Assembly (NCBI GenBank): GCA_945903645.1 | Contig: CAMDOM010000021.1 | Coordinates: 1-46,682, forward strand | Direction: 5' to 3' | Source: Chryseobacterium gleum | GTDB lineage: Bacteria; Bacteroidota; Bacteroidia; UBA10329 | Length of the DNA stretch: 46,682 nt | Part shown: in pieces, positions 1 to 46,682 of the stretch | How the letters are laid out: each line of letters opens with the position of its first letter | How positions within the stretch are numbered: the stretch's first letter is position 1 | Made by a program: the position numbers and the translations under genes | Notes under the pieces: generated by a model | Seen by the model: the letters and a program-made list of their open reading frames with translations, nothing else | Told to the model about the DNA's origin: nothing | Database searches by the model: none

Positions 1-96
1 GGATCGACAGTCCATTTGAACAAGCAAAGGAAGATCCCGTCCAAAATCACATACAGGGGGTTCTTTTCTGAAAATCACCCAAAACAACCCTCTATC

Positions 97-525
97 TCAG
101 CGAAACCGCCCGAAAAATCTTCTCCGAAAAAGGTTTAGGACGGGATTGACATAATCGTAGTTTATTGCTCCGCCTTGCGAATTTTTGATTTTAAAGCCTG
201 CCCAAGTGCCTACTGTAGTAATTTCAGTTTCTGCCCTAAACGTTATGCGTGCACCAGGCTGTCCTACCATATTTATAGTTCCTCTTGTCTCCAAATAGTA
301 TTGCGTCCCTGAAAGGCCATTCTCCTGTACTCTAACCTCTACACCCGGATCAATGGTTAACGTTACTTCTGGGAAAACAACAATGTTTCCAGTCATCACG
401 TAAGGACTATTGGCCAAGGACCATGTTGTATTTGAATAAATACCACCGCTAACATTAGTTTGAGATTTACCACTTTCAGCAAAAAGTAAAACAGCAATCA
501 AAGTAAAAAACAAATTGATTTTCAT
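97..525 (-). pseudogene. Truncated secreted beta-helix protein
   Basis: The reading frame begins with a signal peptide (MKINLFFTLIAVLLFAES, start at 525; an alternative ATG lies at 537). About 100 residues follow that resemble the first coil of a Bacteroidetes right-handed beta-helix surface protein: a GGIYSNTTW motif, a 'VTLTIDPGVEV' stretch and 'GARITFRAE'. The frame then degenerates into an Arg/Phe-rich tail (FRRRFFGRFR) and stops after about 142 residues. Such proteins normally run to many hundreds of residues and end in a sorting domain. What is left looks like the 5' end of a gene cut off by rearrangement or frameshift. The break lies in repeat-rich intergenic DNA. Function is not known beyond probable cell-surface or secreted adhesion or binding. 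Confidence 0.5.
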
Positions 526-649
526 GGATATGTTCATTGATTCGACAAAACAGTAAGTGCTAGAAAATGTTTCAACGTGTAAAAAACTAGATTCTTTCTC
601 CAATCGAACTTGTTGTATGCCATTTCGGTTGAGAAATTGTTCCTTGCTG

Positions 650-850
650 CCGATTTGGGCTATCGCCAGAGTCTTTCCCTAGGGCCTACTATTCCGTAGC
701 AGATTGTAAAAAGCACCTCGGCTTCGCTAAGCACCGGCTTTGTCGAAGCATCCTAAGGGAGTTTACTGCGGCATGCAGTAATATAGGGTTTACACCAAAA
801 TTAAAATCAGTCCAAATCAGTTGCATCAGTCCAATCAGCGTTCCATGCCT
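650..850. repeat. Degenerate intergenic repeat, copy A
   Basis: The core at about 650-705 (gggctatcg...gagtctttccc...gcctactattccgtagca) matches cores at 2051-2115, 3815-3890 and 5741-5796. A tail at 801-850, built on ATCAGT/CAATCAG words, matches 3922-3965. It lies in a roughly 690-base stretch (526-1211) with no convincing gene; the 62-codon open frame at 883-1071 shows no protein character. This may be a decayed non-autonomous element, but no terminal inverted repeats or target duplications were identified. Confidence 0.55.
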
Positions 851-1149
851 ATCCTACTATACCAACGTCTGCTCGCACCAGATTGTGCCTCTTGCGCAGT
901 ATTCCGAACCGTCATCAGTTCACGATAACGGTACTTTATTTGTGGGTTAATGGCTTTATAATTGAATTGGGCTACCTCAATTTAAGAGACAGCCCCTTTT
1001 TTGGGGTTTATTTGCAGGCAATAGTGTCTCTTTATGTCGTAAAGAATCAAGACCAAACAGAATACGAATAAAACCGATGCCACACGAGCGGCACTGCTTT
1101 TTTAGATGCGATTACTTCACTTTTCGCAGCGCTACGGTGCGGTGAAAAA

Positions 1150-1188
1150 AACAAAAAAATACCCATCCTACGCAAGTAAGATGGGTAT
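1150..1188 (-). terminator. Rho-independent terminator of the rhodopsin gene
   Basis: Read on the minus strand, a 9-bp perfect stem (1180-1188 with 1159-1167) is capped by a 3-bp inner stem and a tetraloop (bases 1172-1175, gcaa on the plus strand). A T-rich tract follows (the A-run at 1145-1158 on the plus strand). It lies 24 bases past the rhodopsin stop codon, so the gene is probably a monocistronic unit. Confidence 0.9.
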
Positions 1189-1211
1189 GACTCTAGGATA
1201 ACAATCGGATT

Positions 1212-1928
1212 CTACTCCTCGGTTCTAGACAATGCATATATTACCAGACCAAACCCTATTTTATTTATGGCATCAGCTATGTTGTATACGATATCCATGG
1301 AATGTGAAGCTGCTGCTGGATTTGACACTAAGGTAATTCCAAACGACCCAATGGGAGCGCCCAAGATGTAACCTACGGGGTAAATCAGCCAACCCACTAC
1401 CACAAACCAGGCAAGCGCGCGAGTGGCTTTTGCCACTTGGGGGCCTGCATTTTGGGATAGTTTGGCAACTTCTCCAAACCACACGAGATACGCAATGTAG
1501 CCGTAAGCAAACATTGAAACTAGAAACCACAGACTACTATGGTCACGGTCAATTACTTCTCCCAAGTAACCAGTTATCAGCATCGCTAAAGATGCGGCTA
1601 TCAGTTTCCATAACAAAGATACTTTCGCTCCCGCCTTTTTGGTGATTAAATAAAACTCAACACACATCAACGGCACCGTGAGTATCCAGTCTACATAACG
1701 AAAAAATGTAGGCGATTCACCTGTTTCCAGGTTGTATCCCCGCATATAGTAGTAATGCACTCCCGCAATCATCGTAATTAAACCAGATACCAATACAGAG
1801 GTTCTCCACTTTTTGGAAGTGTTATTCACCTCAAATAAAAAGAAGACGGATGCAGCCATCATAGCCATAGTTCCGATAAAGAATGTAAACGCAACGTAGT
1901 TGTCGCTAGCAATTTTTAAGTGTTCCAT
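1212..1928 (-). CDS. Proteorhodopsin, green-type light-driven proton pump
   Basis: A 238-aa seven-helix retinal protein that should pump protons out of the cell in light. Helix C reads RYVDWILTVPLMCVEFYL and carries the proton-pump triad: acceptor D80, T84 and donor E91. H58 corresponds to the conserved proteorhodopsin helix-B histidine. The Schiff-base lysine is K223 in NKIGFG, with counter-ion D219 four residues before it. The spectral-tuning position (GPR 105) is M88, which predicts green rather than blue absorption. There is no obvious cleaved signal peptide. The gene stands alone between a strong terminator and a repeat-containing upstream region. No retinal-forming dioxygenase (blh) or carotenoid gene is in the window, so retinal must come from elsewhere. 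The motifs identify it as a DTE-type proton pump rather than an NDQ sodium pump. Confidence 0.96.
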   Translation of the reverse strand: MEHLKIASDNYVAFTFFIGTMAMMAASVFFLFEVNNTSKKWRTSVLVSGLITMIAGVHYYYMRGYNLETGESPTFFRYVDWILTVPLMCVEFYLITKKAGAKVSLLWKLIAASLAMLITGYLGEVIDRDHSSLWFLVSMFAYGYIAYLVWFGEVAKLSQNAGPQVAKATRALAWFVVVGWLIYPVGYILGAPIGSFGITLVSNPAAASHSMDIVYNIADAINKIGFGLVIYALSRTEE

Positions 1929-1963
1929 TTTGTTAATTTTTTTGTGGTCCTACTCTTGTGGAT

Positions 1964-2006
1964 TTTCGGAAACTCCGCTACTTTTTTGTAAGTAATATTT
2001 CCGAAA
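1964..2006. promoter_or_regulatory. Nested inverted repeat upstream of the rhodopsin
   Basis: TTTCGGAAA (1964-1972) and its exact reverse complement TTTCCGAAA (1998-2006) flank a second inverted repeat, TACTT/AAGTA (1979-1983 and 1990-1994). It lies 36-78 bases before the rhodopsin start codon, at the expected place for an operator or a 5'-leader stem-loop. The surrounding spacer (1929-2280) holds no gene. Confidence 0.5.
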
Positions 2007-2047
2007 CATCTGTAAGCAGGATTTTGTTTTACTTCTACGTTTTTTTT

Positions 2048-2190
2048 CTGCCCGAGCTAGGCTGTGCTAAGCTAACGCGAGGGTCTTTCCCGGGTGACTA
2101 GTATTCGGTAGCGTCCTAGCTACCACATCTATCCCACCCTAGCTAGTTTAAACGTTTCCAATGAGCTCATTTCAGCGTTCCGCTTCGCGA
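2048..2190. repeat. Degenerate intergenic repeat, copy B
   Basis: The core at 2051-2115 (CCGAGCTAGGCTGTGC, then GCGAGGGTCTTTCCC, then a TATTCGGTAGC-like end) is close to copy C at 3815-3890 and more distant from copies A and D. A short tail at about 2170-2180 (tttcagcgttcc) resembles the tail of copy A. It sits between the divergent rhodopsin and hydrolase genes. Confidence 0.55.
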
Positions 2191-2280
2191 ACTCGCAAAG
2201 GCATTTTGATTTTTTTGCTCTGTTGCCTTTAAATTCTTTAGGTAATATTGTGTTTCATTAGTAAATAATTTTCCGTTAAC

Positions 2281-3786
2281 ATGAAACAGACTATTACTTG
2301 GGGTTTTTTGCTTTTAGCCGCTTCTACTATCACCGCGCAGCAACGAGGAGATATTGTAAGTTTCGATTCGATACAAGCCTACACTGCTGTAGATTTTGGG
2401 CTAGAGGTAGAAACCCTTACGGGTCTTCCTGGGTCAATTTTGGGCTCTGATTATGATTTTACAGTCTATCGCGTACTGTATTACACCCAAGATTACCATC
2501 CAGATAGTTTAACCATTGCTTCTGGTTTGGTGTGCATTCCGGTAAATTATGCATGCCCCGAACTTGGGTTGATGAGTTATGGTCATGGGCTATGCCTAAA
2601 GAACGGCCAAGTGCCGTCAAACAATCAACCATCAAATAGTTACGCATTGATATGTAAGGGAATGGCTGCAAACGGATTTGTGGGTGTAGCCCCCGACTAT
2701 ATTCACATGAGCCAGTGGGCATCTCCAGGGCCTCAGGCATTCATACACGCCCGCACCGAAGCCAATAGCACCATAGATTTATTGCGTGCAGCACGCACGT
2801 TTTGTGCATCAAAGAGCATTACGCTTAGCGGTCAAGTATTCTTATCAGGATACTCGCAGGGAGGAAATAGTACGGTTGCTACCGCCAAAGTGATGCAAGA
2901 AGAATACCCTTCTGAGTTTAATATTTTGGGTGCAGTAGCTGGTGGTGGGTCTTACGATCTGTCGGGTGTGTGTGCAGATAGTCTTACATCCATAACCCGA
3001 AAAACCCCCGAAAAGCATAGTTTGCCATTGGTTATCCGCTCGTTGGGTGTGGTATATGAAGACTCTCTTAGTGCTTGGGGCACAGGAATTACTATGGAGA
3101 ATCTTATCGACACCGTTTTTAAGTCGCCATACAAGGAACAATTACCGGTTTTGCTAGATCGAAATGATTCAAACAGCGATACAGGATTTTTAGATTCTAT
3201 TCCTGCTAGGATGATCGAGGACCAGTGGCTCATACCTTTTCAAGCCGACCCTAATCATTTCTTTCGCAGGCTATTAGCGGATAACGATGTAGACGATTGG
3301 GCACCCCAAATGCCTTTGGTATTGTATCACAGCGATGCAGATATCGAAAATCCTTATCCAAATGCGGTGAACACCTTAGCGTTGTTTGAGGCAAATGGTG
3401 CACCTGATGTAACCCTAAATACCGTAGCCGACATGAGTCATGGAGAAGCTGGTCAGTTTCATGTGCTTTTTACGTTGGATTACGTGAAGGACAAGCGCCA
3501 AGATTGTTTGACCTCTGTTGTAGACATAACCAACTCATCTGCGGTTTCCTTGCATCTATTTCCAAACCCAACGTCCAATGTGTTGCATGTGAGTGTTAGC
3601 GGTGCAGGCCATGCAGCGTATTCGAGCATAAAGCTTTTTAATGCTGCTGGCGAACTAATTTCCCAATCGCGGATAAACCAGCAAACCGCTTTGGATGTGA
3701 GTACCCTTCCATCGGGCATGTATTTGGTGAGTGTGGAGGGAGACACGGGAGCTAAGCTTATGAAATTAGTGGTTATTTCGCGATAA
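2281..3786 (+). CDS. Secreted alpha/beta hydrolase with T9SS sorting domain
   Basis: A 501-aa protein with a signal peptide (residues 1-19, ending TITA). The alpha/beta-hydrolase domain has nucleophile elbow G-Y-S-Q-G with Ser192, a likely acid at Asp352 or Asp354 (YHSDADIENP) and a likely His387 (DMSHGE). A type A type-IX secretion sorting domain begins at FPNP (427-430) and runs to the C-terminus. The protein should be exported across the outer membrane and attached to the surface or released. The hydrolase part resembles the secreted lipase / prolyl-oligopeptidase-like group; the substrate (ester, lipid or peptide) cannot be told from sequence. An imperfect -7 box (TAATATTG, 2243-2250) lies upstream. 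The gene stands alone between two repeat-bearing spacers. Confidence 0.85.
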   Translation: MKQTITWGFLLLAASTITAQQRGDIVSFDSIQAYTAVDFGLEVETLTGLPGSILGSDYDFTVYRVLYYTQDYHPDSLTIASGLVCIPVNYACPELGLMSYGHGLCLKNGQVPSNNQPSNSYALICKGMAANGFVGVAPDYIHMSQWASPGPQAFIHARTEANSTIDLLRAARTFCASKSITLSGQVFLSGYSQGGNSTVATAKVMQEEYPSEFNILGAVAGGGSYDLSGVCADSLTSITRKTPEKHSLPLVIRSLGVVYEDSLSAWGTGITMENLIDTVFKSPYKEQLPVLLDRNDSNSDTGFLDSIPARMIEDQWLIPFQADPNHFFRRLLADNDVDDWAPQMPLVLYHSDADIENPYPNAVNTLALFEANGAPDVTLNTVADMSHGEAGQFHVLFTLDYVKDKRQDCLTSVVDITNSSAVSLHLFPNPTSNVLHVSVSGAGHAAYSSIKLFNAAGELISQSRINQQTALDVSTLPSGMYLVSVEGDTGAKLMKLVVISR

Positions 3787-3814
3787 GATGCCCGATTGGG
3801 CATACGGGAAACCC

Positions 3815-3970
3815 CCGTCCGAGCTAGGGCTGTGCAAAACTGAGGCGAGGGTTGTTTCCCCCTCGTTTCTACTATATGGTAGCAGTCCGTCCAAAGCCTT
3901 TCGATAGGGTTCTTGCTACCCTAAAAATTAGTCTAAATCAGTTTTATCAGTTCAATCGGTGTGCTATCCA
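3815..3970. repeat. Degenerate intergenic repeat, copy C
   Basis: The core at 3815-3890 (CCGAGCTAGGGCTGTGC, GGCGAGGGTTGTTTCCC, TACTATATGGTAGCAG) matches copy B closely. The tail at 3922-3965 (aaattagtctaaatcagtttt...) matches the tail of copy A. It starts about 30 bases after the hydrolase stop codon, in a gene-free stretch that reaches to 4292. Confidence 0.6.
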
Positions 3971-4074
3971 GCCTCTCTGCCTTGTGTGGTAATGTAAACC
4001 TTACTCCATGCATTGGTTTACTCAATAACTAGAGCAAGTTATCTACTACTTCTTTGCCTAATAGGAGCAGATGT

Positions 4075-4113
4075 ACAACGCTTTCGGGTGGTTAATTCAC
4101 GGGCTGGCGTTGT
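4075..4113. repeat. Imperfect hairpin in the intergenic spacer
   Basis: ACAACGC (4075-4081) pairs exactly with GCGTTGT (4107-4113) around a 25-base centre that can form a further GTG/CAC pairing. The shape recalls cassette-recombination sites, but the conserved core heptamers of integron attC sites are not present. The role is unknown. Confidence 0.3.
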
Positions 4114-4292
4114 GGGCAAGTTTAAGTAATAACAGCAGAACGGACAGACCAACATAAAGTCTAACTTTGCCACTTCCCTAACTATCATTCACAACTGAGA
4201 GTATAAAAACTTAAAAAGTGGAGTCCAGCGACCACTCAGAAAAACGGGGCGAAACTGAAAAGCCAGACGAGTAGAAAGTTAAGAATAAAAAG

Positions 4293-4463
4293 ATGACGTA
4301 TTCAATAATCAAAGAATCAACAATGTGGTCCACTAATTCATTAACACAGAAAGCGGAAAAAATACTGGATGAAAAAACTAAGGATGGTTACGAAATTGTG
4401 ACAGTTGCTTTTGGACTAAATATATGGTGGATGCCAACAGCATTTATAACTCTGAGAAAATAG
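4293..4463 (+). CDS. Small DUF4177-like protein (56 aa)
   Basis: ATG to TAG encodes 56 residues beginning MTYSIIKEST. They have the look of a compact beta-alpha-beta-beta protein: a helix (LTQKAEKILDEKTKDG) followed by YEIVTVAFG and AFITLRK strands. This layout is typical of the small DUF4177 family, whose function is unknown. A purine-rich stretch (aagaataaaaag) precedes the ATG. It sits alone in gene-poor DNA between copy C of the repeat and the DUF1961 gene. The family assignment rests on the 'GYEIV' pattern only. Confidence 0.5.
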   Translation: MTYSIIKESTMWSTNSLTQKAEKILDEKTKDGYEIVTVAFGLNIWWMPTAFITLRK

Positions 4464-4799
4464 CCATAAACAAAATACCACCCCAGCCAAGCTAAGTGTT
4501 CCCGATGCGCTCGCAGCATCCGACCAAAGGAGCCTGACCTGAGCTTGACGAAGGGCGCTCTTCAGCTGACCCCGATTCCGAGACTTCGGAACTCAGTACG
4601 GATTGAATAGCACACGGACGGTTTCTAGCTTCGGCATAGAAATCGCTTAGCTAAAACCGAAGGTGTGGGAGTAACTGGATAACTAAATACTCGCTCAGGC
4701 GGTTTATATTTAAAAGATAGTAGCAAGCAGTTTTTACACAGCTAGAGGTAGGATTAAAAACTAACCTAATCTACTGTAAAAACAGTAAACAATTGAATT
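4464..4799. other. Gene-free spacer with small hairpins
   Basis: No gene was recognised. It contains several short inverted repeats, such as TTTCTA/TAGAAA near 4630-4655 and TACTGT-AAAA-ACAGTA at 4772-4787. GC-rich words around cttcgg resemble debris of the repeats nearby. No promoter match is convincing. Confidence 0.4.
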
Positions 4800-4886
4800 T
4801 TGGAAACAGCGATAGGTAAAACAAGCAAAGAAGAACATCTGTTGGTTGCAGATGTGTTCAACAAGTACCGGATTTTATACAACTAG
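4800..4886 (+). pseudogene. Short coding-like remnant
   Basis: An open frame from TTG to TAG encodes 28 residues of protein-like composition (around TSKEEHLLVADVFNKYR), with no upstream continuation because an in-frame TGA precedes it. It could be the last piece of a lost gene or chance. A perfect 7-bp hairpin (4835-4841 with 4849-4855) lies inside it. The family is not recognised. Confidence 0.2.
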
Positions 4887-4901
4887 TCTTCTGATATTGA
4901 C

Positions 4902-5654
4902 ATGGCAAACCACTACGTGAAAGCAATAGTGCCTTTTTTGTTAATTGTACTTATACAGTTCACTTTCTTAAATGCTTTAGCACAGCCTTACGAAAAAGGA
5001 AAATTACTGTATGCTAATCCCCTTTCGGATAAAATAGATACGACAGATTGGCGAATGGAGGGGTTGGGAGAAGTTCAATTTTCAAATGGATGGATGAAAA
5101 TGTTCTCGACAAAAGAAAAAGGGCATCATGTGTATTGGTGCCCACAAGAATTTCCAGCAGATTTTATTGCTGAATGGGAAGTTCAAAATCTACATACCAA
5201 AGTAGGATTGTGCATCGTGTTTTTTTCTGCCAAAGGTTTAAACGGTGAGGACATCTTTGACATCACTTTGCCTAAAAGAGATGGAACTTTTACTAACTAT
5301 ACCAAAGGTGCCATCAATAATTATCATATCTCCTATTATGCCAATAGCAAAGATCACCCTGGAAGAGAAACTGCCCATCTACGGAAAAACAAGGGATTTC
5401 ATAAAGTACAAGAGAATGAAATGGGTATTCCCCTTCGTTCACAAGCCATTCACAAAATTCAATTAGTAAAATTTGAAGGAATAATACAGCTCTTTATTGA
5501 CGGTCGAAAAGCAATTGACTGGGTAGATGACGGACAAAAGTTAGGTAAAATTTTGCAGGGAGGTAAAATAGGTCTTCGGCAAATGAAATGGACGCAATTT
5601 AACTACCGAAATTTCAACGTTTGGGAATGCAAGAAAGACACAAAAGGTGAATGA
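4902..5654 (+). CDS. Secreted DUF1961 family protein
   Basis: A 250-aa protein with an N-terminal signal peptide (about residues 1-27, ending NALA) and the hallmarks of DUF1961. These are HVYWCPQEFPADF, then VGLCIVFFSAKGLNGEDIFD, then INNYHISYYA, LRKNKGFH, an IDW..DGQ segment and GGKIGLRQM near the end. The family is predicted to have a concanavalin-like beta-sandwich and is often found with polysaccharide-degradation genes in Bacteroidetes; its reaction is not established. No sugar-degradation partner is present here, so the gene may be an isolated acquisition. Length is close to the family's usual size, suggesting an intact gene. The start is the only ATG that gives the signal peptide. Confidence 0.82.
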   Translation: MANHYVKAIVPFLLIVLIQFTFLNALAQPYEKGKLLYANPLSDKIDTTDWRMEGLGEVQFSNGWMKMFSTKEKGHHVYWCPQEFPADFIAEWEVQNLHTKVGLCIVFFSAKGLNGEDIFDITLPKRDGTFTNYTKGAINNYHISYYANSKDHPGRETAHLRKNKGFHKVQENEMGIPLRSQAIHKIQLVKFEGIIQLFIDGRKAIDWVDDGQKLGKILQGGKIGLRQMKWTQFNYRNFNVWECKKDTKGE

Positions 5655-5687
5655 TAAATTATTTGCCGAATTGCATGCTCGGAACAA

Positions 5688-5711
5688 ATCTCATTACCGT
5701 ATAAATGAGAT
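5688..5711. terminator. Possible hairpin terminator after the DUF1961 gene
   Basis: ATCTCATT (5688-5695) pairs perfectly with AATGAGAT (5704-5711) around an 8-base loop, 34 bases after the DUF1961 stop. The T-rich stretch only starts about 17 bases later, so a classical terminator is uncertain. Confidence 0.3.
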
Positions 5712-5740
5712 GATAACAGCAAAGTAATTTTATATTCCAA

Positions 5741-5796
5741 AGGCAAGAGCTAGGCTATCGTTGGGGTCTTCCCCGATGCCTACAACCCGCAGCAAC
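5741..5796. repeat. Degenerate intergenic repeat, copy D
   Basis: The core (gagctaggctatcg, ggggtcttcccc, gatgcctacaacccgcagca) matches copies A-C in the same order. The copy is short and lacks the ATCAGT tail. It ends about 50 bases before the beta-lactamase signal-peptide region. Confidence 0.5.
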
Positions 5797-5848
5797 TGCT
5801 TTCGTTATATTAATATCCCAATAAAGCTTGGCTCTTTCAAGAACTGCT

Positions 5849-6679
5849 TTGAAAAATAACAATAGGACCACATTCAAACAGACAATAGTACTGTGATTAA
5901 TAGCAGTTTTCGGTCTGTCTGCGGGTAAGCAAAAAGAGACAATTGAAATTCGGGAGGATTTCAAGAAGTATTACGACCAATTTCAAGTAGAGGGCTCTTT
6001 TGTGCAGTGCGACCCGCAAGCTGACAAGTATATTTTTTACAACCAAGACCAATATAACGAGACCTTTTCACCTGCTTCAACATTTAAAATTTGCAACTCG
6101 CCTATCGGACTTGAGACAGGAGTAATAAAGGATACGGATTTTGTGTTGCCGTGGGATAGCATTATTAGACAAAATTCAAACTGGAATGCCGACCACGACT
6201 TAAAATCAGCTTTCAAAAATTCGACAGTTTGGTATTATCAAGAACTTGCAAGGCGAGTGGGCGGCCAACAAATGAACTATTGGCTTGATAAAGCTAATTA
6301 TGGCAATGCCGACACTTCGGGTGGCATTGATAAGTTTTGGCTCATGGGTGGCTTGCGCATTTCGCCCGAACAGCAAATTGATTTTCTAAAACGTCTTCAA
6401 GACAACCAACTTCCTTTTTCTCAGCGCTCAATGGCTATTGTGAAAAATATCATGATTGCAAAGGACACCTTAGACTATGTGTTACGCGCCAAAACGGGAT
6501 GGAGCGTGCAAGATAATCTAGATGTTGGTTGGTATATTGGTTATCTTGAAACCAAGGGTAAGGTGTATTATTTCGTTAACTGCATTCAGTCGGCTGACTT
6601 AAACAACACGGAATTTGCACAAGCGAGAATAGAAATCGTTCAACTAATACTTGACGACTTTAAATTTATTGACTACTGA
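5849..6679 (+). pseudogene. Class D (OXA-like) beta-lactamase with in-frame stop
   Basis: The catalytic domain is complete. Numbering from a GTG at 6002, it has S26-T-F-K29, S74-T-V, Y100-G-N and K164-T-G, all four class D motifs in correct order, plus a FWL segment. The same frame continues upstream of 6002 with good protein character (REDFKKYYDQFQVEGSF) and a signal-peptide-like stretch (LIAVFGLSAG). It is then broken by TGA at 5894-5896. Beyond that stop the frame resumes as a plausible N-terminus (TTG at 5849, then KNNNRTTFKQTIVL). The gene therefore looks whole except for one stop codon inside the signal peptide. As read, no normal start codon gives an exported enzyme, and starting at 6002 would drop the first strands of the fold. 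A sequencing error or a recent nonsense mutation are the simplest explanations. Confidence 0.65.
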
Positions 6680-6825
6680 GCGTTGCAGCTGTGTCTATGG
6701 GTGTGTCTTTTTTCCTTCAGGCCCAAAGCTTCTGCCAATACTCAGACGAATCAAAATAATTGGGCATCAAAGAGGCTTTCCGCAAATGATGAGTTCATAT
6801 AGACCTTGCACTATCGAAGATGTAC

Positions 6826-6841
6826 TCCCGAAGTTTCGGGA
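6826..6841. repeat. Perfect short palindrome before the thiolase gene
   Basis: TCCCGAA and TTCGGGA pair around a 2-base centre. No T-run follows on either strand, so a terminator is not supported. The surrounding 6680-6920 spacer shows no gene. Confidence 0.35.
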
Positions 6842-6888
6842 CGACTATGGTCAATCTTAAATCGTCATTTTCTTAAAAACATAACCCT

Positions 6889-6896
6889 TACCTTCG
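6889..6896 (+). promoter_or_regulatory. Candidate -7 box for the thiolase gene
   Basis: TACCTTCG differs by one base from the Bacteroidetes -7 consensus TAnnTTTG and lies 24 bases before the thiolase ATG. No clear -33 TTTG was found. Confidence 0.35.
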
Positions 6897-6920
6897 CGCG
6901 GACTAAAAAAAGGAATACTC

Positions 6921-8099
6921 ATGCGAGAAGTAGTGATAGTGAGTGCCGTGCGCACACCGTTGGGAAGTTTTAATGGCAAGCTAAGTGGAATTTCGGCCCC
7001 GCGTTTGGGTGCTATTGCCATAAAAGGTGCAGTGGCAAAAGCGGGTCTAGACCTTGCCTTGGTGCAAGAAGTATATATGGGTTGTGTGTTGCAAGCAGGT
7101 ATGGGTCAAGCTCCTGCACGCCAAGCATCTAAGTTTGCTGGTTTGGGCGATAATGTGCCTGCAACTACTGTAAATAAAGTATGTGCATCAGGTATGAAAG
7201 CCGTGATGCTAGCTGCCCAAAGCATTATGCTAGGCGATAATGATATTGTGGTGGCAGGTGGTATGGAAAACATGAGCCTTGTGCCGCATTACTTGCCCTA
7301 TTCAAGAGTAGGAGTGAAGTATGGCAACATCGTAATGCAAGACGGTTTGGCCTTGGATGGCTTAACGGATGTGTACCACCAATATCCCATGGGCAATGCT
7401 GCCGAGTTGTGCTCCAAGGAATATAACATTACCCGCGAGCAGCAAGATGCCTATGCCACAGAAAGTTATGTGCGCAGCGCGAAGGCTTGGAAAGCAGCAG
7501 CATTCGCCAACGAAATAGTACCAGTAGAGGTGCCACAGCGCAAAGGTGATGCCGTTATTGTAGACACAGATGAAGAGTTTGCCAATGTGCGGTTAGATAA
7601 GTTTGCTGAGTTGCGCCCTGCCTTTACCAAAGACGGCACAGTGACAGCCGCCAATGCATCAACCATGAACGATGGTGCTGCTGCTCTAATACTTATGAGC
7701 AAAGAAAAAGCGCAGGAATTGGGCATCAAGCCATTAGCTACTATCCTATCGTTTGCAGATGCAGCGCAAGCCCCAGAGTGGTTTACAACTACCCCGTCTA
7801 AGGCTATTCCAAAGGCATTGGCCAAAGCAGGACTAACCTCAGAAAGCGTTGATTTGTATGAGATAAACGAAGCGTTTTCGGTGGTGGCAATTGCCAACAA
7901 TCAAATCATGAAACTAGACCCTGCAAAGGTGAATGTGAATGGCGGTGCAGTATCGCTTGGGCATCCACTAGGGTGCAGCGGTGCGCGCATTATCGTTACC
8001 CTTATCCATGCGCTCCATGCCCGCAACCTAAGCACAGGTGCAGCAGGTATCTGCAACGGTGGAGGTGGTGCTAGCGCGTTAGTACTGAAAGTATCGTAA
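6921..8099 (+). CDS. Acetyl-CoA C-acetyltransferase (thiolase II type)
   Basis: A 392-aa cytoplasmic thiolase that condenses or cleaves acetyl-CoA/acetoacetyl-CoA. The nucleophile is C88 in NKVCASGMKA. The NEAFSVV block, H348 in GHPLGCSG and the acid/base C378 in CNGGGGAS are all present, so it should be active. The sequence (start MREVVIVSAVRTPLGSF, GGMENMS, EINEAF) fits the biosynthetic/degradative acetoacetyl-CoA thiolases AtoB/PhaB-pathway type rather than FadA, which is encoded separately at 45281. There is a purine-rich ribosome-binding region (aaaaaaaggaa) upstream. The next gene starts 121 bases later, so cotranscription is possible but not shown. Confidence 0.92.
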   Translation: MREVVIVSAVRTPLGSFNGKLSGISAPRLGAIAIKGAVAKAGLDLALVQEVYMGCVLQAGMGQAPARQASKFAGLGDNVPATTVNKVCASGMKAVMLAAQSIMLGDNDIVVAGGMENMSLVPHYLPYSRVGVKYGNIVMQDGLALDGLTDVYHQYPMGNAAELCSKEYNITREQQDAYATESYVRSAKAWKAAAFANEIVPVEVPQRKGDAVIVDTDEEFANVRLDKFAELRPAFTKDGTVTAANASTMNDGAAALILMSKEKAQELGIKPLATILSFADAAQAPEWFTTTPSKAIPKALAKAGLTSESVDLYEINEAFSVVAIANNQIMKLDPAKVNVNGGAVSLGHPLGCSGARIIVTLIHALHARNLSTGAAGICNGGGGASALVLKVS

Positions 8100-8194
8100 T
8101 TGAAAATTAAGAACCGACAGAAGGGAGCTCATTGCTTTTGCAATAATTAATAATTAAAAATGAAGTCCCAAGGCTTCGAGTCGTCACACATTGG

Positions 8195-8215
8195 TAATTC
8201 ATAATTCGTAATTCA
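8195..8215. repeat. Three tandem 7-bp units (TAATTCR)
   Basis: TAATTCA, TAATTCG and TAATTCA occur head to tail, ending five bases before the GTG start of the NlpC/P60 gene. The AT-rich tandem may sit in its ribosome-binding region. Confidence 0.5.
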
Positions 8216-8220
8216 AAAAA

Positions 8221-9006
8221 GTGGCCGAATACGGTATTTGCAATCTTAGCGTAATCCCTTGCAGGGAAGAGCCTTCTGATAAAAGTCAGATGGTAACTCA
8301 ATTGCTATTTGGCGAATGTTTTCAGGTGCTTTCTAAAAAGGGCAATTGGCGGCATATCGCTAATGGGCTCGATGGCTACAAGAGTTGGATAGATGTGAAG
8401 CAATACACTGAGATATCTGCTTCGGCCTTCGAAACATTTAGTTCCCACATGCCCGTGTGTGCATCCGATTTGGTGCAAATAGTGAAGAACGAAATAACAG
8501 GAGCCATGATACCTGTGCTTGCGGGCAGTTCGTTGCCCAATTACCATCAAGGCCATATTGCCTTTGGAGAAGAGTCGTATGAGTTTGATGGCGAGATAAA
8601 CCATCCAAACGAAGGCAATATTCGGCAGCAGTTAATGGAATTGGCCATGGTGTTTCGCAACGCTCCCTACTTATGGGGTGGGCGTTCGCCCTTTGGTATC
8701 GACTGTTCGGGACTCACCCAAGTGTTGTATAAAATGGTGGGCGTAGCCATTAAGCGTGATGCTTATCAGCAAGCAGAACAGGGCAACACCCTAAGTTTTG
8801 TGGAAGAAGCCAACATTGGCGATCTTGCTTTTTTCGACAATGATGAGGGACACATTATTCATGTAGGCATGATGCTGGGTGGCAATACCATAATTCATGC
8901 ATCGGGAAAGGTACGCATTGATAAACTTGACCATCAGGGCATTTTTAATATAGATACAGGACGCTATTCGCATAAGCTTCGCCTCATTCGCAGGATAATA
9001 GATTAG
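8221..9006 (+). CDS. SH3-domain NlpC/P60 family peptidase
   Basis: 261 aa starting from GTG; the start is supported because the family's N-terminal block (EYGICNLSVIPCREEPSDKSQMV) begins immediately. Residues about 1-75 form an SH3b-like module with the LLFGE...W.HI..GYKSWID pattern. A linker follows, then an NlpC/P60 domain (about 125-261) with catalytic C162 in FGIDCSGL, H214 in HIIHVGMML and third-position H226 in IIHASG. Such enzymes cut gamma-D-Glu-diaminopimelate or related peptide bonds in cell-wall peptides. No signal peptide is visible, which suggests cytoplasmic muropeptide recycling rather than wall remodelling, as in YkfC-like enzymes. The 234-base gap after it separates it from the moxR-bat operon. 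Confidence 0.88.
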   Translation: MAEYGICNLSVIPCREEPSDKSQMVTQLLFGECFQVLSKKGNWRHIANGLDGYKSWIDVKQYTEISASAFETFSSHMPVCASDLVQIVKNEITGAMIPVLAGSSLPNYHQGHIAFGEESYEFDGEINHPNEGNIRQQLMELAMVFRNAPYLWGGRSPFGIDCSGLTQVLYKMVGVAIKRDAYQQAEQGNTLSFVEEANIGDLAFFDNDEGHIIHVGMMLGGNTIIHASGKVRIDKLDHQGIFNIDTGRYSHKLRLIRRIID

Positions 9007-9190
9007 AAGAAGTTTCTAGGCAAAGGGTAGAGAAAACCGTGAGCTCGCAGTGGTGTGTTTTTATTCTTTTCAGAATTTGATTGTTTGGGGGCAAACATGC
9101 CTCTTTTGCTTCAAATTTCTTTACTAGCCATCATCTATTTTGGGTCAAGTTTGCTTAACAGATTTTAACAATTGCGCTGTATTGCCCTTG

Positions 9191-9220
9191 TTGCTGTTTA
9201 CTTCCACCGAATTAACTTCG
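9191..9220 (+). promoter_or_regulatory. Candidate promoter of the moxR-bat operon
   Basis: TTG at 9191-9193 is followed after a 19-base spacer by TAACTTCG (9213-9220). This is the Bacteroidetes -33/-7 spacing with one mismatch in the -7 box. The moxR ATG is 20 bases further on. Confidence 0.5.
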
Positions 9221-9240
9221 CGACCCGAAAACAACATATC

Positions 9241-10227
9241 ATGACAGACATCAAACAGATTAATGAGATGATCGAACGCGAAAGTTCGTTCGTACAATTG
9301 CTTTCTATGGAAATGGAAAAGGTGATTGTGGGTCAGCATCACATGGTAGATAGCCTGCTGATTGGCCTGCTTTCAAAGGGGCACATTTTGCTTGAAGGTG
9401 TACCTGGATTGGCAAAAACACTTGCCATAAATACCCTTGCATCGTGCATCAATGCGGGTTTTAGTCGCATTCAGTTTACTCCAGATTTGTTGCCTGCCGA
9501 CTTGGTAGGTACCATGATTTACAATCAAAAAACGGGTGACTTTGTAGTGCGCAAGGGTCCATTGTTTTCTAACTTCATTTTGGCGGACGAGATTAATCGC
9601 GCCCCGGCCAAAGTGCAAAGTGCTTTGCTCGAAGCCATGCAAGAGAAACAAGTGACCATTGGCGATACCACGTTTAAGTTGGACGAACCTTTCTTGGTAA
9701 TGGCCACCCAAAACCCAGTGGAGCAGGAGGGAACCTACCCGCTTCCAGAAGCGCAAGTAGACCGTTTTATGCTTAAAGTGGTTATCTCCTATCCTAAGAA
9801 GGAAGAGGAAACCAAGATTATTCGTCAAAACTTGGGCGGCACTTTCCCTACGGCCAATGCCATTATGTCTCCTGCCGATATTGTTCGTGCCCGCGAGGTG
9901 GTGCAGCAAGTGTATATGGATGAGAAAATTGAGAAGTATATCGTTGACATTGTATTCGCAAGCCGCTATCCTGCCGAGAATGGCTTAACCAAGTTGAAAG
10001 ATCTCATCAGTTTTGGAGGTTCACCTCGTGCAAGTATCAGCTTGGCAAAAGCAGCAAAAGCCTATGCTTTTATTAAGCGAAGAGGTTATGTGATTCCAGA
10101 AGATGTAAGGGCGGTGTGCAACGATGTGTTGCGCCATCGCATTGGCCTTACCTACGAGGCCGAAGCGGAAAACATTACCACGGAGGAAATTATAGCCGAT
10201 ATTCTGAATACGGTAGAAGTGCCTTAA
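9241..10227 (+). CDS. MoxR family AAA+ ATPase
   Basis: A 328-aa AAA+ ATPase expected to act as a chaperone for the VWA-domain proteins encoded next to it. Walker A is GVPGLAKT, Walker B is ILADEINRAP (with the AAA_3-type 'NRAPAKVQSALLEAMQE'), and sensor 1 is ATQNPVEQEGTYPLPEAQ, all typical of MoxR. A C-terminal lid domain follows (SPRASISLAKAAKAYA). The open frame extends upstream to a TTG at 9172, but the ATG at 9241 gives the usual N-terminus (MTDIKQINEMIE) and lies correctly behind a candidate promoter. It is the first gene of the bat cluster, with 62 bases holding a perfect palindrome before DUF58. Confidence 0.95.
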   Translation: MTDIKQINEMIERESSFVQLLSMEMEKVIVGQHHMVDSLLIGLLSKGHILLEGVPGLAKTLAINTLASCINAGFSRIQFTPDLLPADLVGTMIYNQKTGDFVVRKGPLFSNFILADEINRAPAKVQSALLEAMQEKQVTIGDTTFKLDEPFLVMATQNPVEQEGTYPLPEAQVDRFMLKVVISYPKKEEETKIIRQNLGGTFPTANAIMSPADIVRAREVVQQVYMDEKIEKYIVDIVFASRYPAENGLTKLKDLISFGGSPRASISLAKAAKAYAFIKRRGYVIPEDVRAVCNDVLRHRIGLTYEAEAENITTEEIIADILNTVEVP

Positions 10228-10232
10228 TCAGT

Positions 10233-10259
10233 TTTGTCAACTTTTCAAAAGTTGACAAA
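10233..10259. promoter_or_regulatory. 27-bp perfect palindrome between moxR and DUF58
   Basis: Two 13-base arms (TTTGTCAACTTTT at 10233-10245 and its exact complement at 10247-10259) meet around a single C. The element fills much of the 62-base gap between two genes of one operon. It could be a protein-binding site or an mRNA stem-loop that changes the stoichiometry of the ATPase and its partner. No U-run follows, so it is not a standard terminator. Confidence 0.55.
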
Positions 10260-10289
10260 GCTTGCCGTCTTCCATCGTCCCATCTTAAT

Positions 10290-11159
10290 ATGGAAACCAC
10301 CGAACTCCTTAAGAAAGTCCGCAAGATTGAGATAAAGACCCGAGGTCTGAGCAATCAGATTTTCTCAGGTCAGTATCATTCTGCGTTTAAAGGCCGAGGA
10401 ATGGCTTTTTCGGAGGTGCGCGAATACCAAATGGGCGATGATGTGCGTAGCATCGATTGGAACGTTACGGCTCGCACGGGCAATCCATTCGTTAAAGTGT
10501 TTGAAGAAGAACGCGAACTCACCGTGATGATGTTGGTGGATGTGAGTGGTTCGGGCGATTTTGGTTCACGCCAAATGATGAAACGCCAAATGATGACCGA
10601 AATATGCGCGGTTATTTCATTTAGCGCATTGCAGAACAACGACAAAGTGGGCGTTATCTTTTTTAGCGATAAAATTGAGAAGTTTATTCCTCCTAAAAAA
10701 GGCAAAAGCCATACGCTTCGCATCATTCGCGAATTGATTGACTTTACACCCGAAAGCAAAGGAACCGATGTTGGAGGAGCATTGCGCTACCTAACCAATG
10801 CCGTGAAGAAACGTAGTATTGCCTTTTTGCTTTCCGATTTTATGGACAAAGGCTACAATGATGCCTTAAAAATTTCGAGCCGAAAACACGACATGGTTGC
10901 CATTCGCATACACGACCAGTTGGAAGGTGAGATACCAAACGTTGGTTTGTTGCCGTTGACGGATGCCGAAACCAATGAACTTGTTTGGGTGAATACCTCC
11001 GACCCAAAAGTGCGCACGCGCCTAAAAGCAGAAGCATTGCGGATGGAAGCAGAAATGAAAGATGTTTTTAGAAAGAGTGGTGTAGATATGGCTGAGGTGC
11101 GAACCGATGGAAGCTACGTAATACCGTTGATGAACCTTTTTAAAAGACGCGGAAAATGA
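10290..11159 (+). CDS. DUF58 domain protein of the Bat cluster
   Basis: 289 aa from the ATG at 10290; the frame stays open further upstream inside moxR, but METTELLKKVRKIEIKTRG is the usual start of this family. The DUF58 signature REYQMGDDVRSIDWNVTARTG is followed by a von Willebrand-like segment with a D-V-S-G-S metal-site motif. There is no transmembrane segment, so it is probably a cytoplasmic or peripheral partner. In bat and related operons, a DUF58 protein always follows moxR and is thought to be a MoxR client. The stop codon overlaps the next start by four bases (ATGA), which indicates translational coupling. Confidence 0.93.
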   Translation: METTELLKKVRKIEIKTRGLSNQIFSGQYHSAFKGRGMAFSEVREYQMGDDVRSIDWNVTARTGNPFVKVFEEERELTVMMLVDVSGSGDFGSRQMMKRQMMTEICAVISFSALQNNDKVGVIFFSDKIEKFIPPKKGKSHTLRIIRELIDFTPESKGTDVGGALRYLTNAVKKRSIAFLLSDFMDKGYNDALKISSRKHDMVAIRIHDQLEGEIPNVGLLPLTDAETNELVWVNTSDPKVRTRLKAEALRMEAEMKDVFRKSGVDMAEVRTDGSYVIPLMNLFKRRGK

Positions 11160-12109
11160 TGCGAATTCATTCGCTAATTATTGGGTTGGTAGTGTTGTTT
11201 TCTGTTCACGTGGCACAGGGGCAATCCATTCGCGCTACTGTCGATAGCACGCAACTTTTAATTGGCGACCAATTTCACCTGGATGTTTGGGCCGATATGC
11301 CTGCTGGCACTACTGTAGCATGGCCGCTTTTTGCAGATACCTTAACCTCAACCATCGAAATATTAGAAGCGTCAGTGCAAGACACTGTTCGCAAGGAAAA
11401 TGGCGACTTTACCGTGCATCAGCGCTTGGTGCTCACCAGTTTTGATACAGGTTTTATGGTGGTGCCTTCGCTGTCATTTTTGTTCAATAACGATAGTGCG
11501 CAACTCGCCTTTTCCGATTCATTCCTTGTTTTAGTCACTGAGTTTCCGGTGGATATGGACAAGGAAATTATGGACATCAAAGGTCCAATGGATGTGCCAG
11601 TAGATTGGAAGAAATACATCATTTATGGGCTCATTGCCTTGGTGATTATTGGATTGCTTATCGTAGTATTCCTCTACTGGAAAAAACACCGCAAGCCCAA
11701 AGCTGCACCTTCCGCACGTCCAATTCCTACACGTCCAGCACACGAAATAGCCTTAGAGAAACTGGAAACACTTCGGTTGAAAAAGTTGTGGCAAAACGAC
11801 CGTTCCAAGGAGTATTACATCGAATTGTCAGACGTGGTGCGCGAATACATTGAGTTTAGATATGGCATTATGGCTTTAGAACTCACTACGGACGAAACCG
11901 TTCGCGCGCTGCAGTTGAAAGGTGCGGATGTCGAATTGATAAAGTCCTTAAAAGGCATGATGAAGCTTGCCGACCTTGCCAAGTTTGCTAAATACAGACC
12001 AATGGCCGATGAGAACGATAGGAGCTTTGATATTGCCAAAGAGTTTATAACCAAAACTATAGTGGTAGAAAAACCTACTGAACCTGCCACACCAAAAGGG
12101 GAAAGCTAG
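11156..12109 (+). CDS. Membrane-anchored BatD-like protein of the Bat cluster
   Basis: 317 aa. A signal peptide (to about residue 22) is followed by a beta-rich extracytoplasmic part similar in plan to the first domain of BatD. One transmembrane segment lies at about 153-175 (IIYGLIALVIIGLLIVVFLYW), then a basic linker and a cytoplasmic helical domain (SDVVREYIEFRYGI, LTTDETVRAL, LADLAKFAKYRP). The same arrangement appears at the C-terminus of BatD at 15046, so the two look like short and long paralogues. It overlaps DUF58 by four bases and ends directly against the batA start. The role is unknown; it may be a scaffold for the VWA proteins. Confidence 0.8.
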   Translation: MMRIHSLIIGLVVLFSVHVAQGQSIRATVDSTQLLIGDQFHLDVWADMPAGTTVAWPLFADTLTSTIEILEASVQDTVRKENGDFTVHQRLVLTSFDTGFMVVPSLSFLFNNDSAQLAFSDSFLVLVTEFPVDMDKEIMDIKGPMDVPVDWKKYIIYGLIALVIIGLLIVVFLYWKKHRKPKAAPSARPIPTRPAHEIALEKLETLRLKKLWQNDRSKEYYIELSDVVREYIEFRYGIMALELTTDETVRALQLKGADVELIKSLKGMMKLADLAKFAKYRPMADENDRSFDIAKEFITKTIVVEKPTEPATPKGES

Positions 12110-13117
12110 ATGTTCAACTTTTCTGACATAGCATTCAAGAATCTCGATCTGCTTTGGCTGCTATTGGTGTTGCCATTGGTGGTGGCGCATCATGTTTTTC
12201 TGCATCGCAAAAACATGCCGCAGTTGCGCTATTCCAGTTTGGCTGGGGTGAAGCAAGCAGCATCTCCGCGCACAGCTTATTTCACCCACATTCCAGTGGT
12301 GTTGCGCACCTTGGCAATTGCATTGCTAATTGTGGCAATAGCTCGTCCGCAAAGCAGCAGCAGTTGGCAAGATGTGACCACCGAAGGCATTGACATTGTA
12401 CTTTGTCTCGATATTTCGGGCTCAATGTTGGCCGAAGATTTCAAGCCAAATCGGTTGGAAGCGTCCAAGAAAGTGGCCATGAATTTTATGAAAGGCCGCC
12501 CAAACGACAGGGTAGGACTGGTCATTTTTTCTGCCGAAAGTTTCACGCAGTGTCCGCTTACCACCGACCACAGCATTTTGCTCAATCTATTTCAAGACGT
12601 GAAAACTGGAATGCTTGAAGATGGCACTGCCATTGGACTTGGTTTGGCAACCTCAGTGCAGCGTTTAAAGGATAGCGAAGCCGTGAGTAAAGTCGTGATT
12701 TTGCTAACCGATGGAGATAACAATTCAGGTTCCATTGCGCCAATTACCGCAGCCGAAATAGCTAAAGAGTTTGGAGTTCGGGTTTATACCATTGGAGTGG
12801 GAACGCGCGGTTCAGCGCCATTTCCATTTACTGATCCATTTGGCCGAACAGTATACCAAGATGTGGAGGTTCGCATCAATGAAGCCTTATTGAAAGAAAT
12901 GGCCGAAATGACTGATGGCAAGTATTTCAGGGCTACCGACAACGATGCTTTGGAGGCGGTGTATGCCGAAATAGACCAAATGGAACGCTCCAAAATTGAC
13001 GTGACAGAATACAGAAAACGGAAGGAAGAGTTTATGCCTTTTGCTCTGTTGGCCTTGTTACTTGTGCTGGCAGAAGTTTTAGTTCGTCAAACCTTTCTTC
13101 GAAGTGTAATTAGTTAA
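12110..13117 (+). CDS. batA: BatA, VWA-domain aerotolerance protein
   Basis: A 335-aa membrane protein. Two N-terminal hydrophobic segments (about 10-27 and 58-76) precede a von Willebrand A domain with a complete metal site: D-I-S-G-S (LCLDISGSMLAEDF), the T of EDGTAIG, and the D of LLTDGDNNSG. A C-terminal segment (FALLALLLVLAEVLV) is a further membrane helix. In Bacteroides, Bat proteins were linked to oxygen tolerance; in Leptospira and Francisella relatives, to envelope stress. The VWA domain presumably binds a protein partner through a divalent metal and is remodelled by MoxR. The start abuts the preceding stop codon. Confidence 0.93.
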   Translation: MFNFSDIAFKNLDLLWLLLVLPLVVAHHVFLHRKNMPQLRYSSLAGVKQAASPRTAYFTHIPVVLRTLAIALLIVAIARPQSSSSWQDVTTEGIDIVLCLDISGSMLAEDFKPNRLEASKKVAMNFMKGRPNDRVGLVIFSAESFTQCPLTTDHSILLNLFQDVKTGMLEDGTAIGLGLATSVQRLKDSEAVSKVVILLTDGDNNSGSIAPITAAEIAKEFGVRVYTIGVGTRGSAPFPFTDPFGRTVYQDVEVRINEALLKEMAEMTDGKYFRATDNDALEAVYAEIDQMERSKIDVTEYRKRKEEFMPFALLALLLVLAEVLVRQTFLRSVIS

Positions 13118-13178
13118 GGGTTAATCACACATGAGAGCATTTCATCAGTCATCAATCATCCATCAATACTAACAGAAG

Positions 13179-14210
13179 TTGTTTCGTTTCGCTCACGATA
13201 TCGTCCTATATGCTTTGGCTTTGGTGCCATTGATGTCAGTCGTGTTTTGGCTTAACGCTCGCTGGCGCAAAAAAGCCTTAGCGCAATTGGGCGATGGAGC
13301 AATAGTTGCAGCCCTAATGCCGTTGTATTCGCCAGCGCGCAGAAGATGGAAACTCGCTTTGCAAGCCATATCTGTTGGGTTTATAGTGCTCGGAATAGCC
13401 AATCCACAAGTTGGTTCGAAATATGAAGAAGTGAAGCGTAAGGGCTTCGAGATGATGATTTGCCTTGACGTATCGAACAGCATGTTGGCAGAAGATTTGC
13501 AGCCCAACAGGCTGGAACGTGCCAAGCAAGCTATTTCTACTATGGTAGACCGCTTGAAGAATGATAAGATAGGAATAGTGGTTTTTGCTGGCGATGCCTA
13601 CATCCAACTTCCTCTAACTGTTGATCACAGCGCAGCTAAACTCTTCTTACGCTCCATCAATACCGAAATGATTGCCACGCAGGGCACAGCTATTGGTAAG
13701 GCCATTAATTTGGCAACGGCATCCTTTAGCCCCGACACCAAAAGCAGCAAGAACATTGTCATTATTTCGGATGGAGAGGGCCATGAAGATGATCCGTTGG
13801 CTGCAGCAGAAGAGGCAGCCAAGCTTGGAATATCCGTGCATACTATTGGTATTGGCTCTATGGACGGAACACCAATTCCTGTTTACAATAGAGGCCAAAT
13901 GATGGGGTATCGCAAGGACAACCAAGGCAATACGGTAGTTACAAAATTAGATGAGGTCACGTTGCAAAAAGTAGCAGCTACTGGCAATGGAACTTATGCC
14001 CGCGCCAACAATAGCAGAACAGGACTCAACGAATTGATGGACAATTTGGAAGGGATGAAACGGGAAGAGTTTGGAAGTAAAATGTTTACGAGTTACGAAG
14101 ACCGTTTTCAGTACTTTCTCGGCATAGCATTGGCATTGTTGATTCTTGAATTTTTACTTCCGTCTCGAAAAAGAAGACTTTTTACTGATTTCAGTTTATT
14201 CAAAAAATGA
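13179..14210 (+). CDS. batB: BatB, VWA-domain aerotolerance protein
   Basis: 343 aa with the same plan as BatA: N-terminal hydrophobic helices, a VWA domain with MIDAS motif D-V-S-N-S (MMICLDVSNSMLAED), T of TQGTAIG and D of IISDGEGHED, and a C-terminal membrane helix (FLGIALALLILEFLL). The start is TTG at 13179, chosen because MFRFAHDIVLYALALVPL is the usual BatB N-terminus; a cagaag ribosome-binding stretch precedes it. A weak start in mid-operon could lower BatB relative to BatA. It overlaps batC by four bases. Confidence 0.92.
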   Translation: MFRFAHDIVLYALALVPLMSVVFWLNARWRKKALAQLGDGAIVAALMPLYSPARRRWKLALQAISVGFIVLGIANPQVGSKYEEVKRKGFEMMICLDVSNSMLAEDLQPNRLERAKQAISTMVDRLKNDKIGIVVFAGDAYIQLPLTVDHSAAKLFLRSINTEMIATQGTAIGKAINLATASFSPDTKSSKNIVIISDGEGHEDDPLAAAEEAAKLGISVHTIGIGSMDGTPIPVYNRGQMMGYRKDNQGNTVVTKLDEVTLQKVAATGNGTYARANNSRTGLNELMDNLEGMKREEFGSKMFTSYEDRFQYFLGIALALLILEFLLPSRKRRLFTDFSLFKK

Positions 14211-14965
14211 GCTACTCAAAGGGAATCATAAAATATGCGTGGCTGCATGCCTTTGGGTTGATGCTCATTGGCTTGGCGGCATTTGGTCAGAAAGGCAATG
14301 GCCTAATCACTGAAGGCAACAAATTGTACGAGAAAGGTGAATTTGGCGAAGCAGAAGTGCGCTATCGCAAGGCCGAAACGGAGAAAGGCGATGCATTTGT
14401 TTCGAAGTTCAATTTAGGTGATGCACTTTTTAAACAACAGCGCTATGAAGAGGCCGCTGCAGCTTTTCAGCAGCTACCTAGCACCACAGAGAATAAAGAG
14501 CAAAAGGCTGCAGCATACCACAATTTGGGCAATTCGTATTTGAAAATGAAGAAGTATGAGGAAAGCGTGGATGCCTATAAACAAGCGCTGCGAAACTCAC
14601 CAAAAGACGAAGACACCAAGTACAATTTGAGCTATGCACGCAGAATGATTCAAAAGCAGGAAGAGCAGAAAAAGCAAGATCAGAACAAAGACGAAAAGAA
14701 CAAAGACGAAAAGAAAGAAGAGCAGCAACAGCAGAAGAAAGACGACCAAAAGAAGGGAGATGAAAAGAAAGATCAACAGCAACCTCAAGATCAAAAGAAT
14801 CAGGAGAAAGGCGAAGAACAAAAACAGCCCAAACCGAACGAAATATCGCGCAAGGACGCAGAGCGCATGCTAGATGCAATTAATCAAGACGAACAGGATA
14901 TTCGGCAACGCTTGGAGAAACAGAAGCAAAAAGTACCAAAAGGCAATGTGGAAAAGGATTGGTAA
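14207..14965 (+). CDS. batC: BatC, TPR protein with charged tail
   Basis: 252 aa. A hydrophobic N-terminal segment (about 9-26) acts as a signal or anchor. TPR repeats (about 30-145; pattern AAAYHNLGNSYLKMKKYEESVDAYKQALRNSPKDEDTKYNLSYA) are followed by a long Lys/Glu/Gln/Asp-rich tail (about 150-215) and a short conserved end (ISRKDAERMLDAINQDEQDIRQRLEKQK). TPRs would dock partner proteins in the periplasm; the tail is likely a flexible helix. The family is known to bind BatB. Translationally coupled to batB. Confidence 0.92.
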   Translation: MSYSKGIIKYAWLHAFGLMLIGLAAFGQKGNGLITEGNKLYEKGEFGEAEVRYRKAETEKGDAFVSKFNLGDALFKQQRYEEAAAAFQQLPSTTENKEQKAAAYHNLGNSYLKMKKYEESVDAYKQALRNSPKDEDTKYNLSYARRMIQKQEEQKKQDQNKDEKNKDEKKEEQQQQKKDDQKKGDEKKDQQQPQDQKNQEKGEEQKQPKPNEISRKDAERMLDAINQDEQDIRQRLEKQKQKVPKGNVEKDW

Positions 14966-15045
14966 GAGCTGTTAGCCAAGTTGACAAAAACAATAAAAAT
15001 AGTTGGTGTAAATGACGAGGATTGATTGAAGTTTGTGAAGTGAAA

Positions 15046-16860
15046 ATGAAAGCGAGAATCGCCCAAGTTTTAGTGTTGTGTATGGTAGCAGTGGCCAGTG
15101 TTTACGGGCAAACTGCTAAGTTGACCGCTGCTGCCCCAGCTCAGGTGGCAGTAAACGAAAACTTCCGAATTACTTGGGAACTAAACACCAATGGCTCAGA
15201 TTTCGTGGCACCAGAGATTACTGATTTTCAAGTGCTTGGTGGACCTAATCAAAGTACCGCTATGCAATATGTGAACGGTAGCATGTCGCAGTCTATTTCG
15301 TTTTCCTATATCGTTAGAGGAACGAAAGAAGGAATATTCTCCATTGGCCCAGGCCGCATCAAAGTGGGAAATCAAGTTATTCAGTCCAATGGGCTCAAAA
15401 TCAAAGTGGTAAAAGGTGCAGCAGCAGCCAATGGCCAGCAACAGCAGCAGCAACAGCCTCAACAACAACAGCAAAAGCAACAATCAACCGCTGCCAATGG
15501 CGACAACCTATTTGCCAAGGTGGAAGTGAACAAAACCAATGTGGCATTGGGTGAAATTCTTGTAGCGAAGTTGAAAATATACAGTAGAGTTACGGTTGTT
15601 GGCTTCGACAAATGGGAGTTACCTTCTTTTGAAGGTTTTTGGAACAAACCGTTGGAACAAGGCGATCAGATTCAAATGGAGCGTGAGGTGCTTAACGGTG
15701 TAGCGTATGACGTTGGCATAATAAAAACATACGTGCTGTATCCACAGAAAGCAGGCAAGATTGAAATCGGTCCATTGAGCATGACCGCGGTGGTGCGCGA
15801 ACAAGCTCAAAACAGAAGACGTTCCATTTGGGATCCCTTTGGCATGTCCTACCAAGATTCAAATGTGCCATTGAAATCCAAACCGGTAACCATCAATGTG
15901 TCGGCTTTGCCCGAAGGTAAACCAGATGATTTTAGTGGACTAACGGGCAATTTTAAGTTGAGCGCCAAGTTGGATAAAGCGCAAACAACATCCAATCAAG
16001 CAGTTAATCTCACAGTTACCATAAGTGGTGAGGGAAACTTGTATCAAGTACAAGCACCCAAAATTGATTTTCCGCCAGATATTGAAGCCTACGAGCCTAA
16101 GGTTTCTGACAATATCAAGGTAAGTAGCGGTGGTGTTTCTGGCAGCAGAACATTCGAGTATGTGCTTATTCCGCGCTATGCTGGCAATTTTGAACTGGGC
16201 CCATTCAGTTTTAACTACTACGATTCTGGCTCCAAATCCTACAAAACAACAAGTCAAGAGGCATTTACCTTAGTGGTAGAAAAAGGGGTTGGCGATGAAG
16301 AAGCAAGTCCAAATGCCGTAAACATTGCCGAAAAAGAAGATATCCGCATGATAGGAAGCGACATTCGCTATATTAAACAAGGACAATATGCAGTAAGCGA
16401 TAAGAATGATTTTTTCTTCCGTTCTGTGCCATTCTACGCCCTTATTGCTACTCCTGCATTGCTGTTTGCTTTGCTACTTGGCTATTTGGGTTATGCCGAT
16501 AAATTGGGGGCTGATGTTATCGGAATGAAAAGCCGAGGTGCTACTAAGCTTGCCAAAAAACGCCTAAATGTGGCCAAGAAACTATTGGCAGAGAATAAGT
16601 CTACAGCGTTCTACGAAGAAGTGTTCAAGGCACTCACAGAGTATGTTGCCTTTCGACACAACATTCCAGTTTCGGTGCTCACCAAGGATAAGATTAGGGA
16701 GACATTGTCTGCCAAGAATGTCAATATCTCACATATTGATGGGTTTGTTGCAGCGCTAGATAAAGCCGAATTTGCTCGTTTTGCTCCAGGTGCCGATAAG
16801 GAAATGGGCAGTATGTATGATGAAGCCTTGGATGCTATTGTAAAAGTAGAAGGGGCGTAG
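15046..16860 (+). CDS. batD: BatD, large extracytoplasmic Bat protein
   Basis: 604 aa from the ATG at 15046, which gives a clean signal peptide ending at VYGQ; the frame is open a little further upstream but without a good start. Beta-sandwich domains occupy about 25-450 with the 'FRITWELNTNGSDF' and 'YVLIPRYAGNFELGPFSFNYYD' blocks typical of the BatD/oxygen-tolerance family. A Gln-rich linker lies at about 128-150. One membrane helix (YALIATPALLFALLLGYLGYA) sits near 470-490, with a cytoplasmic helical tail like that of the 11156 protein. It directly abuts batE. Confidence 0.92.
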   Translation: MKARIAQVLVLCMVAVASVYGQTAKLTAAAPAQVAVNENFRITWELNTNGSDFVAPEITDFQVLGGPNQSTAMQYVNGSMSQSISFSYIVRGTKEGIFSIGPGRIKVGNQVIQSNGLKIKVVKGAAAANGQQQQQQQPQQQQQKQQSTAANGDNLFAKVEVNKTNVALGEILVAKLKIYSRVTVVGFDKWELPSFEGFWNKPLEQGDQIQMEREVLNGVAYDVGIIKTYVLYPQKAGKIEIGPLSMTAVVREQAQNRRRSIWDPFGMSYQDSNVPLKSKPVTINVSALPEGKPDDFSGLTGNFKLSAKLDKAQTTSNQAVNLTVTISGEGNLYQVQAPKIDFPPDIEAYEPKVSDNIKVSSGGVSGSRTFEYVLIPRYAGNFELGPFSFNYYDSGSKSYKTTSQEAFTLVVEKGVGDEEASPNAVNIAEKEDIRMIGSDIRYIKQGQYAVSDKNDFFFRSVPFYALIATPALLFALLLGYLGYADKLGADVIGMKSRGATKLAKKRLNVAKKLLAENKSTAFYEEVFKALTEYVAFRHNIPVSVLTKDKIRETLSAKNVNISHIDGFVAALDKAEFARFAPGADKEMGSMYDEALDAIVKVEGA

Positions 16861-17694
16861 ATGATGTATTTATATTCAGAAGTGAATAGGGTTATGACGA
16901 ATCGTCAAAGCAAGAATGGTTTTTATTCAGTCTTCCAAAGGGGATTCTTCGTTGTGTTGTTTGCAGCTTTAATCATTTCGCCAAGTTCCGTTCTGGCCCA
17001 GTTCGAAGCATCCATTGCTAAAGCCGATTCCGCCTACATGGCAGGTGAATACGAATCCGCAATTTCCGGCTATGAGCAAGTTCTTGCTCAAGGTCAGGTT
17101 TCAGCTTCCTTATATTTCAATCTCGGAAACGCATTGTTTAAGGCAAAACGCATCGCCCCAAGCATTTTGAACTATGAACGCGCTTTGAAATTGGCGCCTC
17201 AAGATGAGGATATTCGTTTCAATCTCAAGTTGGCGAGTATGACCACCATAGATCGCATTGAGCAAATACCAGTGTTGTTTATTAGCAGATGGCACGATGC
17301 TTTTATGCAGGCATTGCCAATGGATATGTGGGCTTGGTTGTGTGTGGTGGCTTTCCTATTTGTGTTTATTGGGCTGGCAATTTTTCGAATTTCAGACAAT
17401 GAAGGTATGCGCAAAGCACTGTTCTATACGGCCTTGGTTTTGGTGGTTTGGGGCATATTGTCTGGTTATGCCGCTCAGCAACAATACCACCAATTAACTC
17501 AAGATGACAGAGCTGTGGTTTTTGAATCCACATTGAATGCGAAAAGTTCACCAGAGCAAACAGGCAAAGATTTGTTCGTTATTCACGAAGGTTTGGTAGT
17601 TCAAATCACTGAAGAAATTGGCGATTGGTATCGCATTCAGCTTTCGGATGGCAATGTGGGTTGGGTTCCAAAAGCTTCACTGGAGGTTATCTAA
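16861..17694 (+). CDS. batE: BatE, TPR/SH3 membrane protein
   Basis: 277 aa; a second start at 16894 (MTNRQSKNGF) is equally possible. A signal or anchor segment (about 25-46) is followed by TPRs (about 50-120; SLYFNLGNALFKAKRIAPSILNYERALKLAP). Two membrane helices (MWAWLCVVAFLFVFIGLAIF and ALFYTALVLVVWGILSGYA) precede a C-terminal SH3b domain (about 215-277) ending in GDWYRIQLSDGNVGWVPKASLEVI. An SH3b domain suggests binding to peptidoglycan peptides, tying the complex to the wall. It is the last bat gene, 56 bases before bcp. Confidence 0.9.
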   Translation: MMYLYSEVNRVMTNRQSKNGFYSVFQRGFFVVLFAALIISPSSVLAQFEASIAKADSAYMAGEYESAISGYEQVLAQGQVSASLYFNLGNALFKAKRIAPSILNYERALKLAPQDEDIRFNLKLASMTTIDRIEQIPVLFISRWHDAFMQALPMDMWAWLCVVAFLFVFIGLAIFRISDNEGMRKALFYTALVLVVWGILSGYAAQQQYHQLTQDDRAVVFESTLNAKSSPEQTGKDLFVIHEGLVVQITEEIGDWYRIQLSDGNVGWVPKASLEVI

Positions 17695-17750
17695 ACTTTC
17701 CGAACTATGGCGTGTTGCAGCGTGTAGTTCACCTTAAACATCAAAAACAC

Positions 17751-18218
17751 ATGACACAATTATCCATTGGAGACAACGCTCCAAACTTTTCTGCCAAAGA
17801 CCAAAACGGAAACAACATCACTTTAAGTCAGTTTGCTGGCAAGCGTGTAATCTTGTTTTTTTACCCAAAAGACAATACACCCGGATGTACTGTAGAAGCT
17901 TGCGACTTACGCGATAATTATTCCGATTTGAAGAAACTAGGCTTCGAAATCATTGGCATTTCAGCAGATGATGAAAAGAGCCATCTCAAGTTCATCGAAA
18001 AGTTTCAATTGCCTTTTCCATTGATTGCCGATACGGACAAAGCTGTTATTCAGGCATTTGGTGTTTGGGGACCGAAGAAGTTTATGGGAAGAGAATTTGA
18101 CGGTATTCATCGCACTACATTTGTAATCGATGCTAATGGAAAAATTGAGGCCGTTATCACTAAGGTTAGTACAAAAAATCACGCTGCTCAAATCATTGAG
18201 CACTTAGGAATGGCATAA
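17751..18218 (+). CDS. bcp: Thioredoxin-dependent peroxiredoxin, Bcp/PrxQ type
   Basis: A 155-aa cytoplasmic peroxidase that reduces hydrogen and organic peroxides with thioredoxin. The active-site block DNTPGCTVEAC carries peroxidatic C46 and resolving C51 five residues on, the two-Cys PrxQ arrangement. The ATG at 17751 gives the standard N-terminus (MTQLSIGDNAPNF); the frame runs further upstream but without family similarity. It lies between batE and recA on the same strand with short gaps (56 and 26 bases), so it may belong to the same transcript and fits an oxidative-stress theme. Confidence 0.94.
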   Translation: MTQLSIGDNAPNFSAKDQNGNNITLSQFAGKRVILFFYPKDNTPGCTVEACDLRDNYSDLKKLGFEIIGISADDEKSHLKFIEKFQLPFPLIADTDKAVIQAFGVWGPKKFMGREFDGIHRTTFVIDANGKIEAVITKVSTKNHAAQIIEHLGMA

Positions 18219-18244
18219 AAAAACACTGAAACACAAAAAATAAA

Positions 18245-19270
18245 ATGGCAAAAGACGTTCAATCAGAAAAATTAAAGGCCCTTCAAATGGCCATGGATAA
18301 GCTTGAAAAAACCCATGGAAAAGGCTCCATCATGCGCATGGGCGATTCTAAAGTGGAAGATGTAGATGCAATTTCCACAGGGTCACTTGGGTTGGATGTT
18401 GCTTTAGGTGTAGGTGGATTTCCACGTGGTAGAATCGTTGAAATTTATGGGCCAGAGTCCAGCGGTAAAACAACACTTGCCATTCATGCCATTGCCGAAG
18501 CCCAGAAAGCAGGTGGAATTGCCGCCTTTATTGATGCTGAACACGCATTTGATCGGTTTTATGCCGAAAAATTGGGAGTAGACATCAATAATCTTCTCAT
18601 TTCTCAGCCCGATAATGGCGAGCAAGCCTTAGAAATTGTAGATAACCTTATCCGTTCAGGAGCCATTGACATTATCGTTATCGACTCGGTAGCAGCGCTT
18701 ACTCCTCGCAGCGAAATTGAAGGGGAAATGGGAGATAGCAAGGTGGGTCTTCATGCGCGCCTTATGTCTCAGGCCTTAAGAAAATTGACTGGAACAATAA
18801 GCAAGACAGGCACCGTTTGCATCTTCATCAATCAGCTTCGCGAGAAGATTGGTGTAATGTTTGGCAATCCAGAAACCACAACTGGTGGAAATGCCTTGAA
18901 GTTTTACGCTTCCATTCGTTTGGACATTAGACGTTCTACCCAAATTAAAAATGGCGAGGATGTAATGGGCAATCGCGTCAAAGTGAAAGTGGTAAAAAAC
19001 AAAGTAGCACCTCCTTTCCGTAAAGCCGAATTCGACATCCTATACGGTTCAGGTATTTCCAAAATTGGTGAGATTATTGATTTGGGTGTTGAAGCAGGCG
19101 TTATCAAGAAAAGTGGGTCATGGTTTAGCTATGAAGATACCAAATTGGGACAAGGCCGAGATGCGGTTAAAGAATTGTTGACCGACAATCCTGAATTGAT
19201 GGAGCAGATGGAAAAGAAGATTAAAGATCTGATTAGCTCTGGTGCTGTGACTGTTAAAATGGAAGAATAA
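18245..19270 (+). CDS. recA: Recombinase RecA
   Basis: A 341-aa recombination and SOS protein. Walker [10 protein letters not shown] (about 69-77), catalytic FIDAEHAFD, Walker [12 protein letters not shown]1 region [24 protein letters not shown]2 region [28 protein letters not shown] and C-terminal domain with acidic end are all in place. Length is typical. No LexA-type operator was recognised upstream; the 26-base gap to bcp suggests readthrough or a promoter inside bcp. The stop overlaps the next start by one base (TAATG). Confidence 0.99.
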
Positions 19271-20289
19271 TGCGTGGACTGCTCGTTGTTTGTGTTGCAA
19301 TTGGGTTGTTTGCCATGTCGTGTGGCAGTTCTACCACCGATGGAATTGCATCCGTTGCAGATTCTACAGCCATGCTTCCGGGATACAAACAGCTCGATAG
19401 TCTTACCAAATTACTGGATGCTTCGCCCAACAATACCGATTTGCTAAATGAGCGTGCTAAGCTTTTTCTAAAGGTTGGCGAGTTGAACTTTGCCCTTGCG
19501 GACATTGGTCGCGCCATTTTATTAGACAGCTCAAAAGCAGACTATTTCCTCACCATTGCTGACGTGTATTTTCAACGTAATGAGCCAAAACTTTGTCTCA
19601 AATCGTTGGAAGTGGCAAAAGGATTGGAACCTAAAAATGTGGAGCCTTTGTACAAGCTCGCACAATTTAATCTCTATATAGATAAGCACCAAGAAAGTAT
19701 GGCATTGGCCAATGATATGCTGCGCATAGATGCCCAAGACGACAGGCCGTTTGTTATAAAAGCTCTGTGCTACAAGGCAATGAAGGATACCACTAAGGCC
19801 ATAGAAAACTATATGTTGGCCGCAGAGCAAAATCCCGACAACTTTGATGCACAAATGGAATTGGGAATTTTGCATTGGGCCAGAAAAGGTCCAATGGCCG
19901 AATCGTTTCTGAAAAATGCATTGGCCATTCGTCCGGATGCAACCGAAGCACTCTACGCTTTAGGAATAGTGTATCAAGATGCAGAAAAATTGGATGACGC
20001 CTTAGCCGCATATTCTCAATTGACGCGGATTGACAGCACATATTCGGCAGCCTATTTTAATATGGGATACATTCAACAGCAGTATTTGCAGAACTACGAT
20101 GAGGCATTGGCACATTTCAATAAGGCTGTTGCTACTTCGCCCAGATATTATCAAGCTATATACATGCGCGGTTTGTGCTACGAGTCTAAAGGCGATAAGC
20201 TGAAAGCGAAGAACGAGTATGCAAGTGCATTGGCTATTGAACCAGCTTATGATAAAGCCCTTGCAGGCATGAAACGAGTGCAGCGCTAG
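19270..20289 (+). CDS. TPR-repeat lipoprotein
   Basis: 339 aa with a lipoprotein signal (lipobox AMSC, Cys18) and then about eight tetratricopeptide repeats spread over residues 45-335, such as NPDNFDAQMELGILHWARKG and SPRYYQAIYMRGLCYESKGDKLKAKNEYASALAIEP. It is likely anchored to a membrane in the periplasm as a protein-interaction scaffold. Its ATG overlaps the recA stop, so the two are translationally coupled. That is an odd pairing of a DNA-repair enzyme and an envelope protein, and may simply reflect gene packing. The partner is unknown. Confidence 0.85.
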   Translation: MRGLLVVCVAIGLFAMSCGSSTTDGIASVADSTAMLPGYKQLDSLTKLLDASPNNTDLLNERAKLFLKVGELNFALADIGRAILLDSSKADYFLTIADVYFQRNEPKLCLKSLEVAKGLEPKNVEPLYKLAQFNLYIDKHQESMALANDMLRIDAQDDRPFVIKALCYKAMKDTTKAIENYMLAAEQNPDNFDAQMELGILHWARKGPMAESFLKNALAIRPDATEALYALGIVYQDAEKLDDALAAYSQLTRIDSTYSAAYFNMGYIQQQYLQNYDEALAHFNKAVATSPRYYQAIYMRGLCYESKGDKLKAKNEYASALAIEPAYDKALAGMKRVQR

Positions 20290-20356
20290 AAAAAACCAAT
20301 TTCAGCACCTGAAATTCCTTGATACGAAATTCGTGTTGTGCGTGTCGTTCAATTTC

Positions 20357-20364
20357 TAATTTTA
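20357..20364 (+). promoter_or_regulatory. Weak candidate -7 box
   Basis: TAATTTTA matches TAnnTTTG at all but the last base and lies 20 bases before the ATG of the next gene. A TTG about 18 bases upstream could serve as -33. Confidence 0.25.
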
Positions 20365-20384
20365 CCCAACTTAAATCATTGTTT

Positions 20385-20939
20385 ATGAAACACATAGTTA
20401 CTCTCCTTTCGTGTTGCGTTTCCACCTTGGTCATTACGCAAATGGCTATGGCTCAGAATGAAGCATGTTCCAACACAATCCAGATTACTACTGCTGCACA
20501 AGAGTATTTCAAAGATATTCGTGGAGAGGTTACCACAATTGACATTCGTGGAGTTGCAAAGCCCTATCAAAAATCAAAAGTGCTTATAAAAGAAGGCACG
20601 GCTATGTTTATTACCGAAGATGAGTGGTATCCTGAGGCGGTGTCGTATCTTGCTGAAACGCGCTTCTACTCGGCTGAATTGCAAGCTGAATATGACCGTG
20701 TGAAGAAGTTACTTACCGAATGCCTTGGCGATTGGGTGTTGGTGGAAAAGGACAAAACCAACGATATTTATTTAGAAGATACTGAATATCGCAAAGCCAT
20801 TTTCTCTGAAAATAAGAAAGGCAAAAGGGTTAAAATTGAGCTGTTCCTTTACAACCAACGCGAGCTAGACACTTGGGTAGTAGAATTCAAAGTGCTGGGA
20901 GTAGGCAAGAAGCTTGAACCAGTAGCCACACCGGAATAA
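20385..20939 (+). CDS. Secreted protein of unknown function (184 aa)
   Basis: Signal peptide (about residues 1-24, MKHIVTLLSCCVSTLVITQMAMA), then a mixed alpha/beta domain of about 160 residues with no motif I recognise (features: ACSNTIQITTAAQEYFKDIRGE, TAMFITEDEWYPEAVSYLAE, LGDWVLVEKDKTNDIYLED). The ATG at 20385 is chosen over an upstream open frame because it gives the signal peptide. It is the last gene before the terminator and may end the bat-recA run. Confidence 0.7.
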   Translation: MKHIVTLLSCCVSTLVITQMAMAQNEACSNTIQITTAAQEYFKDIRGEVTTIDIRGVAKPYQKSKVLIKEGTAMFITEDEWYPEAVSYLAETRFYSAELQAEYDRVKKLLTECLGDWVLVEKDKTNDIYLEDTEYRKAIFSENKKGKRVKIELFLYNQRELDTWVVEFKVLGVGKKLEPVATPE

Positions 20940-20940
20940 A

Positions 20941-20980
20941 AAAATCCCCACTCAGCAACGAGTGGGGATTTTTTGTTTTA
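20941..20980. terminator. Bidirectional rho-independent terminator
   Basis: A long stem (about 20943-20953 with 20960-20970, centred on ATCCCCACTC/GAGTGGGGAT) with a 6-base loop has a T-run on the right and an A-run on the left. It can therefore stop both the plus-strand run and the convergent minus-strand NfeD gene. Confidence 0.92.
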
Positions 20981-20993
20981 GGCCAGATTGGAA

Positions 20994-22331
20994 TCACACT
21001 TTTTTAACGAACAGTTGTGCCATTTCGTGCTTCACCACTTTAATCTGTTCGCCTTTTTCGATAAAACCGTTTAGTGCAGTCGCATCATACAGTTCACCTT
21101 CTATCTCTACCTTTCCAGAAGGGCGAAGTATGGTGAAAGTAATGCCTTCATGGCCAACCAATGCCGATTCAGAAGCGTCCACGCCAATAAAACCATCTTC
21201 TTTTCGTTGAATACTGGTGAGCACCACATTGCTCATCATGGTGGAGGTGAGAAATTTTCGCGCTAACGAAATAGACCCAAATAGTCCTAGAATTAATCCA
21301 AGAATTACGGTTAGACCAGCAGTGATGAGTTTGTTGGGCATTACCATGTCGAAATCAAATCCAACGTTGTTCACCAGGCTAAGCGTAAGTCCTGTGAGCA
21401 CCAGCGCAATGCCCGACACTCCAGCAACACCAAAGCCTGGAAGCACAATTATCTCTATTCCTATAAAAACTAGTCCAGCTAAAAATAGAATAATTTCCCA
21501 ATTCTCGGCCAATCCTTCCAAATATAATGGGGCAAAATATAGCGTAGCTGCTGCGACAGCTGCCACCAAAGGAAATCCAACACCCGGTGTTTGCAGCTCG
21601 AAGTAGATGCCGCCAATAATTATCATAATTAGAATGCCACTAATGGCAGGATTGATAAGCCAACCAATGAGTTTGTCAATTGGTGTGGGTTCAAAATGTT
21701 TAAGCTCATAATCAGTGATGCCATTAATAGCAAGCACTTCTGGAATGCTCTCGGCCATGTCTTCGCAAAACCCATGTTTCATCGCCTCGCTTGCAGTAAA
21801 TGTGAGCACCTTACCACTATCGTTTATCCCATCAATAGCGATAGATGCATCTACCATTGCTTGGGCTATATCTGGGTTTCGGCCTTTTGCTTCGGCCGTG
21901 GCGCGCATGGTGCTGCGCATATAGCTTTGATATTTATCCGGCATTTGCGCTCCTTGTTGATCCACTACCGTGGCGGCACCAATGTTTGCTCCTTTCCGCA
22001 TAAAAATACTATCGCATGCTATGGAGATGAGCGCGCCTGCAGATGCCGCATTGTTATCAATAAACACCCAAACTGGTATATCTGAATTTAGGATTTTGGT
22101 ACGCATCGAATCCGCGTGAAGCACCATACCGCCATAAGTGTTCATGTGCAGTAGAATGAGGTCGGCTTTCCATGCTTCGGCTTCCTCAAATCCTTTTTGC
22201 ATTTCGCGCCAAATTGGCGGGCCAATTTCATCCTTAATATCTAGCGTGTAAACCCGTTGATGCGGATTTTTTTGTGCCTGCGCGCCTAAAAACGAACTCA
22301 GGAAAACCAATAAAATTAGGACGTGTTTCAT
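20994..22331 (-). CDS. NfeD-family membrane serine protease (ClpP-class + NfeD)
   Basis: 445 aa from the ATG at 22331, which gives a signal peptide (MKHVLILLVFLSSFLGAQAQ). The N-terminal ClpP/SppA-like domain (about 25-205) has nucleophile Ser97 in NNAASAGALIS, the GG loop NTYGGMVLHAD, and a candidate general-base lysine K133 (PDKYQSYM). Four or five membrane helices (about 225-350) and a C-terminal OB-fold NfeD domain (about 375-445; GVDASESALVGHEG, GEQIKVVK) follow. Archaeal homologues cut hydrophobic membrane proteins such as stomatin. No stomatin gene is adjacent, which is unusual for the long form. The pirin gene lies 53 bases upstream on the same strand and may be cotranscribed. Confidence 0.9.
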   Translation of the reverse strand: MKHVLILLVFLSSFLGAQAQKNPHQRVYTLDIKDEIGPPIWREMQKGFEEAEAWKADLILLHMNTYGGMVLHADSMRTKILNSDIPVWVFIDNNAASAGALISIACDSIFMRKGANIGAATVVDQQGAQMPDKYQSYMRSTMRATAEAKGRNPDIAQAMVDASIAIDGINDSGKVLTFTASEAMKHGFCEDMAESIPEVLAINGITDYELKHFEPTPIDKLIGWLINPAISGILIMIIIGGIYFELQTPGVGFPLVAAVAAATLYFAPLYLEGLAENWEIILFLAGLVFIGIEIIVLPGFGVAGVSGIALVLTGLTLSLVNNVGFDFDMVMPNKLITAGLTVILGLILGLFGSISLARKFLTSTMMSNVVLTSIQRKEDGFIGVDASESALVGHEGITFTILRPSGKVEIEGELYDATALNGFIEKGEQIKVVKHEMAQLFVKKV

Positions 22332-22384
22332 GTTCACCAAGGTAGGCTTTCGCGCAGAAACACCGCCAACCATTTGCTTGTATT

Positions 22385-23527
22385 TTATCCCTTCACTTCT
22401 TCACGCCCATCCGCATGATCTGCAAATCTTCCTTGCGAAGCAGTATGCACCGGATCGCGTTTATCCGAAGGCCAACCTCCAAATTGAGTGCGTTGATAGT
22501 CTTGAAACGCTTGATGTATTTCCTCACGTGTGTTCATTGCAAATGGGCCATTTTGCACAATGGGTTCGTTTATAGGTCGGCCCTGCAACACCAACACTCT
22601 TGCCTCTCCCGTTCCGTTGTTTAAGGCGATGGTTTCATTTGGGCGTACTTCCACAGAATAGAATGCGGTAATAGATTTGCCGGCCACAGTTAGCGCATCA
22701 CCTTGGTATCTATAAAGTCTGCGGTTTATACCTTTCTCAGATTTTGGTAACGTAAATATGGCGCCTTCTTCTAAGCGGATGTTCCAAATAGCTACATGGT
22801 TATTTTTATCGTTTGCCCATGAGTCGGTTGGAGGAGTTGGGGCATGATGGTCGGCAATGCTCCCCACCAGTACTTCTACTTCCGTCAATTTTTCTCCCGC
22901 GTCAGTATACATATAATGCGGAATTGCATCGCGCCACAACATTAAGAAATGCGGTTCCACCATCTTGTTTTTTCATGGCAAGTTGAGCCAAATCTGAAAC
23001 AGCTCCATTGGATTATACCGATCTCTCTTTACTAAAGGAAACATCTCAGAATGCTGAACGCCTTTCCCTGCCGTCATCCAATGCACATCGCCATCTCCAT
23101 AGCGCCCTTTTGCACCCATGCTATCGGCATGGTTCACCACGCCTTTTCGAACAACTGTTATGGTTTCGAATCCTCGATGCGGATGATAGGGGAAACCGGG
23201 CACAGTTTCGCCATGATACATGCGCCATCCATCTTTCAGAATAAAATCTTGCCCAATATGCCGACCTTCAAGCGAAGTAGCTGGCCCCATTTTGTCGTTG
23301 CCTTTTGGGAAGTTGTCATCGTGGTGAACGCAAAATAGAAACGGATCGGCTGTTTCCCATTGAAATCCAAGGGGTTTTATGTTGATAATTGGATTTTGAG
23401 AAGCACTTTGAGCCATAGCTGTGGAGGTTAATTCATCTGCTTTGGAAAGAATTGGAAAGGCAATTAGCGATGAAATGCCCATAGATAAACGCGTAAGTAA
23501 TCCTCTTCGGGGAATTTTTTCTTCCAT
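22385..23527 (-). pseudogene. Tat-signal pirin family protein with in-frame TGA
   Basis: One reading frame of 381 codons encodes a whole pirin (bicupin) except for a TGA at codon 185 (22975-22973). The first half has a twin-arginine type leader ([10 protein letters not shown], hydrophobic stretch to about residue 30). It also carries the metal-site ligands H115 and H117 (HPHRGFET), H159 and E161 (GVQHSE). The second half resumes in the same frame (KNKMVEPHFLMLW) straight after the stop and runs to the end of the C-terminal cupin. Pirins bind iron and may act as quercetinases or redox sensors. The nonsense codon falls in the normally unbroken LPxKNKMVEPHF block, so either the gene is dead, the codon is read through, or it is a sequence error. 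The first half alone keeps all metal ligands. Confidence 0.75.
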
Positions 23528-23614
23528 AGGAATATGATTTTGATAGGCAAGTTTAATGGCTAAACATCAAACGTCATCACATGATGGATTGAACCGGATA
23601 TAGCTGCTATCTGA

Positions 23615-25300
<1,686 letters not shown>

Positions 25301-25480
25301 ATTATTTTTCATCGTTTCGCTGCTTGTACTGGTCGATTAGGACCAACTACTCGTACTTCTTTCTGCGTGTTTCGCCCACGCTTGTTAATAAAATATAAAG
25401 GAATCGCGTAGGAAAGACGAACTTCAAAGGTTCTTTTTACGTTTTTTGCTTTGTCGCATCACAAGTGCGCATCCGCGGTA

Positions 25481-27313
25481 ATGGCAAGTAAGAAATCGAA
25501 GAGAGTTTCGGATGTAGATACTTTTGAATCAGAGAGTTATCAGGCTCCTGACACCCGCTATTTCAAATCGAAAGAGTTATTTGATACTGCTATTGGACAA
25601 GATTTTATTCTGCATGCCAATCAAAACACTGCCCGTGGCGAGAAATTTTTGGTCGGTTTATCGCACGGACAATCACCTTCGGGTGCCTACACCTACATTC
25701 TAAATCATTATCACGAGATAAAGCGGCCCGAACTGCTGCGCTATACGTTCGTCAATTCGCCTTTGCAGCGCCAGCGCCACCTAAAAGGCGTGATGGATGC
25801 CAAGAGTTTTTTGATGCGTCTTGTGCGCGAACGCTATATTACCAAGGAACATATTTTGGGGCGTACTCTAAATCGATTAAGTCTAGAACAATACTGCCTG
25901 GATTTCAACGCAGCGCTTGGAAATTACCTCATTGAGGAGAAAAAAACGGGTATGGATTATGTGTTTCTTGCTTCCGACCCAAGTGGCCGCGTAGCTGGAA
26001 TAGCACGTCATTCAGAGGCTTTTGGTTCCAAGGAGTATGCTGTAATTGTAGAAGGTCGATCAGAACAAGAGCTTACAGGCACACCACATTTCCTTATGCA
26101 AAGCAAGCGGATTGCCTTTTTGGCCACCAAGGCCGATAAAAGACGACCTTTGGCTTGGCTTTATTATCGCTGGGGACAACCTGATGAAAGCCCCAGTTTT
26201 TTGCGGTATATGGATAATGTGAAGAAACGTATGACCGTTTTTATTGATGATTTGGCGCTCACTTGGCCTCAAGTTATTGTAACTCGGCCCACTGCGCATG
26301 GTGATAGCCTCATTCGTATTGACTTGCCAAAACCCTATAACGAGCAGTCCAAGAAAAAACTGCCTGTGGTTCTATTAATACATGGCTTTCTGGGGCTCAA
26401 TTCATACGATGCGTTGCTCACATCCATTCCATCGCACAAATACTTGGCAGCAGCCATGCATTATGGATCTGTTCCTCACGGCCTATCACCAAGGGATTAT
26501 TCCAAACATATTATGCTCAATATCGATGCGGTTGTCAAACACTTTGGAGAAAAGGGGCATGACGTGTACATCTTCGACCATTCCATGGGAAACATCTATT
26601 TCCTTATGATGGATAGGGAGTTTGATAGGTTGCTGGGCATCAATACTTATTTGAAAGGTCGAATTGGCGCTAATCCATTTTTTGGAGAAGAAGCCAAACA
26701 TGCCATGTTGGGCTTCATGGACAATGTAATTCTGCCATCAGGTCAAGGCATCATTGCCAAAACCCTATTTATTGCTGCACGGAATATTGTACCTATGGAC
26801 AGTAAAGTGGGTGTGCGCAATAGAGGAATTGGTCTTTCGGAATGGCTTATTAGCAAAGAAACTTCCTTTCGCGATAGGGTGTGGAAAGCTGCCAAAGAAC
26901 GTATTCTGTATTTGATGACTACCATGGGTTCGCTGCCGCACCTCAATCGCATTCCCATCGAGCAAGCGCTTAGCAGATTACCCGCTAAGTTGTTTGCCAT
27001 ACAAACACATTCGGCATTACAAGAATCAAAGGTGTTTGATAAGCAAGTGGGGTTAACACACATGACCCAACACCAAATTCCGATATTGATATTGAAAAGC
27101 GAGAAAGACGGTGTCGCCAAGTTTGTGCCGCGCCTCTATCAAGGAGAAGGTATTCATGTAATGGATGTAACCGATTTTGACGAAAAAGACCTCTTCCGCG
27201 AGCATCTCTTTCATATGATGCAACCACTGCAAACCGCTAATATCATCGACAAGTTTATCTCTGAGGCAGAGTTGAAACGGGTTATGCCCGCTGAATTACA
27301 AGAGCTGCATTAA
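25481..27313 (+). CDS. Fusion of NagB/6PGL-like domain and alpha/beta hydrolase
   Basis: 610 aa from the ATG at 25481; the frame opens earlier with a TTG at 25451. Residues about 45-285 look like a sugar-phosphate isomerase/6-phosphogluconolactonase domain (VGLSHGQSPSGAYTYIL matches the 'GGSTP' phosphate loop; MDYVFLASDPSGRVAGI matches the 'G.G.DGH.A' loop). The loop's catalytic His is replaced by Arg. Residues about 290-600 form an alpha/beta hydrolase with HGF oxyanion loop at 301-303, nucleophile Ser368 in D-H-S-M-G, and likely Asp543 and His575. No signal peptide is visible. The first half may be a ligand sensor rather than an enzyme. The neighbours (ABC-F upstream, SDR downstream) give no clear pathway. 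Confidence 0.65.
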   Translation: MASKKSKRVSDVDTFESESYQAPDTRYFKSKELFDTAIGQDFILHANQNTARGEKFLVGLSHGQSPSGAYTYILNHYHEIKRPELLRYTFVNSPLQRQRHLKGVMDAKSFLMRLVRERYITKEHILGRTLNRLSLEQYCLDFNAALGNYLIEEKKTGMDYVFLASDPSGRVAGIARHSEAFGSKEYAVIVEGRSEQELTGTPHFLMQSKRIAFLATKADKRRPLAWLYYRWGQPDESPSFLRYMDNVKKRMTVFIDDLALTWPQVIVTRPTAHGDSLIRIDLPKPYNEQSKKKLPVVLLIHGFLGLNSYDALLTSIPSHKYLAAAMHYGSVPHGLSPRDYSKHIMLNIDAVVKHFGEKGHDVYIFDHSMGNIYFLMMDREFDRLLGINTYLKGRIGANPFFGEEAKHAMLGFMDNVILPSGQGIIAKTLFIAARNIVPMDSKVGVRNRGIGLSEWLISKETSFRDRVWKAAKERILYLMTTMGSLPHLNRIPIEQALSRLPAKLFAIQTHSALQESKVFDKQVGLTHMTQHQIPILILKSEKDGVAKFVPRLYQGEGIHVMDVTDFDEKDLFREHLFHMMQPLQTANIIDKFISEAELKRVMPAELQELH

Positions 27314-27371
27314 GTTGCAAGTCCAAATCTCGTTGCAACAAGAAGGAAACATCTGCCTTAGAGGATAATTA

Positions 27372-27379
27372 TAGCTTTG
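27372..27379 (+). promoter_or_regulatory. Candidate -7 box for the SDR gene
   Basis: TAGCTTTG is an exact TAnnTTTG match 52 bases before the SDR start codon. No -33 element is obvious. Confidence 0.35.
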
Positions 27380-27431
27380 TGCAGCTAATTGTATTAGCTA
27401 TCCTTTAGCATTAGTTTACCCACCCCCGTTT

Positions 27432-28349
27432 ATGGCCAAATTCGATTTAGCATCTATTTTATTCAAAAAGCAGCGAATAGCAATCGTTACGGGTGCCAAC
27501 ATTGGGCTAGGTTACGAAACTGCCTTGGTGTTGTCCGAGAAGAACTTTAAGGTTATACTCGCTTGTCACAATTTGGAAAAGGCGGAAGCTGCCAAAGCAA
27601 GCATCCTGCAACAAGTGGCCCATGCCGAAGTGGATGTCATGCAACTAGATCTTTCACGATTGCAAAGTGTGCGCGATTTTACCGCAAATTTCACTGCACA
27701 ATACGACCAACTTCACTTGCTGATAAACAATGCTGGCATTATGATGCCGCCCTATAGTCTTACCGAAGATGGTTTTGAAAACCAATTGGGCACCAACTAT
27801 CTCGGTCATTTTTTACTCACCAATTTGTTGTTTGAAACCTTGGAAAAGACACAGGGTGCACGTGTGGTTTCGGTGTCGAGTCTAGCCCATGATTGGGGCG
27901 AAATCTACTTTGAAGACATGCAATTTGAGCAATCCTATGACGCCCGAAAGGCTTATGGACAAAGTAAATTAGCCTGTTTGATGTTTGCCTATGAGTTTCA
28001 TAAACGATTGCGAAGCAAGCGTTCTGCAACCATTTCTGTGGCGGCTCATCCTGGAGTATCTTACACTAATTTGGGGCAGCATTTGCCCAAATATTTGCAA
28101 TCAATAGGTAAGTTAATTCGCCCTTTAATTTCGCAGAGCGCCAAAGATGGGGCGCTCCCCATATTACGTGCTGCTTTAGACCCCAAGGTTATACCGGGCA
28201 AGTATTATGGTCCAGGAGGGTTCTTTCAATTGCGTGGCGAGCCAAGGCGAATTGCATCTAATCGACTAAGTAAAAACGTAGCCATTGCTTCGCAGCTATG
28301 GTTAGTATCTGAGCAATTGACCCAAATGCCATTTGAGGTGAAGCGATAG
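27432..28349 (+). CDS. Short-chain dehydrogenase/reductase, retinol-dehydrogenase-like
   Basis: A 305-aa Rossmann-fold oxidoreductase. It has nucleotide motif TGANIGLGYETA (about 20-31), NNAG (LINNAGIM), active-site Ser in VVSVSSLAH, and Y175-x-x-x-K179 (YGQSKLAC). It belongs to the large SDR group that includes retinol dehydrogenases and WW-domain oxidoreductases; the true substrate is unknown. The extended C-terminal part (AHPGVSYTNLGQHLPKYL, GKYYGPGG) fits that group. It converges with the TerC gene, 34 bases away, without a clear terminator between. Confidence 0.9.
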   Translation: MAKFDLASILFKKQRIAIVTGANIGLGYETALVLSEKNFKVILACHNLEKAEAAKASILQQVAHAEVDVMQLDLSRLQSVRDFTANFTAQYDQLHLLINNAGIMMPPYSLTEDGFENQLGTNYLGHFLLTNLLFETLEKTQGARVVSVSSLAHDWGEIYFEDMQFEQSYDARKAYGQSKLACLMFAYEFHKRLRSKRSATISVAAHPGVSYTNLGQHLPKYLQSIGKLIRPLISQSAKDGALPILRAALDPKVIPGKYYGPGGFFQLRGEPRRIASNRLSKNVAIASQLWLVSEQLTQMPFEVKR

Positions 28350-28383
28350 ACGCAGATATCCTTTCGTTCGATTCCCTTTACAA

Positions 28384-29151
28384 TTAAGTACCGCTCTTTT
28401 TTGGGAAATTAAATAGGGTGCTAGTGGCAATGGGTACAAGTAAAATGGCTACGGTCAGCAGTGAAATGCCCATGTCAGCCGTGTGGCTCAATAGAAATTT
28501 GGTAAGGGCTGTGTCGGGATAGAAATGTTCGTACACAGAGAATGTCAGCTTTAATCCCAAAATGGCTATAACCATAAACGCAGCTGTTTCAAGAAATCGG
28601 TATTTCGCCATAAGTTTCACAAACCATTGGGCAATAAAGCGCATGGCTAGAATACCGATGAATACGCCTGTACACACCAAAATTATATTGTCCGTAAAGG
28701 CCACTGCAGCAAAAACATTGTCGATAGAAAAAGCCAAATCCATGAGCTCTACCAGGCCCACTGTGGCCCAAAAGGTACCCACGGAACCAACGGTGACACG
28801 ATAGAACCAGTTGCTCTTTTTGTCGAGTATATCGTCCTCTTTTGTGGGGGTCTGCTTGCCTTTCCAAAAGCTATAAACCAAATAGAGTAAATAGAGCCCG
28901 CCCAGTGGTTTTAGCCACCAAATTTTAATGAGAAAAGCGGCAAACAACATGGCCAAACCTCGAAAAACATATGCGCCCCAAATGCCATATTTCAAGGCCT
29001 TGTCGCGTTGCTTTTCGGGTAAATCCATTACCATGGTGGCTAGCACTGCTGCATTGTCTACCGATAGTAAGCTTTCAATAATTATTAAATTGCCAATTAT
29101 AGCCAAGGATGCCCCTGGATTCTGGATAATTTCATTAAAAAAATCGTTCAT
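28384..29151 (-). CDS. TerC family integral membrane protein
   Basis: 255 aa with about seven membrane helices and the two characteristic acidic motifs, LLSVDNAAVLATMV in the first helix and LAFSIDNVFAAVA in the middle, which probably bind or move metal ions. Members include tellurite-resistance TerC and manganese exporters (Alx/MeeF type). No other ter genes flank it, so a metal-homeostasis role is more likely than tellurite resistance. ispH ends 108 bases upstream on the same strand; a shared transcript is possible. Confidence 0.9.
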   Translation of the reverse strand: MNDFFNEIIQNPGASLAIIGNLIIIESLLSVDNAAVLATMVMDLPEKQRDKALKYGIWGAYVFRGLAMLFAAFLIKIWWLKPLGGLYLLYLVYSFWKGKQTPTKEDDILDKKSNWFYRVTVGSVGTFWATVGLVELMDLAFSIDNVFAAVAFTDNIILVCTGVFIGILAMRFIAQWFVKLMAKYRFLETAAFMVIAILGLKLTFSVYEHFYPDTALTKFLLSHTADMGISLLTVAILLVPIATSTLFNFPKKSGT

Positions 29152-29259
29152 TTTGGGTTAAACTGAAGTGTAATTATTTCTTGAACTAACGGTTGTAGCG
29201 GGAGAGTACTAATCGAATTTAGTTGCAATTGAGCATTTATTTGTTGATTCGTTTTGTCC

Positions 29260-30489
29260 TCACATTTCCCCCAATGCTTCAGCCACCACTTCATCAATTG
29301 TACGAGTAGAGGGAAACAGGGATAAAACGCTTTGCATCACTCTATCTACCACGGCATCTGGACAAGAGGCTCCTGAAGTAAGGGCAATACGAACTAAATC
29401 CTTGGAAGGGATGAAGGAAGCACTTCGCTGCATAAAATGCTTTTGGTAGTTAAAATGGTGGATGCCGCCATTTGCTTCAATTTCTTTTTCGGAACTGATG
29501 AAATAGGTGGGAAACTTGGTTTCGCAAAGCTCCACCAAATGGGAAGTGTTTGAACTGTTGTAGCCTCCAACCACAATGGCTAAATCAGCATCCGTTTCAA
29601 GCAAACCGAGGGTGGAAGTTTGGTTTTCGTTGGTTGCATAGCACAGGGTGTCGCGCGTGTCGGCAAAGTGGTTGCGATAGGCATCCTCACCAAACTGCAA
29701 CACCATCGCACGCTTTAGGTGGTCGGCAATAGCTTGAGTTTCCGTGGCAAGCATGGTTGTTTGATTGACCACTCCAATGCGCGATAAATGAATTTTTGGA
29801 TTGAAACCATCCGAGGCGCGGCTGCGAAATAGTGTTTCGAAGGTGTTTAATGGGACTTGGCCTTGAATTATTTGTCCTAGAATTTGGGCTTCTTGCAAGT
29901 CTTTAATAACGAGCGAAGGCGCATTTTGGTAGCTGTGTGAAAATGTAGCGCGGGTTTCTTCGTGTTGTTGCTTTCCATGTATGATTACCGAAAAGTTGTC
30001 TTCGCCCAACTTGGCCGAACGTTTCCAAACCTTTTCTACAAACGGACATGTAGTGTTGTATGCAGTAGGTTCAATTCCCAAGCTGCGTAGTTTGGCAGCT
30101 GTTTCTACTGTGGTGCCAAATGCAGGAATAATAACCACATCATTGGGCGTAAGTTCATCCCAAGGAATTAGCTGCTTTCCTTCGGTGTCCATAATAAATT
30201 TGATGCCATGGCCTTGGAGGTCGTCATTCACATCAGGGTTGTGAATCATTTGACTTAACAAGAAGATGCGCTTATCTGGGTTTTCATGAATGGCGCGATA
30301 GCTTATTTCTATGGCATTTTCCACCCCATAGCAAAACCCAAAATGACGAGCTACAATAAACTGCACTGGACCGAAATCTAAAATAGTAGGAGCAAAATTT
30401 TGTTTGCGCGGGTCGGCAAGTTTTCGAGCATCTTTGATAGGGCCAATAATATCGGAGCGATAGAATGCAGGAACCTCAAATTTTTTCAT
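29260..30489 (-). CDS. ispH: 4-hydroxy-3-methylbut-2-enyl diphosphate reductase, long form
   Basis: A 409-aa [4Fe-4S] enzyme of the last MEP-pathway step, making IPP and DMAPP. The three cluster cysteines are present: C53 in FGFCYGVENA, one in NTTCPFVEKVW and one in SGASCPDAVVDRV. Also present are the HGK and HEET elements (IIHGKQQHEETRATFSHS) and GGYNSSNTSHL. It is about 90 residues longer than E. coli IspH, with an N-terminal extension (about 1-40) and an internal insert, like cyanobacterial and plant forms. The start at 30489 is preferred over a TTG nine bases upstream because a -7 box ends seven bases before the ATG. Isoprenoids from this route would feed quinones and the retinal needed by the rhodopsin. 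Confidence 0.93.
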   Translation of the reverse strand: MKKFEVPAFYRSDIIGPIKDARKLADPRKQNFAPTILDFGPVQFIVARHFGFCYGVENAIEISYRAIHENPDKRIFLLSQMIHNPDVNDDLQGHGIKFIMDTEGKQLIPWDELTPNDVVIIPAFGTTVETAAKLRSLGIEPTAYNTTCPFVEKVWKRSAKLGEDNFSVIIHGKQQHEETRATFSHSYQNAPSLVIKDLQEAQILGQIIQGQVPLNTFETLFRSRASDGFNPKIHLSRIGVVNQTTMLATETQAIADHLKRAMVLQFGEDAYRNHFADTRDTLCYATNENQTSTLGLLETDADLAIVVGGYNSSNTSHLVELCETKFPTYFISSEKEIEANGGIHHFNYQKHFMQRSASFIPSKDLVRIALTSGASCPDAVVDRVMQSVLSLFPSTRTIDEVVAEALGEM

Positions 30490-30495
30490 CGAGTG

Positions 30496-30503
30496 CAAAA
30501 GTA
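30496..30503 (-). promoter_or_regulatory. -7 box of ispH with near-leaderless spacing
   Basis: On the minus strand TACTTTTG exactly matches TAnnTTTG, and only six bases (CACTCG) separate it from the ispH ATG. The transcript would start at or within a few bases of the start codon. Confidence 0.55.
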
Positions 30504-30570
30504 ACAGTTGGGTCGAATCGCTTTGAGAATCAGAGCAACTAATCCATTTTTAGGAGTGGTATGTAGCGAT

Positions 30571-30599
30571 ATACCCTCGAAAGGGTATTGCCTCAGGCA
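30571..30599. promoter_or_regulatory. Two adjacent palindromes upstream of the iron operon
   Basis: ATACCCT-CGAA-AGGGTAT (30571-30588) is followed at once by TGCCT-C-AGGCA (30589-30599). They lie 59-87 bases before the DUF4856 start, in the promoter region shared with the divergent ispH. Confidence 0.45.
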
Positions 30600-30627
30600 A
30601 ATGTCCCCAATAAATTTGTCCCCTTAT

Positions 30628-30642
30628 TTAGAATCAATCTAA
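30628..30642 (+). promoter_or_regulatory. Putative iron-regulator operator
   Basis: TTAGA-ATCAA-TCTAA is an inverted repeat 16-30 bases upstream of the first gene of the iron-uptake operon. It resembles TTTAGAnTnnnTCTAAA-like sites seen near Bacteroidetes iron genes (DtxR/IdeR- or Fur-type regulators). The regulator assignment is an inference. Confidence 0.45.
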
Positions 30643-30657
30643 TTAACTAAATCAAGT

Positions 30658-31806
30658 ATGAGCAAGTTCAAACTACAACCAATTGTGCTGCTTGCAATGG
30701 CTTCAAGCACGTTGTTTATCTTTGGTTGCGATAACGAAACCGACCCCATAGATGAATTGGAAGTACCATCAACCTATGTGTTCACTCGCAATGGAACTAC
30801 CACTGTAGACTACGCTGGGCAAACCCAACGTTTGAATCAACTGGTATTAATGGTAGACTATATGAAAACGGCCAATGTGGCTGGTTCACCTGCCCTTGAT
30901 GGAGTGCTGTTGAAGAATATGTTTTCCAACACAGGAAATCCATTTGCGGGTTTCTCCTTTACCAAAGACCTTAAATCGAAATGTTTCGTTGCCGATGTTC
31001 CTCAACTAGAGGCATGGATGGACGAATTGGCTGCTGCGAGTGCATTGCAGCAGGAGGCCTCTGAGGGAGTTGCTGGTTTGCTCGTGCAAGGCAGTGTAGA
31101 CCCAACAGTAGGCTATTTGGTTAATGCCAACGGAATTCAACTAGCAGAAGTGATAGAAAAGAGTGTGATGGGAGGTGTATTTTTCTTTCAAGCTATGGAA
31201 ACCTACCTCTCGGTAGACTATATGGAAGAGTTGAACAACGACAGTTTGGTAGAGTTGACTAACTACACCAACATGGAACATTATATGGATGAAGCCTTCG
31301 GTTACGTTGGCATTCCCGTAGATTACCCATCGCTTACAACGATAGATGAAGCCCGATTTTGGGGTGAGTACATTTCTGCGCGCAACGAAGGGTTGTATCT
31401 CGGAATTGCAAGTGAATTTGCCACAGCATTTCGTACAGCTAGGGCTGCCATTGCGGCTAAAGACTACCAATCACGGGATGATGCAATTCAAACCATTCAA
31501 GAGAAATGGGCAATTGTGATAGCTGCCTCTGCGGTTGACTATCTAAGCGCATCGTTGAGTACCGAAGGACTTCCTGTTTATAGAAAAAATCATAAGTTGA
31601 GCGAGGCTATAGGCTTTTGTATTGCGTTGAAGTATCATTTTAATGGTGGAAATTCTAAGTTCTCTCCCAGCTATAATTATCAATCTATACAACAAGCGTT
31701 GGATTTAATTGGCCCAACTTCGAACCTTTATGCCGTGGACGATGTTGCTATAAATTCGGCAATTCTTAAGTTAAAGGAGGCGTTTCCGGTAGATGTTATC
31801 AAGTAA
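30658..31806 (+). CDS. DUF4856 lipoprotein, imelysin-related
   Basis: 382 aa with a lipoprotein signal (FIFGCDN, Cys24). The mature part is helical with conserved DUF4856 blocks: YVFTRNGTTTVDYAGQTQRL at the start, KNMFSNTGNPF, NMEHYMDEAFGYVG, and ARFWGEYISARNEGLY. DUF4856 is related in fold to imelysin (M75), whose members sit in iron-regulated loci and probably bind iron or a siderophore rather than cut peptides. It leads an operon with an imelysin-like lipoprotein, an HTTM protein and a TonB receptor, and lies behind a putative iron operator. It may be anchored in the outer membrane facing either side. Confidence 0.82.
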   Translation: MSKFKLQPIVLLAMASSTLFIFGCDNETDPIDELEVPSTYVFTRNGTTTVDYAGQTQRLNQLVLMVDYMKTANVAGSPALDGVLLKNMFSNTGNPFAGFSFTKDLKSKCFVADVPQLEAWMDELAAASALQQEASEGVAGLLVQGSVDPTVGYLVNANGIQLAEVIEKSVMGGVFFFQAMETYLSVDYMEELNNDSLVELTNYTNMEHYMDEAFGYVGIPVDYPSLTTIDEARFWGEYISARNEGLYLGIASEFATAFRTARAAIAAKDYQSRDDAIQTIQEKWAIVIAASAVDYLSASLSTEGLPVYRKNHKLSEAIGFCIALKYHFNGGNSKFSPSYNYQSIQQALDLIGPTSNLYAVDDVAINSAILKLKEAFPVDVIK

Positions 31807-31812
31807 TTAAGA

Positions 31813-31858
31813 AGCGAAAACGTGCTGCTAAACCCGAATGCGAAAGGGTATTTTCGCT
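31813..31858 (+). promoter_or_regulatory. Intercistronic stem-loop between DUF4856 and imelysin genes
   Basis: AGCGAAAA (31813-31820) pairs with TTTTCGCT (31851-31858), and ACCC (31832-31835) with GGGT (31846-31849) inside it. It fills most of the 89-base gap and could protect or separate the two halves of the transcript. It also repeats the 12-mer CGAAAGGGTATT found at 30578-30589. Confidence 0.4.
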
Positions 31859-31895
31859 CGACTTTCAAATGTTGAATTTATATAAATCTAAATAG

Positions 31896-33005
31896 TTGAA
31901 AAAGTACCTTATACTTGGAGTAATGCTAGCAATGGGTAGCTCGGCATGTGATACCGATGGCCCAGAAGAAGTGAACTGCGATTTCGATTTGCAGGCGATG
32001 CGCACTAATTATGCGGATGAAATAATTGTCCCCAAAGTTGAGCAGTGGTATACTTCCACACAGTTGCTTGCAGCCATGGCAGCCCAGTATGCGAGTGCAC
32101 CAAGCGAACCAAATTTGGTTGAATTGCGCATCATGTGGTACGCTTCCTATAGAAGCTATCAGGCGGTTTGTGCATTTGGCTTTGGACCTGGTATTATTGA
32201 AGGTTTAGCCTTTCGCGAATATGTCAATACTTTTCCAACCAATGCTGTTTTAATAGATGGCTATCTGGCAAGTGGAGCGGTAGACGCAACACTCAATCCG
32301 AATACTACAGTAGGTTATCCAGCGTTAGAATATCTCATTTTTGGTCCAATTGGCACTTCGCAAGCAGATGTTGTTGCTGCCTACACAAGTGGTGCGGATG
32401 CAGCCAGCAGAGCCGCCTACGTGGTTTCATCAGCGAATCGCATTAGCGCTATTGCCCAGCAGCAGGTGGATGGTTGGGAAACCTATAAGTCCACGTTTAT
32501 AAACAGCACTGGAACAGCAGAAGGAAGCACGTTGTCGCTTTTGGTAAATGAATTGAACTACGATTTGGAGATATTGAAATCGTTCAAATTCAAAATCCCG
32601 CTGGGAAAGTTTAATGGCGGTGTGGCGCTTCCAAATCAGGTTGAAGGATACTATTCTGGGGGAACTGCCGCGTTGGCGATTGACCAATTTAATTCCTTTA
32701 GGTCAATTTACTTTGGAGTGGGATTGGATAATAGTGATGGTTTGGGTCTGCACGATTACTTGCTATGCCTAAAAGCTGGGCAAGATGCTGACGGGCTATT
32801 GGCCGATGCCATTGCCGATAAGTTTCAAGACATGGAGGATGCCATGTTGCTGCTGCAAGATCCAATGGCCGAGCAATTGGTTACAGCGAAGCCAACCGTG
32901 GATGCCGCTTATCTTCAAATGCAAATGATGACTCCGCTTTTAAAGCGCGAAATGGCATCGGCATTGGGTATTCAAATTTCCTATCAAGATAATGATGGCG
33001 ATTGA
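31896..33005 (+). CDS. Imelysin-like lipoprotein
   Basis: 369 aa beginning at TTG (MKKYLILGVMLAMGSSAC), lipobox with Cys18. It is all helical, with the imelysin duplicated-bundle pattern (FDLQAMRTNYADEIIVPKVEQWYTST; MWYASYRSYQAVCAFGFGP). At the place of the family motif GxHxxE it reads G-Y-P-A-L-E-Y-L, with His replaced by Pro, so metallopeptidase activity is unlikely and a binding role is favoured. Homologues are iron-regulated lipoproteins in marine Bacteroidetes and in bacteria with EfeO-type uptake. The stop overlaps the HTTM start (TGATG). Confidence 0.85.
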   Translation: MKKYLILGVMLAMGSSACDTDGPEEVNCDFDLQAMRTNYADEIIVPKVEQWYTSTQLLAAMAAQYASAPSEPNLVELRIMWYASYRSYQAVCAFGFGPGIIEGLAFREYVNTFPTNAVLIDGYLASGAVDATLNPNTTVGYPALEYLIFGPIGTSQADVVAAYTSGADAASRAAYVVSSANRISAIAQQQVDGWETYKSTFINSTGTAEGSTLSLLVNELNYDLEILKSFKFKIPLGKFNGGVALPNQVEGYYSGGTAALAIDQFNSFRSIYFGVGLDNSDGLGLHDYLLCLKAGQDADGLLADAIADKFQDMEDAMLLLQDPMAEQLVTAKPTVDAAYLQMQMMTPLLKREMASALGIQISYQDNDGD

Positions 33006-34402
33006 TGATGCTCACCACGTGGGTTAAACGAGCATCTCAGCACATGAATCGTCAAGTGGACAGCGCTCCCTTGGCGGTTCTTCGCATTCTTTTTGGAGTG
33101 ATGATGTTGTTGGGAACGCTCAGATTTATGGCCTATGGTTGGGTGGATGAATTGTATGTTTTGCCCAAATATCATTTCACCTACTATGGTTTCGAATGGG
33201 TGAAACCGTTTGGAGAAACGGGCATGTGGCTCGTATTTGGCACTATGGTCTTGACAAGCGCGTTCATTGCTTTAGGTTTCATGTTTCGAGCCTCGGCCCT
33301 GCTTTTTTTCCTGTTGTTCACGTATGTAGAACTCATAGATGTGACCAACTATTTGAACCACTACTATTTCATTAGTCTATGCAGTTTTTTGTTGCTGCTT
33401 TCTCCAGCTGGTAAAACGTTTTCGATAGATGGAAAGCTGTTTCCAAACCACCGAATCGCCACTGTTCCTTTTTGGAGCATTGGAATGTTTCGTCTACAGT
33501 TGGGCATTTTGTATGTGTTTGCGGGCATAGCCAAAATCAATTATGACTGGATGATGTGGGCGCAACCACTTTCCATTTGGTTTGTGAGTTTCAGAGAAGT
33601 ACCGCTTGTGGGTGGGCTCTTTCAACTTAAAGAAACAGCTTACGTTTTTAGTTGGGCAGGTGCATTATATGACCTAACCGTTCCATTCTTTTTACTCTGG
33701 GCACCTACACGAATTTGGGCATACCTCACCGTTGTGGGGTTTCATTTCATTACATGGCTCATGTTTCCAATTGGTATGTTTCCTTGGGTAATGATGGTGT
33801 TTACTTGGGTGTTTTTTCCTATTGCTTTTCATCGCAAATTGATAGATAGAATAAGGAAAATGTTTAGTGGCAATAAAATTAGATTGGTAGAAAAAAGCCT
33901 TACATCAATTCATTCTTCTTCCAAAACCTCGGTATCTTCATTCCTTAATTCCTTAATTCCGTTAGTTCTCGTGGTGTTCTTCGCAGTGCAGCTTTTTCTG
34001 CCTTTGCGCCATTTCTTGTATCCAGGAAATTTGTTTTGGACCGAGCAGGGTTATCGTTTTTCATGGCGCGTAATGCTGATGGAGAAAAATGGCTTTGCGC
34101 AGTTTAAGGTGAGCGACCCTGAAACGGGCAAGCAATGGGAAATTCACAATACCCATTATCTTACTCCTCAACAGGAAAAAATGATGAGTACGCAACCCGA
34201 TTTATTGCTTCAATTTGCGCACATTTTGGATAACGAATTTCAAAGCATAGGGGTGGCAAATCCCATTGTGACTGTCGATGTGCAAGTTTCATTGAATGGC
34301 AGACGTAGTCGACCATTTATCAATCCAAATGTTGATTTGTCATCTTTAAGTGATTCATGGAGCCCCAAAACATGGATACTTCCTTATTCTAGAGAATTAT
34401 GA
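33005..34402 (+). CDS. HTTM-domain membrane protein (gamma-carboxylase-like)
   Basis: 465 aa from ATG at 33005 (two tandem ATGs and a TTG make the exact start uncertain). There are about seven or eight membrane helices in the first 300 residues with HTTM/vitamin-K-dependent-carboxylase-like blocks (APLAVLRILFGVMM, VELIDVTNYLNHYYFISL, FRLQLGILYVFAGIAKINYDW). A soluble C-terminal part (about 325-465; FSWRVMLMEKNGFAQFKV) corresponds to the YSWRVML region of that family. In the vertebrate enzyme this fold carboxylates glutamates; in bacteria the reaction is unknown. Its place between an imelysin and a TonB receptor is a recurring arrangement in Bacteroidetes as far as I recall, so it may modify or process part of an iron-uptake system. 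It overlaps the next gene by four bases. Confidence 0.87.
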   Translation: MMLTTWVKRASQHMNRQVDSAPLAVLRILFGVMMLLGTLRFMAYGWVDELYVLPKYHFTYYGFEWVKPFGETGMWLVFGTMVLTSAFIALGFMFRASALLFFLLFTYVELIDVTNYLNHYYFISLCSFLLLLSPAGKTFSIDGKLFPNHRIATVPFWSIGMFRLQLGILYVFAGIAKINYDWMMWAQPLSIWFVSFREVPLVGGLFQLKETAYVFSWAGALYDLTVPFFLLWAPTRIWAYLTVVGFHFITWLMFPIGMFPWVMMVFTWVFFPIAFHRKLIDRIRKMFSGNKIRLVEKSLTSIHSSSKTSVSSFLNSLIPLVLVVFFAVQLFLPLRHFLYPGNLFWTEQGYRFSWRVMLMEKNGFAQFKVSDPETGKQWEIHNTHYLTPQQEKMMSTQPDLLLQFAHILDNEFQSIGVANPIVTVDVQVSLNGRRSRPFINPNVDLSSLSDSWSPKTWILPYSREL

Positions 34403-36840
34403 AAAGGTTCTATTTCCTTTTCATGCTGCTCTTAAGTATTCTTTCTGCCAATGCGCAGCGGGTCTCATTTCAAGGTATTGTGACCGATGCAGATGGCAAA
34501 GCCTTGTTTGGAGTAACTGTTCATGCTGCGGGAATTGAACAGAGTGTTTTTACTGATGAAGAAGGTTTCTATCGCATTGTGGGAATCAATCCAGGCCCAG
34601 TGAAACTAACCTTTTTTCAGCCAGGATTTAAAAAAGTAGAGCAGATAATTGACACCAAAAGTGGTAGACAAACCGTGAACATCAAGCTTGAACCATTGAC
34701 GGTAGATATGCAAGATGTTGTGGTGAAAGCAGAAGGTAGAAAGGAAGAAAAACCTATGACGCGTTTGAAAGCGGTAGATGGGTTTGGGATTTATGCAGGA
34801 CGTAAGACCGAAGTAATCCAAATGACCAACATCAACGCAAACCTAGGCGCAAGTCGCGCAAGGCAAGTATTTGCCCGCGTTGCAGGTCTCAATATTTGGG
34901 AGTCGGATTGCTCGGGCATTCAACTTGGCGTTGGTGGACGAGGTTTGAGTCCAAGCAGATCCGAAAACTTTAACACCCGTCAAAATGGGTATGACATTGC
35001 TGCCGATGCGTTGGGCTACCCGGAAAGCTACTATTCGCCACCAATGGAAGCCGTAGAAAAGGTGGAAGTGGTGCGTGGTGCGGCTTCATTGCAGTATGGT
35101 CCACAATTTGGAGGCATGTTAAACTTCGTTCTGAAGGATGGTCCAGAAGCAAAAAAGTTTGAAGTGGAAAGCAGACAAACGTTGGCTTCCTACGGGTTTT
35201 TCAACTCGTTTAATTCCATTGGAGGTACAGTGGGTCGATTCCGGTACTACACATTCCTTCAATATCGTATAGGCAATTGCTGGCGGTGCAATTCTGAGTT
35301 CGATAGCTATTCGGCCTATGGTTCAATTTCTTACACCGCACCCAATGGCACATCGGTGCGTGCTGAATATACTCGACTTTGGTATTTGGCGCGGCAAGCA
35401 GGTGGATTGACCGATGCGCAGTTTGAACAGGACGCACAGGCTTCCTATCGTACACGAAACTGGTTTAGCATCGACTGGAACTTATTTTCGTTGAGTGTTA
35501 ATCATGCGTTCAATGATAAATCTAAACTCAATTTTCGTGCATTTGGAGTGGTGGCTTCACGTGATGCGTTGGGTTTTCTTGGGTCTCCAGATCAAGCGGA
35601 TCCTATTAGCAATCCAAGTTCGCCCGCTTATCTTTCTAATAGAGATTTGATTTCTGGACGATTCAGAAACTTTGGTGTCGAGATTCGGCAATTACAGCGG
35701 TACTCTATTGGAAGTCAACCTCAAGTTCTTTTGATTGGATTGCGGGTGTATCGCGGGCAAACCACCAATAGGCAAGGCGCGGCAAGCGCGGGCAGCAATG
35801 CCGATTTTTCGTTCATCGATGTAGAAGATGATGAGGCATCGTCCAATCACCCAAGTTTTAATGGGGCATTGTTTGCCGAGCATGTCTTTAACATAACCAG
35901 CAAATTAAGTGTCACTCCAGGTTTCCGGGTTGAGTATATTCGAACGGGAACCGAAGGTCAAAGTAGACGCACCTATCGCAACTTGGCTGGCGATATAGTT
36001 CTTGATTCCATTACCTCCAACAATTTTGTAAAGGACCGTTGGTTCCCGCTTTTTGGGTTGGGAACCAGTTACCGCCCTTGGAAATTTTTTGAAGTCTATG
36101 CAAATGTTTCGCAGAACTACAAACCAATCAATTTCAATGATTTGTTTGTGGCCAATCCAAGTTTTCGCGTTGATCCAAACATGCAAGACGAAACAGGATT
36201 TAATGCCGACTTGGGAATAAGAGGCGAGTTTTTGCAATGGCTGAGTTACGATGTAACCTTCTTTTCAATGCTTTACAACAATCGTATTGGCTATATTCAA
36301 AAGCTCGATGAGGAGCTTTTTACCATTTATAGACTGCGAACAAATGTTTCCGATGCATTAACATTGGGAGTGGAGAGTTTGGTGGAGATTAACCTCTTGG
36401 GTATGTTTGGATATACAGGTCGCTGGAAAATGGGCGTTTATTCCAATTTTACTTGGCTTAGTTCGCGTTATATAAACTCAGAAGAAACTGCCTATGAAGG
36501 CAATCGCGTGGAACTAACACCCGAAATTCAGTTTCGTGGCGGACTAGATTTAGGCTTTAAACGCTTTTCGTTCACATCTCAAATTTCATACACTGGCAAT
36601 CAATACACCGATGCGACCAATGCCGAAAAAACAGGAAATGCGATAAATGGCATTGTTCCGGCATACTACGTTTGGGATTTAGGCTTGCGCTATAATCATG
36701 AAAAATGGCGCATTTCTGTTGGAATGGACAATGCTTTAGACCGCAGATATTTCACGCGAAGAGCCACTGGATATCCTGGCCCTGGCATAATTCCATCCGA
36801 AGGTAGGTCTGTTTGGTTAACGGTTGGATTACAGTTTTAA
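34399..36840 (+). CDS. TonB-dependent outer-membrane receptor, FecA-like
   Basis: 813 aa. A signal peptide (to about residue 20, SANAQ) is followed by a carboxypeptidase-regulatory-like domain (about 22-100; GIVTDADGKALFGVTVHAAGIEQSVFTDEEGFYRI). The plug domain (about 120-260) contains LGASRARQVFARVAGLNIWESD, GVGGRGLSP and VEVVRGAASLQYGPQFGGMLNF. A 22-strand-type barrel follows and ends in a terminal Phe (VWLTVGLQF). The plug motifs fit the FecA/iron-citrate or ferric-siderophore group. It is the last gene of the coupled four-gene operon and would be the outer-membrane gate for the substrate bound by the two lipoproteins. Confidence 0.92.
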   Translation: MKRFYFLFMLLLSILSANAQRVSFQGIVTDADGKALFGVTVHAAGIEQSVFTDEEGFYRIVGINPGPVKLTFFQPGFKKVEQIIDTKSGRQTVNIKLEPLTVDMQDVVVKAEGRKEEKPMTRLKAVDGFGIYAGRKTEVIQMTNINANLGASRARQVFARVAGLNIWESDCSGIQLGVGGRGLSPSRSENFNTRQNGYDIAADALGYPESYYSPPMEAVEKVEVVRGAASLQYGPQFGGMLNFVLKDGPEAKKFEVESRQTLASYGFFNSFNSIGGTVGRFRYYTFLQYRIGNCWRCNSEFDSYSAYGSISYTAPNGTSVRAEYTRLWYLARQAGGLTDAQFEQDAQASYRTRNWFSIDWNLFSLSVNHAFNDKSKLNFRAFGVVASRDALGFLGSPDQADPISNPSSPAYLSNRDLISGRFRNFGVEIRQLQRYSIGSQPQVLLIGLRVYRGQTTNRQGAASAGSNADFSFIDVEDDEASSNHPSFNGALFAEHVFNITSKLSVTPGFRVEYIRTGTEGQSRRTYRNLAGDIVLDSITSNNFVKDRWFPLFGLGTSYRPWKFFEVYANVSQNYKPINFNDLFVANPSFRVDPNMQDETGFNADLGIRGEFLQWLSYDVTFFSMLYNNRIGYIQKLDEELFTIYRLRTNVSDALTLGVESLVEINLLGMFGYTGRWKMGVYSNFTWLSSRYINSEETAYEGNRVELTPEIQFRGGLDLGFKRFSFTSQISYTGNQYTDATNAEKTGNAINGIVPAYYVWDLGLRYNHEKWRISVGMDNALDRRYFTRRATGYPGPGIIPSEGRSVWLTVGLQF

Positions 36841-37003
36841 CCAGATTTGACGTGCCAATGAATTGCTTCTAGTTGTAGATATTAGTGGCTTTTGATTTGA
36901 ATGTAACTAAGACAGATTTTTCTGTTTGTTGGTTATCGAGTGATTACTAATTTGTACACGATTTTTTCCGTAATTGCGGCATCAAAAAATCCCATTGGAG
37001 ATG

Positions 37004-37909
37004 ATGAATAAAACAAATGTATCAAGGTCAAAAAACGCAATTAGCATGTTCGCTCTTTGCTCCATTTTCATGGTTGGCTGTGTGTCAGATGTGAAAAAAG
37101 AAGCTCAGGATGAGGCTGCTAATGCCGATTCTGCTGCTGCCAATCGCATAATGACCATCGGTGGAAATATGTTCAGTATTCCATCACCTATTCAAACTGC
37201 TTTGCTTATTGAAAAATCAGGAGCAGAATACGATAAGAAGTTTCTAAATGACCCAAAGAAATCTACTACGTATGCCACTATTTATCAGAAAGCGCTAAAT
37301 CTTGGAGTATACGGAGCCGATGTTGGATATGTAACCATTTATGACCAAAGCCAAGATGCGTTGAAATATCTTGGTGTAATCAACAAACTGGCTGATGAAT
37401 TGGGAATTACTGGTGCTTTTGATGAGCAAACCATCAAGCGTTTCGAAAGCAACTTTGGTAAACGCGATTCAATGTTAAGTCTGGTTTCCGTGGCCTACAG
37501 AAATTCAGATGCATTCCTGAAAGAGAATGACCGCATGAATGTTGGTGCTTTAATTTTGGCTGGAGGTTGGATTGAAACGCTTTACTTCTCGACACAATTG
37601 GCTGCTAAAAGTGGCAATAAAGATATTATCAATCGTATTGGGGAGCAGAAATATACGCTCAATAACATTGTTAAAATGCTTACTCCATATTACGACCAAC
37701 CGGAATATGATGCTTTGGTAGATGAGCTTATTGAGCTTTCATACGACTTTGATGCCATTGATATTAAATACACCTACGGACCATCAACAGTAGATATCGC
37801 AACTAAAACTACTACTATCAATAGTAAAACTGAGGTAATTATCACCAAAGAGCACCTGAAAGGCATTGCTGCACGAGTGGAAAAATTGAGGAATAAAATT
37901 GTAGGATAA
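37004..37909 (+). CDS. Lipoprotein of unknown function
   Basis: 301 aa from the ATG at 37004, placed behind a GGAG sequence; another ATG precedes it by three bases. Lipobox FMVGC with Cys26. The mature protein is largely helical, with blocks such as NMFSIPSPIQTALLIEKSGAEYDKKFLNDP and NVGALILAGGWIETLYFSTQLAA. I do not recognise a characterised family, though the arrangement resembles Bacteroidetes lipoproteins of similar size. Whether it works with the upstream iron operon or the downstream secreted protein is unknown; 163 bases separate it from the receptor gene. Confidence 0.7.
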   Translation: MNKTNVSRSKNAISMFALCSIFMVGCVSDVKKEAQDEAANADSAAANRIMTIGGNMFSIPSPIQTALLIEKSGAEYDKKFLNDPKKSTTYATIYQKALNLGVYGADVGYVTIYDQSQDALKYLGVINKLADELGITGAFDEQTIKRFESNFGKRDSMLSLVSVAYRNSDAFLKENDRMNVGALILAGGWIETLYFSTQLAAKSGNKDIINRIGEQKYTLNNIVKMLTPYYDQPEYDALVDELIELSYDFDAIDIKYTYGPSTVDIATKTTTINSKTEVIITKEHLKGIAARVEKLRNKIVG

Positions 37910-37929
37910 ACCATCTGACATTATATACA

Positions 37930-38340
37930 ATGAGAACAATTATCATAGCCATATTGGTAAGCTTTGGTTTCGCGGCAAGCGTTTCTGCTCAATGCGATTC
38001 TATTGCATCAATTTGCTCGAAAAATATTACTGCGAAGTATATTTCTGATGGTCAATCCTACAGAGCATTGCTAAGCGGAGAAGAAGTTGCCGAATTCAAA
38101 GCCACCTTTTATGGTGGAAGCATATACCGTATTTCTGCATGTAGTGGATTCACAGCGGGTAACTTGATTTTCTCCATTTATGATGAGGATCGAAATCTCT
38201 TGTATTCTAGCAGCGATTACAAAAACGCACCGTATTGGGATTTTAAGTTTGCTTCAACTGTTGATTGCACCATAGAAGCAAAGCTAAACTCTAACAATCT
38301 CAAGTCTGGCTGTGCGGCCATGGTTATCGGCTTTAAATAA
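37930..38340 (+). CDS. Small secreted protein of unknown function (136 aa)
   Basis: Signal peptide (about 1-21, ending VSAQ) followed by a beta-rich domain with five cysteines (CDSIASIC, CSGF, DCTIEAK, SGCAA) that could form disulphides in the periplasm. The pattern FYGGSIYRISACSG... NLIFSIYDEDRNLLYSSSD resembles small beta-sandwich pre-peptidase-like domains, but no family is certain. It lies 20 bases after the lipoprotein at 37004 and before a strong terminator, so the two probably form a transcript. Confidence 0.65.
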   Translation: MRTIIIAILVSFGFAASVSAQCDSIASICSKNITAKYISDGQSYRALLSGEEVAEFKATFYGGSIYRISACSGFTAGNLIFSIYDEDRNLLYSSSDYKNAPYWDFKFASTVDCTIEAKLNSNNLKSGCAAMVIGFK

Positions 38341-38367
38341 TACTTGTGCGGCTTTTTGTCGTAACCC

Positions 38368-38408
38368 AAGACCCCGATACCTCGTTGTATCGGGGTCTTT
38401 GTTTTTTT
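38368..38408 (+). terminator. Rho-independent terminator
   Basis: A perfect 13-bp stem (38368-38380 with 38387-38399), 6-base loop and a run of Ts (38398-38408) lie 27 bases after the small secreted protein gene. Confidence 0.93.
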
Positions 38409-38425
38409 AGACTCTTTCCAAATTA

Positions 38426-41400
38426 ATGAGCGAACGAATACTACGTGCCTTAATGCAACTTTTCGCCCTGCTAGCAAAGGGCGAAAGCTCTTCCGGAAGG
38501 GAAGTGGTGCGCGTGTTTCTGGATCAGCAACTTAGCAAAGTCCTAGTTGAGAAATACCTGATTGTCTTTGATGAATATTTCCAAGAATATCACGGAGTAA
38601 GCGAAGAACAATCTGAAAAACAAAAAAAAAGGTTATCCCGCAGTTCTGTAAAAATTCTGCGCATTTGCACCACCGTCAATGGCGAATTGGTGCAAAAGCA
38701 GAAGATGATTGTTCTTTTCCGTTTGCTTCAGTTTGTCAATGCTGAAGGAGCAATTGATGGGAAAGAACTTGAATCTGTTTCTACCGTAGCCGATGTTTTT
38801 AATATCGATGAACAGGAGTTTTTGCGCTGCTTGCATTTTGTAAAGGCAACAAAGGACGATCTTCAGGATTCTGAGAATATTTTGGTGGTAAATAGCAGTG
38901 ACGGTTCGCAGTTATCCCGTGCACACCATATTCACTCAGATGTTTTGCACGGTGAAATCCGCGTGCTGAATATGCCGAGCGTTGCACTGTATGTGTTCCG
39001 CTATTTTGGTAGCGATACGCTGTTTATGAATGGGCAGCCTTTGCGTCCTGATCGGGTTCACATCCTCGGACAAGGCTCATCAATTCGGGCATCTGGTCTT
39101 TCTCCAATTCATTACAGCGATATAGTTGGAAGGTTTCTTCGGGCATCTGTTGCAATCGAAAGTACTTTTCAAGTCAAGGATGTAGAGTTCTTCTTTCCTC
39201 GTGGTCGCCAAGGACTTCAACGTCTCAATATCTGCGAACCTGCCGGCCAGTTGTTGGGCATTATGGGTGCAAGCGGTGCTGGAAAGTCCACTTTTCTAAA
39301 CATTTTAAATGGCACACAGCGCCCCACAAGTGGAACGGTCAATATCAACGGTATAAGTATCTACGATTTTCCGAATAAAGTGGAAGGTCTAATTGGGCAT
39401 ATCTCGCAGGACGATTTGCTACTTGAAGATCTCACTGTATTTGAGAATCTCTATTACAATGCACGACTTTGTTTTGATGGCTACACCAAGTTTAAGCTAA
39501 GTAAAATGGTACTGGCTATGCTCAAAAACTTGGGTCTCTATGAGATTCGAGATTTGAAAGTTGGCAGTCCATTAAACAAGAAAATTAGCGGAGGGCAACG
39601 CAAACGGCTCAATATCGCATTGGAGCTTATTCGTGAACCGTCTATCCTTTTTGTAGATGAGCCAACTTCTGGACTTTCCTCTCGCGATAGTGAGAATATC
39701 ATGGACTTGCTCAAGGAACTTGCCCTCAAAGGCAAGTTGGTGTTTGTGGTCATTCATCAGCCTTCGTCCGACATCTACAAGATGTTCGATAAGTTGATGA
39801 TTCTCGATACGGGTGGATATCCAGTCTATTATGGAAATCCCATTGAAGCCATTAGCTATTTCAAGGGTCAAATAAATGATGTGACTAGCGAAGATGTGGA
39901 GTGCTTCAATTGCGGTAATGTCAATCCAGAGCAAGTCTTCAACATCATCGAGAGCAGAGTTTTGGACGAATACGGTCAACTTACCGAGGATCGGAGAGTG
40001 CTTCCTAAAGAATGGAACGAGAAATTTATGCGTTCGGGGCTTCTCGAACGCGAAATGGCTACCGACAATGGAGCAGGAAAGGAATTGCCCAAGGGAAGTA
40101 GCATTCCTTCGTGGTTTGAGCAGTTTAAAGTATTCATAACACGCGATGTGCGGTCTAAAATGGCCGATACGCAATACATGCTCATCAATTTCCTCGAAAC
40201 GCCTGTGCTTGCAGTTATTCTAGCCATGTTGGTGCGCTATTATGTGAGCGATGATGCCGGCTATCTGTTTCGCGAAAACGACAATATTCCTGCCTACATG
40301 TTTATGTGTGTGGTGGTGGCGCTGTTCTTCGGTCTCACAGTTAGTGCTGAGGAAATTATCAAAGACCGAAAGATTCTAAAGCGCGAGGCATTCCTCAACC
40401 TTAGTCGCTCTGGTTATCTCACTTCCAAAGTGATGGTTATGTTTTTCATATCCGCAGTGCAAACCCTTTCGTTTGTCCTTATCGGCAATGCCATTTTGGA
40501 GGTGCACGGCATGAACATGGCTTATTTCTTAGTCTTGTTTTCCACTGCTTGTTTTGCCAATATGCTAGGGCTCAATATTTCGGCCAGTTTCCGAAATGCA
40601 GTCACTATCTATATTTTGGTACCATTTCTCATCATTCCACAGTTGTTGCTAAGTGGTGTGATTGTCAAATTTGATAAACTAAACCCTGGCTTTTCATCCG
40701 ATGAATTTGTGCCAATAACTGGCGATATAATGGCGTCAAAATGGGCCTACGAGGCGCTTGCGGTGCATCAGTTTAAGGACAACCGCTACCAAAAACCGTT
40801 CTTTGAATACGAGAAAGCAATGAGCGAAGCCACCTATCGCAAAGACTATTGGCTGCCCGAATTGCGAAAACGTATTACTTCTTTGGATGATTTAGTTAAA
40901 GCCGATAGTGCCAATTCTGAAAAAGCTATGCGGCTTTCCAATCTTATTGCCAATGAGGTGAAAGCAGAAATGGGTAGAAATAGCAAATTGAGTTTGCCAA
41001 ATCCGAAATTACTTGATGCCAGACCACTTTCTTCTGAATCTATTGCTGAATTGCGAGAATTCACAATATCCGCAACGCGGCATTACGTTAAAATCAGAAA
41101 TTCAGTGGATATAGAAAAGGATGAAGTTGTTGCACAGTTGGTGAAAACTCCAGAATCAAAAGCGGAGTTCAACGCCATCCGCGATGCGTATTACAATGAA
41201 AGTTTGGCCGATTTAGTGCTCAATAGCAACGATTTCTACCGAATTATAGAGCGCAATGATAAACTTGTTCAACGTATTCATCCCATCTATCAAGACCCGG
41301 TTGGAAGCAATGTACTTCGTTCGCACTTTTTTGCGCCACGCAAACAAATTTTCGATTTATACATCGATACCTATTGGGCAAATGTGATGGTCATTTGGCT

Positions 41401-41509
41401 AATGACGGCCTTCCTTGCCATCACGTTGCGATTCGATGTGCTCAACCGCATCCTCGGTTTCTTCGCTGAGCTTGCCGACCGATTTCCTCAATTGAGAAAA
41501 AGAAACTAG
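38426..41509 (+). CDS. Fused TerB-like/ABC ATPase/ABC-2 transporter
   Basis: 1027 aa. Residues about 1-145 are helical and resemble a TerB-like tellurite-resistance domain (LLQFVNAEGAIDGKELESVSTVADVFNIDEQEF). About 150-250 form a beta-rich region possibly FHA-like. The ABC domain (about 255-490) has Walker A GASGAGKST (K287), signature ISGGQRKRL, Walker B ILFVDEPTSGL and H-loop VIHQPSSD, of the ABCG/White type. The membrane part (about 590-1010) shows ABC-2 helices. Between the last two helices lies a roughly 200-residue hydrophilic, mostly helical stretch, probably extracytoplasmic. The domain order (ATPase then membrane) and single-chain design match half-transporters that dimerise. Substrate unknown. 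It starts 18 bases after the upstream terminator, so its own promoter must overlap that region. Confidence 0.88.
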   Translation: MSERILRALMQLFALLAKGESSSGREVVRVFLDQQLSKVLVEKYLIVFDEYFQEYHGVSEEQSEKQKKRLSRSSVKILRICTTVNGELVQKQKMIVLFRLLQFVNAEGAIDGKELESVSTVADVFNIDEQEFLRCLHFVKATKDDLQDSENILVVNSSDGSQLSRAHHIHSDVLHGEIRVLNMPSVALYVFRYFGSDTLFMNGQPLRPDRVHILGQGSSIRASGLSPIHYSDIVGRFLRASVAIESTFQVKDVEFFFPRGRQGLQRLNICEPAGQLLGIMGASGAGKSTFLNILNGTQRPTSGTVNINGISIYDFPNKVEGLIGHISQDDLLLEDLTVFENLYYNARLCFDGYTKFKLSKMVLAMLKNLGLYEIRDLKVGSPLNKKISGGQRKRLNIALELIREPSILFVDEPTSGLSSRDSENIMDLLKELALKGKLVFVVIHQPSSDIYKMFDKLMILDTGGYPVYYGNPIEAISYFKGQINDVTSEDVECFNCGNVNPEQVFNIIESRVLDEYGQLTEDRRVLPKEWNEKFMRSGLLEREMATDNGAGKELPKGSSIPSWFEQFKVFITRDVRSKMADTQYMLINFLETPVLAVILAMLVRYYVSDDAGYLFRENDNIPAYMFMCVVVALFFGLTVSAEEIIKDRKILKREAFLNLSRSGYLTSKVMVMFFISAVQTLSFVLIGNAILEVHGMNMAYFLVLFSTACFANMLGLNISASFRNAVTIYILVPFLIIPQLLLSGVIVKFDKLNPGFSSDEFVPITGDIMASKWAYEALAVHQFKDNRYQKPFFEYEKAMSEATYRKDYWLPELRKRITSLDDLVKADSANSEKAMRLSNLIANEVKAEMGRNSKLSLPNPKLLDARPLSSESIAELREFTISATRHYVKIRNSVDIEKDEVVAQLVKTPESKAEFNAIRDAYYNESLADLVLNSNDFYRIIERNDKLVQRIHPIYQDPVGSNVLRSHFFAPRKQIFDLYIDTYWANVMVIWLMTAFLAITLRFDVLNRILGFFAELADRFPQLRKRN

Positions 41510-41574
41510 AATAATTCAATAGTACTTCCCGTGTTTAGCTGTATTAATTTGCGTTTTATTGTCGCCCAATAAAC

Positions 41575-41633
41575 GTATGCATGCAGAATAGTTTTCAACA
41601 TATGGTATGCGTGCATAATAGTTTTTACATTTG
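41575..41633 (+). promoter_or_regulatory. Duplicated operator/promoter of the fad operon
   Basis: Two direct repeats of about 21 bases (41575-41595 and 41605-41625; 19 of 21 identical, core ATGCrTGCA) are spaced 30 bases apart. The second runs straight into TACATTTG (41626-41633), an exact -7 box, six bases before the marR ATG. The first copy is followed by a similar but non-consensus AACATATG, so the whole ~30-base unit looks duplicated. The TGCATGCA-like palindromes are good candidates for binding the MarR protein encoded next. Confidence 0.6.
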
Positions 41634-41639
41634 CTCCCG

Positions 41640-42131
41640 ATGGGAGAAAAACGCAATCTGAAGCCGGAAGAGTCGGTGTGCTTTTGCACCAAGACTACGT
41701 GGCATGCCATATCTCGATTGTACAATACCACCGGAGCGCAGCACGATATTAGCGCGTCTACTGGATTTGTGTTGCTCAATATCGATACTGAGAACGGGAC
41801 ACCCGCCACCAAAATTGGCCCGCAGTTGGGCATGGAGGCACGCAGTCTAACGCGCATGTTGAAAAGCATGGAGGAGAAAGGACTCATTTACAAAATGTCG
41901 GATGCATCTGACGGACGTGTGATGCGCATCTTTCTAACTGAAGAAGGGAAGCGCAAACGCGCCTTGGCAAAAATTGGTGTTGTCGCGTTCAACAAAGCAG
42001 TTCGCGAGGTTGTTCCTTCCGAGAAGTTGGATATCTATTTCGAAGTGGCGAGCTCCATCAACGAAATCATTGACAAACGAAGCATTTACGAGAAAGTCAA
42101 CATTAATTCAATTCGCGAAAAGGTGTATTGA
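41640..42131 (+). CDS. MarR family transcriptional regulator
   Basis: A 163-aa winged-helix regulator. MarR features: a first helix LYNTTGAQHDISASTGFVLLNID, recognition helix region ATKIGPQLGMEARSLTRMLKSMEEKGLIYK, wing DASDGRVMRIFLTEEGKRKR, and C-terminal dimer helices. The ATG at 41640 is used because the -7 box ends just before it; an upstream in-frame TTG lies inside that box. It heads a beta-oxidation operon, with fadB 50 bases downstream, and probably represses it until acyl-CoA accumulates, which is the usual arrangement in Bacteroidetes. Confidence 0.9.
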   Translation: MGEKRNLKPEESVCFCTKTTWHAISRLYNTTGAQHDISASTGFVLLNIDTENGTPATKIGPQLGMEARSLTRMLKSMEEKGLIYKMSDASDGRVMRIFLTEEGKRKRALAKIGVVAFNKAVREVVPSEKLDIYFEVASSINEIIDKRSIYEKVNINSIREKVY

Positions 42132-42181
42132 ACATCCAAGCGAACCAAAATCATAGAACCATAAACTCAATTCAATAACAC

Positions 42182-44578
42182 ATGAAGAGAACAATCAAAA
42201 AAGTAGCAGTCCTTGGGTCAGGTGTCATGGGGTCACGTATTGCATGTCATTTCGCCAATGTCGGCTTAGAAGTAATTCTGCTCGATATCGTGCCGCGCGA
42301 GCCAAACGATGCTGAGAAAGCAAAAGGATTAACGCTTGAATCTAAAGCTGTTCGCAATCGTATTGTGAATGATGCATTGGCATTTGCGCTAAAAAGCAAT
42401 CCAGCTCCATTGTATAAAAAGAGCTACGCAAACCGTGTGAGCACAGGCAATTTTGACGATGATTTGAGTCGTATTGCCGATTGCGATTGGGTAATTGAAG
42501 TAGTAATCGAGCGCTTAGACATTAAGCAACAAGTGTTTACGAACGTAGAGAAATACCGTAAGCCAGGTACGTTGATTACATCTAACACTTCGGGTATTCC
42601 AATTCACTTAATGTTAGAGGGTAGGAGCGAGGACTTCCAGAAGCATTTTGCTGGAACGCACTTCTTCAATCCGCCACGTTACCTCAAGCTTTTGGAGGTT
42701 ATTCCAACGCCAAAAACGGACCCAGCGGTTACTGCATTCCTAATGGAATATGGAGATAAATTCTTGGGCAAAACAACCGTTTTGTGCAAAGACACTCCAG
42801 CATTTATCGCCAATCGCGTAGGGGTATACAGCATTCAGGCGTTGTTCCATATCGTTCAAGAAATGGGACTAAGCGTTACTGAGGTAGATAAAATGACAGG
42901 ACCAATTCTAGGTCGTGCCAAGTCTGCCACGTTCCGCACATGCGATGTGGTTGGATTAGACACTTTGGTGTTGGTGTCAAAAGGACTTCATGCCAATTGC
43001 CCAAATGATGAAGCCCGTCATTTGTTCGAGATTCCAAGCTATATCACACAAATGGTGGAGAAAGGATGGCTTGGTTCTAAAACTGGTCAAGGCTTCTTTA
43101 AAAAGGAGGGTAAGGATATTTTGGAATTAGACCTTGCCACTTTAGAATATCGTCTTGCTCCACGGGTTGATTATCCAACCTTGAAAGCTGCAAAAGCTGA
43201 GGATAACCTCAGCAAGCGCATGCGCATTTTGATGGGAGGAACCGATAAAGCGGGCGAATTCTATCGCAAAGCATTTTACGGTCTGTTCGAGTATGTGAGC
43301 AATCGCATACCTGAAATTACGGACGACCTCTACAAAATTGACGATGCCATTGGAGCTGGTTTTGGCTGGAAAATGGGTCCTTACACAGCGTGGGATGCCC
43401 TTGGAGTAGCCGAAACAGTAAAGGCCATGGAAGCTGTTGGTAGAAAACCTGCGCAGTGGGTGTATGACATGCTTGCCAAAGGTGTGAAATCGTTCTACGC
43501 TGTAGATAAAGGCAAGAAGTTGTATTACGATATTCCTTCTGGGGCATACAAAGTGATTCCAGGTACCGAGCACCTCATTATTTTGGATGCATTGCGCGAT
43601 ACCAATGTGGTGTGGGGTAATGCTGGAGCTACCTTGTTTGATATTGGCGATGGCGTTTTGAACTTGGAGTTCCACACCAAGATGAACACCATTGGCAGCG
43701 AAATTCTTCAAGGAATAAACAAAGCCATTGACATTGCTGAAGGCGATGCGAAATGGAAAGGCCTTGTAATTGCCAACGATGGAGAGAATTTCTCTGCGGG
43801 AGCAAACTTGGGAATGATATTCATGCTTGCCGCCAATCAAGAGTTGGACGAGTTGGATATGGCTGTTCGTGCCTTCCAAAACACGGTAATGCGCATTCGC
43901 ACATCTTCCATTCCAGTAGTTTCTGCGCCTCATGCTTTGACCTTAGGTGGAGGTTGCGAAATCTGCTTGCATTCTGATAAAGTGATTGCAGCTTCCGAAA
44001 CCTACATTGGTTTGGTGGAGTTTGGAGCAGGAGTTATTCCTGCTGGTTGCGGTTCTAAAGAAATGGCGCTTCGTGCCTCTGACGATTACCAAGAAAACAA
44101 CCTTCAATTGCCAGCCCTTCGCGAGCGTTTCCTCACTGTTGGTATGGCAAAAGTGGCCACTAGCGCAGCCGAAGCATTTGATTTAGGTATTTTGAGAAAA
44201 GGAATTGATGAAATTTGCATCAATGGCGACCGCAGAATAGCACGTGCCAAAAGCGCTGTGCTCGAAATGCACGAAGCGGGTTACACTGCTCCATTAGAGC
44301 GTAAGGATATCTTGGTATTGGGCAAAAAAGGATTGGGAATTTTTGTGGCTGGTGCACGTAGCATGGAAGCTGGAAAATTCATTTCCGAGCACGACCGCAT
44401 CATTTCCGAAGAGTTTGGATTTGTATTGGCCGGTGGCGATTTATCAGAGCCTACGCAAGTTTCCGAGCGCTATCTGTTGGACCTAGAGCGAAAGGCTTTC
44501 CTCAAGCTGGCCATCACGCGCAAGTCTATGGAAAGGATGCAAAGCCTCATCACCTCTGGAAAACCATTGCGTAACTAA
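42182..44578 (+). CDS. fadB: 3-hydroxyacyl-CoA dehydrogenase/enoyl-CoA hydratase
   Basis: A 798-aa bifunctional beta-oxidation enzyme. The N-terminal NAD-binding domain has GSGVMGSRIACHFANVGL and catalytic-region HFFNPPRYLKLLEVIP, and the dimer domains follow (FIANRVGVYSIQALFH; about 190-400). A C-terminal crotonase domain (about 500-700) has the oxyanion pattern FSAGANLGM and GGGCEICLHSD with EFGAGVIPAGCG. The dehydrogenase precedes the hydratase, opposite to E. coli FadB but usual for Bacteroidetes. Together with FadA (45281) and the acyl-CoA dehydrogenase (46544) it completes a beta-oxidation spiral. Probably controlled by the MarR upstream. Confidence 0.95.
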   Translation: MKRTIKKVAVLGSGVMGSRIACHFANVGLEVILLDIVPREPNDAEKAKGLTLESKAVRNRIVNDALAFALKSNPAPLYKKSYANRVSTGNFDDDLSRIADCDWVIEVVIERLDIKQQVFTNVEKYRKPGTLITSNTSGIPIHLMLEGRSEDFQKHFAGTHFFNPPRYLKLLEVIPTPKTDPAVTAFLMEYGDKFLGKTTVLCKDTPAFIANRVGVYSIQALFHIVQEMGLSVTEVDKMTGPILGRAKSATFRTCDVVGLDTLVLVSKGLHANCPNDEARHLFEIPSYITQMVEKGWLGSKTGQGFFKKEGKDILELDLATLEYRLAPRVDYPTLKAAKAEDNLSKRMRILMGGTDKAGEFYRKAFYGLFEYVSNRIPEITDDLYKIDDAIGAGFGWKMGPYTAWDALGVAETVKAMEAVGRKPAQWVYDMLAKGVKSFYAVDKGKKLYYDIPSGAYKVIPGTEHLIILDALRDTNVVWGNAGATLFDIGDGVLNLEFHTKMNTIGSEILQGINKAIDIAEGDAKWKGLVIANDGENFSAGANLGMIFMLAANQELDELDMAVRAFQNTVMRIRTSSIPVVSAPHALTLGGGCEICLHSDKVIAASETYIGLVEFGAGVIPAGCGSKEMALRASDDYQENNLQLPALRERFLTVGMAKVATSAAEAFDLGILRKGIDEICINGDRRIARAKSAVLEMHEAGYTAPLERKDILVLGKKGLGIFVAGARSMEAGKFISEHDRIISEEFGFVLAGGDLSEPTQVSERYLLDLERKAFLKLAITRKSMERMQSLITSGKPLRN

Positions 44579-44604
44579 ACTGTTTTTAGCCCGAAATTAG
44601 GGCC

Positions 44605-45195
44605 ATGAATACACGATTCATCTCTTATGTTCTATTCGCACTGTTTGCCTTTCAACCTGTGTTGCTCACCGCTCAAAATTTCGAGCGTCCTAAGTATGCA
44701 CCTCGAAAAAGCAATCATCGCAACGAGCGCGACCAGTACGACAGAAAGCAAGGGGTATGGCAAATGTATTCTGCGTCCAATCTTCTAATAGCCGAAATCA
44801 ATTATCTCAACGATAAAAAACATGGACTCTCCACGCGATATTATCCACACAGCGGCACCGTTATGGAGCAAGCTGAATATTTCGATGGAAGATTCCATGG
44901 CGGCTACAAGAAGTATTTCTATACAGGCAACTTAAAAACCGAAGGTGACTATGATTTTAATAAGCGCACAGGGTATTGGGTCAATTATTATCACACCACA
45001 GGAGAAATAAGTTCGGAGGGCAGTTATGAAAAAGGTAAAAAAGACGGAGAGTGGAAGTTTTACGATTCTAAAGGTCAATTGAAATACTCCTACACCTACA
45101 AAGCCGGTGTGTTGGTAGCGAAGAATGGATTAAGTCTAGAAGAATTGAAAAAACAAGAAACAGAGAAAAGTCAAAGCATTTCAATCCCGAAGTAA
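44605..45195 (+). CDS. Secreted MORN-repeat protein
   Basis: 196 aa. A signal peptide (about 1-24, ending LLTAQ) is followed by four or five MORN/YwqK-type repeats (QGVWQMYSASNLLIAEINYLNDKKHG; GRFHGGYKKYFYTGNLKTEGDYDFNKRTGYWVNYYH; GSYEKGKKDGEWKFYDSKGQLKYSYTYKAG). Such proteins are often called YwqK-family antitoxins, but no toxin partner is present. It lies between fadB and fadA on the same strand, 26 bases after fadB. An exported repeat protein inside a beta-oxidation operon is unexpected; a link to membrane lipids or uptake is speculative. Confidence 0.85.
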   Translation: MNTRFISYVLFALFAFQPVLLTAQNFERPKYAPRKSNHRNERDQYDRKQGVWQMYSASNLLIAEINYLNDKKHGLSTRYYPHSGTVMEQAEYFDGRFHGGYKKYFYTGNLKTEGDYDFNKRTGYWVNYYHTTGEISSEGSYEKGKKDGEWKFYDSKGQLKYSYTYKAGVLVAKNGLSLEELKKQETEKSQSISIPK

Positions 45196-45280
45196 GGAGC
45201 GAGTGGTTACAAAAACTAAAAACTAGAAAGCGGCCAAAGCGCTGCAAAATCAATCAATCATCAACATTAATAAGCACAAC

Positions 45281-46456
45281 ATGGACGCATACATTGTAGC
45301 AGGATTTCGTACCGCTGTGGGCAAAGCACCACGTGGAATTTTTAGATTTACTCGGCCCGATGACCTCGCAGCTGAGGTAATTCGTCACTTGGTGAAAGCG
45401 GTTCCAAACTTGGACCCCGATACCATTGATGACGTGATTGCTGGTTGCGCCACTCCCGAGGCCGAAATGGGCCTCAACATGGGCCGTATGATTTCGTTAA
45501 TGGGTCTGGATACGGTGAAAGTGCCGGGCATGACCGTAAATCGCTACTGCTCTTCGGGCATAGAAACAATTGCAATTGCAGCAGCCAAGATTAACGCGGG
45601 CATGGCCGATTGCATTATTGCAGGCGGTGCCGAAAGCATGAGCCCAATGCCGTTTGGTGGTTGGACAGTTACTCCTAATGTGGAAGTGGCCAAGCACCAT
45701 AGCGATTGGTATTGGGGCATGGGACTAACAGCCGAAGCAGTTGCTGAGAAATACAACATCAGCCGCGAAGACCAAGATTTGTTCTCCTACAACTCGCATG
45801 AGAAAGCTTTGGCAGCCATTAAGAACGGAAAGTTTGCGGACGATATCGTTCCTATTACGGTGAAACACGTTTACCTCGATGAGAACGAAAAACGCAAAGA
45901 GCGTGAGTTTGTGGTATCGCAAGACGAAGGCCCACGCGCTGGTAGCACTGTGGATGCATTGGCCAAATTAAAGCCTGTGTTCAAAACTGGAGGAAGTGTA
46001 ACTGCCGGCAATAGCTCGCAAACATCAGACGGTGCAGCATTCGTTATGGTAGTATCCGAGCGTAAGTTGAAAGAATTGTGCGTAAAACCAATTGCACGCA
46101 TGGTAACCTATGCGGTTTCTGGTTTGGAGCCTAGCCTTATGGGTGTTGGCCCTATCTATGCCATTCCGCAAGCATTGAAGCAAGCTGGGCTGAAACTGGA
46201 CGACATCGATTTGTTCGAACTTAACGAGGCATTTGCTTCACAGTCGTTGGCAGTAATGCGCGAGTTGGGTATCAATCCCGATAAAGTGAATGTGAATGGT
46301 GGTGCTATTGCACTTGGTCATCCACTTGGATGCACAGGCGGCAAACTGACCGTACAATTGCTTAACGAATTGAAAAGACGTAATGGCAAATACGGTATCG
46401 TTACTATGTGTGTAGGCACAGGGCAAGGCGCTGCTGGTATTTATGAAATGCTTTAA
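45281..46456 (+). CDS. fadA: Acetyl-CoA C-acyltransferase (3-ketoacyl-CoA thiolase)
   Basis: A 391-aa thiolase of the last beta-oxidation step. Nucleophile C90 in VNRYCSSGIETIA, NEAFASQ block, H347 in GHPLGCTGG and acid/base C377 in MCVGTGQGAAG are present. The start MDAYIVAGFRTAVGKAPRG and the CSSG active-site block favour the FadA degradative type over the AtoB-type at 6921. It belongs to the same operon as fadB, with an 85-base gap after the MORN gene, and is followed 87 bases later by an acyl-CoA dehydrogenase. Confidence 0.95.
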   Translation: MDAYIVAGFRTAVGKAPRGIFRFTRPDDLAAEVIRHLVKAVPNLDPDTIDDVIAGCATPEAEMGLNMGRMISLMGLDTVKVPGMTVNRYCSSGIETIAIAAAKINAGMADCIIAGGAESMSPMPFGGWTVTPNVEVAKHHSDWYWGMGLTAEAVAEKYNISREDQDLFSYNSHEKALAAIKNGKFADDIVPITVKHVYLDENEKRKEREFVVSQDEGPRAGSTVDALAKLKPVFKTGGSVTAGNSSQTSDGAAFVMVVSERKLKELCVKPIARMVTYAVSGLEPSLMGVGPIYAIPQALKQAGLKLDDIDLFELNEAFASQSLAVMRELGINPDKVNVNGGAIALGHPLGCTGGKLTVQLLNELKRRNGKYGIVTMCVGTGQGAAGIYEML

Positions 46457-46543
46457 GAATAAACGAATGAGCCAGTGCCACAACAATAGGTACTGTTTTA
46501 ATGTTAATCGTCAATCAATAATCACCAATCATAAATTAAAAGA

Positions 46544-46682
46544 ATGGCAACTTTAGAGAAAAAAGCCCTTCAAGGGGGCGAATGGCTTATCCGCCAAACG
46601 GATGCCCAAAACGTGTTCATCCCAGAAGAATGGACCGAAGAACAACTGATGGTGGCACAAACCTGCCGCGATTTTATTGCCC
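46544..46682 (+). CDS. Acyl-CoA dehydrogenase, N-terminal fragment
   Basis: The ATG at 46544 opens a frame that continues to the window edge (46 codons seen: MATLEKKALQGGEWLIRQ..., FIPEEWTEEQLMVAQTCRDFI). The IPEEWTEEQ..A..C.DFI block is typical of Bacteroidetes fadE-like acyl-CoA dehydrogenases, which come after fadA in this operon. The rest lies beyond the window, so only the family is inferred. Confidence 0.75.
   Translation, partial: MATLEKKALQGGEWLIRQTDAQNVFIPEEWTEEQLMVAQTCRDFIA

What the first reader, a model, noticed from the sequence alone, without database searches (positions are those of the whole stretch)
30571..36840. Coupled DUF4856-imelysin-HTTM-TonB operon with an iron-type operator
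The genes are close-packed: an 89-base gap after DUF4856, then TGATG and ATGA overlaps. A membrane protein with a gamma-carboxylase-like fold between imelysin-like lipoproteins and a FecA-like receptor suggests an iron or siderophore uptake system in which the HTTM protein does an unknown chemical or processing step. The imelysin motif His is replaced by Pro, so a binding role is likely.
Basis: partly seen in the sequence, partly recalled or inferred. Interest (0 to 1): 0.6.

Follow-up and report, generated by a model that had tools for sequence, protein, structure and literature searches.

The report
Fur-controlled iron operon with carboxylase-like enzyme
Four neighbouring genes form an iron-controlled uptake operon that is conserved across Bacteroidota, and one of them encodes a bacterial relative of the human vitamin-K enzyme that activates clotting factors, with its catalytic residues intact, which gives that puzzling bacterial enzyme family a testable job in iron uptake.

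Summary
DUF4856 (30658-31806), an imelysin (31896-33005), an HTTM/VKGC protein (33005-34402) and a TonB-dependent receptor (34399-36840) lie in tight order. The whole four-gene order recurs in 79 of 92 related loci. In an even sample of 296 genomes of the phylum, 61 of 62 operon-type HTTM genes sit directly behind the imelysin. The iron operator is a Fur box at 30626-30644, just behind a Bacteroidota promoter; it is not the palindrome at 30571. 68 of 79 DUF4856-led relatives have such a box and none of 8 stand-alone HTTM genes does. A published Riemerella transcriptome shows the same gene order induced 2.1-3.1-fold by iron shortage. Iron uptake is therefore well supported. The HTTM protein models closely on residues 41-509 of human gamma-glutamyl carboxylase (Z 30.6). 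It keeps the catalytic Lys218, His160, Asn159 and most of the quinone pocket, but lacks the C-terminal third, including part of the propeptide site. The best reading is a menaquinol-driven modifying enzyme, probably a carboxylase, acting on an operon protein to aid iron capture. That step is inferred: no substrate was identified, VKOR does not co-occur, and no acidic residue of the imelysin is specific to HTTM-linked copies.

The parts
30588..30590 (+). TTG, candidate -33 element of a Bacteroidota-type promoter, 20 bases before the -7 element
   Evidence: sequence read directly; consensus from general knowledge
30611..30618 (+). TAAATTTG, -7 element (TAnnTTTG) of a Bacteroidota-type promoter
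   Evidence: the element lies 5-8 bases before the Fur box in 22 of 74 loci; 24 loci against 2.1 expected in shuffles have it near the box
30626..30644 (+). Fur box ATTTAGAATCAATCTAATT over the expected transcription start, 13 bases before the ATG
   Evidence: best match in the whole window and conserved in 68 of 79 DUF4856-led relatives against shuffles; one of few near-consensus sites in the genome; matches the Fur box of R. anatipestifer (PMC5609570)
30658..31806 (+). DUF4856 lipoprotein, 382 aa; conserved H208, D211, E212, H312, E316, K168, Y238; acidic stretch after the lipobox Cys suggests surface exposure
31896..33005 (+). IPPA-type imelysin lipoprotein, 369 aa (TTG start), motif GYPALE, invariant C-terminal DGD
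33005..34402 (+). HTTM + VKGC-lumenal membrane protein, GGCX-like (ORF list starts at TTG 33002; ATG 33005 likelier)
33356..33361 (+). codons of N119-H120 (numbered from TTG 33002), equivalent to GGCX N159-H160 (Glu and quinone contacts)
33533..33535 (+). codon of K178 (numbered from TTG 33002), equivalent to the GGCX catalytic base K218
34399..36840 (+). TonB-dependent receptor with N-terminal CarboxypepD_reg domain, 813 aa

Best explanation
This is a Fur-repressed iron-uptake operon. When iron is scarce, Fur leaves the box at +1 and all four genes are transcribed from the promoter at about 30588-30618. DUF4856 and the imelysin are lipoproteins, probably on the cell surface, that take part in capturing a ferric complex for the TonB-dependent receptor, which carries it across the outer membrane. 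The HTTM protein sits in the inner membrane with its active site facing the periplasm. It works like human GGCX: it binds menaquinol, deprotonates it with Lys178, and uses O2 to make a strong base that activates a carbon on an acidic side chain of an operon-encoded protein passing through the periplasm. The most likely product is a carboxylated Glu or Asp that binds iron better. Shown here: the operon, its conservation, the operator and promoter, the GGCX fold and the intact catalytic residues. Shown elsewhere, in a relative: the iron response. Inferred: surface exposure, the ferric cargo, carboxylation as the reaction, and a protein of this operon as the substrate.
For: Four-gene order conserved with no fifth conserved gene. 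Fur box in 68 of 79 DUF4856-led operons and 0 of 8 stand-alone HTTM genes, fixed spacing to the -7 element, a Fur protein in the genome, and another near-consensus box beside a SufA-like/SufB gene cluster. R. anatipestifer TBDR-VKGC-imelysin-hypothetical up 2.11-3.07-fold in low iron (PMC5609570 Table 4). HTTM model against GGCX: Z 30.6, 432 residues, rmsd 3.3, GGCX 41-509. K218, H160, N159, F286, H287, F299 and M402 equivalents invariant in 92 operon HTTMs, W223 in 91; their roles, H287 apart, are described in PMC12589487. HTTM is the most conserved of the three proteins aligned with these tools (mean column identity 56% against 41% and 30%).
Against: No VKOR found in this genome and no co-occurrence of VKOR with the operon (14 of 60 against 58 of 236, P = 1). 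Contacts for the peptide backbone and propeptide are not kept (N158 to L, R436 mostly M, Y425 mostly E; GGCX 510-758 absent). Y395 is Phe in 16 of 92. Every conserved acid of the imelysin is also found in HTTM-free copies. No carboxylation has been measured. The Riemerella Fur effect is modest (delta-fur/WT with iron 1.36-1.93), no box was listed for that operon, and its first gene was not verified as DUF4856.
Confidence: 0.42

Rival explanations
1. Same Fur-controlled iron operon, but HTTM uses menaquinol for a different chemistry, such as reducing ferric iron released in the periplasm, so that it plays the redox part that the di-haem protein DHOR plays in the Pseudomonas-type imelysin operon.
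For: Quinone-pocket residues are conserved. The Pseudomonas-type operon has imelysin-DHOR-imelysin, a redox enzyme in a comparable place (PMC3143127).
Against: L041, L045 and L128 carry DHOR and HTTM together, so HTTM is not a simple replacement. Residues that bind the Glu substrate in GGCX (N159, H160) would have no reason to be invariant.
Confidence: 0.17
2. Same operon, but HTTM performs a different modification of an operon lipoprotein or of the receptor (another C-H activation, a cross-link, or help in maturation) and makes no Gla.
For: Other HTTM members are linked to maturation of secreted proteins (SdpB, from memory). The substrate-presenting part of GGCX is missing and several substrate contacts differ.
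Against: The catalytic base and the Glu-binding pair are unchanged in 92 of 92.
Confidence: 0.25
3. HTTM is not an enzyme here but an inner-membrane permease that completes the route of iron into the cytoplasm, like EfeU in EfeUOB.
For: The operon otherwise lacks an inner-membrane step; imelysin domains work with the EfeU permease in EfeUOB (PMC3143127).
Against: GGCX fold and catalytic residues intact; the structure search finds only GGCX convincingly.
Confidence: 0.06
4. The operon imports something other than iron, such as another metal, and is only co-regulated by Fur.
For: The ligand of the receptor and of IPPA-type imelysins is unknown; IPPA did not specifically bind ferric ion or haem in thermofluor tests (PMC3143127).
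Against: Fur box and iron response, imelysin operons iron-regulated in other phyla, DUF4856 also in an operon resembling the iron-capture locus (L134).
Confidence: 0.1

Closest known systems
[quoted passage not shown]
   Same: Fold over residues 41-509, catalytic Lys218, His160, Asn159, Trp223, most of the quinone pocket (F286, F299, M402; F294 in 87 of 92)
   Different: No C-terminal third (510-758, with part of the propeptide-binding domain and the arch); N158, K217, Y425, R436, M401, N290 changed; no VKOR partner; substrate unknown
[quoted passage not shown]
   Same: IPPA-type imelysin with the His-to-Pro motif; Fur control
   Different: DUF4856 usually in place of imelysin-DHOR, and an HTTM enzyme added before the receptor; L041, L045 and L128 are intermediates
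RAYM_09794-09779 of Riemerella anatipestifer (PMC5609570)
   Same: Same order of annotations: hypothetical, imelysin, vitamin K-dependent gamma-carboxylase, TonB receptor; induced in low iron and listed as Fur-regulated
   Different: Sequence not examined here; first gene not verified as DUF4856; no functional study
Iron capture system (ICS) of Capnocytophaga canimorsus, as summarised in PMC5429918
   Same: DUF4856 occurs in a SusC/SusD-Peptidase_Mx1-DUF4302 operon of similar make-up in L134
   Different: The window operon has no SusC/SusD pair; whether an Ics protein itself is DUF4856 was not checked

Membership tests
[quoted passage not shown]
   PF05090 2e-75 and PF22777 2e-57; Z 30.6 to GGCX
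[quoted passage not shown]
   Invariant in 92 of 92 operon HTTMs
[quoted passage not shown]
   F286 and F299 invariant, W223 91/92, F294 87/92; the exception is M401, Val in all
[quoted passage not shown]
   Model ends at GGCX 509; Y425 mostly E, R436 mostly M
[quoted passage not shown]
   None found in own genome (95% complete); no co-occurrence in 296 genomes
[quoted passage not shown]
   needs biochemistry
IPPA/PA4372-type imelysin | Imelysin domain with GxHxxE His lost | tested here: met
   PF09375 3e-27; Pro in 79 of 89; best solved relative 3pf0 (IPPA) 1e-8
Fur-regulated iron uptake operon | Fur box at the promoter, conserved | tested here: met
Fur-regulated iron uptake operon | Induction by iron limitation | not tested
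   Only published data on a relative (PMC5609570)
PA4370-type imelysin-DHOR-imelysin operon | Di-haem oxidoreductase between two imelysins | tested here: not met
   Absent at the window operon; present with HTTM in L041, L045, L128
EfeUOB | EfeU permease and cupredoxin-imelysin fusion | tested here: not met
   No such domains in the four proteins
Imelysin fold for DUF4856 | Imelysin-like structure | tested here: inconclusive
   AlphaFold2 model pLDDT 89.6; no Foldseek match; an imelysin (4ecg) at Z 4.2 only

The most novel reading that the evidence does not exclude
Bacteroidota carry out menaquinone-driven (vitamin K2) protein carboxylation: the HTTM enzyme makes Gla or beta-carboxy-Asp on a cell-surface iron-uptake protein, so that the chemistry of blood clotting factors has a bacterial counterpart used to bind iron.
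Probability: 0.3. Interest if true: 0.92.

Novelty: new variant of a known kind. Interest (0 to 1): 0.62.

Why it matters
Bacterial relatives of the vitamin K-dependent carboxylase have had no clear role. This operon gives one clade of them a fixed partner set, a regulator (iron and Fur) and three candidate substrates, so the question of what they do can be tested with one deletion and one mass-spectrometry experiment. If carboxylation is shown, it would be an additional protein modification of bacteria and an iron-binding strategy not seen before in TonB systems, as far as I know. Even if not, a widespread Bacteroidota iron-uptake module is defined for which ten searches of the open-access paper library found no dedicated description.

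Tried and rejected
Palindrome 30571-30588 as the operator: single copy in the genome, no likeness to Fur sites. A second operator between DUF4856 and the imelysin (31875-31893, score 17.7): sites scoring 14 or more in that gap occur in only 2 of 43 relatives with a gap of at least 45 bases. DUF4856 as an imelysin: profile comparison aligned only the N-terminal third, signal peptide included, and structure searches were inconclusive. VKOR as a partner: no co-occurrence. Oxygen dependence by distribution: none of the 13 genomes without haem-copper oxidase has the operon, but P = 0.08 and kinship confounds it. Imelysin as a dedicated carboxylation substrate: no acid specific to HTTM-linked copies, although only 5 HTTM-free copies were compared; DUF4856 gave a mixed result with 4 HTTM-free copies. 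A fifth operon gene: none. HTTM as a replacement for DHOR: both occur together. Leptospira: its iron-regulated imelysin locus is of the DHOR type in the papers read, with no HTTM mentioned. Solved relatives of the receptor: none at 1e-10. Annotated plasmid hits (Paracoccus, Bernardetia) show HTTM without imelysin neighbours.
Full report
The observation. The window holds four genes in a row on the + strand: a DUF4856 lipoprotein, an imelysin lipoprotein, a membrane protein with an HTTM domain and the VKGC lumenal domain, and a TonB-dependent receptor. The receptor matches only general TonB and siderophore models, all below their curated cut-offs in NCBIfam, and has no solved relative at 1e-10.

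Conservation. 80 named loci from the genome collection and 12 further loci from anonymous genomes carry operon-type HTTM genes. In these 92 loci the imelysin lies directly upstream in 90, DUF4856 in 82 and the receptor follows in 89; all four are in order in 79, and several of the rest are cut by contig ends. This set was chosen by similarity to the HTTM protein. The unbiased check is the even draw of 296 genomes of the phylum: 61 of 62 operon-type HTTM genes, in 60 genomes, have the imelysin within 400 bases upstream, and 46 of the 50 genomes with DUF4856 are among them. These counts are of related genomes and are not independent events, but the operon spans more than a dozen families. On a tree the operon-type HTTM genes form one clade (support 0.935) apart from 8 stand-alone paralogues and human GGCX. 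No other gene near the operon recurs in more than 7 of 80 loci.

The operator. The best match in the whole window to the Fur box published for Riemerella anatipestifer (PMC5609570) is ATTTAGAATCAATCTAATT at 30626-30644. Of 79 DUF4856-led operons, 68 have a site that beats all 30 dinucleotide shuffles of the same stretch; none of the 8 stand-alone HTTM genes does. The promoter element TAnnTTTG ends 5 to 8 bases before the box in 22 of 74 loci (in the window too), and 24 loci against 2.1 in shuffles have it near the box. The box therefore sits where transcription should start. The genome has one Fur protein and few near-consensus sites, against none for the reversed pattern; one lies beside a SufA-like gene with SufB nearby, others beside nqrA with a carboxypeptidase-regulatory-domain protein, and a LuxR-type regulator. 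The palindrome at the finding's own start coordinate, 30571-30588, occurs once in the genome and does not resemble the Fur box.

Published support. In R. anatipestifer the genes RAYM_09794, 09789, 09784 and 09779, annotated hypothetical, imelysin, vitamin K-dependent gamma-carboxylase and TonB receptor, are induced 2.4, 3.1, 2.6 and 2.1-fold in low iron and listed as Fur-regulated (PMC5609570 Table 4). In the passages read, that study tested other promoters by gel shift and lists no Fur box for this operon. The first gene was not checked here to be DUF4856. Ten searches of the paper library found no description of the module; most subscription papers are not covered.

The HTTM protein. Sequence search finds human GGCX over its residues 46-505 at 8e-44. 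The AlphaFold2 model (pLDDT 89, pTM 0.90) aligns with GGCX at Z 30.6, 432 residues, rmsd 3.3, covering GGCX 41-509. GGCX roles come from PMC12589487: the base Lys218, Glu-binding Asn159 and His160, and the quinone pocket. The equivalents of K218, N159, H160, F286, H287, F299 and M402 are invariant in 92 operon HTTMs; W223 is kept in 91 and F294 in 87; Y395 is Tyr or Phe. Not kept are N158, K217, M401, N290, Y425 and R436, and everything after GGCX 509 is absent. The reaction centre thus looks intact while the part that presents the substrate is different. In GGCX, K217 affects substrate binding and K218 catalysis, which fits this split.

The lipoproteins. The imelysin is of the IPPA/PA4372 type: His-to-Pro is the rule (79 of 89) and the last residues DGD are at the C-terminus in 88 of 89. 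HTTM-free copies from imelysin-DHOR-imelysin operons share the DGD end and the conserved acids, though one of five lacks the Pro, so the imelysin shows no acidic residue that looks specific to HTTM. DUF4856 has a confident model with no convincing relative among solved structures and conserved H208, D211, E212, H312 and E316, a possible metal site that could not be measured here. Both lipoproteins are enriched in acidic residues just after the lipobox Cys (3.0 and 2.1 in 7 residues, against 0.9 and 0.8 further in), as in lipoproteins exported to the surface of Bacteroidota (general knowledge).

Related arrangements. Three loci (L041, L045, L128) carry imelysin-DHOR-imelysin and HTTM-receptor together, which links this module to the known Fur-regulated imelysin operon of Pseudomonas and shows that HTTM does not simply replace DHOR. 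DUF4856 also occurs without HTTM in four sampled genomes, once in a SusC/SusD-Peptidase_Mx1-DUF4302 operon (L134) that resembles the iron-capture locus summarised in PMC5429918.

Mechanism. Iron uptake under Fur control I hold at about 0.9. That HTTM is an enzyme using menaquinol is likely (about 0.8). That it carboxylates a protein of the operon is the best single reading of the intact Lys/His/Asn set but is not shown; missing VKOR, missing propeptide site and lack of a marked substrate residue count against it. The confidence of 0.42 is for the full chain including a GGCX-like modification of an operon protein.

Verdict. It is a new variant of a known kind (a TonB/imelysin iron-uptake operon with a GGCX-type enzyme).

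Noticed in passing
L134:1111-12075: DUF4856 in an operon with SusC-like and SusD-like genes, Peptidase_Mx1 and DUF4302, in a genome with no haem-copper oxidase hit (G230); resembles the iron capture system of Capnocytophaga.
   Followed up: partly
L041:3309-13858, L045:220-7888, L128:6087-13199: Imelysin-DHOR-imelysin operons joined to HTTM and a TonB receptor, intermediates between the Pseudomonas-type operon and the window operon.
   Followed up: yes
window 32985-33002 and relatives: Imelysins of this type end in an invariant DGD (mostly DNDGD) at the very C-terminus, with or without HTTM nearby; its role is unknown.
   Followed up: partly
L113:7377-11100, L115: A second, stand-alone set of HTTM/VKGC proteins (about 30-37% identical to the window protein) in genomes of the window's class, beside FAD synthetase/riboflavin kinase and, in L113, seryl-tRNA synthetase genes, without Fur box or imelysin.
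   Followed up: partly
L136:5867-12579: TonB receptor, DUF4856, a 477-aa protein of no Pfam family and a flavin amine oxidase in a row, without HTTM.
   Followed up: no
L145:8915-10285: An operon-type HTTM gene without its usual neighbours, between PhoH-like and PEP carboxykinase genes; the same genome keeps an imelysin-DHOR-imelysin operon elsewhere.
   Followed up: partly
L165:5440-9831: Five tandem genes of 272-294 aa with similar N-termini downstream of a Fur-like site with two mismatches in the window's genome; family not determined.
   Followed up: no
window 30571-30588: Palindrome ATACCCTCGAAAGGGTAT just upstream of the promoter, single copy in the genome; could be a second regulator's site.
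   Followed up: partly
L163:3321-3982: A Fur box directly before a LuxR-type response regulator; response-regulator-like genes also lie just upstream of the operon in 5 relatives (e.g. L083, L087, L103).
   Followed up: no
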